64,000 nt of DNA from Methanobrevibacter sp. Its GTDB lineage: Archaea > Methanobacteriota > Methanobacteria > Methanobacteriales > Methanobacteriaceae. A program made the position numbers and the translations under genes. Numbering within the stretch: the first letter of the stretch is position 1; each line of letters starts with the position of its first letter. This document shows positions 1-64,000 of this stretch, piece by piece. The stretch lies in NCBI RefSeq assembly GCF_015062935.1, contig NZ_SUTM01000011.1, forward strand, positions 1-64,000, written 5' to 3'. The notes below the pieces were generated by a model. That model saw only the letters and a program-made list of their open reading frames with translations, did no database searches and was not told where the DNA came from.

Positions 1-2
1 AT

Positions 3-743
3 TTACACCGTATGATAAACAAGGCGGCTTCTGGTGAACCAGTCGCTTATGGTGTTTGGTGTGGTGTTGCTGGTGCTATTGCATACATAGTTATGTCTTT
101 AGGTATGATGCCTTTAGTAGCTATTGCAATGGGTGCTTGTGTCGCTGCTTTTGTTCACGCTATTTATACTGTTACATCCCACATGGGAAGGATTGTTGGA
201 CAATCCCAATTTGAACAACCATTATTTATGGATGTATTGACTCAATCTTTAGGACCTATTGTAGGTCACGGATTTATAACTAGTTTTTGTATTGTCGGAA
301 TTTCTTACTTAATGACCATTCCATTAGGATTTAGTGATCCTTTACACGTATTCCCATTACCACTCTTAGCAATGCTTTGGGGTATTGCTTTAGGTGCTAT
401 CGGTTCTTCAACCGGGGACGTTCACTATGGTGCAGAAAGTGAGTATCAAAAATTCGAATTTGGTGGAGGTACCCCTGTAGCTATTCAAGGGGATATTGTT
501 ACTAAAGCTCCATTAGGTGCTAAAAACTCTATGGATGTAGTAAACTTCTGTGCTAAATTCGGTGGACCATTAACTGGTTTCTGTTTCGGTCTCGTTGTAT
601 TCTTTAGTTTCTGGAATACAGTAGTATTTGGAGTATATGGTGGTATTATTGTAGGTATTATAATAATTATCTTATTAATTATCATGGATAATTATTTAGA
701 AGTATTTGCAAGAAACAAATATGGACCATATGAGGAAGAATAA
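3..743 (+). CDS. mtrE: Tetrahydromethanopterin S-methyltransferase subunit E, 5'-truncated
   Basis: Membrane subunit of the Na+-translocating methyltransferase that moves the methyl group from methyl-H4MPT to coenzyme M. The reading frame is open to the left edge (Leu-His-Arg then Met-Ile-Asn-Lys), so the N-terminal part, roughly 50 residues by family length near 295, lies outside the window and the Met at base 12 is internal. Several hydrophobic segments, the stretch GSSTGDVHYGAE and the ending RNKYGPYEEE are typical of MtrE. It is the first visible gene of mtrEDCBAFGH, with mtrD starting 13 bases after its stop. Confidence 0.95.
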   Translation, partial: LHRMINKAASGEPVAYGVWCGVAGAIAYIVMSLGMMPLVAIAMGACVAAFVHAIYTVTSHMGRIVGQSQFEQPLFMDVLTQSLGPIVGHGFITSFCIVGISYLMTIPLGFSDPLHVFPLPLLAMLWGIALGAIGSSTGDVHYGAESEYQKFEFGGGTPVAIQGDIVTKAPLGAKNSMDVVNFCAKFGGPLTGFCFGLVVFFSFWNTVVFGVYGGIIVGIIIIILLIIMDNYLEVFARNKYGPYEEE

Positions 744-756
744 GGAGGTTTCGATT

Positions 757-1458
757 ATGGATCCAATTACTTTAATTTTATTCATCGCAATAGGCGGTAT
801 TATGATTGGTGCAGGTGTGCACTTTATTCCTGTAGGAGGAGCTCCTGCAGCTATGGCAACAGCTACTGGTGTAGGTACAGGTACTGCTATGTTAGCTGCT
901 GGTGCTGGTTTAACAGGTCTTATTACTGCTGCAACTATGACAGGTGAACCATTCTATATAGTAGGTATAGGTGGTGCTATTGGTGCTATGATCATGATGG
1001 GTATTACTATGCTCATTGCTAACTTAATCTACATCTTCGGTGTAGGTATTGTTCCTGCTGCATCAAAAGTACCTGTAGACTGGATTACCAAACGTAATCA
1101 AGAAGCATACAAAACCCCTGGTACTGAAGGTCACGGTGTACCATTAACTTCATTTGTAAGTGGTCTTATCGGAGGACTTCTTGGTGGTTTTGGTGGTGGA
1201 TTAGTCTACTACGGAATTTACAATGCTGTACAAGACAGTACTTTTGTAACTGACCCGGCTGTAAGTATCGGTTTAGCTGCTATTTTAGGTGTAGGTGTGT
1301 TCTTTATCAACTCTGTAATCGCTTCATACAACATCGGTGGTACCATCGAAGGTATGCACGATCCAAAATTCAAAAGAATTGGAACTGGAGCTATTGCATG
1401 TGCTATCGCATCTATCGTTGTCGGAATCTTTTGTATTATTTTAACTGGAGGTATTTAA
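757..1458 (+). CDS. mtrD: Tetrahydromethanopterin S-methyltransferase subunit D
   Basis: Integral membrane subunit of the Mtr complex, 233 residues. I chose the ATG at 757 (MDPITLILFIAIGG) because an excellent SD, AAGGAGGT at 742-749, precedes it at proper distance; the same frame stays open further upstream to 706, but that extension would overlap mtrE. The protein is almost wholly hydrophobic, with glycine/alanine-rich transmembrane segments. MtrE, MtrD and MtrC are the membrane core of the complex; which of them forms the sodium path cannot be told from this sequence. Confidence 0.95.
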   Translation: MDPITLILFIAIGGIMIGAGVHFIPVGGAPAAMATATGVGTGTAMLAAGAGLTGLITAATMTGEPFYIVGIGGAIGAMIMMGITMLIANLIYIFGVGIVPAASKVPVDWITKRNQEAYKTPGTEGHGVPLTSFVSGLIGGLLGGFGGGLVYYGIYNAVQDSTFVTDPAVSIGLAAILGVGVFFINSVIASYNIGGTIEGMHDPKFKRIGTGAIACAIASIVVGIFCIILTGGI

Positions 1459-1459
1459 A

Positions 1460-2272
1460 ATGTCTGCTGGTGGAAGTGCTGATGGTGCAGCTGCAGGTGC
1501 AGTAAGTTCAACAATGTTACTCGCTTTAGGTATTGTTGGAGGATTACTCGCAATTTATCTCACTGGATTTTTAGGCGACATGGGATCAGTTATTGCAGGT
1601 CTCGGTGCTGTTTGTGCTATCGTATGGGGATCAGACGCTATTCGTAGAGTAGCAAGTTACGGTTTAGGTACTGGTGTACCATCTATCGGTTACATGTCCT
1701 TATCCGTTGGTGTTATCTCTGCTTTAGCAGGTATCAGTCTAGCAACTATCTTAAAAATGGCTCTTATCGGACCAATCGCAGCTTTCGTAATTGCTGTTAT
1801 TATTGGTGCTATTATTGCATTAGTTGCTACTAAAATTGTAGGAATGAAAATACCTATTATGCTTCAATGTACCATTGAAATTGCTGGTGCAGCAACTTTA
1901 GCAGTTCTTGCATTCTCAGTTGCAATTGCAGGTTCTTACGATATGACTGCAATTTATGAAAATGTTGTAGCAACTGGTTTCATTGCTGTATTATTTATCT
2001 TATGTACTATGGCTATCCAACATCCATTCAACGCATGTTTAGGACCAAACGAAGATCAAGTAAGAACTTTAAAATGTGCAGCATCTACTGCATTCTTATC
2101 TATGACTTTAGTAGGTCTCATGTCTGTAACTTCAGGTGGATTAGGTTGGTTCATTGTATTCATCGTAGGTTTAATTGGTTGGATTATCTCATTCAGAGCT
2201 TTCGTATTAGCTTCAATGAACGATGCTGCTTCAACCAAATGGGCTGGATTATGGCCTAAAGTTGAAAATTAG
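1460..2272 (+). CDS. mtrC: Tetrahydromethanopterin S-methyltransferase subunit C
   Basis: Integral membrane subunit of the Mtr complex, 270 residues, with a short polar Ser/Gly/Ala-rich N-terminus followed by several long hydrophobic segments. The start lies one base after the mtrD stop; its SD (GGAGGT at about 1447-1452) is inside the end of mtrD, so the two are translationally coupled. The C-terminus (ASMNDAASTKWAGLWPKVEN) is polar. Gene order and composition leave little doubt about identity. Confidence 0.95.
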   Translation: MSAGGSADGAAAGAVSSTMLLALGIVGGLLAIYLTGFLGDMGSVIAGLGAVCAIVWGSDAIRRVASYGLGTGVPSIGYMSLSVGVISALAGISLATILKMALIGPIAAFVIAVIIGAIIALVATKIVGMKIPIMLQCTIEIAGAATLAVLAFSVAIAGSYDMTAIYENVVATGFIAVLFILCTMAIQHPFNACLGPNEDQVRTLKCAASTAFLSMTLVGLMSVTSGGLGWFIVFIVGLIGWIISFRAFVLASMNDAASTKWAGLWPKVEN

Positions 2273-2289
2273 ATTAGGAGGAATTAAAT

Positions 2290-2619
2290 ATGGCTCAAAT
2301 GTTACCTATGGTACAAATTGTACCTGAAATGAATTTCGCATATGACCCTGTCACAGGGCTTTTAAGTTCATCTTTAGGTTCAGGAATTGTTCTCCTATCT
2401 ATGGATGATGTAAACGAACAAGTAGCAAAAGTGGAATTAGCTGCTGATGAATTAATGGCTTCATTAGATCCATACACAAGTCCTGTTGGTTCCTACCCTG
2501 GAAGGGAAGGTTCTTACATTACTGCAGGATTATTAACTAACATGGTATACGGATTCTTATTAGCTACATTCATTATATTTGCTGCATTACCTATATTACA
2601 AGTATTGGGGGTTTTATAG
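2290..2619 (+). CDS. mtrB: Tetrahydromethanopterin S-methyltransferase subunit B
   Basis: Small Mtr subunit of 109 residues: a soluble N-terminal part of about 80 residues and one C-terminal transmembrane helix (residues about 83-107). A clear SD (AGGAGG, 2277-2282) precedes the ATG. The stop codon ends at 2619 and mtrA starts at 2620, so the junction is seamless. Length and topology match the family. Confidence 0.95.
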   Translation: MAQMLPMVQIVPEMNFAYDPVTGLLSSSLGSGIVLLSMDDVNEQVAKVELAADELMASLDPYTSPVGSYPGREGSYITAGLLTNMVYGFLLATFIIFAALPILQVLGVL

Positions 2620-3333
2620 ATGGCTGATAAAAAAGCTCCTGCAGACGGCTGGCCGGTTATCAGTGGAGACTACATTGTCGGTGATCCAGAAAGCCCAGTT
2701 GCAGTAACAACTTTAGCTTCTCACATTGAAGCTGAACTTTCTGGAGCAGCTATTGCAGGTCCATGTAAAACAGAAAACTTAGGAATAGAAAAAGTAGTTG
2801 CTAATATTATTTCCAACCCTAATATTCGTTTCTTAATATTAGCTGGTGCTGAAGTGCAAGGTCACATTACCGGTCAAAGTTTTAAAGCTTTACACGAAAA
2901 CGGTGCAGACCCTGACAAAAAGAAAATTATTGGAGCAACCGGTGCTATTCCTTTCGTAGAAAATGTTCCACTTGACGGTGTTGAAAGATTCCAACAACAA
3001 TTAGAAATTGTTGATTTAATCGACACAGAAGATATTGGAGCAATTCAATCAAAAATCAATGAATGTGTAGAAAAAGATCCAGGTGCTTTTGAAGAAGAAG
3101 CTATGGTCATTTCCGTTGATGATGACGGTGGTGAAGAAGAAGAAGGAGAAGCAGTAAAAGTTGTTTCTGCTGAAACTGCACTCATTGAAGCAAGAATTAG
3201 GGATATAAACACAAAAATCGACATGGTCGGTGCTGTCCAAAAAAATATGGCAGGTAATTATTCTGGTAAAGTACAAGGTATAATGATTGGATTAGCTTTT
3301 ACTTTAATAATTGGAGTTTTATTCTTGATTTAA
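2620..3333 (+). CDS. mtrA: Tetrahydromethanopterin S-methyltransferase subunit A (corrinoid protein)
   Basis: Corrinoid-carrying subunit of Mtr, 237 residues. The N-terminal domain (about 1-170) binds the cobamide whose cobalt is methylated by MtrH. His82, within [13 protein letters not shown], aligns by position with the cobalt-ligand histidine (His84) known in Methanothermobacter MtrA. An acidic linker (EEEEGE) and a single C-terminal transmembrane helix (about 216-237) anchor it to the membrane. It starts directly after the mtrB stop. The corrinoid biosynthesis gene cobY lies about 3 kb downstream. Confidence 0.96.
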
Positions 3334-3346
3334 GGAGGATATGAAT

Positions 3347-3553
3347 ATGGTACAAATTTCAAACAAACCAAATATTAATGGGATGAAAACTGCAGCAGAC
3401 GATGCTGAATACAGTTCAAAACTCCTTGCAAGAGAAGGTAAACTATTCGCAGGTTTACTTGCAACAAGATTTAAAGGTTTTGCTTATGGTGCTTGCATTG
3501 CATTACTTTTAATCGTAATTATTCCTTTTATTGCAAAAGCATTAGGATTCTAA
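3347..3553 (+). CDS. mtrF: Tetrahydromethanopterin S-methyltransferase subunit F
   Basis: Small Mtr subunit, 68 residues, with a soluble part and one C-terminal transmembrane helix (about 45-65). Two in-frame ATGs occur at 3341 and 3347; the SD AAGGAGG (3332-3338) is only two bases before the first but eight before the second, so I chose 3347 (MVQISNKPN). The length then equals the usual 68 residues. It sits in the standard order between mtrA and mtrG. Confidence 0.93.
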
Positions 3554-3566
3554 AGAGGTGTTATTT

Positions 3567-3806
3567 ATGAGTGAAGGAGATTCAATACCTCAAGTAATGG
3601 TTTCCTCAGATGATTTCAATCAAATTGTTGCAAAATTAGATGATGCAGAAGAAAAAGTTGATTTCACTGTTGGGGAATACTATCAACGTTTAGGCCAACA
3701 AAATGGTAGAGATGTTGGTATTTTATATGGTATTATAATTGGATTAATTATATTAATTGTAGCTATTAAATTCGGTATAGCTTCAATGTTATCTGCCTTA
3801 TTATAG
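3567..3806 (+). CDS. mtrG: Tetrahydromethanopterin S-methyltransferase subunit G
   Basis: Small Mtr subunit, 79 residues: an N-terminal soluble segment ([14 protein letters not shown]), a predicted helix and one C-terminal transmembrane helix (about 55-77). The ATG at 3567 is preceded by AGAGGTG (3554-3560). An in-frame GTG at 3558 is part of that SD and is unlikely to be the start. It is located between mtrF and mtrH, as in other methanogens. Confidence 0.93.
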
Positions 3807-3819
3807 GAGGTTTATATTT

Positions 3820-4752
3820 ATGTTAAGATTTGATAAAGAACAACTTGTCGTGGATATTGCTGGCGTAAAAATGGGAGGACAACCTGGTGAATACCCTACT
3901 GTTTTAGCTGGAACAATCTTTTACGGCGGACACAATATTATTAGTGATGAAAAAGAAGGTATCTTTGATAAAGATGCTGCTGAAGAAAGAGTTAAAACTA
4001 TGGAAGAAATGTCTGACGTTACCGGAAACCCTTGTGTTGTACAAACTTTCGGTGCTACTCCAGAAGCTATGGTAAAATACTTAGAATTTGTTGGAGACAT
4101 CTGTGACAAACCTTTCCTTATAGATTCAACTGCAGCTGCTGCTAAAATTGCAGGTGTAGAATATGTTCAAGAAGTTGGATTAACTGATAGAGCTGTTTAC
4201 AACTCTTTAAGTATGGCTGCAGAACCTGCTGAAATCGAAGCTGTTAAAAACTCTGATATCGACGCATCCATTCTCTTAGGTTTCAACCCAATGAAACCGG
4301 GTGTAGAAGGAAAAATCGAAATCTGGGAAACTGGTGGAGATGTAATCGATCAAGGTATTCTTGAAATGGCTGACGAATGTGGTATTACTAAACCATGGAT
4401 GGATGTAGCAGTTACTCCATTAGGTCAAGGTGCAGGACCTGCTGTAAGAACTTCTTACGCAGTTAAAGCTAAATGGGGATACCCAGTAGGATCTGGTATT
4501 CACAACGTACCATCCGCATGGGACTGGTTAAGAGGATACAAAAAAGAACACAAAGAAGCTTGGCCTGTTTGTGATATTGGTTCCAATATCGTTCAACAAA
4601 TGGCTGGTGGGGACTTTGTACTCTTCGGACCAATCGAAAACGCAAGACTTGCATTCCCTGCATGTGGTATGGCAGATATCATGATTGCTGAAGCAGCAAA
4701 AGATATCGGTACCGAACCTATTGAAGACCACCCAATTAACAACTTATTATAA
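3820..4752 (+). CDS. mtrH: Tetrahydromethanopterin S-methyltransferase subunit H
   Basis: Soluble catalytic subunit, 310 residues, predicted TIM barrel of the pterin methyltransferase type, which transfers the methyl group from methyl-H4MPT to the cob(I)amide of MtrA. Recognisable segments are MLRFDKEQLVVDIAG at the start and the conserved stretch WDVAVTP-like near residues 190-197 (here WMDVAVTPLGQGAGPA). SD AGGAGGT (3806-3812). It ends the operon; a strong hairpin with a T-run follows at 4767. Confidence 0.96.
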   Translation: MLRFDKEQLVVDIAGVKMGGQPGEYPTVLAGTIFYGGHNIISDEKEGIFDKDAAEERVKTMEEMSDVTGNPCVVQTFGATPEAMVKYLEFVGDICDKPFLIDSTAAAAKIAGVEYVQEVGLTDRAVYNSLSMAAEPAEIEAVKNSDIDASILLGFNPMKPGVEGKIEIWETGGDVIDQGILEMADECGITKPWMDVAVTPLGQGAGPAVRTSYAVKAKWGYPVGSGIHNVPSAWDWLRGYKKEHKEAWPVCDIGSNIVQQMAGGDFVLFGPIENARLAFPACGMADIMIAEAAKDIGTEPIEDHPINNLL

Positions 4753-4766
4753 ACACAAAGGGTCCC

Positions 4767-4803
4767 GATTAGATGATTCATTTCATCTAATCTTTTTTTT
4801 TTA
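4767..4803 (+). terminator. Hairpin terminator of the mtr operon
   Basis: A perfect 10-bp stem (GATTAGATGA at 4767-4776 with TCATCTAATC at 4783-4792), a 6-base loop, then a long T-run. It lies 14 bases after the mtrH stop. Confidence 0.85.
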
Positions 4804-4856
4804 AATTTTTTTCTATTTTTGAACTATTTATCGCACTTTTTTTCACGGATTTTTTT

Positions 4857-4871
4857 AAAAAAATTTATATT
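4857..4871 (+). promoter_or_regulatory. Archaeal promoter (BRE/TATA) for the marker-14 gene
   Basis: A-rich BRE-like stretch followed by TTTATATT, about 45-59 bases before the ATG at 4916; an SD (TGAGGT, about 4903-4908) lies between. The preceding hairpin terminator argues that this gene has its own promoter. Confidence 0.55.
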
Positions 4872-4915
4872 GCTATAAAAAGATATTATTACTTAATTAT
4901 AATTGAGGTTATAAA

Positions 4916-6385
4916 ATGTCTTTTTTAAGTAAAATTTTTAATAAAGGTCCCAAACCTATTATTGCTCATTCAAAAGAAGGTAATTTAGCTTCTTTAAGAG
5001 CTCAAAAGGCAGGTCCTGCAAGTCCAGGTGCTGTTCAAAAACCTGATACTTTTTATGTAACTGCTTCTGTAGAACTGGGAAACACTACCACAAAATGTAT
5101 TGTAATGGCAACTAACTTAAACACTAGTGAGTCTTATTTGCTTAATAAAACAGTTAAAATGACTCGTGATATTAGGCCGCCTAAACCATCTGAAGATGTA
5201 TTCGGTAAAACAGTTTGGGGTATTGAACTTTCTAAAGAAGCTGTAACTGAATTGATTAGGGATACAGTTTTAGAGGCTTTAAAGAAATGTCATGTTGATA
5301 AAGATGAAGATTTGGATTTCGTTGTTAGATCAACAGGTGTAACTGCTGGTTTTGCAACTGCAGAAGAAGCTGGTCAACTTATTATTGCACTTGCTGACGG
5401 ATGTCTTGAGGCGGATATTCCTCCTCGTAAAATGTCTCCTGCAATGAGTATTTCACAACTTCCTGAAAGATTGCAAAGACATTCCCTTTTGGAAAATATC
5501 ATGTTTGATGGAGCTGTTGTTAGTGTAGTTCCTCCTGAAGGAAAAGAAACTGTAGCAAATGAAATGGAAGGGGAGCTTGTTACTGCAGGAATTAAATTAG
5601 GTGCTAAATGGACTGAAGTTGATTACAGAAACCCTTGTGTGTCTCTGGATTTCGGTTCAACTTTGGCTGGACGTATTGTTAATGACAATGAACCATATGC
5701 TAACACTGTTGGAAACTTTTTAGGTCTGGCTGGTGTTGTAAGCGACTCTTTAGCTAGAGGTTCAGGTCAGATTGATAAGAAAAACGGTGCTGCTTTAGAT
5801 TTGTACTCTGAAAAAGCAATGAAAAAAGCTGACCATAAAAAAGCTGAAGCCAACGCTTTGGAAGCACATAAACTAATCAATATTACAAAAGTTCCGATGG
5901 ATGTTGAAAGATTCGGTACTGTTCCTGTAAATCCTGTAGCTGCTGAAAAAGCAGGTACCACTTTAATTGGGTGTGATGTAGGATTTAATGGGGATAAACT
6001 TCCTGAATTGATGGAATTGGGTGCACAGTTCTATGATGCTGACGGCCTTCCAACTTTACTTTCCACACTGGACTATGTAAGTACCAATATTGTTAAAAGG
6101 GTTTTGGATGTTGCATTTGCTGAAAATGTCATTGTTCCAGGTTCCGCTTTAGGTATTACTGGTAGGGCTGGTATAACTGGACGCAAACCGGAATTGATTT
6201 TAGAAGCCGTTCAGGATAAATTTGAAAATGTTGTATTTGTCGAAGACGGTCTTGCATTAGGTTCAGCAATTATGGCTCGTTGTATGAATTCAATGGGTAC
6301 TCCAAAAGTTCCTATTGGTGGTAAACAAGGTGGAAGATGCATCCTTAAAGACCGTATGAAAATGGCTGGCGGCAAATTCGCTTAA
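4916..6385 (+). CDS. Methanogenesis marker protein 14 (putative)
   Basis: 489-residue soluble protein. I recognise it as the family found in methanogens next to or near mtr and named methanogenesis marker 14 (TIGR03285); its biochemical role is unknown. Visible features include glycine-rich segments resembling ASKHA-type nucleotide-binding proteins: ASVELGNTTTKCIVMAT near residue 50, VSLDFGSTLAGRIVND near 245, and a C-terminal ITGRAGITGRKPELIL segment near 420. These suggest an actin/Hsp70-like ATPase fold. The gene follows mtrH behind a terminator and its own TATA box. Family naming is from memory, not a search. Confidence 0.7.
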   Translation: MSFLSKIFNKGPKPIIAHSKEGNLASLRAQKAGPASPGAVQKPDTFYVTASVELGNTTTKCIVMATNLNTSESYLLNKTVKMTRDIRPPKPSEDVFGKTVWGIELSKEAVTELIRDTVLEALKKCHVDKDEDLDFVVRSTGVTAGFATAEEAGQLIIALADGCLEADIPPRKMSPAMSISQLPERLQRHSLLENIMFDGAVVSVVPPEGKETVANEMEGELVTAGIKLGAKWTEVDYRNPCVSLDFGSTLAGRIVNDNEPYANTVGNFLGLAGVVSDSLARGSGQIDKKNGAALDLYSEKAMKKADHKKAEANALEAHKLINITKVPMDVERFGTVPVNPVAAEKAGTTLIGCDVGFNGDKLPELMELGAQFYDADGLPTLLSTLDYVSTNIVKRVLDVAFAENVIVPGSALGITGRAGITGRKPELILEAVQDKFENVVFVEDGLALGSAIMARCMNSMGTPKVPIGGKQGGRCILKDRMKMAGGKFA

Positions 6386-6403
6386 AATAATTGTGATTTT
6401 CAT

Positions 6404-7012
6404 ATGATTTATGCAATTTTGATGTCTGGAGGTATGGGAACTAGGCTTAAAGTTCCCTGTGAAAAACCTCTTTTCGAATTATGCGGTAAACCCTTAATTA
6501 AATATGTGCTTGATAATTTACAAGCATCTAAATTAATCGATAAAATCATTATTGCAGTTAGTCCACACACTCGTGAAACTACAAATTATTTAAATTCTTT
6601 AGATGGTGATTTTCAAATACTTGACACTTCAGGTGATGATTATTTAACTGATTTGTCTTATATTTTAGATTATTTTGAAAAACAGTCTAAAGATGATATT
6701 CTACTTTTTATAAATGCAGACTTACCTTTTATTTCTACAGAAACTATAGATTGTGTTTTAAATCATTACCTTAAATCTGATAAGGATGCATTATCAACAT
6801 TGGTTCCGGTTGAAATTTTTAAGGAGTTGGGTTTACAATATTCCTATGAATTTAACGGTCTGGTTCCTTCAGGTTTGAATGTTTTGCGAAGCGTCAATAT
6901 CGTTCAGGACGAAGATCAGCTGATTATTCCAAAAGTGGAATTGGCGTTAAATATCAATACGCTACTGGATAGCAAAGTTGCAGAGAAATACTATAACAGA
7001 TATTATATTTAA
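6404..7012 (+). CDS. cobY: GTP:adenosylcobinamide-phosphate guanylyltransferase
   Basis: 202-residue nucleotidyltransferase with the N-terminal signature MSGGMGTRL (residues 7-15) and the following EKPLFELCGKPLI motif of sugar-nucleotide-like transferases. Its length and archaeal context fit CobY, the archaeal replacement for bacterial CobU, which activates adenosylcobinamide phosphate with GMP during assembly of the corrinoid lower loop. A metal-binding Asp is likely in FINADLPF (about residue 106). Location 1.6 kb after mtrH makes sense because MtrA needs a cobamide. A MobA-like molybdopterin guanylyltransferase is the alternative. Confidence 0.82.
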   Translation: MIYAILMSGGMGTRLKVPCEKPLFELCGKPLIKYVLDNLQASKLIDKIIIAVSPHTRETTNYLNSLDGDFQILDTSGDDYLTDLSYILDYFEKQSKDDILLFINADLPFISTETIDCVLNHYLKSDKDALSTLVPVEIFKELGLQYSYEFNGLVPSGLNVLRSVNIVQDEDQLIIPKVELALNINTLLDSKVAEKYYNRYYI

Positions 7013-7026
7013 ATATGATGAAATTA

Positions 7027-7041
7027 AATATTTATATAATT
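7027..7041 (+). promoter_or_regulatory. Archaeal TATA promoter for the PRC-barrel gene
   Basis: AAATATTTATATAAT-type box about 25-40 bases before the ATG at 7067, with SD AGGTGAT at 7057-7063 between. TATA-to-start distance is short, giving a leader of only a few bases before the SD. Confidence 0.5.
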
Positions 7042-7066
7042 AAATTTATTTTTATCAGGTGATTTA

Positions 7067-7336
7067 ATGGAAAATAAACAACAAATGCCTAAAAGAGAAG
7101 AAAAATTATGGAGTGAAATTAAAAATTATCAGGTAGCTACTAATAATGCACGTATCCTTGGTGTTTTAGACGAATTAATTATCAACGAAAAAACAGGTAA
7201 AATTGTTGATATTGCTATCAGAGTAGAAAGTGACCGTAATATCCATGTTAAAGGTGCTAAAAGAAACGGTGACTTATTATTAGTTCCTTTCGCTAAAGTC
7301 GAAAAAGTCGGCGAATTCATTATTGTAACTGAATAA
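7067..7336 (+). CDS. PRC-barrel domain protein
   Basis: 89-residue small protein. Residues about 22-88 look like a PRC-barrel: NNARILGVLDELIINEKTG followed by KIVDIAIRVES and LLLVPFAKVEKVGEFIIVT. Such small archaeal PRC-barrel proteins are widespread and have been linked to RNA processing, ribosomal partners and cell division; no specific role can be read here. The start ATG has SD AGGTGAT. The gene is monocistronic between cobY and the suf genes. Confidence 0.8.
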   Translation: MENKQQMPKREEKLWSEIKNYQVATNNARILGVLDELIINEKTGKIVDIAIRVESDRNIHVKGAKRNGDLLLVPFAKVEKVGEFIIVTE

Positions 7337-7408
7337 TTTCAGTTATCCTCTTTTTTTATTTTTAATAATTTTTTTCAAAAAATACTTCCTGTTTTTAAAT
7401 CAATTGTT

Positions 7409-7424
7409 AACTATTTATATTTAA
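7409..7424 (+). promoter_or_regulatory. TATA promoter upstream of sufCB
   Basis: AACTATTTATATTTAA lies about 60-70 bases before the sufC ATG, which is consistent with a leader of roughly 40 bases carrying the SD AAGGTGAT (7470-7477). Confidence 0.5.
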
Positions 7425-7480
7425 TAAATCATAATTATATTATTATAAAACAAATTCATATTTATTTTTAAGGTGATTAT

Positions 7481-8236
7481 ATGTTGCTTGAAATTGAAAA
7501 TTTGGGAGTTGAAGTAGCTGGAAAAAGAGTCTTAAAAGACATTAACCTTTCTATTGCTGAAGGTGAAACTCATGTTCTTTTAGGACCTAACGGTGCTGGT
7601 AAAAGTACTTTATTCTTAACTATTTTAGGTTTCCCACAATATAAGGTTGTTCAAGGATCAATTAAATTTAAAGGTCAAGAGATTACTGGTTTAACTACTG
7701 CTGAACGTGTTAAATTAGGAATTGGTGTAAGTTTTCAAACACCTCCATCCATTAGAGGTGTGTCAGTAAGAGATTTATTAAAAATTATTTCTCATCAGGA
7801 CATGGATGAAGATTTAAATCCTAGAATGCAAGAATTATCCAAACAACTTAAATTCAGCGATGAGTTCTTGGACAGGGATGTTAATTTAGGATTCTCTGGG
7901 GGAGAAGTAAAACGTTCTGAAATTTTACAATTGTTGGCTCAAATGCCTGATTTCACAATGTTTGATGAACCGGATTCTGGTGTGGATATTGAAAATGTCG
8001 AATTATTGGCTTCTGAAATTGGAACTTTATTGGATAAGGATAAACCACAACGTAGCAGAAAAAGAAGCGGTCTTTTAATTACTCATTTAGGTTATATTTT
8101 AAATTTTGTTAGTGCAGATAAAGCACATGTTTTAATTGATGGAGTAATTTCTTGTTCTGGAAATCCTTCAGAAATTTTAGAAGACGTTAGAAAAAATGGT
8201 TTTAATGGATGTGTTGAGTGTGCGCAATGTTTATAG
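7481..8236 (+). CDS. sufC: Fe-S cluster assembly ATPase SufC
   Basis: ABC-type ATPase of the SUF scaffold, 251 residues. Walker A GPNGAGKST (about residues 35-43), signature LGFSGGEVKRSEIL, and Walker B FTMFDEPDSGVD are all present; the GGE-K-R signature and DEPDSG are typical of SufC rather than importer ATPases. The extreme C-terminus carries a C-x2-C-x2-C cluster (Cys244, Cys247, Cys250) after the usual end of the fold. It overlaps the start of sufB, giving a minimal two-gene archaeal SUF system. Confidence 0.93.
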   Translation: MLLEIENLGVEVAGKRVLKDINLSIAEGETHVLLGPNGAGKSTLFLTILGFPQYKVVQGSIKFKGQEITGLTTAERVKLGIGVSFQTPPSIRGVSVRDLLKIISHQDMDEDLNPRMQELSKQLKFSDEFLDRDVNLGFSGGEVKRSEILQLLAQMPDFTMFDEPDSGVDIENVELLASEIGTLLDKDKPQRSRKRSGLLITHLGYILNFVSADKAHVLIDGVISCSGNPSEILEDVRKNGFNGCVECAQCL

Positions 8237-9455
8237 TGATGCTGAAAGAGCAAAAGATAAAAAAGCAGCTTTAGGTGCAGATATTACTATTGAAAATTTT
8301 ACTGATGAAACTGTCAATGCTTTGGACATGATTGACGATTTGGATGATTTAAGCAAACAGACCAAAAACGACCTTTTAAAAGTGGGTGTAGATACTGAAG
8401 AAAAAAACAGGTCAGGTTCATTTTTACAGGTTGATCAAAGTAATATTTTCACTAACAATAGCATGTCCGATTCAATTGAAGTAATGAATATGGCCATTGC
8501 ATTGGAAAAATATAGCTGGCTGGAAGACTATCTTTGGAAAGTTGTCAAACCTGATGCTGATAAATACACAGCTAAAACTGCTTTAAACGAACAGGAAAAC
8601 GGAGTTTTAAGTGGGTATTTTGTAAGGTCATTACCTGGAACCAAGGAAGTCATGCCTGTACAGGCATGTATGTTTATCAGTGATGAGGATATTATGCAAA
8701 CTGCACACAATGTAATTATTGCTGAGGAAAACTCAGAATTGCATTTGATTACTGGATGTGCAACTGGTGACGATGTAGGTTCTGCAATGCACGTTGGTGT
8801 ATCTGAAATGTACTTGAAACCAGGTTCAAAAATTACTTTTACAATGGTTCACAACTGGGCGGAACAAGTTGAAGTACGTCCTAGAACTGGTGTTAAATTA
8901 ATGGATGATACTACTTATATCAATAATTACATTTTAACTAGTCCTGTAAGCACTATTCAATCATTCCCTACAGCTTACTGTGATGGTAAAAATTCAAGAG
9001 CTATTTTCCAAAGTATTCAAGGTGGTAAAAAAGATTCCATTATTGATGTTGGATCAAGAGTTCTTCTTAATGCTGAAGGTGCTAGAGGAGAAGTTATCTC
9101 AAGAGCTGTTGCTCAGGATGAATCTAAAATTTATGCAAGAGGTCATTTGGCAGGAACTGTGCCTGATGTTAAAGGTCATTTGGAATGTCATGGTTTAGTT
9201 TTATCCAATGACAGTTTTATTTATGCAGTTCCTGAACTTGAAGCCAGTTCTGCAAATCTCGAAATGTCTCACGAGGCTGCTGTCGGTAAAATTTCCGAAG
9301 AAGAAATCAACTATTTAACTTCTAGGGGAATTGACGAAGAAGATGCAGAATCCATGATTGTTAGAGGATTTTTAAATATGGATATAACAGGTCTTCCGGA
9401 TGAATTGGCTGAGCAAACTCAAAGAATGATTGATATGAGCCTTGATGGAATGTAA
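8205..9455 (+). CDS. sufB: Fe-S cluster assembly protein SufB/SufD family
   Basis: Scaffold partner of SufC, about 416 residues, with the beta-helix core typical of SufB/D (for example VGSRVLLNAEGARGEVISRAVA and GRGHLAGTVPDVKGHLECHGLVLS-like regions around residues 275-340). A single SufB-like gene next to sufC is the usual methanogen arrangement. The start is uncertain: the frame overlaps the sufC end, and ATG 8196, ATG 8205 or GTG 8211/8220 are all possible; none has a good SD. I list 8205; homologues would begin near the YSDAERAKDKKAALG segment. Confidence 0.9.
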   Translation: MDVLSVRNVYSDAERAKDKKAALGADITIENFTDETVNALDMIDDLDDLSKQTKNDLLKVGVDTEEKNRSGSFLQVDQSNIFTNNSMSDSIEVMNMAIALEKYSWLEDYLWKVVKPDADKYTAKTALNEQENGVLSGYFVRSLPGTKEVMPVQACMFISDEDIMQTAHNVIIAEENSELHLITGCATGDDVGSAMHVGVSEMYLKPGSKITFTMVHNWAEQVEVRPRTGVKLMDDTTYINNYILTSPVSTIQSFPTAYCDGKNSRAIFQSIQGGKKDSIIDVGSRVLLNAEGARGEVISRAVAQDESKIYARGHLAGTVPDVKGHLECHGLVLSNDSFIYAVPELEASSANLEMSHEAAVGKISEEEINYLTSRGIDEEDAESMIVRGFLNMDITGLPDELAEQTQRMIDMSLDGM

Positions 9456-9478
9456 TTCCATCTATTCTCTCTTTTTTT
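9444..9478 (+). terminator. Hairpin terminator at the sufB stop
   Basis: An 8-bp perfect stem (GATGGAAT 9444-9451 with ATTCCATC 9455-9462) with a 3-base loop overlaps the sufB stop codon and is followed by T-rich runs. Confidence 0.75.
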
Positions 9479-9603
9479 CTCTTTTTTTTAAAAGTAATAA
9501 TTTGATTTTTTATCGTATTACATCTTGTTTTATAGTATATAAACTTTTTGGCTTTAGTTTCTAAGTAAGCTTTATATTAATTATTAATGAAATATATTAA
9601 TCA

Positions 9604-9639
9604 GTACATAATGTAATGCTGAGCTAGCTCATTACGTAC
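9604..9639. repeat. Interrupted inverted repeat in the mvh leader
   Basis: GTAC and GTAATG at 9604-9607 and 9613-9618 are mirrored by CATTAC and GTAC at 9630-9635 and 9636-9639; between them lies the 10-base palindrome GAGCTAGCTC (9621-9630). It could be an operator or an RNA stem-loop. Confidence 0.6.
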
Positions 9640-9651
9640 ATAAAATTGTGA

Positions 9652-9670
9652 TTTTAAGGCGTGCCTAAAA
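9652..9670. repeat. Second inverted repeat in the mvh leader
   Basis: TTTTAAGGC and GCCTAAAA flank a 2-base centre; the AGGC/GCCT core is perfect and one A is unpaired in the left arm. It lies 13 bases after the first repeat. Confidence 0.5.
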
Positions 9671-9785
9671 CTGTATGTCTTAAAAAAAAGATTTTAAAAT
9701 TTTTTAAAAAACTTTAAAATTTGAATTTGAAAAATTAATATTTTTTAAATTCGCAAAAAAATATTTATAGAGGAGGAGAAACTCT

Positions 9786-10211
9786 ATGGCTGATGATGTA
9801 AAAATTGTAATGTTTTGTTGCAACTGGTGTTCCTATGGAGGAGCAGACACAGCTGGTACTGCAAGGATGCAATACCCACCGAATATTAGAGTTATTCGTG
9901 TAATGTGTTCTGGAAGAATTGATCCACAATTTGTTTTAAAAGCATTTAAAGAAGGTGCAGACGGTGTATTCGTAGCTGGATGTCACATGGGTGACTGCCA
10001 CTATGACGCTGGTAACTACAAATTAGATCGTAGAATGAGATTAATTTATAAATTAGTTGAAGATATGGGAATTGGAAAAGAAAGAGTTCACCACGACTGG
10101 ATTTCCGCATCCGAAGGTGAAAAATTCTCTGAATCTGTTAAAATGATGGTTAACAGAATCAAAGAATTAGGTCCAGCTCCATTGAAAAAACAATTAGATG
10201 CTGAAGGATAA
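9786..10211 (+). CDS. mvhD: F420-non-reducing (MV) hydrogenase subunit D
   Basis: 141-residue iron-sulfur subunit (delta) that links the [NiFe] hydrogenase MvhAG to heterodisulfide reductase HdrABC in flavin-based electron bifurcation. Cysteines cluster at [13 protein letters not shown] (near residues 11-15), VMCSGRID and [10 protein letters not shown], the pattern of the FlpD/MvhD family. A very strong SD (GAGGAGGAG) precedes the ATG. First gene of mvhDGAB; mvhG follows after 16 bases. Confidence 0.95.
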
Positions 10212-10227
10212 ATTGGAGGGATTTTAT

Positions 10228-11154
10228 ATGGCAGATAAAGTAAAAATAGGAACTATGTGGTTAGGCGGATGTTCCGGTTGCCACTTATCCATTGCGGATT
10301 TCCACGAATCCTTAATTGATGTTATGGAATTCGCGGATTTCGAATTTTCCCCTGTACTCATGGATACTAAATATGATGAAGTACCTGAATTAGACATTAT
10401 TATTGTCGAAGGTGGAATCAGAAACGACGAAAACAGAGAATTAGCTGAAATGTTAAACGAAAAAGCTAACATGGTTATTTCTTACGGAACCTGTGCTTGC
10501 TACGGTGGTATTCCAGGTCTTGGAAACTTATGGACCGTTGAAGAATTAGAAGAAGAAGCATACATTAATTCCGTATCTACTGTAAACCCTGAAGGAATTA
10601 TTCCTCACGAAGATGTACCTCATCTCGAAAGCAGAGTAAGACCTTTAAGTGAATGTATGGATATTGACTTAATGATTCCAGGTTGCCCACCTCGTTCCGA
10701 TGTTGTAGCTGAAGCTATTTTAACATTATTAAGAGGAGAAACAATTGAATTACCTTCAACCAACCTCTGTGAAGTATGTCCTAGAGAAAAACCACCTGCA
10801 GGTTTAGCTATGGACTTCATTAAAAGACAATTCGAATTAGGTTTACCAGAACCTGATTTATGTTTAATTACCCAAGGTTTAGTATGTATGGGTCCTGCAA
10901 CAGTATCCTTATGTGGTGCTGAATGTCCTTCCATTGGTATCCAATGTAGAGGATGTTACGGTCCTACCGCTAAAGTATTAGACCAAGGAGCAAAAATGAT
11001 CAGTGCGATTGCATCTGACTACGGTGTACAAGAAGATAAAACCGTTGACCCTGAAACTGTCGCAGATCAATTAGATGATATTGTAGGTACTTTCTACTCT
11101 TACACATTACCTGCAGCTTTAGTACCTATGAAAATGCAGAAAGGAGGAGAATAA
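10228..11154 (+). CDS. mvhG: F420-non-reducing hydrogenase small subunit
   Basis: [NiFe]-hydrogenase small subunit, 308 residues, carrying Fe-S clusters that wire the active site of MvhA to MvhD. Start chosen at ATG 10228 ([18 protein letters not shown]) because SD TTGGAGGG lies just upstream; the frame is open 30 bases earlier but that would overlap mvhD. Cysteine motifs: GGCSGCH (about residues 12-17), [25 protein letters not shown] and [16 protein letters not shown]. mvhA starts right after its stop. Confidence 0.95.
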
Positions 11155-11155
11155 A

Positions 11156-12583
11156 ATGGTTAAACTTACTATGGAGCCTGTCACTCGTATTGAAGGACAC
11201 GCAAAAATTACAGTACACCTCGATGATGCTGGAAATGTAGAAGAAACAAGATTACATGTTATGGAATTCAGAGGTTTTGAAAAATTCTTAACAGGCCGTC
11301 CTGTAGAAGAATTACCAAGATTAGTTCCAAGGATTTGTGGTATTTGTGATGTACAACACCACTTAGCAGCTGCTAAAGCAGTTGACCAAATTTTCGGATA
11401 CGATGATTACGAAATCTTACCTGCAGCATACAGAATGAGAGAAATTATGAACTGGGGTTCATACATGCACTCCCACGCTCTTCATTTCTACTTCTTAGCA
11501 GCACCAGATTTAATCATTCCAAACGGAACTAGAAAAACCAGAAATGTTTTCCAAGTTATTAAAGATATGCCTGAAGTTGCACTTCAAGCTATTAACATCA
11601 GAAGAAACGGTTTAGAAATGGTTAGAAAAATCGGTGGTCGTCCTATTCACCCTACCTCATCCACCCCTGGTGGTATTTCTACCGAATTAGATGATGAAAC
11701 TCAAAAAGACTTACTCGCAAGAGCTAAACAAAATGTTGAATTAGCACAAGCTACCTTAGATTTAGCTATCCCTGTATTTGAAGAAAACATTGACTTAATT
11801 TCTTCATTAGGTAACTTCGGTGACACCAGACACTGTGGTATCGTAAAACCTGACGGAACTTGGGATGTATATAACGGTAACGTAAGATTCAAAGACAAAG
11901 ATGGAAGCGACCTCTTCGAATACAGAAACGAAGAATATGTTGACATCGTTGCTGAACACGTAAAACCTTACTCCTGGTTAAAATTCCCTTACATTAAAGA
12001 AATGGGATACCCAGAAGGTATTTACAGAGTAGCACCATTATCTAGGATCAATGTTTGTGACCAAATGCCTAAAGAAGCACCTCTCGCACAAGAAGCTCTT
12101 AAAGACTTCCGTGACGCTTTCGGATATGCTCAAGCACCATTATTATTCAACTATGCTAGACTTATTGAATTATTAGCATCTGCTGAATGTGCTGCTAATG
12201 CATTAGAAGAAGATTTATCTGGTCAAAAATTCCCAGATGAATTAGAAAGAACCGAAGGTGAAGGTGTAGGTATTGTTGAAGCTCCTCGTGGTACTTTAAT
12301 CCACCACTATCAATCTGATGATAATGGATTATGTACTAAAGCTAACATTGTTGTAGCTACAATCCAAAACAACCCTGCAATGGAAATGGGTATTCACCAA
12401 GTAGCTAAAGATTACATCAAACCTGGTGTAGAAGTAGATGACAAAATCTTTAACTTAATGGAAATGGTTATCAGAGCTTACGACCCATGTTTATCTTGCG
12501 CTACCCACTCAATGGATAGTCAAATGAGATTAGCTGAAGTAGATATTGTAGACAGTGAAGGAAACCTCATTAAAAAATTCTAA
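11156..12583 (+). CDS. mvhA: F420-non-reducing hydrogenase large subunit
   Basis: [NiFe]-hydrogenase catalytic subunit, 475 residues. The N-terminal nickel motif RICGIC (Cys61, Cys64) and the C-terminal DPCLSCATH (Cys445, Cys448, His451) are intact. About 24 residues follow His451 and should be removed by a maturation endopeptidase after nickel insertion. The Hyp machinery is represented in this window by hypD at 58.3-59.3 kb. SD AAGGAGGAG at the end of mvhG. H2 activation here feeds CoB-CoM heterodisulfide and ferredoxin reduction. Confidence 0.96.
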
Positions 12584-12603
12584 ATTTAAGGGGGTTTTTA
12601 TAA

Positions 12604-13839
12604 ATGATAGTATTTAATGAAGATGGCTGTATAAAATGTGGAGCTTGTGAAGGTACTTGCCCTACATCAGCTATTGAAGTAACACCTGACTCAATTGTTC
12701 ATTGTGACACTTGTGGTGAAGAACCTAAATGTGCAGATGCTTGCCCTAACGGTGCATTAAAAGTTGAAGAATTCGAAATTGTTGACGGCGTAATGCAAGC
12801 AAGATTAGTATTCAACTCTGTATTATGTGATTCATGTGGTAAATGTGAAGAAGTTTGCCCACAAGAAACCATTAAAGTCACTGGAGCTAAATTGAAAGAA
12901 GTTGAAGGTTTCTGTGTAATGTGTCAAAAATGTGTTGACATTTGCCCAGTTGACGTAATCGGAATTCCTGGTGTAAAAGAACCTGCTGAATATGAATTAG
13001 ATCTTAAAGGCAAAGGTCCTGTTTACATCAATGATTGTGTCGGATGTGGAACTTGTGTAGAACCTTGTCCTGTAAATGCAATCACTCTTGAAGAAGTAGG
13101 AAGCCCTATTACTGTAAATGATGATTGTATCAGATGCGGATTATGTTCCCAAACTTGTCCTTGGAATGCAATTTTCATTTCCGAGAAAAAACCTGTTAAA
13201 CGTTCAAAAGAAATTACTTCATTCACTTTCGATTCAGCTAAATGTATCGGATGTAATACTTGTGTAGAAGCTTGTCCTGGAGACTTTATATCTGCTAACA
13301 GTGCTAGTTTAACTGTTGCAATCCCTAGCGTTTGTGCTGCATGTGGATTATGTGTAAAAGTCTGTCCTGTTGACGCTTTAGACATTGAAGTCGAATGGGG
13401 TGAAGGTGCTCCTGTAGATGCAGAAGGTATCGGAAGAGATGTCGAAAAATGTGATTTCATTGGTGCATGTGCTAATAAATGTCCTACTGAAGCAATCCGT
13501 GTAGTTACCAAAACTGGTATGTCCTGCCCTGCTTTAGTAGAAACTGACTCAGAACCATCTTTCGTAAGTTGTATTAGATGTGGAGCTTGTGCTTCCGTAT
13601 GTTCCAACGATGCATTGAAAGTTGAAGCATATGAAGTAACTATTGATGGCGAACCTGTTTCAAGAGACAGGATTTCTTTCAACCCATCTAAATGTGACCA
13701 ATGCGGAGATTGTATTGAAGCATGTCCTTATGACATGATTCACAAAACAGAAAATCCTAAATTACCAATTGCAGGATTCTGTACTTTATGTGGTCAATGT
13801 ATTGAAGCATGTCCTGAAGACGCATTATGTTATAAATAG
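12604..13839 (+). CDS. mvhB: Polyferredoxin MvhB
   Basis: 411-residue polyferredoxin. I count twelve cysteine clusters of the four-cysteine 4Fe-4S type along the chain, for example CIKCGACEGTCP near residue 9 and CTLCGQCIEACP at the end; one, CDTCGEEPKCADACP, and one, CDFIGACANKCP, deviate in spacing. This fits the six-tandem two-cluster-ferredoxin architecture of MvhB, an electron carrier or store associated with Mvh. It ends the operon at a hairpin terminator. Confidence 0.95.
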   Translation: MIVFNEDGCIKCGACEGTCPTSAIEVTPDSIVHCDTCGEEPKCADACPNGALKVEEFEIVDGVMQARLVFNSVLCDSCGKCEEVCPQETIKVTGAKLKEVEGFCVMCQKCVDICPVDVIGIPGVKEPAEYELDLKGKGPVYINDCVGCGTCVEPCPVNAITLEEVGSPITVNDDCIRCGLCSQTCPWNAIFISEKKPVKRSKEITSFTFDSAKCIGCNTCVEACPGDFISANSASLTVAIPSVCAACGLCVKVCPVDALDIEVEWGEGAPVDAEGIGRDVEKCDFIGACANKCPTEAIRVVTKTGMSCPALVETDSEPSFVSCIRCGACASVCSNDALKVEAYEVTIDGEPVSRDRISFNPSKCDQCGDCIEACPYDMIHKTENPKLPIAGFCTLCGQCIEACPEDALCYK

Positions 13840-13866
13840 GTGTGATAACACGCACACCTTTTTATT
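13838..13866 (+). terminator. Terminator of the mvh operon
   Basis: A 7-bp stem AGGTGTG (13838-13844) with CACACCT (13853-13859), 8-base loop, then T-rich sequence. It overlaps the mvhB stop and separates it from convergent pyrC. Confidence 0.75.
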
Positions 13867-13888
13867 TTCTTTTTTTTAAAAAAATTAG

Positions 13889-15145
13889 TTATATTTTATC
13901 CATTACTACTTTTCCATTAACGATTGTCATTATAGGCATTCCCATATATTCCCAACCATCAAATGGAGAGTATTCTGCTTTTGTTTTAAATTCTTCTATG
14001 TTGAATTTGCCTTTTCTTTTCAAATCGATCACTGTAAAATCAGCATCCATATTGATATCTATTTTACCCTTATTTTCAAGTCTGTATACTTTTGCGGCAT
14101 TTTGTGACAGGATTTTAGGAATGATTTTTAAATCGATATTTCCATTGTTTACTTCAGTTAAAAGCAGAGGGACTACTGTTTCGAGATTTGGAATTCCTGG
14201 TGATGAGCTCCAGACTCCTTTTGTTTTGTCTTCAAGTGTGTGTGGGGCATGATCTGTTCCTATGATTGAATTTTCATCTAAATCGTTAATGTTGATGCTG
14301 TCCTGTTTTTCTCTTAGTGGGGGATTGGTTTTAATGAATGTTCCATATACATTGTATGCGGAATTGTCTAGCAGTAAATGGTGTGGTGTAAATTCCCAGC
14401 TTATAGGCTGATTTTTACTTGCACTTTTTAAGATATCTAATGATTTGCGGGAACTTAAATGGCATATATGCAATTTCAAATCATTGTCTCCGGCAAGTTG
14501 AATGGCCTGTTTTACGGACTCGTCTTCAGATGATGCAGGCCTTGCATAGCTATAGTCTATAGCTTCATTTTCTTCTTTTTCCTGTAATTTTTTTGTCTCA
14601 TCACTAACAATGGATTGTTTTTCGCAATGAACTGCAACAAGGCCGTTGTATTTTGTTGTTTGATGCAATTTTCCCAGGTTTGAAAAGATTTCTTCCAGAC
14701 TTTCATCACTTTCAAGGTCCATAAATACCTTAAATGAAATAGGATTTAATTCTACCATCTTTTCCATTTCTTCAAGGGTGTTATGTCCTGCCTGCAGTTC
14801 AAAATTAACAACGGATTTGTCTTTTGCAATTTTTATCTTTTCTTTCAGTGCTTCATAGGTATTTGTTTTAGGCACTGTGTTCGGCATATCTATAACTGTT
14901 GTAAATCCTCCATTGGCTGCACTCATGCTTCCTGTTTTAAAATCCTCTTTTTGGGTTAGTCCCGGGTCTCTAAAGTGTACGTGGGGATCAATGAAACCTG
15001 GTAGGATATAATTGTTTTTTATATCTATGTATTCATCTCCTTTTATGGGAGTTTTTGAGATTTCAACTATTTTTCCATTTTCAACCCCAATAAAAAATTC
15101 TCCAGTTCTATTGGCCATTTTACAATTTTTTATTACTAAATCCAT
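13889..15145 (-). CDS. pyrC: Dihydroorotase
   Basis: 418-residue amidohydrolase converting carbamoyl-aspartate to dihydroorotate in pyrimidine synthesis. Visible motifs are the metal-binding PGFIDPHVHFRDPG (about residues 50-63), the histidine in VAVHCE, LHICHLSS, and GTDHAPHT near residue 295. SD AAGGGGA precedes the ATG. Converges with mvhB. Allantoinase is the close homologue, but the methanogen context favours dihydroorotase. Confidence 0.93.
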   Translation of the reverse strand: MDLVIKNCKMANRTGEFFIGVENGKIVEISKTPIKGDEYIDIKNNYILPGFIDPHVHFRDPGLTQKEDFKTGSMSAANGGFTTVIDMPNTVPKTNTYEALKEKIKIAKDKSVVNFELQAGHNTLEEMEKMVELNPISFKVFMDLESDESLEEIFSNLGKLHQTTKYNGLVAVHCEKQSIVSDETKKLQEKEENEAIDYSYARPASSEDESVKQAIQLAGDNDLKLHICHLSSRKSLDILKSASKNQPISWEFTPHHLLLDNSAYNVYGTFIKTNPPLREKQDSININDLDENSIIGTDHAPHTLEDKTKGVWSSSPGIPNLETVVPLLLTEVNNGNIDLKIIPKILSQNAAKVYRLENKGKIDINMDADFTVIDLKRKGKFNIEEFKTKAEYSPFDGWEYMGMPIMTIVNGKVVMDKI

Positions 15146-15233
15146 TGTCTGTCCCCTTATTTTTAATGTTATTTTTATCTTTTTTTCTTTTAAAACATAA
15201 GTTTTTTTTAATTTAAGTGTTATATTTAATTTT

Positions 15234-16328
15234 ATGTCTCAAGTTTCAAATATTCTTTCACGTGATATGGAATTTTTTTACAATGATTTGAATGAAAATT
15301 GTAATGTTTCTGATGCATCATCAGATATTAATTTGATAGCTGATTTTACTGAGTATAATCCTTTACATAATGGTCATTTTCATTGCATGAAAACTGCAAA
15401 ACATATGTTTCCTGACTCATTATTTGTAGCTGTTGTGCCGGGTTTATTTGAACGAAGTGGTAGAGGTATTCCATATATATTGCCCAGGGAAGTTAGGGCT
15501 GAAATTGCAATTTCTGTTGGTGCTGATGTTGTGGTTGAGGGACCACCTATGGGGATAATGGGTTCCGGACAGTATTCATTATGCCTGTGCCGCATGTTCA
15601 AAGCATTGAATACCGATTATATTCCTAGAGGATACAAGCCTGTGGAAGGTATTGATGAAATATTGAAAAGAGTTAACTTGGGCCATCATGTTGCTTCAAA
15701 ACCCTATAAGGTAGTCGACAGGACCACCAATGAAATTCTTTTAAAAGGCAAGCTGGAAGAGGATAACTATGTCATAACCTCTTTTGCAAACTCATTAAGT
15801 AAAATAGGATTTGACTTTAAGGATAAGTTTATTTTTGTAGAGCGTATAGGAGGTGTAAGTGGCACCCTTATTCGTGAAAGTATTCTTGAGGATAATTTTG
15901 ATAATGTTTTGGACATGATGCCTCCTAAAACAATCGAGGTTTTGAAACGTGAGATAAAAAATGATTCAATCATTTATGGAATAAGAGATGCAGACCGTAT
16001 TCTGGAAACTGCAAATCAGTATTCATTTGATGATCTTGCAGGTTTAAACCTGTTCAGCGATAAATTGGCACAAAGTATTGTTGAAAACAGGCCGTTTGAT
16101 AATATTGATGAAATTGAGGATGCGATTTTACAGGGATTTTCAACTCATTTTCGCCAAAGGGTCCTAAGCGTCCTGGAAAATCCGATTCCTAAAAAATTAG
16201 TCTCACAGTATATAGATAAATATCCCTCAGTAATACGGATATTGGGATATAAGAATGATGATTGTTTGGAAAAATTTAAAAAAAAGATAAATAATGAAAA
16301 TATTTCATTATTTAAACGCCAGTTATAA
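15234..16328 (+). CDS. HIGH-motif nucleotidyltransferase (cytidylyltransferase-like, TmcAL-related)
   Basis: 364-residue protein with ADFTEYNPLHNGHFHCMKTA near residues 36-55, the HxGH nucleotide-binding motif of the cytidylyltransferase/adenylyltransferase superfamily, and GGVSGTLIRES near 210, a plausible second (ISTxxR-like) motif. The TEYNPxHNGH form resembles TmcAL, the bacterial tRNA(Met) cytidine acetate ligase. The C-terminal 130 residues look like the archaeal domain attached to this class. Substrate cannot be read from sequence. The N-terminal 33 residues are variable; Met12 (15267) is an alternative start, and no SD is visible. Its 3' end overlaps the convergent next gene by 17 bases. 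Confidence 0.75.
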   Translation: MSQVSNILSRDMEFFYNDLNENCNVSDASSDINLIADFTEYNPLHNGHFHCMKTAKHMFPDSLFVAVVPGLFERSGRGIPYILPREVRAEIAISVGADVVVEGPPMGIMGSGQYSLCLCRMFKALNTDYIPRGYKPVEGIDEILKRVNLGHHVASKPYKVVDRTTNEILLKGKLEEDNYVITSFANSLSKIGFDFKDKFIFVERIGGVSGTLIRESILEDNFDNVLDMMPPKTIEVLKREIKNDSIIYGIRDADRILETANQYSFDDLAGLNLFSDKLAQSIVENRPFDNIDEIEDAILQGFSTHFRQRVLSVLENPIPKKLVSQYIDKYPSVIRILGYKNDDCLEKFKKKINNENISLFKRQL

Positions 16329-17310
16329 CGTGGTTTACAACATTTTGTGGATTTTTAAGTGCGAATACTGCATCCATAAATGTTGGATATACAGAACCTA
16401 ACATAAATAGGTATACTAGGTAATAAATTACAACTAAAATCACGAGAATCAATATTATTGTTAATAATATATCAACAACACCCATTGGTTCTTTTTCTTC
16501 TTGGTAATTTAAGTTGTGAATTCCTTTTTCATTTGGTTGGTCTTTTAGTTTTTCACCACTCATTTCCCTGGCGATTTCAGCTCTGATTCTAGCTTCCATT
16601 TCTTCAGGGGTTTCATTTCTAGGAATGGTTTTTTGTGGAACTTCTTCAACAACAGGTCTAGGTTTATATTCTTTTCTGGTTAAAGATCCATATTGAGCTT
16701 CGTCTTTTGCAAGTTGTTCTCCTAATGGAACTTCATTTTCTTCAAAGTACAAATCATCTAAATATTTTTCATATTTGTCTTCAAGTTCCTGTCTTGCGTG
16801 TGTTGTTGGAGGTTCATAATTATGATCTGGATATATATACTCTGGTTCTTCAGCAACTGGTTGTTGAGGAACTTCAGTCTGTGGAATGTATTCGTATTCA
16901 GTTTGAGGAACTTCCTGCACTTGTGGTGCTTCCTGTACTTGAGGTGCTTCTTGATAAATACTTTCATTATCACTGATATATGATGATTCGAGTCCTCCGC
17001 TGTATTCAATACTGTCTTTTATATTGTATGGGGAATCGTCACTAATAACTTTATATTCCTGAACAGGTTCTTCTTGAGCATATGGTATTTCATATTCTTC
17101 CTGTGGCTGGTAGATATTTTCTTCTTGTACCGGTTCGTTTTGCACAGGTTGCTGTTGGGTATTGTCCAGTCCGAGGCCGACAATTTTTTCCAGGCAATCT
17201 TTACAATAAACTTTTCCGGCAATTTCCAAACCACATTCTTTACAAATAGATTTTCCACATATTGCACAAATATCTGTTCCTTCTCTTTCTGGGTGATAAT
17301 GACATTCCAT
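16312..17310 (-). CDS. B-box-type zinc finger membrane protein, unknown function
   Basis: 332-residue protein in three parts. Residues 1-45 contain a Cys/His-rich B-box-like zinc finger (CHYHPEREG, CAICGKSIC, CGLEIAG, CKDCLE). Residues 46-270 are low complexity, rich in Pro, Gln and Glu, with a repeated hexamer-like unit (QEAPQV twice, QEVPQ). Residues about 280-305 form one transmembrane helix followed by a 25-residue tail. This suggests a tail-anchored protein with its zinc finger in the cytoplasm. No function is known to me. Overlaps the previous gene tail-to-tail. Confidence 0.75.
   Translation of the reverse strand: MECHYHPEREGTDICAICGKSICKECGLEIAGKVYCKDCLEKIVGLGLDNTQQQPVQNEPVQEENIYQPQEEYEIPYAQEEPVQEYKVISDDSPYNIKDSIEYSGGLESSYISDNESIYQEAPQVQEAPQVQEVPQTEYEYIPQTEVPQQPVAEEPEYIYPDHNYEPPTTHARQELEDKYEKYLDDLYFEENEVPLGEQLAKDEAQYGSLTRKEYKPRPVVEEVPQKTIPRNETPEEMEARIRAEIAREMSGEKLKDQPNEKGIHNLNYQEEKEPMGVVDILLTIILILVILVVIYYLVYLFMLGSVYPTFMDAVFALKNPQNVVNHVITGV
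16905..16950. repeat. Short tandem repeat inside the zinc-finger gene
   Basis: Units of 18 bases, CTTCCTGCACTTGTGGTG and CTTCCTGTACTTGAGGTG, repeat side by side and encode the EAPQVQ units of the Pro/Gln-rich linker; a diverged copy adjoins them. Confidence 0.6.
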
Positions 17311-17385
17311 AAGTATACACTCTCATTGATAAATTTTATTAATGATTATATTTATGATTTTTATTTATATATAAGTTTTCATAGT

Positions 17386-17613
17386 TTAGGAAGTTTTGTC
17401 AATAATTTTTTCAGCCACTATTTCTGATGCGATTAAATCATCAGTTGTTGCAAGGAAACTCCCTAAGCTTTCACTGTCTATTTTATATTCAATTGTTTCA
17501 TTATTTATATTGCCTTTAACATAATTCTCATTATCAACTTCCAGTGAATCATATATTAAGGAAGCTGATTCGTTATATTTGTATTTTAATGTTAATGTTG
17601 ATTTAATTTTCAT
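17386..17613 (-). CDS. pcc1: KEOPS complex subunit Pcc1
   Basis: Small protein of 75 residues (78 if the in-frame GTG at 17622 is used). The pattern SASLIYDSLEVDN followed by a beta strand and LGSFLATTDDLIASEIVAEKII matches archaeal Pcc1, the dimerisation subunit of the KEOPS complex that makes t6A in tRNA together with Kae1, Bud32 and Cgi121. No SD is visible in front of either start. It lies divergently from rpl10e. Other KEOPS genes are not in this window. Confidence 0.75.
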   Translation of the reverse strand: MKIKSTLTLKYKYNESASLIYDSLEVDNENYVKGNINNETIEYKIDSESLGSFLATTDDLIASEIVAEKIIDKTS

Positions 17614-17752
17614 TTTTTTCACATTTGCAAATTATATATTAATATTTTCAGTTGATGATATTTATCTTATTCCATGGATTTTATGGTAACCTTTATTAAT
17701 AACTTAATTAATATATTTAAGTATTCTATATATTACGATATATAATTTTTAT

Positions 17753-17814
17753 ATAGCTATTTTCAAACTCAAATTTCATAGCTATTTTTTTCAATTGAAC
17801 ATGATTTTCATGTT
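17753..17814 (+). promoter_or_regulatory. Promoter/leader with repeats in front of rpl10e
   Basis: ATAGCTATTTT occurs twice, at 17753-17763 and 17778-17788, and is followed by a perfect 7-bp inverted repeat AACATGA/TCATGTT (17798-17804, 17808-17814) ending just before the SD CGGAGGA. A TATA-like run (TATATAATTTTTATATAG) precedes. It could be an operator or an autoregulatory hairpin. Confidence 0.45.
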
Positions 17815-17837
17815 ATTTTTATTTCGGAGGAATTATA

Positions 17838-18320
17838 ATGGTTCGTGCTTATACAAGAAGAGATTATATTAGAAAAACCCCAAACTCAAGAATCGTACAA
17901 TATGATATGGGTAATTTAAAAGATGAATTTCCAGTAGCAGTAAGTTTAGCTGTTAAAAAACCAGCTCAAATTAGACACAATTCTTTAGAAGCTGCAAGGA
18001 TTGCTTCTAACAGATTAATGCAAAGAGCTGCTGGTAGAATGGGTTACCACTTAAAATTAAGAGTATACCCTCACCAAATCGTAAGGGAAAACCCAATGGC
18101 AACCGGTGCAGGTGCGGATAGGGTACAAAGTGGTATGAGAAACGCTTTCGGTAAACCAATCAGTGTTGAAGCTATCGTTAAAAAAGATCAAAGAATCATC
18201 ACTATTGACTGCCAAGAAAAGAACTTTGAACAAGCAAAAGTTGCATTAAAAAGAGCAGGTATGAAATTACCAGTTCCATGCAAAATCGTTGTTGACAAAG
18301 GCGAAGATTTAATTAAATAG
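17838..18320 (+). CDS. rpl10e: Large subunit ribosomal protein L10e (uL16)
   Basis: 160-residue ribosomal protein of the L10e/L16 family near the peptidyl-transferase centre and tRNA-binding region. Beginning [19 protein letters not shown] and the segment [19 protein letters not shown] are diagnostic. SD CGGAGGA precedes the ATG. It is monocistronic; T-rich sequence after 18320 probably terminates it. Confidence 0.97.
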
Positions 18321-18503
18321 ATTTTTAATTAATTTCTTTTTCTACTCTTTTTTTTAACTTTTTTTTATTATCTCACTTTTTTTCAATTTTTATAATTAAA
18401 TATTTAAACATTAAAATTAAAAATATTATACATATAATTGGTAATATTTTATAGGCTAATGTTGTCAATTTAATATAATTTTTAATCCAAGAGGTTATAT
18501 GTT

Positions 18504-20777
18504 ATGTATGTTGTAAAATTTGAGGACTTGAACAAGTCTGACATTGGAATTGCGGGCGGTAAAGGTGCTAATTTGGGTGAATTAACCCAAGCAGGTATTC
18601 CTGTGCCACCTGGTTTTGTAGTAACTGCGCAAGCTTATGAAAGATTTATGGATGAGGCTGGAATTAACGATCAAGTAATGGGAATCCTTGAAAAGATTGA
18701 CATTAATGATACTAAAGCTCTTCAAGCTGCTGCTGAAGAAATTAAACAAATAATCATTGAAGCTCCTATTCCAGAAGATTTAGTACTTTTCATCCGTGAA
18801 TACTATAATGAACTTTGTCAAAGAGTAGGTGAAGATGACACTGACGTTGCAATCAGGTCTTCCGCTACCGCAGAAGATTTACCTGAAGCTTCATTTGCAG
18901 GTCAACAAGATACATTTTTACACGTTTCAGGTGATGATGAAGTAATTGAATACATTAGAAAATGTTGGGCATCATTATTTGAAGCAAGAGCTATTTTTTA
19001 CAGGGAAGAAAATAACTTCGAACACTCAAAAGTATACATTGCTGTTGTTGTTCAAAAAATGGCAAATGCAGACAAAGCTGGTGTAATGTTTACTGTAAAC
19101 CCATCTACCGGTGAAGAAATTGCTTTAATTGAAGGATCATGGGGTCTTGGAGAAGCTGTTGTATCTGGAGACGTAACTCCTGATAACTATCAAGTTGATA
19201 AAAAAGATAATGAAATCATCAATGTCACAATCAGTGACAAAAAAGTAATGTACACCAACGATGAAAACGGAACAAGTGTAAAAGTTGATGTTCCTGAAGA
19301 TTTAAGAAACGAAAGAGTATTGTCTGACGAAGAACTCATCGAATTAACCGAAATGGGTAAAAGAGTTCAAGCTCATTATGGAGAACCTATGGATACCGAA
19401 TGGGCTTTTGAAAGAGAAAACTTATTCTTATTACAAGCAAGACCTATTACTACTTTAGGAGATGTTAAAGAAGAAGCAGATGACTCTCCTTCTGATGTTG
19501 GAGATGTTCTTGTAAGAGGTCTGGGAGCAAGTCCTGGAATGGCAACCGGTAAAGTAAAAATCGTTTTCGACATCGATGAATTGGATAAAATCCAAGATGG
19601 CGACATCATGGTTACAACCATGACCACCCCGGATATGGTTCCAGCTATGAGAAGAGCAAGCGGTATTGTCACCGATGAAGGTGGAGTAACCTGTCACGCA
19701 TCCATCATTTCCCGTGAACTTGGAATTCCTTGTGTTGTAGGAACAGGTAATGCTACAGCTACCCTGGAAGAAAATACTGGTGTTACTTTAGATGGTAAAA
19801 AAGGATTAGTATTTGAAGGAATCTCTCAAACTAAAGAAGAAGCTCCAGCAGTAGCAAATGTTGAAGCAGCTCCAATCATTACTGTCACTGAAGTAAAAGC
19901 TAATGTAAGTATGCCTGAAGCAGCAGAAAGAGCAGCTGCAACCGGTGCTGACGGTGTCGGACTTTTAAGAACCGAACACTTAATGTTAACCTCAGGTGTT
20001 CACCCAGGTAAATTCATTGCAGATGGAAGAGAAGATGAATTAATTGATACAATCGCAGACAATGTTCAGATTGTAGCAGATGCATTCTATCCAAAACCTG
20101 TATGGTACAGAACTTTAGATGCTCCAACAGATGAATTCATCACATTGGAAGGTGGGGAAAATGAACCTAGAGAACACAATCCAATGCTTGGTTGGAGAGG
20201 TATCAGAAGGGAACTTGACCAACCTGAAATCCTCAAATGTGAATTCAAAGCTATTAAGAAATTACACGAAAAAGGTTACACTAACATTGGAATCATGATT
20301 CCATTATCACAAAGTCCTGAAGAACTCAAACAGGCTAAAGCACTCTGTTCTGAAGTAGGTTTAGAACCTCACAAAGATGTGGACTTCGGTATGATGGTTG
20401 AAATTCCAGCAGCTGCAATCATGATTGATGAGTACATTAAAGTTGGAATTGACTTTGTAAGTTTAGGAACCAACGATTTAACTCAATACACTCTTGCAGT
20501 TGACAGAAACAATGAATTTGTAGCAAAACACTACTCAGAAGAGCACCCTGCAGTAATGAAATTAATTGAAAGAACAATTAGAAAATGTGCTGAAGCAGGT
20601 GTAACCTGTAGTATTTGCGGTCAAGCAGGTAGTGTACCTCACATTGTAGAAAAACTTGTCGGATTTGGAATTACAAGTGTATCTTCAAATGCTGACGCTA
20701 TCGCTGATGTGAGAAAGACTGTTGCTAGAGCTGAACAAAAAATTATTCTTGACGCTGCTCGTAAACGTTTAGAATAA
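18504..20777 (+). CDS. ppsA: Phosphoenolpyruvate synthase
   Basis: 757-residue pyruvate, water dikinase, converting pyruvate, ATP and water to PEP, AMP and phosphate for gluconeogenesis from CO2-derived pyruvate. The N-terminal ATP-grasp part contains GGKGANLGEL (about residue 18) and VAIRSSATAEDLPEASFAGQ; the swivelling domain has GGVTCHASIISRELG with the phosphorylated His near 399; the C-terminal TIM barrel has LGTNDLTQYTLAVDRNN and a conserved Cys in CSICGQAG. SD AGAGGT precedes the ATG. Downstream T-run likely ends the transcript. Confidence 0.96.
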   Translation: MYVVKFEDLNKSDIGIAGGKGANLGELTQAGIPVPPGFVVTAQAYERFMDEAGINDQVMGILEKIDINDTKALQAAAEEIKQIIIEAPIPEDLVLFIREYYNELCQRVGEDDTDVAIRSSATAEDLPEASFAGQQDTFLHVSGDDEVIEYIRKCWASLFEARAIFYREENNFEHSKVYIAVVVQKMANADKAGVMFTVNPSTGEEIALIEGSWGLGEAVVSGDVTPDNYQVDKKDNEIINVTISDKKVMYTNDENGTSVKVDVPEDLRNERVLSDEELIELTEMGKRVQAHYGEPMDTEWAFERENLFLLQARPITTLGDVKEEADDSPSDVGDVLVRGLGASPGMATGKVKIVFDIDELDKIQDGDIMVTTMTTPDMVPAMRRASGIVTDEGGVTCHASIISRELGIPCVVGTGNATATLEENTGVTLDGKKGLVFEGISQTKEEAPAVANVEAAPIITVTEVKANVSMPEAAERAAATGADGVGLLRTEHLMLTSGVHPGKFIADGREDELIDTIADNVQIVADAFYPKPVWYRTLDAPTDEFITLEGGENEPREHNPMLGWRGIRRELDQPEILKCEFKAIKKLHEKGYTNIGIMIPLSQSPEELKQAKALCSEVGLEPHKDVDFGMMVEIPAAAIMIDEYIKVGIDFVSLGTNDLTQYTLAVDRNNEFVAKHYSEEHPAVMKLIERTIRKCAEAGVTCSICGQAGSVPHIVEKLVGFGITSVSSNADAIADVRKTVARAEQKIILDAARKRLE

Positions 20778-20839
20778 TCTTTTTATTCTTTTTTTTATTT
20801 TTATTATTTTGATTTGATTTATTTTTATTAGGGTATTTT

Positions 20840-21997
20840 ATGCAAGATAAACCGATAGCTAAAGATGAAATTTTAAAAGAACTTGAGGATATTCATAAAT
20901 TGGATTATGATTATGCTGATGGAAGGATTTTAGGGTCAATGTGTACTGAAGCCCATCCATTTGCAAAAGAAGTTTACTGCAAGTTTCTTGATACCAATCT
21001 TGGAGATCCTGGTCTTTTTAAAGGAACTAAATTTATTGAGAATGAAGTTATCAAATCTATTGGTGAATTGCTTAGTTTAGATAATGCTTATGGCAATATT
21101 GTAACTGGCGGTACTGAGGCCAACATAATGGCTATTCGCGCCGCAAGAAATCATGCAAGAAAATACAAAGGCATAACTGATGGGGAAATAATTATACCAG
21201 AATCCGCTCATTTTTCATTTAAAAAAGCTGCGGACATGTTAAATCTAAAAATTGTTGAAGCAAAACTTGATGAAAATTATAAAATCGATGTTGATGCTTT
21301 AAAAAACGTTATTTCTGATAAGACTATTGCAATTGTAGCTATTGCCGGTACAACCGAATTGGGTTTAATAGATCCCATAAAAGAAATCTCCGAAATTGCA
21401 TTTGAGAATAATATTTACTTCCATGTTGATGCTGCTTTTGGAGGGTTTTCCATTCCATTTTTGAAAAAATTAGGATATGATTTGCCTGTTTTTGATTTTT
21501 CACTGCCGGGAGTTTGTTCAATCACTGTTGACCCTCATAAGATGGGTTTGGCACCTATTCCTGCAGGAGGTATCATCTTTAGAAAAGAGGAGTATCTTGA
21601 TGTTATGGCTGTTGATTCACCATACCTGACAGTTAAAACCCAGTCAACAATTGTAGGTACTCGCTTAGGAGCTTCAACTGTGGCAACTTATGCAATAATG
21701 AAATATTTCGGAAAGCAGGGGTATTGCAGAATTGCCGATGAGTTGATGAACAACACCAAATATCTGTATGATGGTTTAAATGAAATAGGATATGATGTTG
21801 TCTGCGAACCGGAATTAAATATTGTTGCATTTAATCATCCTGATTTGGACACTAACGATTTTGCTCAAAAATTAGAAGAAAAAGATTGGAAGGTTTCTGT
21901 AGCCAAATGTCCGATAGCTATCAGAATAGTCCTTATGAACCATATCAAAAAAAGTCATTTAAAAGAATTATTAGAAGATTTAAAAGAAATATATTAA
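20840..21997 (+). CDS. mfnA: L-tyrosine decarboxylase MfnA (PLP-dependent)
   Basis: 385-residue group II PLP decarboxylase. Key segments are FHVDAAFGG (Asp that contacts the pyridine) and [15 protein letters not shown] with the Schiff-base lysine at residue 234. In methanogens this enzyme makes tyramine for methanofuran; some archaeal members also decarboxylate aspartate to beta-alanine for CoA, so a dual role is possible. It converges with the minus-strand mptD, with only three bases between the stops. Confidence 0.92.
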
Positions 21998-22000
21998 CTT

Positions 22001-22375
22001 TCAATCTTCTGTAATGTCTTCAACATACATTAAAGGGTAATTGAGTTCTTCAATAAACTCAATTCTTATTGTAGCTTTGACATTTTCTACTTTTGTGTAA
22101 ATTTTAACATCCAACATATCCCCTGTAAGGGAGGTGTATTCAAATTCGGTCATTGACTGCTCGAGTTTGTCGAATCTGATAGTCACATCAACATCTTCTA
22201 TTGCAGGCTGCAATTTTAAAGATTCTTCCATACTTGTTTCAAGACCGCTTTTTGTATTTTTGTTAATGGGGGTTCCAACAAACTGGTGGAATAACGCCCC
22301 CATACTAATGGCTCCTTCAAATATGGCTCTTTCCCTTGTGGTTATATTGGAGAAATATTCTTTATCAACGTCCAT
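22001..22375 (-). CDS. mptD: Archaeal dihydroneopterin aldolase MptD
   Basis: 124-residue protein of the DUF381/MptD family, which cleaves 7,8-dihydroneopterin to 6-hydroxymethyl-dihydropterin in tetrahydromethanopterin synthesis. Glu20, His30 and Gln56 have the same spacing (10 and 26) as the catalytic/binding residues Glu25, His35 and Gln61 that I recall for Methanocaldococcus MptD; a tyrosine near the C-terminus (113 or 117) would complete the site. The motif GALFHQFVGTP is characteristic. Its start touches the end of the sortase gene, so the two probably share a transcript. Confidence 0.85.
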   Translation of the reverse strand: MDVDKEYFSNITTRERAIFEGAISMGALFHQFVGTPINKNTKSGLETSMEESLKLQPAIEDVDVTIRFDKLEQSMTEFEYTSLTGDMLDVKIYTKVENVKATIRIEFIEELNYPLMYVEDITED

Positions 22376-23145
22376 TATATTCCTCCGTTTAAAAAGATTA
22401 TCTTGTCATATATCAGCTCTGAAGGGATTGGATTTATGCAACAGTATGCCAGTATTGCAGAGATAATCAGTACAGTAGCCAATATGAATATCCTTTGTTC
22501 TTTAGGGTAGAAATAACTGAAAATCAATCCTACCACTAAAAATATTGCAGTAATAATCCATGCGTTGGATTCTTGAGGATTATTTTTAATGATATCGTCA
22601 TTTATTGAACTGACGTTGCTTAATTCTCCCTGAATGATTAGTCTGTTTTCAGTTGATCCAATTGGGTCGCATGTGATGAGATATAAATTATTTTCTCCTT
22701 CAACTGCTGTTAGTTTATAGTCCGCAGGAACAATCATTGAGTTTACAACAGTATATTTTAATTCACCTATTCCTGGCCATTCCAAAAGCAGTTCATCGCC
22801 GTTGGACAGTTCATTAAGTCTTAAAAATGGTGAACCTTGCAGGGTTCTATGTCCAAACAGCAGCACGTCACCTTGTTCAGGCATATATGAACTTGGTTCA
22901 TGCAATACTCCCTGTGATAATGATTGATTGTTAATCTTTTCATTAACTCCTATTGAAGGAATGACAATTGCAGGGGACTCAATATTCCTTTCCACAGCAA
23001 TTTTGGATGAAAAATAATTCACTTCCCCCATTGCATATAATCCTATTATAAGAATGCAAATAATAACGATTATTGTTGAAATAGTTTGTCTGTTCATAAT
23101 CATTAATTTTGTAATATTTAATATAATAATTTTTTTAATATGCAT
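22375..23145 (-). CDS. Sortase family transpeptidase
   Basis: 256-residue membrane-anchored sortase. It has an N-terminal transmembrane helix (about 22-40), then a sortase domain with His99 in LLFGHRT, Cys159 in YLITCDP (TLxTC-like) and Arg168 in ENRLIIQGEL, the complete catalytic triad. Two extra transmembrane helices follow at about 187-207 and 219-237. Archaeal sortases are thought to anchor surface proteins, in this lineage possibly to pseudomurein. The start is uncertain: 23145 overlaps the upstream gene by 11 bases; Met17 (23097, MNRQTIST) is an equally good alternative. Confidence 0.85.
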   Translation of the reverse strand: MHIKKIIILNITKLMIMNRQTISTIIVIICILIIGLYAMGEVNYFSSKIAVERNIESPAIVIPSIGVNEKINNQSLSQGVLHEPSSYMPEQGDVLLFGHRTLQGSPFLRLNELSNGDELLLEWPGIGELKYTVVNSMIVPADYKLTAVEGENNLYLITCDPIGSTENRLIIQGELSNVSSINDDIIKNNPQESNAWIITAIFLVVGLIFSYFYPKEQRIFILATVLIISAILAYCCINPIPSELIYDKIIFLNGGI

Positions 23146-24301
23146 AGGTACTTCTCAACTCTTCAACTATCCATGTCGGAGCTTTGGATGTTGGTATGGT
23201 CAACACTATATTTTCCATATTGTTTAACAGGAAATTAACCTTGTCCTGTGGAGTTTCAATCAAAAGCATGTACTGTGCATCGAGATCTCCTAAATTGATT
23301 TGCCGTTCATAGTTTGATAATTTGACCCCATAATCCTTGAGTAATTCAATAGTTTCTTTTTCACTATATCCTTTTATGATGGACCCCTTCAGCAGTTCCA
23401 AAACATTTGATGAAAATGATTTTGTGTTTTCTCTGGGATATGTGTCATTTCCGTTAATGTTCATTCTGGACTTTGAATATTCCGAATCGATTTCTCCATT
23501 TTCTTCATATCTCATTATGGAAAGTACTGTGCATCCGCTTATGTCCGGGCTTGAATTGGTCTGGCCGCTTTCATTGGTGAAGTTTGAATTAAGATATATG
23601 TCAACGACGCTGCCTACATTAATCAGTCCCGCTCCGGCCTGCAGTCTTGAAACAAGTATTGGCACTGACACGGTATTTGGTGTTTCAAATTTTATCTTTG
23701 ATAAAACCGTTGCGTCATTTTCATTGATGATATTGACGGCTTCATCTCCGCTCATTATTATGTCTTTACTTTCATTTGAATATACTGCCATAATTCGGTT
23801 ATATGAATCAATATTTGAGCTTATAGATTTCTTATGGTAGGATTTCCAGTCTTTTGACGCCTGCGATAGTATGTTTATGCTTTCTAGTTCTCCGGTACTT
23901 TTAGCATTATTGATTTTGTTTTCCAATGTAATTTCATTTGGTGATGTTACCAGTGGTCCGGAATATAGGTCATGAAGCTCATTCAACTTTGTTGTTTTCA
24001 TAAGTGACAGTTCTTCCTGTTGCGGTTGATAAATTAAGAAATAATATGATGATACGATTAATGTAATTAATATTAATGCAGTTATGATAACTCCGGTTTT
24101 TCTTTTTTGCTCATCATCGCTTATCTTTGTTGATTTGGGATTGAGATAAACTCCGATTTTATGATTCAATTTTTTCAGCGGACTTAATTCATCTTTTTTC
24201 GCAGGTTTTTTGAGAGTTTCTTCCGTGTATTGCTTTTTAAGGTCCTTTGTTTCTCCAAAACCCTTTGGAAATAATGGATCTCTTGGTTTTTCTTCGGTCA
24301 T
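23135..24301 (-). CDS. DUF515-like membrane protein with CpaB/SAF-like region
   Basis: 388-residue protein: polar cytoplasmic N-terminus (1-67), one transmembrane helix (about 69-92), then a long extracytoplasmic part. I associate it with the methanobacterial DUF515 family, from memory. Residues about 211-240 (VPILVSRLQAGAGLINVGSVVDIYLNS) resemble the SAF/RcpC-type region of CpaB, the pilus-assembly periplasmic protein. SD AGGAG precedes the ATG. It overlaps the sortase gene by up to 11 bases, so both proteins probably act together at the cell surface. Function unknown. Confidence 0.65.
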   Translation of the reverse strand: MTEEKPRDPLFPKGFGETKDLKKQYTEETLKKPAKKDELSPLKKLNHKIGVYLNPKSTKISDDEQKRKTGVIITALILITLIVSSYYFLIYQPQQEELSLMKTTKLNELHDLYSGPLVTSPNEITLENKINNAKSTGELESINILSQASKDWKSYHKKSISSNIDSYNRIMAVYSNESKDIIMSGDEAVNIINENDATVLSKIKFETPNTVSVPILVSRLQAGAGLINVGSVVDIYLNSNFTNESGQTNSSPDISGCTVLSIMRYEENGEIDSEYSKSRMNINGNDTYPRENTKSFSSNVLELLKGSIIKGYSEKETIELLKDYGVKLSNYERQINLGDLDAQYMLLIETPQDKVNFLLNNMENIVLTIPTSKAPTWIVEELRSTYAY

Positions 24302-24343
24302 GGTTCTACTCCTAATTGGTGATTAAAAGTAGATGGTGTCAAT

Positions 24344-25045
24344 TTAAGCGTAATTTTTAATTAAATTAATTATAAAGTAATATAAACAGAAAATCAACAA
24401 CAATAACGCAGGAATATTGATGTTAAATAGGACAAATTTAACAGGCAATATCAGCAGCACGATTAGTATGCATGATACGGCCAATGTCGGAATATTGTCG
24501 AATTTGGGATATCTTATGGTACTTATCATTATTAATGAAATGATAATGCTTAAGATTAACGCTAGATATGGGTTATATATTCCGCTTAGGTATAATGTAG
24601 CTAATATAAATGCAATTCCCGGAATTGGAAATCCGATGAAATCCTTTGTTTCGATTTTATCGGCAATGACATTGTATCTTGTCAATCTTAAAACTCCGCA
24701 AATTACAATTAATAGGCCTACGATTATTGTTATTGGTTGAATTATATCGGTGGTGGTGTTAATAGTTGAATATAGGAATACTGCTGGTGCCACACCAAAT
24801 GATACTGCATCGGATAGGGAATCTATATTTTTCCCAAAGTCTAATGCATCGTTTCTATTTATTTTTCTCGCTACCCAACCATCTACTGAGTCAAACATGA
24901 TTGCAAATATCATGAATAATGCTGCTAGCTCAAAATTTTGGTTTATTGAGTTCAGTATTGATATAAAACCGCAGCTCATATTCAATAATGATATTATGTC
25001 TGATATTGCTATAAATTTTCTTATAGATGTATCTTCAATTTTCAT
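24344..25045 (-). CDS. pssA: CDP-alcohol phosphatidyltransferase (archaetidylserine synthase type)
   Basis: 233-residue polytopic membrane enzyme with the CDP-alcohol phosphotransferase motif DGWVARK...DFGKNIDSLSD (about residues 50-74). The spacing between AR and G is longer than in the bacterial PssA motif, as I recall for the Methanothermobacter archaetidylserine synthase. It would transfer serine onto CDP-archaeol to make archaetidylserine. SD CTGGAG precedes the ATG. It is 43 bases upstream of the DUF515-like gene on the same strand, so co-transcription is possible. Confidence 0.85.
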   Translation of the reverse strand: MKIEDTSIRKFIAISDIISLLNMSCGFISILNSINQNFELAALFMIFAIMFDSVDGWVARKINRNDALDFGKNIDSLSDAVSFGVAPAVFLYSTINTTTDIIQPITIIVGLLIVICGVLRLTRYNVIADKIETKDFIGFPIPGIAFILATLYLSGIYNPYLALILSIIISLIMISTIRYPKFDNIPTLAVSCILIVLLILPVKFVLFNINIPALLLLIFCLYYFIINLIKNYA

Positions 25046-25460
25046 GTTTTCTCCAGTAATTAATTTCTATGTTTTGACATATTAAATTTGTCTTTGATTT
25101 TAGCTTATTTTTACTTATATTTGTATTTAATTATTTATAAGTGTTATTTTTATTGGAGTGTGTTATATTTTTTATTTTTTTAGATAATACTTATTATATG
25201 GTGATTTTTTTTAACATTTCGGCGTCATTATTTAGTTTGATTAAAAAAATTGAGATTTATTAATTAATTTTGTAAAATTAACCATCAAAGATAAAATATA
25301 TATAATAATATTTTTAATAAATATTAATTGTTAGACTGTTAATAAATAGCTATAATGTTTTTTTATTTAAGCCTTATCCAGGCTTGAATTTTTATAAAAA
25401 TGATTATGGATATTTATTTTTAGTTTCAGAATTTATATTAATTGTATTGCGAGTAGTCAA
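25046..25460. other. 415-base gene-free region between divergent pssA and the mreB operon
   Basis: Very AT-rich sequence without a credible ORF on either strand. It contains several TATA-like runs, the longest around 25290-25325, and an imperfect hairpin TTTAAGCC (25366-25373) with GGCTTGAA (25381-25388), one G-T pair. It should contain the promoters of both flanking transcripts. Confidence 0.5.
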
Positions 25461-26099
25461 ATGATTGAAGATAATATCCGTGTTCTCAGACAAGCTGCAA
25501 GAGTCACTACAGACAGTAGTTTCAAGATTGAAAAAACTTGGTGTGTCATTGCAGGTAATGTTGATTTGGTTGATGAGATGGCTTATAAAGCTATTCTGTC
25601 CAATTCAAACATTAAAATTTTATTCAGGGAGCATGCGATTTTAAAAGATGGTAAATTAGATAAAAAATTTGATTTCTTGATGCTTTATGGAAACTCCATT
25701 GTGATTAATGAGTTTAAACAATATGCGGCAAATTGCGGCGGTGCCTATGTTCAGATTCCCCGCAGATACCTGTCCGATGAACCTAATCTGATGGTCCTTG
25801 TGGCACCGGATAATGTTTTAAAATTTGCCTTTTCAAGAATTGAAAAATCAAAAATACCATTTAAGATTCTTCAGAAATCACAGACTACTAGTTTCATCGA
25901 TGTTGATATAAATAATGACGTTAGATTGCCAAATTTCATTAAATCTGCTTTGAAACCATTTTACAATGCAAATGAAGTTGTATTAACTACTGTAGTCGTT
26001 TCTGTCGAAAAAGATAAGGACGTTGGTAGATTTCAAAGCGTAGCTACATCTAATAAAATTTTCGTTATAGATTTTAAAGATATTGTAACGGAGGAATAA
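25461..26099 (+). CDS. Conserved-looking protein of unknown function coupled to mreB
   Basis: 212-residue soluble protein with no motif I recognise. It looks like an alpha/beta protein: IEKTWCVIAGNVDLVDEMAY, then alternating strands, and a C-terminal half with LTTVVVSVEKDKDVGRFQSV. No signal peptide or membrane helix. It ends two bases before mreB, whose SD (GGAGGAA) lies over its stop codon, so the pair is translationally coupled. Context suggests a partner or regulator of the archaeal MreB filament. No SD is visible before its own ATG. Confidence 0.75.
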   Translation: MIEDNIRVLRQAARVTTDSSFKIEKTWCVIAGNVDLVDEMAYKAILSNSNIKILFREHAILKDGKLDKKFDFLMLYGNSIVINEFKQYAANCGGAYVQIPRRYLSDEPNLMVLVAPDNVLKFAFSRIEKSKIPFKILQKSQTTSFIDVDINNDVRLPNFIKSALKPFYNANEVVLTTVVVSVEKDKDVGRFQSVATSNKIFVIDFKDIVTEE

Positions 26100-26101
26100 T
26101 C

Positions 26102-27175
26102 ATGAATATTTTTGGAAAAGATGAGGAAGAACCACAAATTGAAAATACCCGAGTCATTAGCAATAGTTTAGGAATTGATTTAGGAACTTTAAACACTGTT
26201 ATCGCAAAACCTTCTGGTGATAAATTTGATTTATATCAAATCCCATCAGTTGTTGCTGTGAAAAAAGATGACCCTTCAGAAGTTTTAGCTGTTGGTGAAG
26301 AAGCTAAAAGAATGCTTGGAAGAACTCCAGAGGATATTCTTGCAGTAAGACCTTTGAAAAAAGGAGTTATTGAAAATGTTGTACAAGCACAAGCATTACT
26401 CATTAAAGCAATGCAAATTGGTATCAATGAGGGCGAAAGTGTTGGAAGAATAGTCATCGGTATTCCTGGTGATGCATCTGAAGTTGAAAAGAATGCTGCT
26501 GAAGAAATCGGCAGAAAAGCAGGTGCACAAAATATTTTGGTTATAAGTGAAGGTTTAGCTGCAGCTATTGGTGCAGGTTTGCCTATTGCAGAACCGAATG
26601 GAACTATGGTTGTTGATATTGGTGCAGGATCAACTGATATTGTAATCATTTCCCTCGGCGGTATTAATGATATTGAAACTGTTAGATGTGGTGGTGACGA
26701 TATCGATAATAAAATCGTAGAGCTTGTTGCCGAAAAATATGATGTAGCTATTGGTATTCATGATGCAGAATCCGCAAAAATGGAAGTGGGTATGGTCCAT
26801 TGTAGCGAACAAATTGAAAACTTAAGTGTTGAAGTTATTGGAAAATCTTTAGAAACTAACAGGCCTAAAAAAGTTGTTATTGATTCAATGTTGATTGCTG
26901 AAGCTGTTGAACCATATATGCAACAAATTATCGGTGGTTTAAATGTTATCTTGGAAAGATTATCTCCTGAATTAATGATGGGTGTTTATAACAATGCCGT
27001 TGCTGTAGGTGGAACTTCCAGATTACGTGGAATTAAAGAAAGAATCTTTGATGAAATTGGAATTCCAATTGAAATCTCTGATGATCCAATGACTGTTGTT
27101 GCAAAAGGAACAGCTATTGTTGCTGCTGAACCTCTTGCGTTAGAACCTGAAGTCCGTCTCAGGGCTATGAAATAA
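26102..27175 (+). CDS. mreB: MreB-like actin homologue
   Basis: 357-residue actin-fold ATPase. Phosphate-1 motif LGIDLGTLNTVIAKP (about residues 22-36), phosphate-2 motif VVDIGAGSTDIVIISLGG (about 165-182) and the adenosine segment AVAVGGTSRLRGIKE (about 303) are all present, matching MreB more than DnaK in length. In rod-shaped or ovoid Methanobacteriales with pseudomurein walls it is a likely shape or wall-growth protein. Translationally coupled to the preceding unknown gene. A dedicated archaeal Hsp70-like actin is the alternative. Confidence 0.85.
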   Translation: MNIFGKDEEEPQIENTRVISNSLGIDLGTLNTVIAKPSGDKFDLYQIPSVVAVKKDDPSEVLAVGEEAKRMLGRTPEDILAVRPLKKGVIENVVQAQALLIKAMQIGINEGESVGRIVIGIPGDASEVEKNAAEEIGRKAGAQNILVISEGLAAAIGAGLPIAEPNGTMVVDIGAGSTDIVIISLGGINDIETVRCGGDDIDNKIVELVAEKYDVAIGIHDAESAKMEVGMVHCSEQIENLSVEVIGKSLETNRPKKVVIDSMLIAEAVEPYMQQIIGGLNVILERLSPELMMGVYNNAVAVGGTSRLRGIKERIFDEIGIPIEISDDPMTVVAKGTAIVAAEPLALEPEVRLRAMK

Positions 27176-27214
27176 ATAAATTTTTATTTATTTCTCTTTT
27201 TTTTATTGATTTTT

Positions 27215-27829
27215 ATGGATATTTTAGGTATTGATGAAGCAGGCAGAGGCTCTGTTTTAGGTCCCATGGTTATTGCAGGTGTTGTTGTTCCTGAAAAAAT
27301 GGAAAAAGTTTTAGAGCGTATGGGCGTTAAAGACTCTAAAAGATTAACTCCTAACAGGCGTACTATTCTGTCCCGTAAACTTAAAAAAATGTTTGATTAT
27401 GAGATTGTTGTCATATCTGCTAGGGAAATTGATGAAATGCGAGCTGAAGGCATTAATCTTAATGAAATTGAGAAAAATGCCATGGAATCTATTTTGTTAA
27501 AAATCAAACCTGAAAAAGCTATTGTGGATGCAGTGGATGTTAAGGCCGAACGTTTCCAAAGCAATTTATGCAATGATACTGGCGTTAATGTTATTGCGGA
27601 ACATAAGGCTGATGATAAATATATTGAAGTTAGTGCGGCTTCAATCATCGCTAAAGCAGAAAGAGATGATCAAATCGCACAAATTAATAAGGATTTTATT
27701 AAATCCGGTGGAATTGGTTCCGGTTATCCTTCAGATCCAAAAACAAAAGAGTTTTTAACCAATTATACTTATGATGAGATGCCTGATTTTGTTAGAAGGT
27801 CTTGGGCAACTGTAGCTAAAATGAAATAA
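27215..27829 (+). CDS. rnhB: Ribonuclease HII
   Basis: 204-residue RNase HII that removes RNA from RNA-DNA hybrids and single ribonucleotides from DNA. The N-terminus MDILGIDEAGRGSVLGPMV supplies catalytic Asp7 and Glu8; a further acidic residue lies in KAIVDAVDVK, and GSGYPSDPKT is conserved in archaeal members. I chose ATG 27215 over an in-frame TTG at 27206 because it gives the standard N-terminus. It lies 39 bases after mreB with a T-rich gap. Confidence 0.95.
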   Translation: MDILGIDEAGRGSVLGPMVIAGVVVPEKMEKVLERMGVKDSKRLTPNRRTILSRKLKKMFDYEIVVISAREIDEMRAEGINLNEIEKNAMESILLKIKPEKAIVDAVDVKAERFQSNLCNDTGVNVIAEHKADDKYIEVSAASIIAKAERDDQIAQINKDFIKSGGIGSGYPSDPKTKEFLTNYTYDEMPDFVRRSWATVAKMK

Positions 27830-27876
27830 TTTTTTTCATATATTTTAAACAATATTTAAGTATATGAATTAATAAA

Positions 27877-27891
27877 ACTATTTTTATAAAC
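27877..27891 (+). promoter_or_regulatory. TATA promoter of the exbB-exbD pair
   Basis: ACTATTTTTATAAAC centred near 27885 would place the transcription start close to 27910. That is downstream of the first in-frame ATG (27905) and supports translation from 27923. Confidence 0.5.
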
Positions 27892-27922
27892 TTTTTAAAT
27901 TTAAATGGATAAGAGGATAAAA

Positions 27923-28762
27923 ATGATTATTGAATATATTGGTCCATTTCTTGATGGTATTGTAGATATTTTCACTCAAGGGGGAATTATTACATATATC
28001 ATTCTTTTTATTGGTATTTATGGTTTAGTTATTTCAATAAGAAAGATTGCTTATCTTAGGAAAATTAGTAGAGTAGATACTACTGAGATTTTTGGGGTTG
28101 TAACCGCATCCATGGAAAGGGGTGGAGCTGTAGAAGCTTTAAAACAAATTAATGGATTTAAAAACCCTATCTCCAAGATTATTTCTGAAACTTTAAAAAT
28201 CGGATATAAAAATAAAACTGAAGTTGAGGAAAGTATGGAACAAATCTTCATTGTTGAAGTGGCGAAAATGACAAAAGGATTAAGTACTATTAAAACTATC
28301 ACTGAGTTGGCTCCGTTTTTAGGTTTGATAGGTACTGTTATTGGTATTTGGATGACATTCAAGTCCCTTGGTGTCCATCCTGATTCTGCAGCTATGGCTG
28401 AAGGTATTTACGTTGCTTTAACAACTACTATTATGGGGCTTCTAGTTGCAATTATTCTATTGCCAATTTATTCTTATATTCAAGATCTCATTGATGCCGA
28501 AATGGACAAAATCGAGTTAGCTACAAAAATGACCAATTGGGGATTTGCTGTAGTTAAAGTTAGAGTTGATTCTAATGTGGAATGCGCACTTGATGCTTTA
28601 CAGGAAGCTGAAGGTGTTGTTAATACAAGATTAATTTCGGATCCTTACGCCAATATTAAGGTTTCTTTTAAACCTAGTATGTTGGATAAGAGTATTTCGA
28701 ATATTATTTTAGAGAAATGTAATGTTAATGCTGAAATTACTGAAAGTAAATTAAAACAATAG
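27923..28762 (+). CDS. exbB: MotA/TolQ/ExbB-family proton channel protein with C-terminal extra domain
   Basis: 279-residue protein. Transmembrane helix 1 is at about residues 20-38; helices 2 and 3 (LAPFLGLIGTVIGIWMTF and ALTTTIMGLLVAIILLPIYSY) are the ExbB/TolQ proton-channel signature. After the last helix comes an unusual tail of about 75 residues with a beta-alpha-beta look (VRVDSNVECALDALQEAEGV, IKVSFKPSMLDKSISNIILEK), resembling an ACT/HMA-like small domain. Start 27923 is chosen for the SD AAGAGGA at 27910-27916. It pairs with the ExbD gene 8 bases downstream. The cargo is unknown. Confidence 0.85.
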   Translation: MIIEYIGPFLDGIVDIFTQGGIITYIILFIGIYGLVISIRKIAYLRKISRVDTTEIFGVVTASMERGGAVEALKQINGFKNPISKIISETLKIGYKNKTEVEESMEQIFIVEVAKMTKGLSTIKTITELAPFLGLIGTVIGIWMTFKSLGVHPDSAAMAEGIYVALTTTIMGLLVAIILLPIYSYIQDLIDAEMDKIELATKMTNWGFAVVKVRVDSNVECALDALQEAEGVVNTRLISDPYANIKVSFKPSMLDKSISNIILEKCNVNAEITESKLKQ

Positions 28763-28770
28763 GTGATTAG

Positions 28771-29184
28771 ATGGCTATTGATGTTAAAAGGCATAAAAAG
28801 AAAGTTTTAAGTCAAAAACCAAGTATCAATTTAGTTCCTTTCATTGATATTCTTTTCACAATAATGATTTTTTTAGTTGTTACAAGTAATTTTTCAGCTA
28901 CTGATGTTCAAACTGATGATTCTGATGTTGCTTCTGATGCTACTGGAAAACCAAACGTCACTGATGTTTCTGGAGACCAGGAGTATTACATTGTACCTGT
29001 CGCAAATTTGCATAAGGTTACAGTAAATGGTCAGGATAGATCCGATGCAATCTCGGGAGGAGCTGTCGGTGTTCAAGCTAAGGTAATTGACCAAGGTCAA
29101 GTTTCAATTAGGCCAGGTGAAATTGTGATTACAACACCGCCTGACATATCCGTACAACAGGCAGTTCAACGTCCGGAGTTATAA
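28771..29184 (+). CDS. exbD: ExbD/TolR-family biopolymer transport protein
   Basis: 137-residue protein with a short positively charged N-terminus, one transmembrane helix (about 21-42) containing Asp26 in INLVPFIDILF, the conserved proton-path aspartate of ExbD/TolR, and an extracytoplasmic domain of about 95 residues rich in Asp and Val. With the preceding ExbB-like protein it should form a proton- or sodium-driven motor. No TonB- or Tol-like partner is visible in the window. Confidence 0.88.
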   Translation: MAIDVKRHKKKVLSQKPSINLVPFIDILFTIMIFLVVTSNFSATDVQTDDSDVASDATGKPNVTDVSGDQEYYIVPVANLHKVTVNGQDRSDAISGGAVGVQAKVIDQGQVSIRPGEIVITTPPDISVQQAVQRPEL

Positions 29185-29202
29185 CTTAGGGGGAAAATTA
29201 AA

Positions 29203-29829
29203 GTGTATACTGGTAGAATTTTATCAACAGGGATGAATAGTGATGGTAAACCTTTTGTAGCATATCGTGTTTCAAGCAGATCATTTCCAAATAGGCAATG
29301 CTTAAAATTCGAAAATCGCGCTGCAATTGTTCCAAAGGAAGGTTTTGAAAAGGACATTTATGAGAACACCTATATCACATATAACTGTATCCGTATTGTT
29401 AGGGATATGGCCATTGTATCTAATGGTTCTCATACTGATGTTATAGCAGATAAGATAGCTTTAGGAATGAATATTAAAGATGCAATTGCATATTCATTGC
29501 TTACCATGGATTATGAAAAGGATGATTATCATACTCCTAGGATTGCTGCTGTTGTCACATCAACAAATAAGAAAGATGAATATGGCTGTTATGTAGGAAT
29601 TGCAAACGATAAAAAATTATTGGTTGAGCAAATTCCATATGGTGATGCGGTTTTCATTTCAACATATGGAAGCCAAGTACATGACTTAGTTGAATTTAAT
29701 GCTAAAACTGCTACAGAATCTGCTAAATTTATTTTTGATGAAGGTACTTTTGCTAATTATAAAAAGCCAGTAACTTCCTGTGCAGCAGTTTTCAATGGAG
29801 AATGGACAATAGATGTCTATAATCCATAA
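29203..29829 (+). CDS. purO: IMP cyclohydrolase, archaeal type PurO
   Basis: 208-residue enzyme closing the purine ring from FAICAR to IMP, the archaeal replacement of the PurH cyclohydrolase. The beginning [31 protein letters not shown] and TPRIAAVV are typical. It starts with GTG at 29203, preceded by a good SD (TTAGGGGG). It is 18 bases after exbD but functionally unrelated to it. Confidence 0.92.
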
Positions 29830-29862
29830 TTTATTTTTTTTTAATTTTTTTTAGATGATATT

Positions 29863-30627
29863 ATGACAATTGAATTGATAGGTTTAGAGAATATTCCAAT
29901 TGTTAATGATAAGGATGACATTTCTCTCATTATTAAAGATGCAATTAACAAACAGGGATGTTCCATTAATCATGGAGACATAATTCTTATTGCAGAAACT
30001 TTAATTTCAAAATCTGAAGGAAATTTCATCAGATTGGACGATTTAACTCCTTCACAGGAAGCTTTAGATTTGGCCAAAAAGGCTAACAAAGACCCTAAAC
30101 TTGTGGAAGCGATTTTACAGGAATCAAACGAGGTTATTAAAGTTGGTCCCAGTTTCATCATCACAGAAACCAAACACGGTTTTGTCTGTGCAAATGCCGG
30201 TATAGATGAATCTAATGCTGATGAAGGTCTTGCCACTCCAATGCCGGTTAATGCAGATAAATCTGCTTTTGAAATTCGTGAATATTTGGAAAAGGAATTT
30301 GGCCAGGAAATAGCTGTTATAATTACTGATACCCAGGGAAGGGCATTCAGATTTGGAGCTATTGGAACTGCGATAGGCTGTTCAGGTATTTCCCCACTTT
30401 GGAGGAGAGTTGGTGAAAAAGATTTATATGGTCGTGAACTTGAAACCACTGAAATTGCAACTGCTGATGAACTTTCTGCCGCAGCATCTCTTGTTATGGG
30501 GCAGGCTGATGAAGGTTTGCCTGTTGTAATAATTCGAGGATTTGACAGTTTTGACCAATTGAGAAATACTGACTCAAATATTGATGAGTTACTGATGCCT
30601 AAAGAATTTGATGTATTTAGAAAATAG
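29863..30627 (+). CDS. cofE: Coenzyme F420-0:L-glutamate ligase
   Basis: 254-residue GTP-dependent ligase adding gamma-linked glutamates to F420-0. Segments typical of CofE are [17 protein letters not shown] (about residue 48), [11 protein letters not shown] (about 110), [21 protein letters not shown] (about 148) and the late [17 protein letters not shown]. It precedes cofD by 8 bases, forming an F420 biosynthesis pair, with GTP cyclohydrolase III next in line. Confidence 0.95.
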
Positions 30628-30635
30628 GTGTAAAA

Positions 30636-31541
30636 ATGATTACTGTGTTATCCGGAGGGACAGGAACTCCAAAATTACTGCAAGGATTAAAAGAAATTGT
30701 TGACCCAAGTGAATTAAATATTATAGTCAATACTTTGGAAAATGATTATTTTTCAGGTGTTTATGTATCAGCGGACATTGATACAGTTTTATATACCATG
30801 GCGGACTTGATCAACGATGAGTTTTGGTACGGAATTAAGGGAGACACATTCATCACTCATGAACGCTTAAAGGAAATAGGTTGTCCTGAACTGTTAAGAA
30901 TTGGTGATAAAGACAGGGCAACAAAAATACAGAAAACATTGTTGATTGAGAAGTACGGTCTGAAAAAAGCCTGTCAAATTCAGGCGGAAAATATGGGTCT
31001 TGCATGTAAAGTCATTCCTATGAGTGAACAGGACTCCGATATTAAGATAATTACCGATATCGGTGAGCTGGAATTTCATGATTTCTTAATTAAACATCAA
31101 CAGGAACCTGAAGTTCTTGATGTAAAGTTTTCAAAGGTTTTGCCTGCTGATGGTGTTATTGATGCTATAAACAATTCTGATGCAGTAATTATCGGACCAT
31201 CAAATCCAATTACTTCAATTTTACCGATATTGTCCATGGAAGGGGTGCGAGAAGCATTAAAAAATACATATGTTATAGCGGTATCTCCTATTATCGGTTC
31301 TGATTCCGTCAGTGGTCCTGCAAGTAAATTCATGAAAGCATTGGATATTGATGTTTCATCAGTAGGTGTGGCCACATTGTATAAAGATTTTTTAGATAAT
31401 ATTGTAATCGACAATGAAGATGTTAATTTAGAACAGGAATTAAATCAAATAATTAATAAGGTAACAATTACAAATACTATAATGAATAATTTAGGTGTTA
31501 AAAAAAATTTAGCACAATTGATTATAGATAGTATTCCTTAA
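30636..31541 (+). CDS. cofD: 2-phospho-L-lactate transferase
   Basis: 301-residue transferase that joins the lactyl phosphate unit to Fo, giving F420-0. N-terminal [17 protein letters not shown] (residues 2-18) is the nucleotide-binding glycine loop; [16 protein letters not shown] and [16 protein letters not shown] (about residue 186) are conserved in CofD. An SD-like AGGTG precedes the ATG. Operon with cofE and the GTP cyclohydrolase III gene. Confidence 0.95.
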
Positions 31542-31561
31542 TATTGAGGGGCGGTTATTCA

Positions 31562-32323
31562 ATGATACAAATGACATTAATACAAATTGACAATTATGGA
31601 CCTTGGACTGTAACTCCAAGACCAAGAACTGAATCTGATTTACAAATGCTTCAAGCAAATTTATTTGCTGATTTAAATAATCATTTTGGTAATAAAAAAG
31701 GATTAGTTTTCTTCACAAGATTTGATAATTTGCTTGCTGTTTCAAATGGACTCAATGAAGAAGACCATTTAAGAATTCAAAGATCAATTAGAAATAGGTA
31801 TCCTATTACTGTTAGTATGGGAGTAGGTGCTGCAGAAACTCCGCATGAAGCCCAAAAATTAGCTACAATTGCTTTACAAAAAGCAGGAAGCGCACAATCT
31901 GGAGAAAGAAAAGAGATTTTAGCTATTGATAGTTTAGTCAGTGAAGAAGACAGCTTTGTTCAAGCAGCGCACATTGATATTAACAGCGTTACAGAAACCT
32001 TAACCGATATTGAATCTGCTTTTGATACAAGTTTCATGGTTAATAAAGCTCAACATTACTTAATGACAAAATTAATTAAAAAAGGAGCATTATTATTCTT
32101 CATCGGTGGAGATAATTTCATGTCCCCATGTAACGGACTTTCAGAAAAAGAAATTGAAGATATCATGGTTGAAATTGATGAAGAAATTGGAATTAAACTT
32201 AAGGCAGGTATCGGCAGAGGTAAAAATGCTGAAGATGCAGCATATATGGCTGATATTGGTCTTGAAGAAATTCGTGCCCATAACAATGAAATGTGGACTT
32301 GGGTAGTTGAAAAAGAATACTGA
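31562..32323 (+). CDS. gch3: GTP cyclohydrolase III
   Basis: 253-residue archaeal GTP cyclohydrolase (ArfA type) that makes the formylaminopyrimidine precursor of riboflavin and the Fo part of F420. It consists of two homologous halves related to nucleotide cyclase domains: [17 protein letters not shown] at the start, [15 protein letters not shown] near residue 58 and [15 protein letters not shown] near residue 180. The ATG at 31562 has SD GAGGGGCGG; an in-frame TTG 18 bases earlier is rejected. Operon position after cofED matches function. Confidence 0.93.
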
Positions 32324-32331
32324 GGAGTATT

Positions 32332-33063
32332 ATGCTTAAAGTAGTTGCGCCTATGGCCGGAATAACTGACAGTACTTTTTTAAATAAGGTTATTCCGTAT
32401 GGTTTTGATGTAGCTACTTTGGGAGGATATAGTTTAGATGCTCCTACAATTGAAGCAAGCAATAAGATAATTCAGAGGGGCAGGAAAGAATTCCATTTTC
32501 CTCTTGATGAAATTTTTTCCCATATTGAAAAGGAAGTTGCTTCAATCAAATCTATGCATAAGGATGTAAAAGTATCTGCAAATGTACGGTCAACAACTCC
32601 GCAGCCAATAATTGAAGTTGGAAAAATTAATGGATTGGATATTGTTGAAATTAACTGTCATTGTCGTCAAGAAGAAATTATAGCCATTGGTTGTGGCCAA
32701 GAAATGTTAAAAAGGGACGATTTGGGTAATTTCATATCTAAAATTGTCAATAATGTTGACTGTGAGGTTTCAGTAAAAATCAGAGCTAATGTCGATGGAG
32801 TTAATACTCTTGACATAGCTAAGATTATTGAAGATGCAGGTGCTGATTATTTGCATATTGATGCTATGAAAAAAGGAGTGTTTGACGCTGATTATAATCT
32901 TTTAAAAAGTGTCTGTGATTGTTCTGATATTAAAGTCATTGGAAATAATTCAGTAAACTCTAGTGAAAATGTTAAAAAAATGATTAATACTGGAGTTTAT
33001 GGGTTTTCAATAGCTCGTGCGGTTATTTCAGGGAATTTAGATTTTAATATTGCTAATTTTTGA
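32332..33063 (+). CDS. MJ0144-family dihydrouridine-synthase-like TIM-barrel protein
   Basis: 243-residue TIM-barrel protein. MLKVVAPMAGITDSTF at the start and GADYLHIDAMKKG near 175 recall dihydrouridine synthases, but it is shorter than true Dus enzymes and lacks the C-terminal tRNA-binding helical domain; the motif with Cys-His near residues 106-108 (EINCHCRQ) is in the place of the usual Dus NxGCP motif and differs. The methanogen family around MJ0144 lies next to GTP cyclohydrolase III in Methanocaldococcus too, by my recollection. Function unknown. Confidence 0.75.
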   Translation: MLKVVAPMAGITDSTFLNKVIPYGFDVATLGGYSLDAPTIEASNKIIQRGRKEFHFPLDEIFSHIEKEVASIKSMHKDVKVSANVRSTTPQPIIEVGKINGLDIVEINCHCRQEEIIAIGCGQEMLKRDDLGNFISKIVNNVDCEVSVKIRANVDGVNTLDIAKIIEDAGADYLHIDAMKKGVFDADYNLLKSVCDCSDIKVIGNNSVNSSENVKKMINTGVYGFSIARAVISGNLDFNIANF

Positions 33064-33135
33064 TATTTTAAAACAATTGTTATTAGAAAGTATTATTAAT
33101 CATTTAGAATAAACATTATCTTAATAGGTGATTTC

Positions 33136-34734
33136 ATGGATTTTATAACTCTTAAGAATATTACAAAAACATTTGACGGTGTTGATGTTCTTAAAGATAT
33201 TAACTTAAAGATTAATGAAGGAGAGACTTTAGGAATTTTAGGACGTAGTGGTAGTGGAAAATCTGTTTTAATAAATATGCTAAGGGGTACTTTAGATTAT
33301 AAACCTGACGCTGGTCAAATTATAATGAACCTTGCTGTTTGTCCGGATTGTTTGGCTGTTGATTCTCCATCCCACGTTGGTGAAAAATGTAGCTGTGGCG
33401 GAACATTAGAACAGCAAGAAATTGATTTTTATAACTGTGACAGAAAATTATTTTCAAGTATTAAAAGAAGAATTTCCATCATGCTTCAACGTAACTTCGC
33501 TTTATATGATGAAGAAACTGTTATTGAGAATGTTTTAAGAGCGATGGGCGATGAAATTGAATATGATGAAAAAATCTATTTTGCATTAGAACTGCTTGAA
33601 ATGGTTCAAATGAACCACAGGATTACTCACATTGCTCGTGATTTAAGTGGTGGGGAAAAACAAAGAGTAGTATTGGCAAGACAATTGGCTAAAAATCCAA
33701 TGATGTTTTTAGCTGATGAACCTACTGGTACTTTAGACCCACAAACAGCAGTAAAACTTCACAATACCTTAAAAGAAGGTGTGAAAGATGAAGGAATTAC
33801 TATGCTGATTACCTCCCACTGGCCGGAAGTAATGATTGAACTTGCAGATGAGGTAATCTGGTTGGAACATGGTGAAATTAAAGAACAAGGTGAACCTCAA
33901 ACTGTTGTTGATCATTTTATGGAAACTGTTCCAGTTCCTAAAAAGCCTGAAATCCCTGAATTCGGTGAACCTGAAGTTGTGATTGAAGATGTTAAAAAAC
34001 ATTATTATTCAATTGAAAGAGGAGTAGTTAAAGCTGTAGACGGCGTTAATTTAACAATCAATAAAGAAGAAATTTTCGGTATCGTTGGTTTAAGCGGTTC
34101 TGGAAAAACTACAACCACCCGTATGCTTATGGGATTAACCGAACCAAGTAGCGGTAAAATCGATATCAAACTTGGTGATGAATGGATTGACATGACAAAA
34201 GTTGGTCCTTTAAACCGTGGAAGAATCATGCCTTATATCGGTTTATTACATCAGGAATATTCTTTATATCCTCACAGGACTATTTTAGGAAACTTAACCG
34301 ATGCAATCAGTTTAAATCTGCCTGCTGAATTTGGTAAAATTAAAGCTATTCATGCATTAACAACAGTCGGATTTTCTGATGAAGTTGCAGTAACTATTCT
34401 TGATAAATACCCTGACCAGTTAAGTGTAGGGGAAAAACACAGGGTTGCTCTTGCTCAGGTATTAATTAAAGAACCTAAACTCATTGTTTTAGATGAACCA
34501 ACAGGTACTATGGACCCTATTACAAGAGTAATTGTTACCGATTCCATCCTTAAAGCTCGTGCAGAATTAGAACAAACTTTCATTATCGTTTCTCACGATA
34601 TGGACTTTGTTTTAGATGTTTGTGACAGGGCAGCTTTAATGAGGGGAGGAAAATTATTGGATATCGGTACTCCTGAAGAAATTGTACAGCAATTAACTCC
34701 AGATGAAAAAGAAGATATGCTTAAAGACAGATAA
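33136..34734 (+). CDS. atwA: Methyl-coenzyme M reductase activation component A2
   Basis: 532-residue tandem ABC ATPase. Domain 1 has Walker A GRSGSGKS (about residue 38), signature DLSGGEKQR and Walker [14 protein letters not shown]; domain 2 has GLSGSGKT (about 319), [13 protein letters not shown] and [13 protein letters not shown] zinc-ribbon-like insert, [21 protein letters not shown] at about residues 70-90, interrupts the first ATPase domain. This arrangement identifies AtwA, the ATP-dependent component that reductively activates methyl-CoM reductase. SD AGGTGAT precedes the ATG. No membrane partner lies nearby. Confidence 0.93.
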
Positions 34735-34740
34735 GTCTTC

Positions 34741-35430
34741 TTATTCATTTAATCTTTTTTTTATTTCTTTCCAGTTTGGGCAAAATTTGTCCATTAATTT
34801 TTTAAATTTTTTTCCATGATTGAATTCTATCAGATGACATAATTCATGAATCATGACGTATTCCAGACATATGGGATCTTTTTTTGCAAGATTCAAATTT
34901 AGGGTAATTCTTTTATTCTGATTGCAGTTTCCCCAATTTTTCATGCTTCTTATTTTTACTTCTGATGGTTTTCTTCCAACGATTTTTGTACATTTGTCTA
35001 AAACTGCCGGAACTGCTTTTTTCATTTCGTTTCTGTAAAACTCATTAAGCAATTTGCGACGTTTATCTATTGTGCTTCGTTTGGAAACAGGCAGATACAT
35101 TATTGATTGTTCTTCGTCAATTAAAGCATGTTTTATATTCTCATTGGAAATTAACTGCAGTTTATATGGTCTGCCCCAAAGATAATGTGTTTCGCCGGTA
35201 TTGTACTTCAGAGGTGCCTTGATGTTATTGTCTGTAATGTATTTCTGTTTTTTCAAAATCCAATCCTTTTTTGACTTTATAAAATTGGAGATGTCCTCGT
35301 CAGATAAAAATAACGGTGCTGACACTTTAACTTCTCCATTTGGAGGAAGTATGCGCAGATACATGTTTTTAATGTTTTTTCTTTCTATGGTGACAGTTAT
35401 ATTTTCAATAATTTTGGTTTGTTTTATCAT
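34741..35430 (-). CDS. YgjP-like zinc metallopeptidase domain protein (DUF45)
   Basis: 229-residue protein of the YgjP/WLM-related DUF45 family. The zinc-binding HELCHLIEFNHGKKF (about residues 190-204) gives an HExxH-like site (HELCH) with a third histidine. The N-terminal half is a small beta-rich domain (VTIERKNIKNMYLRI). Often annotated as an M48-like peptidase; substrates are unknown. It converges with atwA, with six bases between the stops. Confidence 0.85.
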   Translation of the reverse strand: MIKQTKIIENITVTIERKNIKNMYLRILPPNGEVKVSAPLFLSDEDISNFIKSKKDWILKKQKYITDNNIKAPLKYNTGETHYLWGRPYKLQLISNENIKHALIDEEQSIMYLPVSKRSTIDKRRKLLNEFYRNEMKKAVPAVLDKCTKIVGRKPSEVKIRSMKNWGNCNQNKRITLNLNLAKKDPICLEYVMIHELCHLIEFNHGKKFKKLMDKFCPNWKEIKKRLNE

Positions 35431-35576
35431 CTAATATTGATATGGTCAAATAAGGTTTTAAACCTTTAGGGTCAAACTAGAATATTTTTTTTCATGTCCC
35501 ATTAAAAGATAATGCACATATATTATTAATTTCTTTTTTAATCAATGAATTTATTGCATAAAATTGTTTTTATAAA

Positions 35577-35591
35577 AAAGGTTATATATTC
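35577..35591 (+). promoter_or_regulatory. TATA promoter of the marker-9/hemA operon
   Basis: AAAGGTTATATATTC about 75-85 bases before the ATG at 35664. A long run of ATTATATT-type repeats follows before the SD TGGAGGT (35652-35658). Confidence 0.45.
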
Positions 35592-35663
35592 AAAGTTAAA
35601 ATAAATTATATTATTATATTATATCAATTAATAAGTTAATTAAAATTATTTTGGAGGTTTATC

Positions 35664-36146
35664 ATGACTTGGGAAGATGCACCATCTCATATATGTAGGG
35701 GAGGAGATGTAAGAGGGCTTGCTTTTTGTTGTCCTCCTGTAAAACCATGTCCTGTATTAAATGCACTACGACAAGTTAATTTGACTCCACAAGAATATGT
35801 AGAAATAAAAACTCAATTTGCAAAAGAAACTAGATTAGGTGAAGGGGCAGGGACCTGTTTCGGGTCACTTGTATGGTGTTGTAAACCGTCAAAACCATGT
35901 CCTTTAAGAGATATGACTTTAAGGAATATGGGGATGAGTCATGATGAATATTTGGACTTGAAAAAGGAATTGTCTGAAAGATTGACTGGAGTTCAAAAAC
36001 CTGATCCTGATGAAAGGGCTGAAGCGCTAGCTGAAACATTTCAGATTTCTAAGTTAGAAGCTATGAATGTTTTAACTGAATGCAATAATGATTTAAGGGC
36101 TGCTGTCAAAGTATTGCATGCTCGCTCTCTTGAAAATTCTGATTAA
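35664..36146 (+). CDS. Methanogenesis marker 9-like cysteine-rich protein
   Basis: 160-residue protein with an internal repeat: [18 protein letters not shown] (about residues 19-36) and [18 protein letters not shown] (about 67-84), each followed by a helix and YxxLK/YVEIK. The paired CC...KPCP motifs look like metal or Fe-S ligands. The last 40 residues ([27 protein letters not shown]) resemble a UBA-like helix bundle. I link it to the methanogenesis marker 9 domain (TIGR03280) from memory, with moderate certainty. It heads an operon with precorrin-2 dehydrogenase and hemA. Confidence 0.6.
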
Positions 36147-36147
36147 A

Positions 36148-36765
36148 ATGAATTGGACATCTCTTTATTTAAAAACTTCTGACATGAATGTTTTTATTTT
36201 AGGCACCGGCGAAGTTGCAACAAGGAGAGCTAATAAATTTTTAGACCATGGCGCCAATGTAAGATTGGCGGGCAATTTTTTATCTGATGAATTGGCGGAC
36301 AAGGGAGCTGTTCTATGCTCCACTGATGAAGTTGATGAGTTGGTTAATTGGTCTGATTTGGTTGTAATAGCCAGTGGTGATGAAGAGCTGTCTGATTATG
36401 TTTCCAATTTGGCTAAGGATAAACTGGTAAATAGGGCTGATTTGCCTTATGAGGGGGATGTTATTGTCCCTACAAGTTTTAATATTGGAGATATTGAAAT
36501 TTCTATTTTTACAAACGGCAAAAGTCCGTTGATGGCTCGTCAATTAAGAAAGAAAATTCAGTCAATCATCACGGCTGAAGATATTTTGGAGATTGAACTT
36601 CAGGACTATGCACGTTCACTTTTAAAAGACTCTGTTGAAAATCAAAAGGAAAGGCGTGACTATCTTTACAGCATTTTTGAAGATGAAAAAATTAATGATT
36701 TTATTAAAAATAATCAAATTGATGAAGCAAAACTTTACATTGATAACTTGATAAGGGGATTATAG
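36148..36765 (+). CDS. Precorrin-2 dehydrogenase / siroheme synthase family
   Basis: 205-residue protein. The start at ATG 36148 (MNWTSLYLKTSDMNVFILG) gives the usual N-terminus; the frame is open further upstream inside the previous gene. The NAD-binding glycine loop is VFILGTGEVATRRANKFLDHGA (about residues 14-35), and VNRADLPYEGDVIVPTSF matches the CysG-B family, oxidising precorrin-2 to sirohydrochlorin for siroheme, F430 and corrinoid routes. The stop overlaps the GTG start of hemA by one base. Confidence 0.88.
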   Translation: MNWTSLYLKTSDMNVFILGTGEVATRRANKFLDHGANVRLAGNFLSDELADKGAVLCSTDEVDELVNWSDLVVIASGDEELSDYVSNLAKDKLVNRADLPYEGDVIVPTSFNIGDIEISIFTNGKSPLMARQLRKKIQSIITAEDILEIELQDYARSLLKDSVENQKERRDYLYSIFEDEKINDFIKNNQIDEAKLYIDNLIRGL

Positions 36766-37964
36766 TGATAGTTAATTTAAGAGTTGACCATAAAATTGCA
36801 GATATCCAATCCATGGAAAGTATTTCAAAGGATATTGATGATTTGTTTTGGAAATTACAGGATAAATATTCAATTGGTGAGTATGTGGAGATTTCCACAT
36901 GCAATAGGAAAGAATATTATCTTAAAAATGATTATATTTCCGAAGATGATGAATTGCTGTCTCATGAAAATCAGAATATTATCATTGAGTATGGGGAATC
37001 TGCAGTGATGCATCTTTTAAGGATGACTTCAGGTCTTGAATCAATGATTGTTGGTGAAGACCAGATATTGGGTCAGGTAAAGGATGCAAAGAATAAGGCC
37101 ATCAAAAACCGTCATTGCGGAAGAGGTCTTGATGCTGTTTTTACAAAAGCTATTCATGTTGGTCAGGTAGTTAGAAATAAAACCAATATTAATAAGGGTT
37201 CTGTTTCCATTGGTTCTGCCGCTATAGATTTGGCTGAAAAACATATCGGCAGTCTTGACGATAAATCTGTTCTGGTCATCGGTGCCGGAAAGATGGGTAA
37301 ATTAGTTGCAAAAGCATTGGCTGAAAAAGATTTAAATGCTATTTTTGTTGCAAACAGGACTTATTATGTTGCAGTGGAGCTTGCTGAAGATTTGGGTGGA
37401 CAAGCTATTTTATTCAATGAATTGGAAAAGTATTTGGCCACTGCTGATTTGGTTATAAGTGCTACCAGTGCTCCTCATGCCATAATAACTAAAAAACGCC
37501 TTATAGATATTGATATGGATTATGAAAATGTTATGATGGTTGATATTGCAAATCCTCGTGATATTTCTGAAGATGTGTCTGATTTGGGTGTTAAATTATT
37601 CAATATCGATGATTTAAGAGAGATTGCTGATGCCAATACTCAGCTAAGAATTAAGGAATTTGGTGAAGCTGAAAACATCATTGAAGATGAGTTCATTTTA
37701 CTTAAAGAATCCTTCAAAATAATGGAAGTTGATGATCTTCTTGGTAATTTAAGAGCATCTATGGAAGAGATAAGACAACGTGAAACTCAAAAAGCATTAG
37801 TTAAGTTGGCTGATGTAGATGGCAGTGCAAAAATTTTAAATAATTTAACAAATTCCATTGTTAATAAGATATTCTTTGATATTTCAAAAAATGTTAAAGA
37901 TGCTGCAAAAGATGATGACAAAGAGGTTATTGCAGCTGCGGAATATTTGTTTAATTCAAAATAA
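36765..37964 (+). CDS. hemA: Glutamyl-tRNA reductase
   Basis: 399-residue enzyme reducing glutamyl-tRNA to glutamate-1-semialdehyde, the first step of tetrapyrrole synthesis (F430, cobamides, heme-like cofactors). Catalytic Cys is in VEISTCNRKEYY (about residue 46); GLESMIVGEDQILGQVKDA near 85-103 and the NADPH loop VLVIGAGKMGKLVAKAL near 168 are diagnostic. The start is GTG, overlapping the previous stop, with SD AAGGGGAT. Ends the operon tail-to-tail with the AAA ATPase, directly abutting it. Confidence 0.95.
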   Translation: MIVNLRVDHKIADIQSMESISKDIDDLFWKLQDKYSIGEYVEISTCNRKEYYLKNDYISEDDELLSHENQNIIIEYGESAVMHLLRMTSGLESMIVGEDQILGQVKDAKNKAIKNRHCGRGLDAVFTKAIHVGQVVRNKTNINKGSVSIGSAAIDLAEKHIGSLDDKSVLVIGAGKMGKLVAKALAEKDLNAIFVANRTYYVAVELAEDLGGQAILFNELEKYLATADLVISATSAPHAIITKKRLIDIDMDYENVMMVDIANPRDISEDVSDLGVKLFNIDDLREIADANTQLRIKEFGEAENIIEDEFILLKESFKIMEVDDLLGNLRASMEEIRQRETQKALVKLADVDGSAKILNNLTNSIVNKIFFDISKNVKDAAKDDDKEVIAAAEYLFNSK

Positions 37965-39098
37965 TTATTCAAACATTCCTTTAACTTCATTATGTTTTAT
38001 CTTAACAGATTTAAGCGCATAGTCTATATTTTTCATTGTTATGATAGTTTCATCATTGGCAATTGCATTGTGAAGAGCTGTTTTTAATATTTTTTCTTTT
38101 AAATCCCTTCCGGATAATCCTTTAGTCACTTTGACAATTTTATTCAAGTCAAGGTCGTATTCTATAGGCATTGTTTTAAGATTATTTTCTAAAATCTCCA
38201 TCCTTTCATTGTCTGTAGGTAATTTGAATTCTATTTCTTCTTCAAATCTGCTTCTGACTGCATTATCAAGTGATGCAGGATTATTGGTTGCTCCAATTGT
38301 AATGACTGATTCGTTTTCACTTATCCCGTCCATTTCGGTTAAAAGTGAATTGACAATTTCTGAAACATCTCCTCTCAATGATTGAAATGACCTGTCCAGT
38401 GCAATTGCATCCATCTCGTCAATGAATATTATTGATGGTGAATTTTCACCGGCCTTTTTAAACAAATCGTGAATTTTGGATGCACTGTCTCCTACGTGGT
38501 CTCCTATCAGTGATGTTGATTTAATCAAATGCAGTGGAACTTCAAACTCATTGGAAAGAGCTTTAACAAGCATTGTTTTACCTGTTCCTGGAAGTCCATA
38601 AAATAAAATATTTTTAGGAGCCCACGGTCCGAATTTTTCAGGATTTTCAAGGTATTTTCTAATTACCTTCACCTTGTTTTTTGCATTTTCTTGGCCAACT
38701 ATATCCTGGAGGCGGATATTTGAACTAACATTAACGTTGTCTCTTTTTGTTTTTAATTCTTCAGTGATGAGTTTAATTTTTGTTTTTTCTGAAATAATTG
38801 AGTTATTCGGTTTTGCAGTAACTATTTCAAAACCGTAATCTGGAATGATTTTTTGATCAAATAAATGTGAATTTTCACTTACAACTAATCCCAGCCATTG
38901 TTCACGGGCATATTCTTCAAATAATACAGTATTTTTAATTTCTATGTCTTCATCCATTAAAGGAAAATCGAATGGATATCCTACGGGTTTTAAAACCACT
39001 AATTCAGCATAGTCTTTTGTTTCTGTTTCTTTTTTAATTGATTTTTGGTTAGTTGTTTTGATTTCCGGCTGTTTATTGTCACTTTTCAAATTATTCAC
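37965..39098 (-). CDS. AAA+ ATPase
   Basis: 377-residue AAA ATPase. N-terminal 125 residues are unfamiliar and begin with a polar Lys/Glu-rich stretch. The AAA module has Walker A FYGLPGTGKTM (about residue 163), Walker B SIIFIDEMDAI (about 225), sensor-1 ATNNPASLD and an arginine-finger SRFEEEIEF; the C-terminal helical lid ends with IDYALKSVKIK. Related to proteasome-activating and Cdc48-like ATPases, but with one AAA domain and without a coiled-coil OB domain of PAN. SD GGAGGTG precedes the ATG. Substrates are unknown. Confidence 0.85.
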   Translation of the reverse strand: MNNLKSDNKQPEIKTTNQKSIKKETETKDYAELVVLKPVGYPFDFPLMDEDIEIKNTVLFEEYAREQWLGLVVSENSHLFDQKIIPDYGFEIVTAKPNNSIISEKTKIKLITEELKTKRDNVNVSSNIRLQDIVGQENAKNKVKVIRKYLENPEKFGPWAPKNILFYGLPGTGKTMLVKALSNEFEVPLHLIKSTSLIGDHVGDSASKIHDLFKKAGENSPSIIFIDEMDAIALDRSFQSLRGDVSEIVNSLLTEMDGISENESVITIGATNNPASLDNAVRSRFEEEIEFKLPTDNERMEILENNLKTMPIEYDLDLNKIVKVTKGLSGRDLKEKILKTALHNAIANDETIITMKNIDYALKSVKIKHNEVKGMFE

Positions 39099-39130
39099 CT
39101 CCGATATTTTTTACAAAATAACATTTGTTT

Positions 39131-39145
39131 TAATTATTTATATAC
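39131..39145 (+). promoter_or_regulatory. TATA promoter of the metallophosphoesterase operon
   Basis: TAATTATTTATATAC places transcription start near 39165, which rules out the upstream in-frame start at 39146 and supports ATG 39179. Confidence 0.5.
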
Positions 39146-39178
39146 TTGTGCAAACAAAATATTTTTAGAGGTTTGCTT

Positions 39179-40252
39179 ATGAGTTTTAGAACAAGGCGTG
39201 TAATATTAAGCGCTCCATTTTATGCTTTATTTGAATTTTTCCTGCTTAAATATATCTTTTTACTGTTTGGCGGCGTCAATGATTTATATTTGATTGGCCC
39301 TGCAATTCTTATTGGCGCAATTCATCTTGTGCCAATGTTTTTTGAAGCTAGAAAATCAACAGTTTTCGGAAGGTTTCTGACAACTTTGGATTGTGTCGGA
39401 ATGTGGGTTTCACTCATGTTTCTAATTGACATTGTTTTGATTTATCTTGTAGGATTATTTGTTTCAATTCCTTTATGGATAATTTGCATACTTCTCGCTA
39501 TTGTCCCTGTTTTGGGAATTTATAATTACCATAAAGCTCATAAGTTAGTTGTCAATGAGGAAACTTTGGAATTTGAAAATCTCACACGGGACATTAATAT
39601 TGTCCATTTGTCTGATGTTCATTTTGGTTCTGTACGTCACAAGCCAATTATCCGCCAGATTTCTCAAAAATTAAAGGAACTTGAAAAAGATTGTGATTTG
39701 GCTATAATTTCCGGAGATTTGGCTGACGGTTCATCAGTTGTTGAAAAGGATGATTTTATGGAATTTAAGGATGTCAATATGCCGATTATTTTCACTCCCG
39801 GAAATCATGATTTCTACATTGGCATCGACAGTGTCATTGACGCATGTAAAAATGCGGGAATCATTGTTTTGGACAATGATTCCATTGAATTTGAATGTCT
39901 CAACATTTTCGGTTTGACATTCAGTTTTGATGATAAGAAAAAACCTGAATTGGACAAATCTTTAATTAAACCGGGCTTTGTTAATGTGCTCAATTACCAT
40001 GTGCCATATTACTGGAAGGAATTTTCACAATTGGGCTTTGACCTTCAGTTGTCAGGTCACACTCACGGGGGCCAGTTTTATCCTGCTATCTTTTTTGCAG
40101 AGCTGATTTTCAAATATAATATGGGACTGTTTAAAAATAATCTGGGCAAATACTTGCATGTAACTACTGGTGTAGGTTCAATGGATCCTCCGATGAGATG
40201 GGGTACTGATTCAGAGTTGGTAATCTTAAAATTAAGAGAGGCGATAAAATGA
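39179..40252 (+). CDS. Membrane metallophosphoesterase (YkuE-like)
   Basis: 357-residue protein with an N-terminal membrane region of about four helices (residues 8-120) and a calcineurin-like phosphoesterase domain. The metal motifs are all present: VHLSDVHFGS (about residue 141), ISGDLADG (about 174), TPGNHDFY (about 200), NYHVPYYW (about 266) and LSGHTHGGQF (about 286). Similar to bacterial YkuE-type enzymes acting on lipids or sugar phosphates at the membrane. SD AGAGGT precedes the ATG. It overlaps the next gene by four bases. Confidence 0.88.
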   Translation: MSFRTRRVILSAPFYALFEFFLLKYIFLLFGGVNDLYLIGPAILIGAIHLVPMFFEARKSTVFGRFLTTLDCVGMWVSLMFLIDIVLIYLVGLFVSIPLWIICILLAIVPVLGIYNYHKAHKLVVNEETLEFENLTRDINIVHLSDVHFGSVRHKPIIRQISQKLKELEKDCDLAIISGDLADGSSVVEKDDFMEFKDVNMPIIFTPGNHDFYIGIDSVIDACKNAGIIVLDNDSIEFECLNIFGLTFSFDDKKKPELDKSLIKPGFVNVLNYHVPYYWKEFSQLGFDLQLSGHTHGGQFYPAIFFAELIFKYNMGLFKNNLGKYLHVTTGVGSMDPPMRWGTDSELVILKLREAIK

Positions 40253-41397
40253 GGCATTGTTCAACTTGCGGCAAATTTCACAGAGATAATGATTTATTTT
40301 GTTTGAATTGCGGTTCCTTATTATCCGATTATGAACATGCTAAATTGTCCAGTTTAAATTATGATTTGGTCGGTGAGGAATTTTTAACTCAGGTTGCTAA
40401 CCAGTTTTCGCAGCTAAGCTCCCAATACTCTCAATTAATGGGGGATTTTTCATCTTCTCTTGACGAGTTTACCTCTGAAATAAAAAAGATTTCAAAGGAA
40501 TCTCAGTTTGCAATATTCAAAGAGCGCATTAAACGAATGGAAAACGTTTTTGAAGGTTTAACTGATTTGTTTGACGATACATTGAATTCCTTGTCTGAAG
40601 TTGTCTTCAAGATGTTGGCATTTGAAAATATCATCTGGAAGGAATTCGATGATGAAGATTTAATTTCCTCATATCATAAAATGATAAATTCCCTGCAGGG
40701 ATTAATTAATTCTGCCAAAGAGTCAAAATCCAGTTTCGAATCAATCAATATTGAATATCCTAATGAAGAATTTGATATTGCAAAAGCAAATCTGCTGTTG
40801 CGTTTTGACAGGTTTGTAATTTTTCACGAATCATTCATCAAAGAACTAAGATTTATTAAAGATAAGTATGTAAATAATATTAGTATGAGTTTTGAAGATA
40901 ATCATAATCATTTTTGTATTTACTGCGGAGCTTCAATTGATGCAAATCAAAATTTCTGCTCCGAATGCGGAAAGCCTATTTTCAGGGAGGAACCGGTTGT
41001 TAAGAAAGTTCCTTCACAATATGATTCCAAAATCACAGAGTTGGAACAGGAGTATAATTTAAAACAAGCTAAGGCCAGTGAATTGGTGGTAAAATTATTT
41101 GATCCTAATCACATGGCTTATGAACGTTTTACAACATCAATAACTAAATCAAATAACTTATTTTCAATTCAAGTTGATGTTGCAAGAAAAATGGCGGAAT
41201 TGGATACTTCTGAAAGTCCGTTTGTCATTAGAGAATTGGATGCAAAAATTGAAACTCTTCAGGCATTTATTGACAAAATGGAAGACTTGACAAATGAATT
41301 GATTATTCATATGAGCTCAAATAAAAAAGATAATGATGATATCCATAACCTGTTTAATGATATGGATGATCTGATTGATTCTGTTAAAGATTATTAA
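40249..41397 (+). CDS. Double zinc-ribbon coiled-coil protein, unknown function
   Basis: 382-residue soluble protein. Two zinc ribbons: CSTCGKFHRDNDLFCLNCG at residues 4-22 and CIYCGASIDANQNFCSECG near 223-241. Between and after them are long amphipathic helices, likely coiled coils (about 50-215 and 255-375). The start overlaps the metallophosphoesterase stop (ATGA), so the two are translationally coupled. The 3' end overlaps the convergent endonuclease-IV-like gene by four bases. Function unknown. Confidence 0.8.
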   Translation: MRHCSTCGKFHRDNDLFCLNCGSLLSDYEHAKLSSLNYDLVGEEFLTQVANQFSQLSSQYSQLMGDFSSSLDEFTSEIKKISKESQFAIFKERIKRMENVFEGLTDLFDDTLNSLSEVVFKMLAFENIIWKEFDDEDLISSYHKMINSLQGLINSAKESKSSFESINIEYPNEEFDIAKANLLLRFDRFVIFHESFIKELRFIKDKYVNNISMSFEDNHNHFCIYCGASIDANQNFCSECGKPIFREEPVVKKVPSQYDSKITELEQEYNLKQAKASELVVKLFDPNHMAYERFTTSITKSNNLFSIQVDVARKMAELDTSESPFVIRELDAKIETLQAFIDKMEDLTNELIIHMSSNKKDNDDIHNLFNDMDDLIDSVKDY

Positions 41398-42230
41398 ATC
41401 ATATTTTCATATATTTCTTTCATTTTTAAAGAATCCAAGTCTCTTTGTGGAGTTTCACAAATAATATTTGCATTCCAACCGTTATCGATTAAATTGCTGA
41501 GTAAATCTTCAATATTGGGACCATATTCGTCACCTTCATCCAATACGTGATGCTTTACCTCTCCGCCTCTGCCGTATTCGATTGTTGTAAAATGGCAGTG
41601 CAAAATGTCTATGTCCAGATGGTCTTCAATTGTTGAAAAAATGCAGTTATAATCTTCTTTTTTATTTAAAAAACCACGCCCTCTTGCATGAACATGTGCG
41701 AAGTCTATTGTAGGTTCAAAATGGTCGAATGTGGCACACAGTTCAACAACTTCTTTAACGTTTCCGAGTTGGGTTCTTTTACCTGTGGTTTCAGGGGCAA
41801 AAGTAAACTCTTCAATTCCTTCCGCTTCAAGTTCTTCAAAAAGCCTGTTGACTGTATTTTTGGATATTTCCATGGCCTTTTCAGGTTTTCTGTTTAAATA
41901 AGCTCCCGGGTGAAATACCAGTCTATAAGCACCCATCCATTCTCCTGCACGTGCAGCTGCAATCAGATGCCCGATGCTTTTATCAAGTTTGGATTCCTCT
42001 TTAGCACATAAGTTAATGTAGTATGGGGCATGCATTGACACTAAAATGTCATGTTTTTCAGATTCTTCCTTTAATGTTGTTGCAGCCTTTTCACCAATTC
42101 TAACTCCATATGGTGATTGGTATTCATAGGAGTTTAGTCCTTCTTCAGAAATATATTTCGGAGCTTTGTATGCGGCGCCTTTATAATCGATAGGGCTTCC
42201 TGCAGGTCCAAAAAGTACTTTATGTTTCAT
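41394..42230 (-). CDS. Endonuclease IV-like TIM-barrel protein
   Basis: 278-residue xylose-isomerase-like TIM barrel of the AP endonuclease 2 superfamily. Likely metal-site segments are LVSMHAPYYINL (about residue 63), LVFHPGAYLN (about 103), FAPETTGK (about 142), TIDFAHVHARG (about 172) and ILHCHFTTIEYG (about 208). Could be a true AP endonuclease or a sugar-phosphate isomerase-like relative; archaeal members are usually annotated only by family. It follows gap on the same strand, with 36 bases between them. Confidence 0.8.
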   Translation of the reverse strand: MKHKVLFGPAGSPIDYKGAAYKAPKYISEEGLNSYEYQSPYGVRIGEKAATTLKEESEKHDILVSMHAPYYINLCAKEESKLDKSIGHLIAAARAGEWMGAYRLVFHPGAYLNRKPEKAMEISKNTVNRLFEELEAEGIEEFTFAPETTGKRTQLGNVKEVVELCATFDHFEPTIDFAHVHARGRGFLNKKEDYNCIFSTIEDHLDIDILHCHFTTIEYGRGGEVKHHVLDEGDEYGPNIEDLLSNLIDNGWNANIICETPQRDLDSLKMKEIYENMI

Positions 42231-42235
42231 TTAAA

Positions 42236-42262
42236 TCGTTAAAAAAATAGTAAAAAAAGAGG
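42236..42262 (-). terminator. T-rich termination signal after gap
   Basis: On the minus strand two T-runs (CCTCTTTTTTTAC and TATTTTTTTAA) follow the gap stop. They lie before the endonuclease-IV-like gene, so termination may be partial. Confidence 0.4.
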
Positions 42263-42266
42263 GAAT

Positions 42267-43283
42267 TTAGAATATTCCCATAGCTTTGTTTGTTTTTGCA
42301 ATTGATTTTTCGTTGTCGCTTTCCATTTCTAAAAGTGCACGAATTGCATCAATGTTTTCAGGTATTACATCAGATTCTTGATGTACTGCCTGCATGTAGA
42401 ACAGTTCATTTCCTACGACATTAATGGATTCTCTCCAAACTGGAATTTCATATAAGTCATTTCTGTTTCTTCCGAGTTCTTTGGCATATTCCATCAATTC
42501 AGCAGTGGATCCTAATCCTTCTTCAGCAGAAACAACCATTACTCTTGAACGTTTTTCCAATGCTTCAACGATTTCTTCAGTTTCAACGTCATTGTTGATT
42601 TCAACCATGATGTTGTGTTGATGCATTAATGTAGTAGGTACGAGCAATGCCATGGTGGTTACATCAATACCTTTCATTACGGTTTTTACATCAGGGCCGT
42701 GGTGGGAAGGTACTTTTGGAGGATTTGGAACAATTGCATTAATTGGTCCTTTTTTAATTTCAGATGGGTCTGATCCTCTTCTTACCATTACTGCTCTAAC
42801 TTTTTTAATGTCTGCAATTGGATCGATAGTTGATAATGTACGGGTTAAACCGGTAGTGTTACATGAAACTACTCTGGTATAATCTGCACCGTAAGAATCA
42901 TCATAATTTGAAATAGCATTAAATGAAAGACCTGTTAATTCGTGGTCTTCTCCACCTTGATAAATAGCTTTAACACCTGCTTTTTTATACATTTCGAGGT
43001 TTTGCGGACCAATACTTCCAGGAGTACAGTCAACTACTACATCTGCTTCTTGAATCATGTCTTCAACAGTTCCTGCGATTTCGATTCCAGCATCTTTGAA
43101 TAGTTGTTCTCTTTCTGGGATTCCAATATATAATGGATATCCTTTTTCTTCAACTGCAGTTCTAGCTTCGTAGTTTGGTCTAGTTTTACTTACACCAATA
43201 ACTTTCATATCATCTTGAGCGGCTACAGCATCTGCCACTCTTTTACCGATGGTTCCATAACCATTAATTGCAACAGTTTTCAT
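42267..43283 (-). CDS. gap: Glyceraldehyde-3-phosphate dehydrogenase, archaeal type
   Basis: 338-residue type II phosphorylating GAPDH. Rossmann loop [16 protein letters not shown] (residues 5-20) and catalytic Cys in [11 protein letters not shown] (about residue 141) are present; the length and N-terminal GYGTIG are typical of archaeal enzymes. It serves gluconeogenesis together with ppsA. The ATG follows AAAGGGATT as SD. An intergenic region of about 270 bases separates it from the divergent hydrolase gene; I see only AT-rich promoter-like sequence there. Confidence 0.95.
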
Positions 43284-43554
43284 TTTAATCCCTTTTTGAT
43301 TTATAATAATTTTTAAAAATTTATTATATGATTTAAATTTGTTTTTTAACTTATTTATAATTTGATATTTGCCACTCTGATTTTTTTCAGTTAGTTATGG
43401 TATGTTTATTTTTAATCTAGCTTCATGTATTTTGTTAATTTTGATTTTTATTTCAATTTAGTGATTCATTTTTCACATTAACATTAATCATTTTGCTTTT
43501 TAAACTTATTTTCCATGTGCAATTATATTTGTAAGCTTGGATAAATAGGTTAAT

Positions 43555-44310
43555 ATGAATTATAAAATTGAAGGTAGCGGAGAAACCTTGGTTTTCATAC
43601 ATGGCCTTTCCGATAATCTGCTCTACTGGGAGATTCTGGCAAATTCTCTAAAAGATGATTTTCAGATTTTAAGGTTTGATTTACGAGGTCATGGAGATTC
43701 TGAACTGGGAAATGATGATATTACATTGGATACATATGTAAATGATTTATTTAACCTTTTAGGTGAATTAAAGATTGATAAAGTAAATCTGATTGCTTTT
43801 TCTTTAGGCGGCGCAATCGCATTGGATTTCGCTATCAAGCATCCTCAACTGGTGTCTTCATTGGTGATAATGTCCAGTTTTGCCAAAACTGAGGAATATT
43901 TAAAAAATATTCTCAATGATTTTAAAATAGCATTAAAAAATAGTTTTGAGGAGTTTTATGATTTGATTTTACCGAAAGTACTTTGTCCGCAGGTCATTGA
44001 GGAAAATATTTCAGAACTTGAACTGATTAAAGAGGTTTCAGCACAAAACGCTAATGTTGAGGGTATAATCAAAGCGGTTGATGTCTGTATGAATATTGAT
44101 ATTGAAGACAATTTATATGAAATTGATGTTCCTACTTTGATTCTTGCGGGAAAATATGATGAGATGTCCCTTTTAAGTTTTCAGGAATCAATGCATGATA
44201 AAATCAAAAATTCTCAGATGGTTGTTTTTGATAATGTTAAGCATAATCTGCTTGTTGGAAAAAATAATATTGAAATTTTAAAAATATTAAAAAATTTTTT
44301 AAAAAAATAA
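43555..44310 (+). CDS. Alpha/beta hydrolase
   Basis: 251-residue alpha/beta-fold hydrolase. Oxyanion motif LVFIHGLSDNLLYW (about residue 12), nucleophile elbow IAFSLGGAIA (Ser about 84), acid in LILAGKYDEMS (about 203) and final His in DNVKHNLLVG (about 226) complete the triad. Substrate unknown. It is monocistronic and on the opposite strand to its neighbours gap and copZ. Confidence 0.88.
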   Translation: MNYKIEGSGETLVFIHGLSDNLLYWEILANSLKDDFQILRFDLRGHGDSELGNDDITLDTYVNDLFNLLGELKIDKVNLIAFSLGGAIALDFAIKHPQLVSSLVIMSSFAKTEEYLKNILNDFKIALKNSFEEFYDLILPKVLCPQVIEENISELELIKEVSAQNANVEGIIKAVDVCMNIDIEDNLYEIDVPTLILAGKYDEMSLLSFQESMHDKIKNSQMVVFDNVKHNLLVGKNNIEILKILKNFLKK

Positions 44311-44322
44311 GTGAAAAGGATT

Positions 44323-44526
44323 CTATTCTACTTTGAATCCTGCTTCTTCAACTGCTTCATTAATTTCAGCATCACTAACGTCGCCGGACATGGTGATTTT
44401 AGTTATTCCAGAATCTAAATCTGCTTTAGCTTCATCAATTCCGTCAACATCAGTTAAACATAATTCAACAGCTTTTACACATGATGGGCAGTGCATGCCC
44501 ACTACTTTAATTTCTTTTTCAGCCAT
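44323..44526 (-). CDS. copZ: Heavy-metal (copper) chaperone, HMA domain
   Basis: 67-residue single HMA domain, VVGMHCPSCVKAVE, with the MxCxxC metal-binding motif (Cys14, Cys17). It should deliver Cu(I) to the P-type ATPase encoded 30 bases upstream, which lacks its own N-terminal HMA domain. SD AAGGTGAT precedes the ATG. Regulated with the ATPase through the CsoR operator. Confidence 0.9.
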   Translation of the reverse strand: MAEKEIKVVGMHCPSCVKAVELCLTDVDGIDEAKADLDSGITKITMSGDVSDAEINEAVEEAGFKVE

Positions 44527-44556
44527 AATAAATCACCTTAATATCGATAGTTAATA

Positions 44557-46422
44557 TTATGTTATCTGTTTATTTAAAGTTTTAGTTACACCTAACTTTT
44601 TTGAACTTTTGTAGTCTTTAGATGACAATTTGTATTTTGTCAGTGTTGATGAATAAATTATCACAATGACTGAACCGATATTATGAATCAATGCTCCTTC
44701 AATTGGATTTAGTATTCCCAGAATTGCTAAAGCCATTGCTACAACATTCAATGTTAATGCAAATCCGATGCTGATATTTATTGTTTTGATGGTCTTTCTT
44801 GCTATATCAATTAAATGAGGAATGTCTTCAATATTATCTTTGATTAATGCAATGTTTGCCGCTTCAACACTAACGTCACTTCCTATTTTTGCCATTGCAA
44901 TTCCTACATTGGCCTTTCTAAGGGAAGGCGCATCATTGATTCCATCTCCAATCATTGCAACTTTATGTCCAAGAGTTTGTTCCTCTTTGATGTAGTTTGT
45001 CTTATCTTCAGGCAGGCAGTTTGCTTTTACATTTCTCACTTTGACTTCTTTTGCTATTGCAAGAGCTGTTTTTTCATTATCTCCACTAAGCAATGTTGTT
45101 TTCACATTTAATCTTTTTAATTTTTTGATTGTTTGTTTTGAACTTTCACGCAATGTATCTGCAAGTAAAACTTTTCCAATGATTTCGTTTTCTTTTGCAA
45201 CAAAAATCTCTATCTCTCCATTTTCCGGTTTTTTACCATATTTCATAGGTATGCCTTCTGATTCGATGAGATTTCTATTTCCAGCTATTATTTTTAAACC
45301 GTTAATGTGCCCTATTATTCCTTTTCCGATTTCCATTTTGAAGTTCTCAACTTCAGATAGATTGCTGTTGTTGTAATGTTTGACAATAGCTTTAGCTAAT
45401 GGATGTTCTGATTTTGATTCTAGTGATGTCAATAAATGCATCATTTCTTCTGAGTTGTCTGAAAATACTTTGACAACTTCCGGAGTACCATATGTTAATG
45501 TTCCGGTTTTATCAAACACCAGTTCACTTACCTGTGCCAGCTCTTCAATGGATTCTCCATCCTTAACTAGTATTCCGTATTTTGTTAAATTTCCGATGGC
45601 CGCCATTATTGCTGTTGGGGTTGCCAGTACCAGTGCACATGGGCAGAATACTACTAGTATTGTAACTGATCTTATTATTTCAAATGTGAATAAATAGGTT
45701 AATATTGCTGCAGTAAAAGCTATGACAACTATTAATGTTGCCCATTTGTCTGCGGTTCTAACAATTTTTGCATTTTCAGGTGCTGATGATTCCACTAGTC
45801 TGATTAACTTTTGAAGGGAACTGTCTTCACTGATTTTTGTTGTTTTCATTGTAAATGATCCAAAGAGGTTAATTGTTCCGCTGTATACTTCATCATTAAC
45901 TTTCTTATCAACCGGCAGTGACTCTCCTGTTAGTGTTGACTGGTCAATTGAGGTTTCACCATTTAAAATTATTCCATCAGTTGGAATACTTTCTCCGGGT
46001 AGAACCTTTATGATGTCTCCGATTTGTACTTTTTCAACAGGTATCTTTTCTTCAATTCCATTTTTTATTCTTGTTGCTACTTGAGGGGTTATGTTTGCAA
46101 GTTCTTTTAATTTGTATTGGGTTTTTGATACAGTATATTCTTCTAAAAATCCTCCGATAGCCATTATTGTTGCAATTTCTCCTGCAGCAAATACTTCTCC
46201 GATTATTATTGATGCGATAATAGCTATTGATACAAGTAAATCTGCTTTTATGTCGAATTCTGTGATTAATCCTTCGGCACACTCTTTGAATATTGGTATT
46301 CCACATAGAATTACTGCAATTACTGCAATATAATTGAGAGATAGTATGAAACTAATGATTAAACTTATTGCTGAGATTATTATGAGCAATATGTCTTTTT
46401 TTTCATCTCTTGTAAATTTCAT
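44557..46422 (-). CDS. Heavy-metal translocating P-type ATPase (copper type likely)
   Basis: 621-residue P1B-ATPase without an N-terminal metal-binding domain. TGES actuator loop STLTGESLPVD (about residues 163-173), metal-binding CPC in transmembrane helix 6 (260-262), phosphorylated Asp304 in DKTGT, and the hinge MIGDGINDAPSL (about 500-511) are intact. The CPCALVLATPTA form and the copZ/csoR neighbours favour Cu(I) export; zinc or cadmium remains possible. SD TGGAGG is close to the ATG, and a perfect palindromic CsoR-type operator lies 26 bases upstream. Confidence 0.9.
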   Translation of the reverse strand: MKFTRDEKKDILLIIISAISLIISFILSLNYIAVIAVILCGIPIFKECAEGLITEFDIKADLLVSIAIIASIIIGEVFAAGEIATIMAIGGFLEEYTVSKTQYKLKELANITPQVATRIKNGIEEKIPVEKVQIGDIIKVLPGESIPTDGIILNGETSIDQSTLTGESLPVDKKVNDEVYSGTINLFGSFTMKTTKISEDSSLQKLIRLVESSAPENAKIVRTADKWATLIVVIAFTAAILTYLFTFEIIRSVTILVVFCPCALVLATPTAIMAAIGNLTKYGILVKDGESIEELAQVSELVFDKTGTLTYGTPEVVKVFSDNSEEMMHLLTSLESKSEHPLAKAIVKHYNNSNLSEVENFKMEIGKGIIGHINGLKIIAGNRNLIESEGIPMKYGKKPENGEIEIFVAKENEIIGKVLLADTLRESSKQTIKKLKRLNVKTTLLSGDNEKTALAIAKEVKVRNVKANCLPEDKTNYIKEEQTLGHKVAMIGDGINDAPSLRKANVGIAMAKIGSDVSVEAANIALIKDNIEDIPHLIDIARKTIKTINISIGFALTLNVVAMALAILGILNPIEGALIHNIGSVIVIIYSSTLTKYKLSSKDYKSSKKLGVTKTLNKQIT

Positions 46423-46447
46423 TTTAAACAGCCTCCAATGGTATAGG

Positions 46448-46465
46448 TATACCCCATGGGGTATA
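46448..46465 (-). promoter_or_regulatory. CsoR-type operator of the metal ATPase gene
   Basis: The 18-base perfect palindrome TATACCCCATGGGGTATA has the G/C-tract inverted-repeat form of CsoR operators. Its near edge is 26 bases before the ATPase ATG, exactly the same offset as in the csoR operator. Confidence 0.8.
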
Positions 46466-46490
46466 AGGTTACTTTAAAAAAAATTAAAGT
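46466..46490 (-). terminator. Terminator of csoR
   Basis: ACTTTAA/TTAAAGT, a 7-bp inverted repeat (46471-46477 and 46484-46490) around a homopolymer that is a T-run on the minus strand; it overlaps the csoR stop codon and lies just before the ATPase operator. Confidence 0.5.
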
Positions 46491-46744
46491 CTAGAGTAAT
46501 ATTCCAAAATTGATGAAATATCACCCAATGCTTCATCAGTATCATTATCTTCAATGGCCTGTTTAACACAATGTTCGAGGTGTCCTTCGACAATAATATG
46601 TCCTACTTTGTGTAATGCAGATTTTGATGCATTTACCTGCATTAATATCTGTTCACAAGGAATGTCCTCATCAATCATACGATCTATAGCATTTAACTGG
46701 CCAATGATTTTTTTTATTCTTCTGTGAAGATTGTCACTATCCAT
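46484..46744 (-). CDS. csoR: CsoR-family copper-sensing repressor
   Basis: 86-residue all-helical DUF156 repressor. The three Cu(I) ligands of CsoR are present as Cys30, His55 and Cys59 (PCEQI, GHLEHC, with the His-x3-Cys spacing). Start ATG 46744 (MDSDNLHRRIKKIIGQL) gives the family N-terminus; the longer frame to 46801 would run across the operator. No strong SD is visible. Two near-identical palindromic operators lie upstream of csoR itself and of the ATPase. Confidence 0.92.
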   Translation of the reverse strand: MDSDNLHRRIKKIIGQLNAIDRMIDEDIPCEQILMQVNASKSALHKVGHIIVEGHLEHCVKQAIEDNDTDEALGDISSILEYYSRL

Positions 46745-46769
46745 ACATTGTTTCAAAATAACACTTCCT

Positions 46770-46785
46770 ATACCTATGGGGGTAT
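46770..46785 (-). promoter_or_regulatory. CsoR-type operator of csoR
   Basis: ATACCTATGGGGGTAT is an imperfect palindrome sharing the ATACC...GGGTAT arms of the ATPase operator. The near edge is 26 bases before the csoR ATG, consistent with autoregulation. Confidence 0.75.
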
Positions 46786-46889
46786 GTATATGCTGTTGCA
46801 CTATATAAAGTTTTTCTTAAATCAGTTCCAAAAAAATGTAAGTGTAAAAAATAGTTTAAAAAAATAAAAAAAGGAGGAAAAGTTCAAGA

Positions 46890-47987
46890 TCATGCTTGAT
46901 TTTCCATTTCTTCAAATTTAGCTGGGAAGTATTCGTCTACTACGTACTCGAGCCCATATTTTGAGAAAGATTGCTGTTCTGCTTTCTTACCAATCTTAAG
47001 CATTTTCTTAATTTCGGTTTGCCAGAAATCAGTTTTATACCTTGGGTCTTTAGAAAGCTCTTTTAGTCTCATGACGTCTACATCTTTGAGTTTATCTGTA
47101 GGTAAATCGTAGTTGATAATGTCGGATGCAGTTACTCCAATGAATTTGGCGTCAGGAGTTGCGAGGTCATGATTAACGTGAGCTAATTTTGCACTTCCTG
47201 AGATAATTACCTGTGCAATGTGGAATCCCCAAGGGTCTCCGTCGTTACAGATATATACCGGTAAGTCTAATTCTGTGTTGACTCTTTTAATGAATCTTCT
47301 TGTAGCACGAGCGGCTTGTCCTTTAAGTCCAACAATTAAACAGTTAAACCTTTCGTGTGCGTTTTCCTGAACTAACCTGTGGAACATTCCCATGGTTTCC
47401 ACTGCCAGTACTTTGTCTACTTTATGGTCTAAAAATTCGACCTGGTCAATAGTAGGAGAAATTGTGTAACCGGATTTTCCCATTTTTGCAGCATTAACTT
47501 CCACTTCATCAAGAAGGGTAAGGTTTCCGTAAACTGATGCACCGTCTTCTTCAGGCATTAAACCTAAATCTTCACGGGTGGTTCCGAGAGTTACTTCTAA
47601 GTCTTCTCCAACGATGTTGGATTCTTGCTGTGATTTAAAACTGATTCCCCATCCTTCGGAAACATAGTACATTTCCCTGATTGTAGCTGTTTTTTCACGA
47701 GCAACAAGATCTTTACAGAAGTTTGCAACATAAACCATTTGTCCTAATTTTCTGATTTGTTTCACATTACCTAAGGACCTTCTACCGAATCTGTCACCTA
47801 AGACGTAGTATCTTTTTGCGTCATCGTAAACAATATTTCCAGTACCTCTTGATGGGATTCTAATACTAGGGACTTTGTTTTTTTCAATTTCTTCAATGAT
47901 TTCTTGACCTAAACCTTTTAGCTTATTGAAGGTATATTCTTTTCTTTCTTCTTTATGTAATCTACCTTTTTTTGTATCTTCAGCCAT
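46890..47987 (-). CDS. top6A: DNA topoisomerase VI subunit A
   Basis: 365-residue Spo11-related subunit that cleaves DNA. Catalytic Tyr is expected in the [12 protein letters not shown] segment (about residues 103-114); the Toprim acidic cluster is [12 protein letters not shown] (about 245). Downstream T-rich sequence may terminate it. It follows top6B by nine bases on the same strand, with SD AGGTGAT. Confidence 0.96.
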
Positions 47988-47996
47988 TTAAATCAC

Positions 47997-49706
47997 CTAT
48001 TCATCTTCAAAACCATCTTCAACTTCATCTTCTTCGAAGTTATCTAATGCGGATTGACCTTCTTCAACTGCGCGTCCGTATTCATCAACTTCTTCCATGA
48101 TAATTGCATCAAGTTCTTCTTCTTCCTCTTCTTCTTCAACTTTCTCACCAAGCAGTTCTGCAAGAGCTCTTTTTGTTACTTTTGCTAAAACTTCTTGATA
48201 TTCAGGAACTCCGGTTTCACCGAGTTTTGCAGCTTCTTCGATAATAACTGGAACGTATTCTTCAAATACTTTAGAACGTTTTTCTTTTTCTTTAGCTGCT
48301 CTTTTAGCTCTCAGGTGTTTTTGTAATTTACGGGCTAATTTCATTGTTGCCTGTCTGATTTCGTGAACAATTTCAGGTTCTGGTGAAACACTTTGTTTTC
48401 CTGTTGAAAGGTAAGGTACCTGAGTTGAAATAATATTTACAAATAATGTCAATGGGGTGTTGTCCATATCTTTTAGGCCGTAACGTTTCCAGTCAATACT
48501 TTTGAGGGCTTCTGTAATAGCACAGCTTCCTGCATCAAATGTTAACGGAACTCTGTTAGCAAATCTCATAATTTCAGATTTTCTTTTCTCATTGACAACT
48601 CTTCCTGCATCTCCTCCGTATGCAAGTCCTGCTTCAATAATGAATGAAACACCTCCTGCATAGGTTACAGGTTTTCTGGTAATTGTGGTTACGAATTCAG
48701 GTTTAAGAATCTGTTTCATACCTTTTTCAATCTGTTCGGATCCGATTGGTATAAGTCCGTCTGTTGGAGGAGCCATGAATTTCATTTTCTTAAAGCAGTG
48801 CACGATAGCTTCCGCTTCAGGGAATGTCATAGCTTTAGGACGTTTATTCATATCAATGCCGGTGAGTTCAGCAATTTCATCAACTCTTTTGTTGGACATT
48901 CTTGACATTGATGAGGTTAACATACTTTTATATCTTCTACTGTCGGTATTTTGTGCCATTGTCATTAAGTCATCAGCACTTACACCTTTAGGGTGAGGTA
49001 ATACTTCTTTTGGTTGTACTGGGACAACATTCGCTGCTCTTTTGAAAATATATTTGTGTCCTGATGGGTCTCTGAATGTGATTTTTGCGTGAGGGTTTCC
49101 AATCATGGTTCTTCTGATGTATTCGAAAGCACCCTGCTCTGCAAGTGAGTATGATACTTCTTTGAATTGTAATTCAATGCATACTCCAGTACTTTCGGCA
49201 GGATAATCTTCTCTTTCCATTAAAATTCCCCGGTTGTTTTTAACATCCATCTGGAATTTCATTTTCACTCCTTTAATTTCATCCCCGTCTTTGTAGCATG
49301 AAATTACGCGTGCAGGTTTACCGGTAGTCATCTGTGATAAAAGCACACAACCACTACATCCTAAACCTTGTTGTCCTCTTGATTGGATGTTTCTGAATTT
49401 GGATCCTGCAAACATCATACAGTATACCTGCATTACATAGTCTTCAGGAATTCCAGGTCCATTATCCTTGTGTCTTAAAATGTAATGTTCTTTATCAACA
49501 CGCTTTAATTCTATATCAATATCAGGCAATATTCCTGCTTCTTCAGCTGCGTCAAAACTATTTGTAATCAGTTCGTGGAAAACAATAGTTAAAGAACGAA
49601 TTTTACCTGTGAATCCAAGCATCTGTTTATTTTTTCTGAAGAACTCAGATGGGGTCAATCTCTGAAAGTCCTCTTCCCAGTCAAGTCCTACTTGTTCTTG
49701 AGCCAA
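47997..49706 (-). CDS. top6B: DNA topoisomerase VI subunit B
   Basis: 569-residue GHKL ATPase subunit. ATP-site motifs [14 protein letters not shown] (about residues 46-59), [14 protein letters not shown] and [17 protein letters not shown] (about 107) are clear; an acidic C-terminal tail ([18 protein letters not shown]) follows the transducer domain. Translation starts at TTG (49706), supported by a strong SD, AGGAGG, about 10 bases upstream. First of the top6B-top6A pair; a 417-base gene-free region lies upstream. Confidence 0.95.
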
Positions 49707-50123
49707 AATTTTTCCTCCTAATAATTAAGTATGTTTTAGTTATTATCCTGACTATATTTAAATGAAATGAGAGAGCATTTGAAAAGTAATATTTATACCC
49801 TACCCTATCTAAGTCGATTAAATATATGGTAAAATAATAATTTAAAAACATGTAGAAAATATAGTATTTACACTATGCTATCTATATATGTTGGTTGAAG
49901 TATATAATAGTTTGCTATTAATTCCATAATTTTTATAGCAATCTTTTATTAAAATTGTTTCAGATATGTAATATTTATTTGATTCTGTTTTTAGAGGTTT
50001 ATGGAGTTTATTTTTTAAAATAAATAAAAAGTTGTATGGCTTTATAATATTGTAATTACTCAGTAAAATTGTTTTTATTTGAAACTGACTAGTTTAAATA
50101 ATTTTAATAATAAATTAAAAGTC
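49707..50123. other. 417-base gene-free region between divergent top6B and the JAMM-like module
   Basis: AT-rich, no credible ORF. Minus-strand CATTTAAATATAGTC near 49752-49766 may be the top6B TATA box. A small hairpin-like ATAGT/ACTAT (about 49862-49877) and short CCTA repeats (ACCCTACCCTATC near 49797-49809) are present but weak. An in-frame TTG at 50079 extends the next ORF but has no SD. Confidence 0.4.
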
Positions 50124-50861
50124 ATGATTTCAAAAAATAGTATTAACAATATTGTCCGCAAACTTCACCTTGATGAGTTCATAGAATCGCATAAGAGACT
50201 TCTTAGAGATAATCGCGGTGGATTTTTGATTCCTTTTGAAGTTAAAATAACTGACAAGGAATATGAAAGATACAGGCATCTTCCAATTGACTGGTCACTT
50301 TCGCCGATAACTAAAGATGACCTGCCTGCTGAATTTTCGGATAAGGCTGTAAAAACTGTTGACATGTTCAGAAAGAAAACTCATGACTTGGATGTGGAAT
50401 GCATGATCTATTTTGACATTGAAACTGGAAACATTGTTTCATGTAATTTTGCAGATGATGGCTCTCCTGACCATGTAAGTGGGACAATATATCCAAATTT
50501 TCTCAAAGGAATGCATATTGCGTCTGCTCATAATCATCCAAGAAAATATGGCTCTCCTCCTTCGGGCAAAAATTTTGAAATGTTGCAGTATGATTTTGAA
50601 GAATTTGAAATTGTATTGTCTCAAAGGGAATTATGGGTTTTAGAATCAAAAACAGAGGTTTTTGATGAGTCCTTTATTAATGAAATTCGTAAAGATTTGG
50701 ATGAAGGTTTACAAGCTATTTTGGATGAAATTTGTGAAGATTTGGATGAAGGTTATCTTGTATTGGATAATCTTAATGAGAAATATGGTAATTTTTTGTT
50801 AGGTTATTTAAATAATAGATTGGATAATATTAAACTAACTAGGAGGTATTTGGATGCATGA
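50124..50861 (+). CDS. JAMM/MPN-like (JAB) metalloprotease domain protein, unknown function
   Basis: 245-residue protein. HIASAHNHPRKYGSPPSGKN (residues 131-150) has the JAMM pattern H-x-H-P...S-x2-(D/N), with Asn150 where Asp is usual; Glu92 (VECMIYFDIE) could be the catalytic acid, the strand before resembles RadC/JAB folds. The N-terminal 80 residues are unfamiliar. Residues about 190-210 contain a 15-residue tandem repeat (DLDEG twice). It overlaps the next small gene by eight bases and lies opposite in strand to a conserved cluster, suggesting an inserted accessory module. A degenerate, inactive JAMM is possible. Confidence 0.6.
   Translation: MISKNSINNIVRKLHLDEFIESHKRLLRDNRGGFLIPFEVKITDKEYERYRHLPIDWSLSPITKDDLPAEFSDKAVKTVDMFRKKTHDLDVECMIYFDIETGNIVSCNFADDGSPDHVSGTIYPNFLKGMHIASAHNHPRKYGSPPSGKNFEMLQYDFEEFEIVLSQRELWVLESKTEVFDESFINEIRKDLDEGLQAILDEICEDLDEGYLVLDNLNEKYGNFLLGYLNNRLDNIKLTRRYLDA
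50692..50754. repeat. 45-base tandem repeat within the JAMM-like gene
   Basis: The 18-base string AAGATTTGGATGAAGGTT occurs at 50692 and again at 50737, exactly 45 bases (15 codons) apart; the segment between is a diverged copy, encoding two DLDEG units. Confidence 0.65.
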
Positions 50862-51075
50862 TTATTATCAAGGTGAAAAAAAAGTAATAGTTACTAAAGA
50901 TGTTGGTTTTAATAAATCAGAACTTATTTCACCAGAAAATCGTCAAAAATCTCGAGAAAGAATGAATAATCCAAATATAGTTTCTGGAAAATACAAATTA
51001 AAAGAGATTTTTGCTGATATTGGCATTACAGTCATTCCCGAAAAAATGACTTTTTGGTATCGGTTCACAGAATAA
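50854..51075 (+). CDS. Small protein of unknown function, partner of JAMM-like gene
   Basis: 73-residue soluble, basic protein with no recognised domain: MHDYYQGEKKVIVTKDVG followed by a charged helix (ISPENRQKSRERMNN) and a C-terminal strand-rich end (GITVIPEKMTFWYRFTE). Its ATG overlaps the end of the JAMM-like gene by eight bases, with SD AGGAGGT inside that gene, so translation is coupled and both proteins probably work together. Confidence 0.7.
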   Translation: MHDYYQGEKKVIVTKDVGFNKSELISPENRQKSRERMNNPNIVSGKYKLKEIFADIGITVIPEKMTFWYRFTE

Positions 51076-51105
51076 TTAAAAAATAAGTTTTAGGAGTATT
51101 AACTC

Positions 51106-51723
51106 CTAATAATCTTTTTCATCAAAGTCGATGCCGTCCTTGAATTCAATTTTATCGTCTTCAATTCCAACGAGGTCTTTGAATTCTTTCATTTTTAAAG
51201 TTTCTTTTTTATGTTCTAAAAATCCATAGACAGATTTGTGTCTGGATCCGTTCAAAATCATTTCAATGGCTTCTTTTGCAATCATTATATTGTCCATTTC
51301 ACCGATTAGAGAAACAGTTTTGCCATAAACTGCCATGTCCACTTCAGCCATTTCCATAATTATTTCGCGTGTTTTCCCGTCTTTTCCAATAATTCTGCCT
51401 TTATGTCTTGCAAGGGCTTTTTTGGATTTTCCAATGTATAATGGTAAGCTGATAACCTCTAAATAAATATCATCACTGACAAGTTTTAAAGCAACTTCAG
51501 GATTGAATCCGCGAGCTACTGCCTTAACAATATGATTTGCATTCCAGACACCTAAAGGGTCTTCCATATCTTCTCTAGGTGTAATGTAAACAGTACCGTC
51601 ATCGCTGTCTATATCCAGCAGTGTTCCTGTTGCTTTTTCAATTGATTTTTTTACATTACCGTTGCTTCCGATTAAAGCCCCAACTCTGTTTTGAGGTATT
51701 TTTAAATAATCTGTTTCCGGCAT
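51106..51723 (-). CDS. KH-domain RNA-binding protein (Pno1/Dim2-like)
   Basis: 205-residue protein with two KH domains: YLKIPQNRVGALIGSNGNVKKSIE (residues 5-28, GxxG loop IGSNG) and LARHKGRIIGKDGKTREIIMEM near 103-124 (GKDG). It belongs to the universal archaeal KH family (arCOG04150, TIGR03665), related to eukaryotic Pno1/Dim2 in small-subunit ribosome assembly. SD AAGGTGATA precedes the ATG. RIO1 and aIF1A genes lie upstream on the same strand. Confidence 0.9.
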   Translation of the reverse strand: MPETDYLKIPQNRVGALIGSNGNVKKSIEKATGTLLDIDSDDGTVYITPREDMEDPLGVWNANHIVKAVARGFNPEVALKLVSDDIYLEVISLPLYIGKSKKALARHKGRIIGKDGKTREIIMEMAEVDMAVYGKTVSLIGEMDNIMIAKEAIEMILNGSRHKSVYGFLEHKKETLKMKEFKDLVGIEDDKIEFKDGIDFDEKDY

Positions 51724-51933
51724 TTTATCACCTTTTTAAATTAAAACTAATAATATTTATCTAATCAAAAATATTTAAAATTTAGGATTGTCATATTTCC
51801 CTAAAAATATGTTTTACTTGCGGTTTTTCTTCAGAATTCCATGTAAATTAATGATATATAAAAAATGATGATAAATAAATTCTAAAAAATAATAAAAATA
51901 AAGATAAGTTGGAATGCTACTGGAGTAACACCA

Positions 51934-52012
51934 TTATCTTCCTGAATCGCCATCAGTTATTTTAAAAAACAAACTCGAATTGCCCTGTAATATGTGAGTT
52001 ACTGGTGGGCAT
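51934..52012 (-). pseudogene. Possible frameshifted mini-ORF
   Basis: After the stop of the symporter gene, minus-strand ATG 52012 with an SD-like CGGAGA opens MPTSNSHITGQFEFVF and stops at 51962. Removing one T from a T6 run there would continue it as KITDGDSGR to 51934. This may be the remnant of a gene, or chance; the open frame is only about 25 residues. Confidence 0.25.
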
Positions 52013-52019
52013 TTCTCCG

Positions 52020-52961
52020 TTAGGATTGATATTTTCTGAAGGCATATGCAAGAATTGATCCTGCAAAATTCTGCAGGACTGAATAAAGCGCTCCTGGAAC
52101 TGTTGCCTGAGATAAGTTTGGAAAATGGGTTTTTGCAAGACTGGTTGACAAACCTGAATTCTGAAATGCCAGTTCGATAGCTACTGTAATTATCTGTTTT
52201 CTGTCCATTCCTGCAAGGCGGCCAATTCCAAATCCGATTAACATTGCAAGGGCATATTGTAGGATAATGACAATGAGTATTATAGCGGATGAGGTTAAGA
52301 TAGCTTGTTTATTGGCTCCAATTACTCCTGCAACGATTAAACAGATTACAATTGATGATGCAGTAGGCAAATATTTTTTTAATTTTTCACAAAAATCAGG
52401 GAATTTGTAATTCAGGATTAAACCTAAAATAATTGGAACAATCACTATTTGAACAATTGAAATGAACATGTCTACTGGATTGAAATGAATTTGATTGCCT
52501 ATTAACAATAATGTGATTATTGGAGTTAGTATAGGAGAAATTACAGTAGAAACTGCAGTCAAAGAAACTGACAGTGCCACATCTCCCTTTGCAAGAAAAG
52601 TAATGACGTCAGATGCGGTTCCTCCAGGAACTGTTCCAACAAGAATGAGTCCGACTGTCAAGGCGGTATCAAGTGAAAATGCCCTTGCAAGAGCAAATGC
52701 TATAAGTGGCATTACGATATATTGCGCTGAAATTCCAACTCCAATTGCCTTAGGATTTTTTAACACATTAATGAAGTCATCTGTTTTCAATGTGGTTCCC
52801 ATTGTAAAAAGAACAACACTTAAAAGTAAATTAAGAATATTGATGCCATTATATTCGCTTAAAACCCATTTGAATGAATTCGGATAAACTAAAGAAATAG
52901 CTACTGCCACCAATATTATTATAAAAAAATATTTTTCAATAATGTTAAAAATCCCTTTCAT
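52020..52961 (-). CDS. Bile acid:sodium symporter family transporter
   Basis: 313-residue polytopic membrane protein of the BASS family, about ten hydrophobic helices. Characteristic segments are LVGTVPGGTASDVITFLAKG (about residues 105-124) with the sodium-site glycine/threonine pattern, and ELAFQNSGLSTSLAKTHF (about 267-284). The substrate may be an organic anion; bile acids themselves are not implied. It lies between rio1 and the KH-protein gene on the same strand, where other archaea do not carry it to my knowledge. Confidence 0.88.
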   Translation of the reverse strand: MKGIFNIIEKYFFIIILVAVAISLVYPNSFKWVLSEYNGINILNLLLSVVLFTMGTTLKTDDFINVLKNPKAIGVGISAQYIVMPLIAFALARAFSLDTALTVGLILVGTVPGGTASDVITFLAKGDVALSVSLTAVSTVISPILTPIITLLLIGNQIHFNPVDMFISIVQIVIVPIILGLILNYKFPDFCEKLKKYLPTASSIVICLIVAGVIGANKQAILTSSAIILIVIILQYALAMLIGFGIGRLAGMDRKQIITVAIELAFQNSGLSTSLAKTHFPNLSQATVPGALYSVLQNFAGSILAYAFRKYQS

Positions 52962-53067
52962 AGTTCAATTTTTGATTTAGAACATTAAAAACGTATTGGT
53001 AATTATTGCGGTTGATAAATTGGATTGTCCGATTGGTGAGTTATTTATTTGATTTATGGGGAGGTAT

Positions 53068-53841
53068 TCAAAATTTGGGATTGACATATTCCCATATTTC
53101 ATCAAAACTGGTTTTAACACCAAGTTTGGTGTATTCGCGAACTAATGTATTTATGTCTCTTTCAAGCAGTTCTTTAGAAATAGGATTGTCTAAAACTACT
53201 GACTGTGAAACATCAATGATAACAGGTTCTTCATTCAGATTTAAAATATTGTAATTGGACAAATCTCCATGAACCAGTTTTGCCTCATTTACAAAGAGTT
53301 TCAGCTGCACAAGCAGTTTGTTGAAAAATTCATCAGGATTTTGTGGCGGCTGGTTTTTAACGGGCTGTGCAGGATTTCCGTTTTCATCGCCGATAAACTC
53401 AATAATCAATACATTATTTGCACTGGTTATAGGTTCGGGAACATTTACTCCAGCATTATACAGTCTGGTCAGATTTTTAAATTCCTTTGTAACCCATGAA
53501 TAGATGATTTTTCTTTTGTTTTTGGTTTTAATGTTAAATCTCGGATCGCCTTTAAGGTAATAGTCCATTTTTTTAAAATCAGAAGTAGCTATTCTATAGA
53601 TTTTAACAGCTACAAATTTTTCATCGTCTGTAATGCCTGTAAGTACGTTGGCTTCTTTACCTGTACTTATGGCGCCGTTTAAAACATCAATATGGCCCTG
53701 ATTTGCTAATTTGTATAATGTCTCAAGTGTCAACTTATCAAAAATTTCATTTCCCACTTTCCTGTCGGAACTGTCCTTTTTTCTTTTCTGGGAATGCAAT
53801 TTTTCATGTGCCTTGTCGGCTTTAGCAATCTTGCGGTCCAT
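53068..53841 (-). CDS. rio1: Serine protein kinase RIO1
   Basis: 257-residue atypical protein kinase. STGKEANVLTG (P-loop, about residues 60-70), LVHGDLSNYNIL (catalytic loop, about 189-200) and PVIIDVSQSVVLDNP (metal loop, about 206) are RIO1-type. It acts in small-subunit maturation. Start ATG 53841 (MDRKIAKADK) is preferred; the TTG at 53850 gives three more residues. aIF1A is just upstream on the same strand, and the KH protein is downstream after the inserted symporter. Confidence 0.93.
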   Translation of the reverse strand: MDRKIAKADKAHEKLHSQKRKKDSSDRKVGNEIFDKLTLETLYKLANQGHIDVLNGAISTGKEANVLTGITDDEKFVAVKIYRIATSDFKKMDYYLKGDPRFNIKTKNKRKIIYSWVTKEFKNLTRLYNAGVNVPEPITSANNVLIIEFIGDENGNPAQPVKNQPPQNPDEFFNKLLVQLKLFVNEAKLVHGDLSNYNILNLNEEPVIIDVSQSVVLDNPISKELLERDINTLVREYTKLGVKTSFDEIWEYVNPKF

Positions 53842-53868
53842 TTGTATCAAAAAAATAAGTAGTGAAGA

Positions 53869-54174
53869 CTACATTTTTAAGTAGCCTTTTCTTTCAAGCC
53901 AGTTGGATTCGGTTTTGGTGTATCTCCAGATTACGTCTGCTTTTTCATCAGCCTGGAAGTCCCATGGTTTTACAAGGATTACATCTCCTTCACGAATCCA
54001 AATACGTTTTTTCATTTTACCAGGGATTCTGGTCATTCTTATATTTCCGTCAGCACAGCGGACTTTTAGTTTTCCGTGTCCCATGATTTGTTCAACTACT
54101 CCAGGTATTTCTCCTTTTTTAGGAGTTCTTACTCTTCTGTACTCTTGTTGATTATTGTTATTAGGTCTTGACAA
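53869..54174 (-). CDS. eif1A: Translation initiation factor 1A
   Basis: 101-residue OB-fold initiation factor aIF1A, with GEIPGVVEQIMGHGKLKVRC (about residues 20-39) and IPGKMKKRIWIREGDVILV typical. Translation appears to start at TTG 54174, since a strong SD (TTGGAGGAGA) lies about 8 bases upstream and no ATG is near. It is divergent from moeA with a shared promoter region of about 100 bases. First gene of the ribosome-biogenesis run aIF1A-RIO1-KH. Confidence 0.95.
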   Translation of the reverse strand: MSRPNNNNQQEYRRVRTPKKGEIPGVVEQIMGHGKLKVRCADGNIRMTRIPGKMKKRIWIREGDVILVKPWDFQADEKADVIWRYTKTESNWLERKGYLKM

Positions 54175-54280
54175 ATACTCTCCTCCAAAATAATAATACG
54201 TTCTCCATAAGATTAAATTATTTATATTTATATCAATATATTATATATTAATTTATTGGATTTTATATAAAGTGGTAACA

Positions 54281-55504
54281 ATGGGAACCGAATTTTTAAA
54301 AATTAAAGAATGTGATGAAGCTATTGATATTATTCAAAATTTATTTAATGAAAACTTAAAGCCACAAAGTGAAGAGATTGATGTAAGTGAAGCTTATGGC
54401 AGAATACTGTTTGAAGATGTTTACTCAAGAATGGACTTTCCTCCATTCAACAAAGCCTTGAAGGACGGATTTGCCATAATGGCCAGTGACAGTTTCGGCG
54501 CATCCGAAGAATCTCCAAACACTTTGGAAGTCATTGATTTTCTTGAAGCCGGTGCAACAACCGATAAAAAGGTAGAGAAAGGAAAATGTATTGAAATCAG
54601 TACCGGCGCAGCAATGCCTGAAGGATCTGATGCTGTTTTGATGGTTGAATATGCTGAAAAGATGGACGGCGAAGTAAATCTTTTAACTACAGTAACACCA
54701 TTTCAGGATGTTGCCAAAAAAGGTTCTGACATTGAAGAAGGTAAACTGATTCTTAAAAAAGGTGATTTCCTCAACCCTGGTAAAATCGGTGTTTTGCTTT
54801 CCCAGGGATTTGAAACTATTGAAGTTTATAAAAAACCGACTGTTGGTATAGTGTCATCAGGTAATGAAATTACACTTCAGGGTGAAGAGCTGGAATATGG
54901 AAAAATCTATGATGTAAATGGTGGAATGATTAAAAACGATGCCATTTCCTGTGGTGCAGATGCAAAATTCTTGGGGGTTATGAGAGATGACTATGATGAG
55001 GTAAAAGAGAAGATAGTTACATCCCTTGAAGAAGTTGACATACTGTTCTGTTCAGGCGGAACATCAGCAGGTTTGGGAGATGTATTAAAACATGTTCTTG
55101 ATGAGCTTGGAGAAGTTCGTATCCATGGAATTTCAGTCCAGCCTGGAAAACCGACAATTGTAGGCGTCATTGACGGCAAACTTGTCATCGGCCTTCCTGG
55201 AAATCCTGTTTCTGCATTAATGATATTCAATGCATTTGTAGCTGAACCTTTAACAAGACTTGCAGGAATAGACAAGGACTTTGAATTGGCTACTGTTAAA
55301 GGCAAAATCACAAAAAGAATTCACTCTCAGGTTGGAAGAATGCAGTATCAGCTTGTTAAAGTAGATGGTGAAAATATTCAGCCAATATTCAAGGATTCAG
55401 GAGCTATATTTTCACTTTCCACTGCCGACGGTTATGTGAAAATTCCAAAATTGGTTGAACTGGTTGACGAGGGTGAAGAAGTAGAAGTTTATTTATTCAA
55501 TTAA
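54281..55504 (+). CDS. moeA: Molybdopterin molybdenumtransferase MoeA
   Basis: 407-residue MoeA, inserting Mo or W into adenylated molybdopterin; methanogens need it for formylmethanofuran dehydrogenase. Motifs: PPFNKALKDGFAIMASD (about residues 53-69), ISTGAAMPEGSDAVLMVE (about 107), FCSGGTSAGLGDV (about 257) and GLPGNPVSALM (about 303). Start ATG 54281 is used; an in-frame GTG at 54272 adds three residues and overlaps the likely SD AGTGGT. C-terminal domain IV is present in this chain without a fused lyase or Pbp domain. Confidence 0.93.
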   Translation: MGTEFLKIKECDEAIDIIQNLFNENLKPQSEEIDVSEAYGRILFEDVYSRMDFPPFNKALKDGFAIMASDSFGASEESPNTLEVIDFLEAGATTDKKVEKGKCIEISTGAAMPEGSDAVLMVEYAEKMDGEVNLLTTVTPFQDVAKKGSDIEEGKLILKKGDFLNPGKIGVLLSQGFETIEVYKKPTVGIVSSGNEITLQGEELEYGKIYDVNGGMIKNDAISCGADAKFLGVMRDDYDEVKEKIVTSLEEVDILFCSGGTSAGLGDVLKHVLDELGEVRIHGISVQPGKPTIVGVIDGKLVIGLPGNPVSALMIFNAFVAEPLTRLAGIDKDFELATVKGKITKRIHSQVGRMQYQLVKVDGENIQPIFKDSGAIFSLSTADGYVKIPKLVELVDEGEEVEVYLFN

Positions 55505-55530
55505 AATTAAAATTTTAAGTAGGTGCTATT

Positions 55531-55992
55531 ATGGATTATGAAGTAAAAATGATTCCGGAACAAAAATTAGGAGTAATAAACTGCAAAACTCCAATTGAAG
55601 ATTTAGGAATATTCCTTTCAATACTAATGGGTTGGGTAGATGCTGAAAATATTGAAACTGAAGGCGAACCGTTCATTGTTTATTTCTCACCAAGACATGA
55701 AGTAAATCAGGGTGATGTAGTTTATGATGTCAGCATTGCAATAAAAGAAGATGCAGATGAAACTGACAGAATTCGTGTCGTGGACATGATTGAAAACAAG
55801 GTTCTGGCCGGAAAGCATTACGGTTCCACAGATAATATCATGGATACCTATGCCGAACTTGTTGAAATCGCACAAGCAAATCATTATGATATCATCGGAT
55901 CTCCTAAAGAAGTTCTAATTAAAAACTTCTACAACTGTGATGACGAAGATGAATTCGTAACTGAAATTCAATTGCCTATAATTGAGATGTAG
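55531..55992 (+). CDS. GyrI-like small-molecule-binding domain protein
   Basis: 153-residue single-domain protein resembling the GyrI/AraC effector-binding (SOUL/Rob-like) fold: EVKMIPEQKLGVINCKTPI at the start, then a two-fold alpha/beta repeat (GEPFIVYFSPRHE ... VLAGKHYGST). No DNA-binding domain. Such free-standing domains bind small hydrophobic ligands or act as effectors. 26 bases after moeA, likely same transcript; followed by a small coiled-coil gene. Confidence 0.8.
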   Translation: MDYEVKMIPEQKLGVINCKTPIEDLGIFLSILMGWVDAENIETEGEPFIVYFSPRHEVNQGDVVYDVSIAIKEDADETDRIRVVDMIENKVLAGKHYGSTDNIMDTYAELVEIAQANHYDIIGSPKEVLIKNFYNCDDEDEFVTEIQLPIIEM

Positions 55993-56001
55993 GGTGATTT
56001 G

Positions 56002-56253
56002 ATGTCTAAAAAGAAAGGTATCGATATTGAAGAAGAAATTGCAAATCTTGCTCGCAAAACCAACATCAATATGCGAAAAACAGAATTTGCTTATGAAAGC
56101 CAATTAAAACAATTGGATAAAGATATTGATAAAATTTTAAAAGAAAAAATTAGAGATTTTGACAAAAACAAGGAATTGACTTCCATTCATTTAGAAAACG
56201 ATTATAAAACTGATTCACTCGATAGATATAGAGAAAAATTAAAAAGAATTTAA
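56002..56253 (+). CDS. Small coiled-coil protein, unknown function
   Basis: 83-residue highly charged, predicted all-helical protein (Lys, Asp, Glu and Ile rich), e.g. DIEEEIANLARKTNINMRKT. No cysteines. Start ATG 56002 has SD AGGGTGAT; an in-frame TTG three bases upstream is not needed. It follows the GyrI-like gene by nine bases and probably shares its transcript. Ends opposite to pmbA. Confidence 0.7.
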   Translation: MSKKKGIDIEEEIANLARKTNINMRKTEFAYESQLKQLDKDIDKILKEKIRDFDKNKELTSIHLENDYKTDSLDRYREKLKRI

Positions 56254-56268
56254 TTTTTCTTCTTTTTT

Positions 56269-57579
56269 TTAATTTTGACCAACAACACGCAAGTCATGCG
56301 CCAATAGTTTAGGCATGACAAATGATCCGTATTGCTTTATTTCGGAGTTCAGACCTTCTACTTTTTTCATGATTTCAAATATGTTTCCGGAAATCATGGC
56401 CTTATTAATAGGATCTGCCAATTCTCCGTTTTCTATTTTGAATGCATTGCTTGCTTCAACTGAGAAGTCTCCGGAAATTGGATTTGCAGTATGTGCACCC
56501 AGTACGCTAGTTGTCAGAACTCCCTTGTCAATTTCAGATAAATCCTTCATTTCACTGAATTTAAACTCCAGATTGCTTGGTGCAATCATTGGGGTTGTTA
56601 AATATGAACCTCTATATCCGTTTGATGTTGTTTTGGTATCTACGGTATTGGCAGTGTAGATATCATAAATAAATGAGTTCAAAACACCATCTTTTATCAG
56701 GTCAGTTTTTTGAGATGGAGTTCCTTCCCCGTCACATTTTCCGGTGTTCATTCCTTTTTCTAAAAGCGGATTGTCTGTAATTGTAAGGGTAGGGTTTGTT
56801 ATTTCACTGCCCATTTTATCTTTCAGAATCGACCTTCCTCTTCTTACATTTTCACCATTGAATGCTCCCATAAATGTCTGCAAAAGACCAATTGCAGCAT
56901 AGTAGTCAAGCACTACATCATAATCATTGGTTTTTACCGGTTTAGTGTTTAGTGATCTTTTTGCTAAATCACATACTTCATTTGCTAATTTTTCACCATC
57001 AAGATCGAAGAATCTTGAGGACTGGGAATTGTATGCAGTTGCAATTTCTCCGTCTTTTTGAAGTGTCACGGACAATGCTATTCCAAAGCCTGTTCCTTCA
57101 TCTTCTATTGAAACTCCGTTGGAATTGAGAATTAATGAACGTCCTTCACTTGCTGAAAAACCTGAACCGGTTACTTCGCATCCGCTGTCGGTGGCTGTTG
57201 AGATAACATTCTTTAAAAGTTCAACACCTTCATCAAGGTCTAAATCATTGAATTTATTATCATAAACTTTTTTTACATCAACCACTTTTTCTTCTTCGGC
57301 AAAGGCATAATTTTCATCTTGCTTTGTTAATTTTGCATTTTCAATAGCTTGATTTGCTGTTTGGGAAATTTTATCCAAGTTTGATGTAAATGCAAAACCT
57401 ATTCTATTGTCTTTGATGATTCTTATTCCGACCCCTTGCTCGATTTCTTCTTTTGCAAAGTTCAGCTCGTCCTGTTTGGAGTCAAGTTCAATAACGTTTG
57501 ATTCATCTACATAAATCTCGTAGGCATCACAGTTATTTTTTACAGCATTTTTTGCTTTTTCAGCTATTTCATATATCAT
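56269..57579 (-). CDS. pmbA: TldD/PmbA family metalloprotease-like protein
   Basis: 436-residue PmbA/TldE-type protein. Typical stretches are EQGVGIRIIKDNRIGFAFTS (about residue 42), NTGKCDGEGTPSQKTDLIKDG (about 280) and the C-terminal GDFSVEASNAF. In the bacterial TldD/E pair the TldE/PmbA partner lacks the zinc site; no TldD gene is visible here. I chose ATG 57579 because it has AGTGAT-type SD and avoids overlap with the phosphatase gene; 57597 is an alternative. Confidence 0.88.
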   Translation of the reverse strand: MIYEIAEKAKNAVKNNCDAYEIYVDESNVIELDSKQDELNFAKEEIEQGVGIRIIKDNRIGFAFTSNLDKISQTANQAIENAKLTKQDENYAFAEEEKVVDVKKVYDNKFNDLDLDEGVELLKNVISTATDSGCEVTGSGFSASEGRSLILNSNGVSIEDEGTGFGIALSVTLQKDGEIATAYNSQSSRFFDLDGEKLANEVCDLAKRSLNTKPVKTNDYDVVLDYYAAIGLLQTFMGAFNGENVRRGRSILKDKMGSEITNPTLTITDNPLLEKGMNTGKCDGEGTPSQKTDLIKDGVLNSFIYDIYTANTVDTKTTSNGYRGSYLTTPMIAPSNLEFKFSEMKDLSEIDKGVLTTSVLGAHTANPISGDFSVEASNAFKIENGELADPINKAMISGNIFEIMKKVEGLNSEIKQYGSFVMPKLLAHDLRVVGQN

Positions 57580-57586
57580 ATTATCA

Positions 57587-58291
57587 CTATAGTGCAAATT
57601 TTTCGATGGCTTCAGCTACACCGTCTCCGAATAATTTTTCGCAGGTGTATGTGCTGATCTGTTTGAGTTTGTCTTCAGCATTTCCGACAGCAATCTTATA
57701 TCCCACTTCTTTTAAGAAATCTTCATCATTTTCGCTGTCTCCAATAGCCATTACATTTTCCATATTTATTCCATTTCTTTCGCATAAATATTTGAGTGAA
57801 CTTCCTTTATTCACTCTTTTATCGGTAATGTGAAGTGCAAAGCCGCTGTCATAAATTTCAAGATTATCCAAATATTTGAAATCTTTTAAAGATTCTTCCA
57901 ATTCTTCTCTGTCAATGGTTTTGTAAAAGACGGTTTCTGTTAGTCTGTACATGTTGTCGTGGGAGGCATGTTTGTTGAATTTTTCACCTAACTTTTCTTT
58001 CAAGTGATTTTCGGCTGAAGTGACAAAGTCTCTTTCAACCATTGTTTCAACGGCATTGTTGTTTTCACCTTCCTTAAACACAACTCCTCCGTTTTCTGCT
58101 ACAAGTCCTCCGCTGCAGCCTATAAGTACTTCTGCAGCATAGGCATAATTTACAACATTTCCGGTAACGATTATTGTAGGAATTCCTGCATCTTCCGCCT
58201 TTCTTAAGGCTTCAATTGCGGAAATGCATATTTTTCTTGTATCGTCAGTTATTGTTCCATCAATATCTACTGCAATTGCTTCTATTCTCAT
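57587..58291 (-). CDS. Phosphoglycolate phosphatase-like HAD hydrolase
   Basis: 234-residue HAD phosphatase of the Cof/archaeal phosphoglycolate phosphatase type. Motif I AVDIDGTITDD (Asp9, Asp11), motif II IIVTGN, Lys in KGSSLKYLCE (about residue 168) and motif IV AIGDSENDEDFL (about 190) are all present. SD AGAGGA overlaps the end of hypD, so the two are co-transcribed. Substrate assignment to phosphoglycolate is by family. Confidence 0.88.
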   Translation of the reverse strand: MRIEAIAVDIDGTITDDTRKICISAIEALRKAEDAGIPTIIVTGNVVNYAYAAEVLIGCSGGLVAENGGVVFKEGENNNAVETMVERDFVTSAENHLKEKLGEKFNKHASHDNMYRLTETVFYKTIDREELEESLKDFKYLDNLEIYDSGFALHITDKRVNKGSSLKYLCERNGINMENVMAIGDSENDEDFLKEVGYKIAVGNAEDKLKQISTYTCEKLFGDGVAEAIEKFAL

Positions 58292-58292
58292 A

Positions 58293-59345
58293 TTATCCTC
58301 TTGAATATCTGTGTGCGATGTTGCATGTTCCTTCCTTACTTACCATACATGCTCCGATTGGGTGTAGCGGATTGCATGCTTTTCTGAATAGTTTGCAGTC
58401 TTCAGGTCTTGCAAGGCCTCTTAAGATAGGTCCGCATATGCAGCCTGCAGGTGCTTCATTAACATCTTTAACTTCAATGTCGTATTTTTCACGTGCATTG
58501 AACTCGCTGAATTCGTCTTTAATTTCAAGGATTGAATTTGGAATTTTTGGAAATCCTCTCCATTCCCTTGATGTGACGTCGAATACCTGGTCAATCATGT
58601 CTTGAGCTATGACGTTTCCTTCTTCACGTACAGCTCTTTTGTATTCATTTTCAATTTTCGGTGTGTCATTGTGTATTTGTCTTAAAATCATGTAAACGGA
58701 CATCAGTATGTCCAGAGGATTAAATCCTGCTACTGCCTGTGGTATTCCGAAGTCGGTTGAGAAATATTCAAAAGGTTTTGTTCCGATTATTGTACAGACA
58801 TGTCCAGGCTGAATCAATGCGTTCAAACTGGTTTCTCCGGAATTGATTAAAAAGTCAATTGCCGGTGGAATTAGTCTGTGACAGGATAATACTGAAAAGT
58901 TTTCCGGTGGTGTGGATAACAGTTCTGCAGCTGTTGTAGGTGCTGTGGTTTCAAATCCTGCGGATATAAAAGCAACATCATTATCTTCTTTTTCAGCTAT
59001 TTCAATAGCTCTGTTAATTCCATACACTACTCTTACATCTCCACCTTCCGCTTTTGCATCTGCAAGTGACCTTTCAGAACCAGGAACTCTCAGCATGTCT
59101 CCGAATGTGGTAATTGTCACTCCCTTGTCTATGAGTTCCAGTGCCTCATCAATTTCACGTGAAGGCACTACACAGACAGGACATCCTGGACCTGCAATGA
59201 TTTCCACTTCGTCAGGAAGAAGACTTCTTATTCCATTTTCCATTATAGTATGTTCATGGGAACCACACACGTGCATTATTTTAACGGGTGTGGCTAGTTC
59301 GTTAATTTTACTTAATAACTTTTCAGACATATTTTTCATATTCAT
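58293..59345 (-). CDS. hypD: Hydrogenase maturation protein HypD
   Basis: 350-residue Fe-S protein that with HypC assembles the Fe(CN)2CO centre of [NiFe] hydrogenases such as MvhA and Frh. MHVCGSHEHTIMENGIRSLLP (about residues 24-44), AGPGCPVCVVPSREID (about 50) and GFNPLDIL (about 223), plus late cysteines CICGP, CKLFRKACNP and the ending HRYSRG typical of HypD. Three ATGs at the start (59345, 59339, 59330) are possible; I used the first, which follows TCGGTG. It is divergent from the neuA fusion gene. Confidence 0.95.
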   Translation of the reverse strand: MNMKNMSEKLLSKINELATPVKIMHVCGSHEHTIMENGIRSLLPDEVEIIAGPGCPVCVVPSREIDEALELIDKGVTITTFGDMLRVPGSERSLADAKAEGGDVRVVYGINRAIEIAEKEDNDVAFISAGFETTAPTTAAELLSTPPENFSVLSCHRLIPPAIDFLINSGETSLNALIQPGHVCTIIGTKPFEYFSTDFGIPQAVAGFNPLDILMSVYMILRQIHNDTPKIENEYKRAVREEGNVIAQDMIDQVFDVTSREWRGFPKIPNSILEIKDEFSEFNAREKYDIEVKDVNEAPAGCICGPILRGLARPEDCKLFRKACNPLHPIGACMVSKEGTCNIAHRYSRG

Positions 59346-59428
59346 TCTAACACCGAAGATTTAATATTATACTACCTATATATTTAGTATTGTATTAATT
59401 ATATTTTATTATATTATAAGGGATATTT

Positions 59429-61096
59429 ATGTTTAATAATAATATGATATTAGTGGTTATACCTGCAAGGGGAGGTTCAAAAGGCATTCCTCGCAAGAAT
59501 TTGAGGTTACTTAACAATAAACCGTTAATCTCTTATTCAATCGAGATAGCCAAGGCTTCCCAGTATGTTGATGATGTTGTTGTAACCACTGATGATTCTC
59601 AAATAGCATTGATAGCCGAAAAATTCGGAGCCAGTGTTATCAGGCGTTCCGAAGAACTTTCAACAGATGAAGTTCCTCTTGACCCGGTTATTCATGATGC
59701 AATGATTCAAAAGGAAAAATTGGCTTTTGATGAATACGATATTGTTATTACACTTCAGCCTACCTCACCATTAATTAAACCGGAGTCTTTGGATAAGGTT
59801 ATCGAAAAATTTGAAGATTTCAGCATTGACAGTGTGATTTCAGTTGTTGACGATAGGAATTTAAGTTGGGGATATGATGAAAACAATCAGAGATATTTCC
59901 CAAATTACATTGAAAGGTGTGACAAGCAGGATTTACCGATATCATTAAAGGAAACCGGTGCAATCTTGGCCACTAGAAGATCATTTGTTCATGAAAATTC
60001 ACGCTTGGGAACAAACATCGGCATTGTTGAAGTTTCCCGTGAAGAAAGTGTCAATATTGAGGAGTATGAGGACTGGTGGCTCGCTGAAAATTATCTCAAA
60101 AAGAAAAGGATAGCTATTGTTGTTAATGCAAATGATGAAATCGGAACCAGTCACATGGACCGCTGCATTACCATAGCCTCAAAGCTGGTATTTCATGAAG
60201 TTCTGTTTTTAATTGATGAGCACTATCAGTTAGGAATAGACATGATAAATAAATTCAATTATTCATTTAAAACCTATGATGATTTTGATGATTTATTTAA
60301 AATTTTAAAGGAATATAATCCTCACATTGTTCTCAACGATATTTTAAATACCTCTGGAGAATATGTTTCATCTTTAAAAACTGACGGATATTTTGTTGTA
60401 AACTTTGAGGATGTTGGTTTGGGAAGCGGCATTGCCGATGTGGTATTTGATGATTTATATGAACATGACTTATCCGAGGAAAATGCATTCACTAGCTATA
60501 AATACTTTATTTTAAACGATGAATTTTTCTATCAGCCTTCCAAAATCATTACTAATGATGTTAACAGGATACTGATTAAGTTTGGAAATACAGATGCTGA
60601 TGATTTAACAGAAAAAGTCATTGATGCAATACTGGCCACAAATTATGACGGCAGAATTGATGTCATTGTTGGACTGGGTTACGCCCGTTTGGAAGAAATC
60701 ATATCCAAGTATGAATCAAATCCGTTAATCCAAATCTATAGAAATGTTGCAAATGTCAGTGAATTCATATTCAAGGCAGATATTGTTTTCACATCTGCAG
60801 ACAAATCAGTTTATGAAATCTGCTCATTGGGCGTTCCGGCAATCGTTTTATGTCAAAATGAAAGAGAGCTGTCACATTCATTCATTAATCCTGATCACGG
60901 ATTTATCAATTTGGGGCTTGGCAGGGATGTCGGAAGACAGGAAATCATTGACTGTTTTGCTAACCTGGTAAATAATTATGATTTAAGATTGGAATTGAAT
61001 GAACGGATGTTGAATTTGGATTTAAGGTACGGATTTGAAAATATGCTTTCCGTTGTGGAAGAAGAATATAGGAAATTCGTATTTAATCAAAAATGA
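59429..61096 (+). CDS. neuA: Fusion: CMP-nonulosonate synthetase (NeuA-like) plus PseG/SpsG-like domain
   Basis: 555-residue two-domain protein. Residues about 1-225 are an acylneuraminate cytidylyltransferase: VIPARGGSKGIPRKNLRLLNNKPL and LQPTSPL are signature segments. Residues about 228-555 resemble the PseG/SpsG glycosyltransferase-fold hydrolases (VNANDEIGTSHMDRCITIASKL; a GNTDADDLT loop and CSLGVPAIVLCQNE near the end). PseG removes UDP from the aminosugar before NeuB-type condensation, so the fusion covers two steps of nonulosonic acid activation. SD AAGGGAT precedes the ATG. It overlaps neuB by four bases. Confidence 0.88.
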   Translation: MFNNNMILVVIPARGGSKGIPRKNLRLLNNKPLISYSIEIAKASQYVDDVVVTTDDSQIALIAEKFGASVIRRSEELSTDEVPLDPVIHDAMIQKEKLAFDEYDIVITLQPTSPLIKPESLDKVIEKFEDFSIDSVISVVDDRNLSWGYDENNQRYFPNYIERCDKQDLPISLKETGAILATRRSFVHENSRLGTNIGIVEVSREESVNIEEYEDWWLAENYLKKKRIAIVVNANDEIGTSHMDRCITIASKLVFHEVLFLIDEHYQLGIDMINKFNYSFKTYDDFDDLFKILKEYNPHIVLNDILNTSGEYVSSLKTDGYFVVNFEDVGLGSGIADVVFDDLYEHDLSEENAFTSYKYFILNDEFFYQPSKIITNDVNRILIKFGNTDADDLTEKVIDAILATNYDGRIDVIVGLGYARLEEIISKYESNPLIQIYRNVANVSEFIFKADIVFTSADKSVYEICSLGVPAIVLCQNERELSHSFINPDHGFINLGLGRDVGRQEIIDCFANLVNNYDLRLELNERMLNLDLRYGFENMLSVVEEEYRKFVFNQK

Positions 61097-62151
61097 TTAT
61101 TATGAGAGTATTTACTAAAAAACCATTTTTAATAGCGGACATAAGTGTTGCATTTTATGAATTCGCTTTAAAGGAAGGAATTGCAGATTTGGAAGCTGCT
61201 AAATTTTTAATCAATGAAGCTCATGAATGCGGTGTCGATGCAGTAATGTTTCAATCATTCAAGGCTGAAAACATAATTTCAAGAGATGTCGATGCACTTG
61301 ACAGTCTGGACATATCTAAAAATTCATATTTCGATTCTTTTAAACAATTTGATAAATTTGGAGTTGGTGAATTTAGGCAATTGGCCGATTACTGCCACAG
61401 CATAGGAATGGTATTTTTATCATCACCTCTTGATTTTGAATCTGCAGATTATCTGGAGGATTTTTTGGATATTTATAAAATTTCCTCTTCAGACATAACA
61501 AATATTCCCTTTATTAAACATATTGCATGTAAAAATAAACCGATTCTGCTTTCAACCGGTGCGGCTACTTTACTTGAGATTAAACAAGCAATCAGAGCTA
61601 TTGAAGAAGTTTCTACAGTGGATGTAGTAATAATGCATTCTGTTCTGTCTTTTCCCACAAGATATGAGGATGCTAATTTATTGATGATTAAAGATTTGGT
61701 GGAGAATTTCCCTGAATATGAAATAGGCTATTCAGACCACACTCAACCTGATGATGAAATGGCCGTTTTAACAACTGCATATAATTACGGCGCTGATGTA
61801 TTGGAAAAACATTTCACATTCGATAAAAAATATTCCGGTGTTGATTCATGTTATGCAATGGATGCAGATGACGTTATTAAATTTAAAAGAAATGTACTAT
61901 TTTTATCAAAGATTAACGGACGCATGAATAAACAGCCGTTGATTTGCGAATCATATGCAAGAAAGGAATATCGTAAATCCATAGTCGCTAAAAGAGATAT
62001 TAAAAAAGGAGAATGCATCTCAAGAGAAGACATTACATTCAAACGTCCGGGCATAGGCATTTCTCCTGTGGATGTTGATGATGTTGTCGGAAAAACAGCA
62101 TGCACAGACATTTCTGAAGATACTTTAATTAGTTTTAAAATGTTAAAATAA
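61093..62151 (+). CDS. neuB: N-acetylneuraminate (nonulosonate) synthase
   Basis: 352-residue NeuB-type enzyme. The TIM-barrel domain (about 1-270) has SSPLDFESADYLEDFLDIYKISS, STGAATLLEI, IGYSDHT and LEKHFTFDK; the C-terminal part (about 280-352) is the SAF/antifreeze-like domain KSIVAKRDIKKGECISREDITFKRPG. It condenses PEP with an N-acyl-aminosugar to a nine-carbon acid. Start ATG 61093 overlaps the previous TGA (ATGA). No SD is visible, consistent with coupling. Sialic, legionaminic or pseudaminic product cannot be decided. Confidence 0.92.
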   Translation: MIIMRVFTKKPFLIADISVAFYEFALKEGIADLEAAKFLINEAHECGVDAVMFQSFKAENIISRDVDALDSLDISKNSYFDSFKQFDKFGVGEFRQLADYCHSIGMVFLSSPLDFESADYLEDFLDIYKISSSDITNIPFIKHIACKNKPILLSTGAATLLEIKQAIRAIEEVSTVDVVIMHSVLSFPTRYEDANLLMIKDLVENFPEYEIGYSDHTQPDDEMAVLTTAYNYGADVLEKHFTFDKKYSGVDSCYAMDADDVIKFKRNVLFLSKINGRMNKQPLICESYARKEYRKSIVAKRDIKKGECISREDITFKRPGIGISPVDVDDVVGKTACTDISEDTLISFKMLK

Positions 62152-62161
62152 AAAAAAGAAA

Positions 62162-63718
62162 TTAAATTATTTCTGAAGAACAATCTGCAGAGTAGTTGTT
62201 GATTAAAACAGCACATTTATCGATTGTTTCAGAGTCTAATTTAATTGTACTGGTTTGAATTTGATTTAATAATTCTTCGATAAATAAATCTTCATCTGTT
62301 AAAGGTAAATTTATCACAACAACTTCATTGTTAATGAAACCTACTAAAGGTTCGACAAAGCAATTTTTAATGTTGTTGTCATTAAGGAAGTTAATTAAAT
62401 CTTCACCTAAAGCCAATGCTTTTTGTTTGATTTTATTGTCTTGTGAGAATTTAGCCTGTTTTGTGGTATATCTAAATCTTCTCACATTTCCAGTGTCGTG
62501 GAATTCTTCAATTTTATCTTCCTCTAGTTCACTAGATCCAATCAAATTCAAGTTTTCATTTTCAGATTCCAATCTGAGTTTTGGATTGTATTTTTGGGAT
62601 AATAAAGCGTATATTCCAGTTGGACCTACAACTAAATGGTTTATGCTAGCGTTGGATGTTGGAGTTTTAACATTGTAGAACACGTAGTAATCATCTGGTA
62701 AGGTTAATAAATGTTCTCTGATGATTCTTGTTCTAATTTCAGTTTCTTTAACATCTCTAGTTTTATAAATTCCATAACATAAGATAATTACGCCAATAAA
62801 TAAAGCAACGATTCCAATACCACTGTTGAACAGTAATATTTCAATAATACTTAAAATAAAAATAACTGCTCCAAGAATGAGAATCATGGTATTTGTATCT
62901 AGATTTGAAAAATCAAAGTCATTTTTTCCAGGGTCAAAAAGTGAGCCGGAAATCTCGCCTGTATTTTCATCAGGTTCAGGTATTTTCAGCCTGTCAATGA
63001 AACTTCCCATGGATCTTTTACTAGATTTTTCGTTCATGTTATCAGGATAATACTCTTTCATTCCTTTGAAGAATTCGTCTTTAAGGAAGTTTTTAAGAAT
63101 ATTGTAGTCGTTGGTTTTTGGAAGTGCGAATTCTTTTCCAAATTTTGATAACACATTTTGAGGAATTGTTGTTCTTGCAGTTCTAGAATTAGCTTCTTGT
63201 TCAAGTTTAAGCTCTTCTTCTTTCTTTTCAACTTTAGCTATTTCTAGCATATGTTCTTCTGAGAAGAAATTTTCTAATCTGCCAGTAATTGATTTTAGTG
63301 AGCGTGGACTATCCTCTGTTTGTTCTTCTTCGGTTTCAGGCTGTTTTTCTTGGAATTGTGATTCTTGTCTAATGTTTTTAACTTCTTTTCGTCTTTCTTC
63401 AATATATTTATCCAATTCTTTATTCATTTCTTCGTCTAAATATCTTAAAGAACCTCCACAGCTATCACATTCATAATCAAGTATGCTGTCACTGTTTTTG
63501 ATTTTATATTTCAATCCGCAGTCTTCACATTGAACGATTTGTGAATTGTCATACTTGAATGAATCAATAAATGAGGAACGAGAGTTATTTTCATCATCAG
63601 AATACTCTTCCAAGTATTCTAAGTCGCCTGCACAGGAAGAACACTCGAATGTAGATATATCGTCATCGTCATCGAGTTGGTATTTTGCACCACAGTTCTT
63701 ACAGCATACAACTTTCAT
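62162..63718 (-). CDS. Zinc-ribbon membrane protein with NERD-like domain
   Basis: 518-residue protein. Two zinc ribbons at the N-terminus (CKNCGAKYQL...CSSC, about residues 6-29; CEDCGLKYKI...CDSC, about 64-87), a charged helical linker, two transmembrane helices (about 270-315), then a domain at about 335-445 resembling NERD: TRIIREHLLTLPDDYYVF, INHLVVGPTGIYALLSQKY and a conserved Lys/Gln segment KQKALALGEDLINFL. Usual NERD acidic residues (ID, ExK) appear as IN and SQK, so nuclease activity is doubtful. A TATA box and SD AGAGGA precede the ATG. Function unknown. Confidence 0.7.
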   Translation of the reverse strand: MKVVCCKNCGAKYQLDDDDDISTFECSSCAGDLEYLEEYSDDENNSRSSFIDSFKYDNSQIVQCEDCGLKYKIKNSDSILDYECDSCGGSLRYLDEEMNKELDKYIEERRKEVKNIRQESQFQEKQPETEEEQTEDSPRSLKSITGRLENFFSEEHMLEIAKVEKKEEELKLEQEANSRTARTTIPQNVLSKFGKEFALPKTNDYNILKNFLKDEFFKGMKEYYPDNMNEKSSKRSMGSFIDRLKIPEPDENTGEISGSLFDPGKNDFDFSNLDTNTMILILGAVIFILSIIEILLFNSGIGIVALFIGVIILCYGIYKTRDVKETEIRTRIIREHLLTLPDDYYVFYNVKTPTSNASINHLVVGPTGIYALLSQKYNPKLRLESENENLNLIGSSELEEDKIEEFHDTGNVRRFRYTTKQAKFSQDNKIKQKALALGEDLINFLNDNNIKNCFVEPLVGFINNEVVVINLPLTDEDLFIEELLNQIQTSTIKLDSETIDKCAVLINNYSADCSSEII

Positions 63719-63761
63719 ATTATCCTCTTAAAATTTTTATGATACTATTTTTTTATTTTTC

Positions 63762-63776
63762 TTTTTATATATGTTT
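63762..63776 (-). promoter_or_regulatory. TATA promoter of the zinc-ribbon/NERD gene
   Basis: Minus-strand ACATATATAAAAAG about 45-58 bases before the ATG at 63718, with the SD at the expected distance downstream. Confidence 0.45.
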
Positions 63777-63859
63777 CTAATTTAATCATAATTTTTACTT
63801 GAATTTGATAATCTTTCTATGGAAATTATGTTTAATTAACATTTATTTTAAATAATATT

Positions 63860-64000
63860 TCATATTCCATAGCTATTATCCAAATAATATAAGTGAACTT
63901 CTCCGTTGTGATAAATTTCAGTGTATGGACTTCCAATTGTCTTGTTGTCGGCTGCAATAAAGTATGTCACATTTTGACTTTGCATCTTATCAACAAAATC
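63860..64000 (-). CDS. Unknown protein, C-terminal fragment cut by the window edge
   Basis: An open frame enters from the right edge and ends with TGA at 63860-63862, giving 46 residues (DFVDKMQSQNVTYFIAADNK, then GSPYTEIYHNGEVHLYYLDN). It looks like coding sequence, with an extracellular-type beta pattern, but is too short to name. It is on the same strand as the zinc-ribbon/NERD gene and about 140 bases upstream of it. Confidence 0.55.
   Translation of the reverse strand, partial: DFVDKMQSQNVTYFIAADNKTIGSPYTEIYHNGEVHLYYLDNSYGI

Follow-up and report, generated by a model that had tools for sequence, protein, structure and literature searches.

The region upstream of mvhD reads as a composite control leader of mvhDGAB, an interpretation to which we give an even chance. 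Comparison of related sequences suggests that its two inverted repeats probably play two roles, a dyad at the transcription start and a metal-regulator box, within a leader that also folds. In the sequence, a tandem-TATA promoter whose geometry is nearly fixed is joined by a GTAC dyad where transcription is predicted to start and by a palindrome of iron-regulon type, about 50 nt further on; the sense strand shows selection for about five hairpins, the last one holding the start codon. The region thereby provides defined elements at mvh itself that can be mutated, with iron as an unexpected candidate signal. The 64,000-nucleotide stretch of DNA analysed here, hereafter the window, belongs to a 2.5 Mb genome in 44 contigs (G000), which its named relatives indicate to be a Methanobrevibacter. 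Mvh feeds electrons from H2 into the last step of methanogenesis. On the + strand, mvhD (9786-10211) begins with an ATG at 9786 as the first gene of what we take to be mvhDGAB, the names presumably holding from family knowledge and from the relatives found by MvhD search. The gene 5' of the leader, presumably sufD-like, ends at 9455. The long leader announced by an earlier sequence-only reading is present, and a leader peptide was rejected because no sense-strand ORF of at least 20 codons was found in 9597-9785.

The MvhD search gave matches in 67 of 67 genomes of the genus (E <= 0.001), a count that includes paralogues and weak hits in long frames, and 80 named mvhD loci were retained. At E <= 1e-40 MvhD is single copy in G000. 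A second copy, of about 60-70% identity, occurs in many relatives and adjoins, in the five loci read, a gene that we assume to be fdh-like. Leader extraction started from 110 loci. It yielded 92 promoter-to-ATG leaders, 73 distinct and 58 non-redundant at a 94% cut-off (33 from the Methanobrevibacter group, 25 others). The 18 loci lost lie on truncated contigs (L025, L045, L066, L068), have no proximal TATA (L060), are Methanosphaera-type rows outside the regular expression (six; L091, L094, L095, L097-L099) or are mvhD paralogues of lower identity (seven; L103-L108, L110). Three assemblies (G012, G022, G086) contain more than one mvh leader and are perhaps mixed bins, not duplications.

Two TATA-like elements precede the leader on the + strand. 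The distal one, TATATAAA (9536-9543), had been taken for the only good TATA box. This does not hold, as a second element with BRE and TATA, AAGTAAGC TTTATATT (9563-9578, the TATA itself at 9571-9578), is conserved across the order and is likely the working promoter. An upstream TATA-like motif starts 34-35 bp before TTTATA in 71 of 72 promoters, many from close relatives, with L079 as the exception. The distance from TTTATA to GTAC is 31-33 bp; nine of the rows compared give less, an upstream GTAT having been matched first. Since the proximal BRE/TATA is conserved and its spacing to the first repeat is nearly fixed, transcription is expected to start at about 9597-9603, given the archaeal TATA-to-start distance, and the leader would measure about 185 nt. 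Of 150 genomes of the order, 99 contain the pattern AAGTAANNTTTATAN{20,30}GTACN{4,34}GTAC, 94 of them exactly once; its reversed version gives 3 matches in total. The five genomes with more than one match are the three with several mvh leaders, G012, G022 and G086, and two with overlapping matches, G132 and G137. At L060 (around position 1000-1050) the proximal BRE/TATA is missing and the GTAC dyad and leader are present, through natural deletion or assembly error.

The promoter before mcrB in the same genome (G000:C1:172993-173031; L115, L226) carries the same tandem-TATA module, with identical spacing and related sequence, and is also followed by a structured leader (124 nt, z -3.49). Unlike the mvh region, this promoter and leader contain neither GTAC nor an iron-type box within 2 mismatches. 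The module pattern was written from these two G000 promoters, so that their 0 mismatches arise by construction; no third match was found in G000 at up to 3 mismatches. G004 and G008 each have a second, mcr-like match, and further matches with 3 mismatches occur in other genomes; the reversed control gives 7 matches in 12 genomes. No tandem-TATA module was noticed in the frh leader of G000, read by eye. The sequence-only reading had suggested a search for the palindrome of the first repeat before frh, hdr or mcr: as far as the contigs permit, the exact 14-mer TGAGCTAGCTCATT that contains it occurs at mvh only, and what mcr has in common with mvh is the tandem-TATA module.

The interrupted repeat at 9604-9639 (+ strand) is present as first described, with its inner 12-bp palindrome TGAGCTAGCTCA at 9620-9631, inside TGAGCTAGCTCATT. 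At the DNA level it forms a GTAC...GTAC dyad where transcription is predicted to begin. As RNA it corresponds to P1, a predicted 5'-terminal stem-loop (9604-9607 with 9636-9639, 9609-9613 with 9630-9634). Conservation in close relatives, on which the sequence-only reading had staked its proposal, is borne out: TGAGCTAGCTCATT has 55 exact sites, as counted from the sites listed, in 51 of the 67 genus genomes. Fifty-one sites lie beside mvhD on the same contig (matched by eye) and the other 4 at contig ends, so that TGAGCTAGCTCATT is confined to mvh as far as the contigs permit. A covariance model of P1 and P2 (R1), searched with strict filters that can lose weak matches, gave 55 strong matches in 51 of 67 genomes, all at mvh TGAGCTAGCTCATT sites, and one weak match elsewhere.

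Within the genus, 11 of the 12 P1 pairs are invariant, so that the stem carries little information on structure. In other genera the inner sequence differs and pairing is maintained. Among seven relatives of other genera with equal P1 length (alignment A6), 96.1% of cells pair and 6 are double-changed (0 of 500 shuffles as high); without correction for phylogeny, double changes fall in 4 pairs (reached by 13 of 500 shuffles) and further pair types give 22 of 500. Across 56 leaders P1 is more stable as sense RNA in 41 and as antisense in 15 (p 0.02). In the window itself the antisense of P1 is the more stable strand (-11.4 vs -8.2 for sense), and thermophile-type P1 does not fold at 65 C; for these two reasons P1 may be a DNA element. 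We read P1 as a start-site element with GTAC ends recognised by sequence, which would form a terminal stem-loop in mesophiles. The bacterial papA and aprE transcripts, in the part of PMC3997798 available, bear comparable mRNA-stabilising stem-loops at their 5' ends, as P1 would at the predicted first mRNA nucleotides. Unlike these, P1 is archaeal, has a sequence-invariant GTAC clamp and belongs to a longer series of hairpins; its stabilising role is putative.

The dyad takes a compact form in the f2 and f3 genomes, and some lineages repeat it. In the eight f3 genomes, by inference Methanothermobacter-type, it reads GTACAATTATA(A)GTAC, or GTACAGTTATAGTAC in G149; at three f3 loci that were inspected, mvhD follows after about 40 nt. 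A two-site operator of rigid spacing was rejected as the sole reading of P1 because GTAC spacing ranges from 9 to 36 bp, rows counted from an upstream GTAT being set aside. A GTAC-dyad regulon in this genome was also rejected (TTTATA..GTAC..GTAC, 1 match vs 18 for the reversed control). Six of the eight f3 genomes (L186, L187, L193, L209, L210, L211) also contain GTACAATTTTTAGTAC. At the three loci inspected for it, a TATA-like stretch precedes it by about 20 nt, and an ORF that we assume to be SPOUT-methyltransferase-like follows 140 nt further on.

The second repeat, placed by the sequence-only reading at 9652-9670, exists as a DNA palindrome at 9654-9669, and only its extent as RNA needed revision, since pairing there is wider (9652-9664 with 9673-9685). 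The palindrome TTAAGGCGTGCCTAAA (+ strand) matches exactly the operator-like motif TTWAGGNNNNCCTWAA, found before feoA and feoB in relatives. It is the only match to TTWAGGN4CCTWAA in the window within one mismatch; as 0.94 matches are expected at that tolerance, the window count by itself is no evidence. Shuffling the promoter and leader of the window gave the exact box in 0 of 3000 cases. The box is exact in 24 of the 33 Methanobrevibacter-group leaders, at +49..51, and present with at most one mismatch in 27 of these 33 and in 8 of the 25 others. Six Methanovirga-type rows have TTTAGG[TC]TTTCATAAA at +52..58, and L073 and L076 have the box at +63. With at least 2 mismatches, it is absent from six Methanobrevibacter-group leaders (L030, L057, L065, L067, L069, L101); 17 of the 25 other leaders do not have it even at one mismatch. 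In alignment A5 (18 leaders), which was selected for P2 in register and contains none of the six box-less leaders, half-sites TTAAGG and CCT are invariant and the N4 spacer varies. Because CCT lies mostly in the RNA loop, its conservation goes beyond what pairing alone explains.

Across G000, TTWAGGN4CCTWAA is enriched, with 17 sites vs 6 for the reversed pattern. The count exceeds the reversed control in 11 of 12 genomes, barely in G038 (9 vs 8), and G031 shows no enrichment (5 vs 8). A stray R1 match at G023:C11 (E 0.04), with iron-type boxes around a TATA, was the starting point for finding the motif. We opened 38 motif neighbourhoods (L254-L291), some overlapping; mvh and L260 are the only ones from G000. 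FeoB-type genes lie near motif sites in G001, G002, G004 and G008, and FeoA-type genes in G001, G002, G007 and G038, so that 6 of the 12 genomes, all relatives, have such neighbours. Pfam PF04023 and PF02421 were found on three of the Feo proteins (two FeoA, one FeoB). The remaining neighbours are MFS, ABC, SBF, MarR-type and FdhD genes (Pfam on ten proteins); two sites, L279 and L280, fall within predicted ORFs, and around several others 600 bp are free of ORFs. Inverted TTAGG/CCTAA-type half-sites thus recur before iron-transport genes in relatives, as in an iron regulon. Boxes recur in pairs, about 70 bp apart. At L273, L274, L285 and L291, pairs of TTTAGGN4CCTAAA with this separation flank TATATAAA-type promoters, in the manner of an orderly metal regulon in Methanobrevibacter. 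A TTTAGGN4CCTAAA box also precedes, by 270-300 nt, one ORF type in G000 (L260) and G004 (L288), which we take to be argininosuccinate-synthase-like (argG-like).

These data suggest that 9654-9669 is probably a box of an iron-type, DtxR-like regulon. The label rests on the Feo neighbours and on half-sites that resemble the DtxR/IdeR-family iron box consensus, TTAGGTTAGSCTAACCTAA in the accessible part of PMC10317159, with TTAGG and CCTAA in inverted order. The consensus spacing is TTAGG-N9-CCTAA whereas the mvh box has N4 and does not reach the 19-bp IdeR spacing, hence DtxR-like and not an IdeR box. The left half-site is TTAAGG at mvh vs TTTAGG at most of the sites listed. By eye, the box stands about 20 nt after the TATA or brackets the promoter at several feo and transporter genes. 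At mvh, unlike in DtxR/IdeR systems, it is set about 50 nt downstream of the predicted start and overlaps neither promoter nor start, and the regulator is a candidate only. A regulator site downstream of a methanogenesis promoter has a parallel in the Tfx site of fmdECB in Methanothermobacter, as far as the excerpt of PMC3087415 goes; the likeness is one of position, and operon and metal (Mo/W) differ.

In bacteria, DtxR/IdeR boxes mediate metal-dependent repression. By analogy, a metal-responsive protein of the DtxR family would bind 9654-9669 on the DNA and, when loaded with metal and bound downstream of the start, would hinder transcription. Mvh output would then track the metal status that governs feoA and feoB. 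Least secure is whether metal would lower or raise mvh output, because derepression under iron scarcity would be unexpected for an iron-rich enzyme; activation, or another metal, is possible. The company kept by the motif suggests iron. H2 or nickel, proposed earlier as the signal, finds no support in the repeats, motif neighbourhoods and folds analysed.

Published work bears on this choice of signal. In the portion available of a 2011 review, an H2 sensor in Methanothermobacter had not been found, and nickel and H2 effects are given for frh, mtd, hmd, mcr and mrt (PMC3087415). For Methanococcus voltae, the available part of a study connects DtxR with FeoB and describes the proteins of core methanogenesis as largely unchanged between iron sources (PMC8516115), which we take as mild evidence against a large iron effect on hydrogenases, though from another order. 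A Methanobacterium study, as excerpted, describes mvhA transcripts as unchanged when an electrode circuit was switched, metal supply being no variable there (PMC6459506). No description of the mvh leader or its operator came up in the literature search, as far as the sources were accessible. Archaeal DtxR regulons are reportedly the subject of Leyn and Rodionov 2015, which may already contain the motif. If the iron reading is right, hydrogenase supply and iron uptake would come under a common regulator, with a bearing on methane output under iron limitation.

The leader also behaves as a folded RNA. Its folding z is -4.84, with 0 of 200 shuffles as good, and it is the most structured of 15 leader-sized upstream regions in the window (script-called ORFs; mean of the other 14, -0.64, lowest -2.59). 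All 58 leaders have negative z, with means of -4.47 in the 33 of the Methanobrevibacter group and -2.66 in the 25 others. The sense fold is more stable than the antisense in 56 of 58, by 12.2 kcal/mol on average; the 185 nt preceding the leader, taken as control, are biased in the same direction but less strongly (1.8 kcal/mol, 37 vs 19 of 57, p 0.006). Downstream of P1, four hairpins are predicted on the + strand. The 13-bp P2 (9652-9685) overlaps the box. P3 (9689-9722) is A+U-rich and has no covariation support of its own, P4 (9723-9752) covaries, and P5 (9766-9788) would place the Shine-Dalgarno at its loop and the start codon in its stem. The P5 start region has the lowest energy of the 48 script-called ATG-start ORFs of the window.

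Covariation was counted in chosen rows, 18 of the 33 Methanobrevibacter-group leaders for A5 and 21 of the 28 short leaders for A3, and without phylogeny correction, a concern that the strand test and slid controls lessen and do not remove. In P2, 94% of cells are paired and 13 are double-changed (0 of 500 shuffles as high), these being all the double-changed cells of P1 and P2 together; 5 of its 13 pairs show double changes, which 17 of 500 shuffles reach. P4 is 83% paired, with double changes in 9 of 13 pairs (1 of 500) and in 20 cells (0 of 500). On inspection by eye, 31 of the 33 Methanobrevibacter-group leaders have a P2-like hairpin, the exceptions being L067 and L069. When the whole leader was aligned with seven more distant rows P2 and P4 were lost, and the number and sequence of hairpins vary between clades. 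In its selected sense-strand fold with compensatory changes, phylogeny uncorrected, the leader resembles structured cis-regulatory leader RNAs, and by the predicted start it would lie in the transcript.

Both halves of the original alternative, that a regulator binds or that the RNA folds, look right: motif and positional conservation support the first; strand asymmetry, covariation and z the second. It is unlikely that DNA operators account for the region by themselves, with the GTAC dyad (plus TGAGCTAGCTCA in Methanobrevibacter) recognised by a dimeric regulator, the second box recognised by a metal regulator, and folding incidental. The constant TATA-TATA and TATA-GTAC spacings would fit such operators, as would the compact dyads of f2 and f3 and their repetition in some lineages. 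The sense-strand bias of the leaders and P4, which covaries outside the operators, argue against them; so does the dyad's presence with this promoter at one locus in 94 of 99 genomes, in which, for dyads so linked, no regulon is seen.

Conversely, the RNA leader could suffice, its 5'-terminal stem-loop and hairpins stabilising a highly expressed mRNA and gating the start codon, with the iron-like box a by-product of a hairpin. We regard this as possible but doubtful. Strand asymmetry and covariation are what it predicts, the mcr leader of G000 is structured as well, and bacterial mRNAs are stabilised by 5' stem-loops (PMC3997798, in part). It leaves unexplained why the CCT half persists in the P2 loop, why the box matches a feo-associated motif and why, at one mismatch, the box is present in genera with other folds. 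In the composite leader that we favour, the hairpins would shield the mRNA at its 5' end and control how ribosomes reach it, alongside the operator, and metal supply and RNA folding may together adjust hydrogenase output.

It seems very unlikely that the region is a riboswitch or attenuator that binds a ligand and so responds to H2, nickel or some other signal. The leader is long, conserved and structured, and AAGG could pair with 9664-9666 or with the 3' arm; hairpins differing between clades speak against it, as do strong model matches at mvh sites only under strict filters (plus the one weak match), and the lack of any Rfam class at gathering. Rfam gave three matches at E 1.4-3.4, taken as chance, and a known RNA family was rejected on this ground. 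Processing of the leader to give a small RNA that acts in trans we hold to be barely credible: the self-complementary TGAGCTAGCTCA could pair between molecules and most genomes have one exact site, but TGAGCTAGCTCATT lies upstream of mvhD wherever the contig allowed checking, and no separate promoter or terminator was seen.

If the composite reading holds, the leader would be an archaeal case of selection on an operator and an RNA fold in one short leader. It may go further and be a dual-coded switch, in which 9652-9669 would act twice, in DNA as the operator of a metal regulator and in RNA as the loop and 5' arm of P2, coupling binding to co-transcriptional folding. Placed on an order-wide tandem-TATA/GTAC mvh module, whose TATA part is common to mcr, it would let iron status set the main electron-bifurcating hydrogenase. 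We consider this extension improbable.

In ruminantium/olleyae-type relatives (L058, L059, L063, L065, L067, L070), the mvh leader reaches 410-481 nt, with about ten hairpins. UUGAUUUG occurs 2-4 times in these leaders, mostly in hairpin loops on differing stems, possibly as repeated protein-binding hairpins.

What the first reader, a model, noticed from the sequence alone, without database searches (positions are those of the whole stretch)
50124..51075. Two-gene JAMM-like module inserted against a conserved cluster
A 245-residue JAMM-like protein (His136-x-His138-Pro, Ser147, Asn150) overlaps a 73-residue unknown protein by eight bases. The pair is on the plus strand between the KH-protein gene and top6B, which together with RIO1, aIF1A and gap form a run on the minus strand that I recall as adjacent in other Methanobacteriales. 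A JAMM protein with a tightly coupled tiny partner can be a ubiquitin-like deconjugation pair, a toxin/immunity pair or a defence module. This is the best candidate for an undescribed system here.
Basis: partly seen in the sequence, partly recalled or inferred. Interest (0 to 1): 0.6.

Follow-up and report, generated by a model that had tools for sequence, protein, structure and literature searches.

The report
JAMM-like enzyme with obligate small partner
A two-gene unit in gut methanogens (Methanobrevibacter) pairs a JAMM-like metalloenzyme, related to toxin-like tails on head proteins of archaeal viruses, with a small protein that never leaves its side, so it is probably a toxin-and-antidote pair kept on the host chromosome, a family that the protein libraries searched here do not contain.

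Summary
J (245 aa, 50124-50861) and P (73 aa, 50854-51075) are real genes, overlap by 8 bp, and sit between top6B and a KH gene; most relatives have an empty site there. Neither matches Pfam, PHROGs, NCBIfam or PADLOC. J belongs to a multi-copy family in Methanobrevibacter (37 of 139 family genomes, up to 7 hits each). All 53 aligned chromosomal copies keep Glu92, His136 and Ser147; 51 keep His138; 52 have Asn where JAMM enzymes have a metal-binding Asp. A P gene follows every readable unfused J directly (45 of 46 in the scripted test, against 9% of control genes), and seven copies are single-ORF J-P fusions. Each of four recurrent chromosomal sites holds one clade of J, with repeated decay. 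J's nearest outside relatives are C-terminal domains of provirus MuF head proteins beside portal and terminase genes, mostly with the canonical Asp. Best reading: a toxin/antitoxin-like pair related to the toxin cassettes of archaeal-virus MuF proteins. The JAMM fold rests on motif geometry and profile links; AlphaFold failed on a three-sequence alignment. The ubiquitin-deconjugation reading is disfavoured. Toxicity, neutralisation and target are untested.

The parts
50124..50861 (+). J: JAMM-like protein, 245 aa; Glu92, His136-x-His138-Pro, Ser147-x-x-Asn150
50854..51075 (+). P: obligate small partner, 73 aa, overlaps J by 8 bp, own Shine-Dalgarno (AGGAGGT) just upstream
49990..51073 (.). approximate module block missing from empty-site relatives; sequence outside these ends aligns to them
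47997..49706 (-). left flank, top6B (conserved neighbour, not part of the module)
51106..51723 (-). right flank, KH-domain protein (conserved neighbour, not part of the module)

Best explanation
J/P is a toxin/antitoxin-like (effector/immunity) pair. J is a JAMM-superfamily metal-dependent hydrolase related to the C-terminal effector domains that archaeal head-tailed viruses carry on MuF head proteins; P is its cognate inhibitor. Shown: homology of J to MuF C-terminal domains; invariant Glu, first His and Ser, and a near-invariant second His; obligate linkage or fusion to P; purifying selection on both; one clade of J per recurrent chromosomal site, with repeated decay. Inferred: that J is catalytic and harmful, that P neutralises it by binding, and that the pair now acts as a chromosomal addiction or anti-virus unit (or that P protects against MuF-JAMM toxins brought in by viruses). 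The substrate is unknown; by analogy with Tox-JAB and RadC domains (PMC3482391) it may be nucleic acid rather than a ubiquitin-like protein. The Asp-to-Asn change at a metal ligand may weaken or alter catalysis.
For: J-family profile matches provirus MuF proteins: hhalign of J against an alignment of MuF-linked domains only, probability 98.5, E 3e-15, 145 columns; unrelated control 0.2. MuF relatives lie beside portal and terminase genes (L186, L187, L188), and a close relative of the L188 protein lies in an IMG/VR viral contig with terminase, portal and small downstream ORFs. P adjacency 45/46 against 41/480 controls; seven fusions, all keeping an internal Met at P's start, with 4-6 changes of fusion state on the tree. 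P survives where J is deleted (G049) or broken (G054). Extra P copies in some loci. Sites A-D each one clade with strong support. P evolves faster than J. Three copies lie near a type IV restriction enzyme. Weak hits of single members to Toxin-JAB1, Prok-JAB, RadC and DUF4329.
Against: No toxicity or neutralisation data. AlphaFold models of J and P are unusable (pLDDT 42 and 43) and the fold search of J gave nothing. The direct profile link to canonical JAMM is modest (74.5%, 39 columns). Asn replaces the metal-ligand Asp in 52 of 53 copies, and L063 and L085 have lost His138, so some or all copies may be catalytically dead. P is not detectably related to the partner of the G122/G124 JAMM genes. 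P being fused in cis is unusual for an antitoxin. Survival of P without J is only weakly informative because J is three times longer. Virion delivery of the MuF domains is inferred, not shown.
Confidence: 0.52

Rival explanations
1. Resident immunity or decoy locus: J is catalytically weak or dead (Asp to Asn), and the pair, chiefly P, persists to protect the host against MuF-JAMM toxins of incoming viruses.
For: Asn in 52 of 53 copies, second His lost in two; P kept where J is gone; extra P copies; proviruses of the same genus carry MuF-JAMM domains.
Against: Glu92, His136, Ser147 and Asn150 are nearly fixed and J is under purifying selection; P resembles no virus-side partner tested.
Confidence: 0.2
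2. Defence module (abortive infection): J is an effector released from P when a virus infects.
For: Accessory, multi-copy and patchy; near type IV restriction genes in L090, L094 and L108 and near an AAA/PD-(D/E)XK pair in L091.
Against: No PADLOC match for J or P; sites A-D lie among housekeeping genes.
Confidence: 0.15
3. JAMM deconjugase or processing protease whose substrate or adaptor is P (ubiquitin-like pair).
For: JAMM-like motif and obligate small partner.
Against: P C-termini are not conserved and carry no di-glycine motif; P is a fusion tail in seven copies; a separate canonical Prok-JAB protein exists in the genome.
Confidence: 0.06
4. A two-subunit enzyme of ordinary metabolism; P is a structural subunit.
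For: Obligate linkage and repeated fusion.
Against: Absent from most genomes, multi-copy and decaying; homology to viral MuF domains.
Confidence: 0.07

Closest known systems
MuF polymorphic toxins of temperate phages (Jamet et al. 2017, PMC5576092)
   Same: J is homologous to C-terminal domains of MuF proteins in Methanobacteriaceae proviruses; a small gene lies downstream in several of those loci; C-terminal domains vary between related MuF proteins.
   Different: J stands alone with no MuF domain, sits among chromosomal housekeeping genes, and has Asn for Asp; a word search of that paper found no mention of JAB or archaea.
[quoted passage not shown] 2012, PMC3482391; Pfam Toxin-JAB1, DUF4329)
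   Same: E...HxH...S...D-type pattern in a toxin domain with a neighbouring immunity gene; predicted nucleases.
   Different: No significant profile match (best E 0.014, 2 of 26 members); the listed clades are bacterial, eukaryotic or viral and sit behind export or RHS domains; partner differs.
Canonical prokaryotic JAMM (Prok-JAB PF14464; archaeal JAMM1/SAMP systems)
   Same: Glu, HxHP and Ser positions, with a profile link of 74.5% over 39 columns.
   Different: One residue longer between HxH and Ser, Asp replaced by Asn, below all Pfam cut-offs; the genome has its own separate Prok-JAB protein.
Type II toxin-antitoxin operons
   Same: Two overlapping genes, small partner, patchy multi-copy distribution.
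   Different: Toxin gene comes first; P shows no recognised DNA-binding domain; natural fusions.

Membership tests
JAMM/MPN+ metalloenzyme | Glu, H-x-H, Ser-x-x-Asp active-site pattern | tested here: inconclusive
   Glu92, His136 and Ser147 in 53/53, His138 in 51/53, but Asn instead of Asp in 52/53; Asp in most provirus relatives.
JAMM/MPN+ metalloenzyme | JAB/MPN fold or profile match | tested here: inconclusive
   hhalign 74.5% to Prok-JAB; below Pfam cut-offs; AlphaFold pLDDT 42, uninformative.
JAMM/MPN+ metalloenzyme | Zinc-dependent hydrolysis | not testable with these tools
   Needs purified protein.
MuF polymorphic toxin | N-terminal MuF domain in the same protein | tested here: not met
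   J has no Phage_Mu_F match; relatives L187 and L188 do. J is therefore not filed as a MuF toxin.
MuF polymorphic toxin | C-terminal domain homologous to MuF effector domains | tested here: met
   hhalign 98.5%, E 3e-15.
Toxin/immunity or toxin-antitoxin pair | Obligate adjacent small partner | tested here: met
   45/46 against 41/480 controls; seven fusions.
Toxin/immunity or toxin-antitoxin pair | Toxicity of J alone and rescue by P | not testable with these tools
   Needs expression assay.
Ubiquitin-like deconjugation pair | Partner is beta-grasp with a conserved C-terminal Gly-Gly | tested here: not met
   No di-glycine C-terminus in any P aligned; the P model is too weak to judge fold.
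Known defence system | Match to a PADLOC model | tested here: not met
   No hit for J or P.

The most novel reading that the evidence does not exclude
A new archaeal toxin-antitoxin family in which a JAMM-fold effector, taken from the MuF-borne toxins of archaeal viruses and re-tuned by an Asp-to-Asn change at the metal site, is held by a small cognate antitoxin and kept on host chromosomes as an anti-virus or addiction unit, with repeated in-cis fusion of toxin and antitoxin.
Probability: 0.35. Interest if true: 0.68.

Novelty: new variant of a known kind. Interest (0 to 1): 0.52.

Why it matters
Gut methanogens have few described toxin or virus-conflict systems (my own knowledge, not a survey made here). 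This links a chromosomal two-gene family of unknown function to effector domains on archaeal-virus head proteins, and suggests that MuF-type toxin arming reaches archaeal viruses and that hosts keep their own copies. It gives a direct bench test: toxicity of J, rescue by P, metal dependence, and the role of Asn150.

Tried and rejected
Pfam, PHROGs, NCBIfam, PADLOC and PDB sequence searches with J and P gave nothing significant. J was not found in viral contigs or phage records; only the L188 MuF domain was, and three further viral scans with other relatives were empty. Homology of P to the G122/G124 partner: not detected. Homology among P of sites A, B and C: suggestive only (5-59%); A against the site-D/fused clade is firm (97.7%). 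The Shine-Dalgarno asymmetry (P yes, J no) was considered as evidence of antitoxin excess and set aside, since a leaderless first gene would give the same pattern. The idea that the pair is recently mobile was rejected for sites A-D by the tree. An ADP-ribosyltransferase tail on the L188 MuF protein looked likely by eye but had no Pfam support.

Full report
Observation. J (50124-50861, +, 245 aa) and P (50854-51075, +, 73 aa) are intact, overlap by 8 bp and lie divergently from top6B (47997-49706, -) and convergently with a KH-protein gene (51106-51723, -). The proposed active-site residues are at the stated positions. No library searched contains either protein: best matches in Pfam, PHROGs, NCBIfam and PADLOC are noise.

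Distribution. One or more J homologues occur in 37 of 139 genomes of the family, in 2 of 17 genera by single-sequence search and 3 of 20 by profile, up to 7 hits per genome in the single-sequence search. The genus is Methanobrevibacter by the record titles of L060 and L061. P relatives occur in 21 of 67 genus genomes at E <= 0.1. At the top6B-KH junction 53 genomes could be measured: 37 have a gap of 289-507 bp (median 336), eight including the window about 1.4 kb, and the rest are intermediate or hold other DNA. Alignment of the gaps shows the block from about 49990 to 51073 absent from empty-site relatives, and partial remnants: G049 keeps P without J, G075 keeps the J N-terminus joined to the P C-terminus, G081 keeps a piece of P, G054 has a broken J and intact P. 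So the pair is accessory and decays repeatedly.

Obligate pair. In 53 aligned J copies (180 aa or more), 45 are followed by a small same-strand ORF at -23 to +33 bp, seven are single-ORF fusions and one runs off its contig. In a scripted test 45 of 46 J copies had such an ORF against 41 of 480 control genes in the same loci; the length range of that test lets in one fused copy. In all seven fusions a Met is kept at the P start with GGAG upstream, so P might still be made alone; the GGAG also encodes conserved residues, so this is only suggestive. P has a Shine-Dalgarno-like match of at least 4 bases in 44 of 45 loci and J in 5 of 45. P of site A and of the site-D/fused clade are homologous (97.7%); P at sites B and C is linked weakly, so common descent of all P is not shown.

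Selection and history. Pairwise pN/pS among eight site-A orthologues is 0.21-0.51 for J and 0.19-0.63 for P, P usually the higher. On the J tree each of the four recurrent sites is one clade: A (top6B/KH) 100/100, B (before rpl15e) 98/95, C (near hemL and aspS) 100/99, D (between an O-acetylhomoserine-type gene and an aldo/keto-type gene) 100/98; fusion state needs 4-6 changes. Site names B-D rest on my reading of neighbour sequences, not on a database search.

What J is. Glu92, His136 and Ser147 are invariant in 53 copies, His138 in 51, and Asn150 in 52 with one Asp. The JAMM motif is E-Xn-H(S/T)H-X7-SXXD, with the His and Asp residues coordinating zinc (PMC300881, abstract); J has one more residue between HxH and Ser, and Asn for Asp. 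Profile and single-sequence searches led from J to nine relatives in the family. Among them L186, both L187 proteins and L188 are C-terminal parts of MuF-type head proteins: L187 and L188 by Pfam (E 1.9e-14 to 4.5e-12), L186 by position beside a portal gene and by similarity to L118, which matches a head-morphogenesis PHROG. hhalign of J against MuF-linked domains only: 98.5%, E 3e-15; against unrelated P: 0.2. These relatives mostly carry Asp at the ligand position. Against canonical Prok-JAB: 74.5% over 39 columns, and the PDB search placed JAMM1 chains (5lda, 5ld9) at E 0.69-0.82, not significant. The L188 domain has an 83% identical counterpart in two IMG/VR contigs; in one that I read, what look like terminase and portal genes lie upstream and two small ORFs downstream. 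MuF proteins of related viruses share the N-terminal part only (vir080), as expected of a polymorphic family.

Mechanism. I favour a toxin/antitoxin-like pair: an effector domain of the kind viruses carry, paired with a cognate inhibitor. The steps from homology to toxicity, neutralisation and present role are inferred. Literature support for the kind: MuF toxins with small downstream immunity ORFs (PMC5576092) and JAB domains as toxin domains, predicted nucleases (PMC3482391). Three J/P copies (L090, L094, L108) lie within a few kb of a type IV restriction enzyme (only the L090 enzyme was scanned, the others are its family members), which fits a conflict role but is few cases. Asn150 and the two His138 losses leave open that many copies are weak or dead.

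Limits. AlphaFold was given only three sequences and failed for both proteins. Genomes are mostly drafts, so some absences may be assembly gaps. J start codons outside site A were chosen by rule. P at divergent sites is defined partly by position.

Noticed in passing
L118 (G124:C69) 1-5388: Cassette-like array in a relative genus: about seven copies of a 37-bp repeat holding inverted arms TTCGTTA-N12-TAACGAA separate short ORFs, including the end of a MuF protein with a JAMM-like domain and a separate JAMM domain with its small partner; could be a recombinase-shuffled toxin cassette store.
   Followed up: partly
L187 6822-8363 and 14855-16402: Two MuF proteins in one provirus region with similar N-terminal parts and different JAMM-like C-terminal domains.
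   Followed up: partly
L188 5482-8943; L232 2978-6403: MuF proteins of 1154 and 1141 aa with a JAMM-like domain and a C-terminal region that looks like an ADP-ribosyltransferase by eye, without Pfam support.
   Followed up: partly
window 52020-52961: SBF-family (bile-acid symporter-like) transporter gene lies between the KH gene and RIO1 on the minus strand.
   Followed up: no
L225 (G083:C10 3600-5740): The same top6B-KH junction is filled by about 2 kb that reads like a transposase gene.
   Followed up: no
L120 7872-8138 (G000:C23): A decayed second J/P copy in the window's own genome at site D.
   Followed up: partly
L104 7705-9782 and L094 7981-9666: Tandem J/P copies, one pair (L104) mixing a fused and an unfused form.
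   Followed up: no
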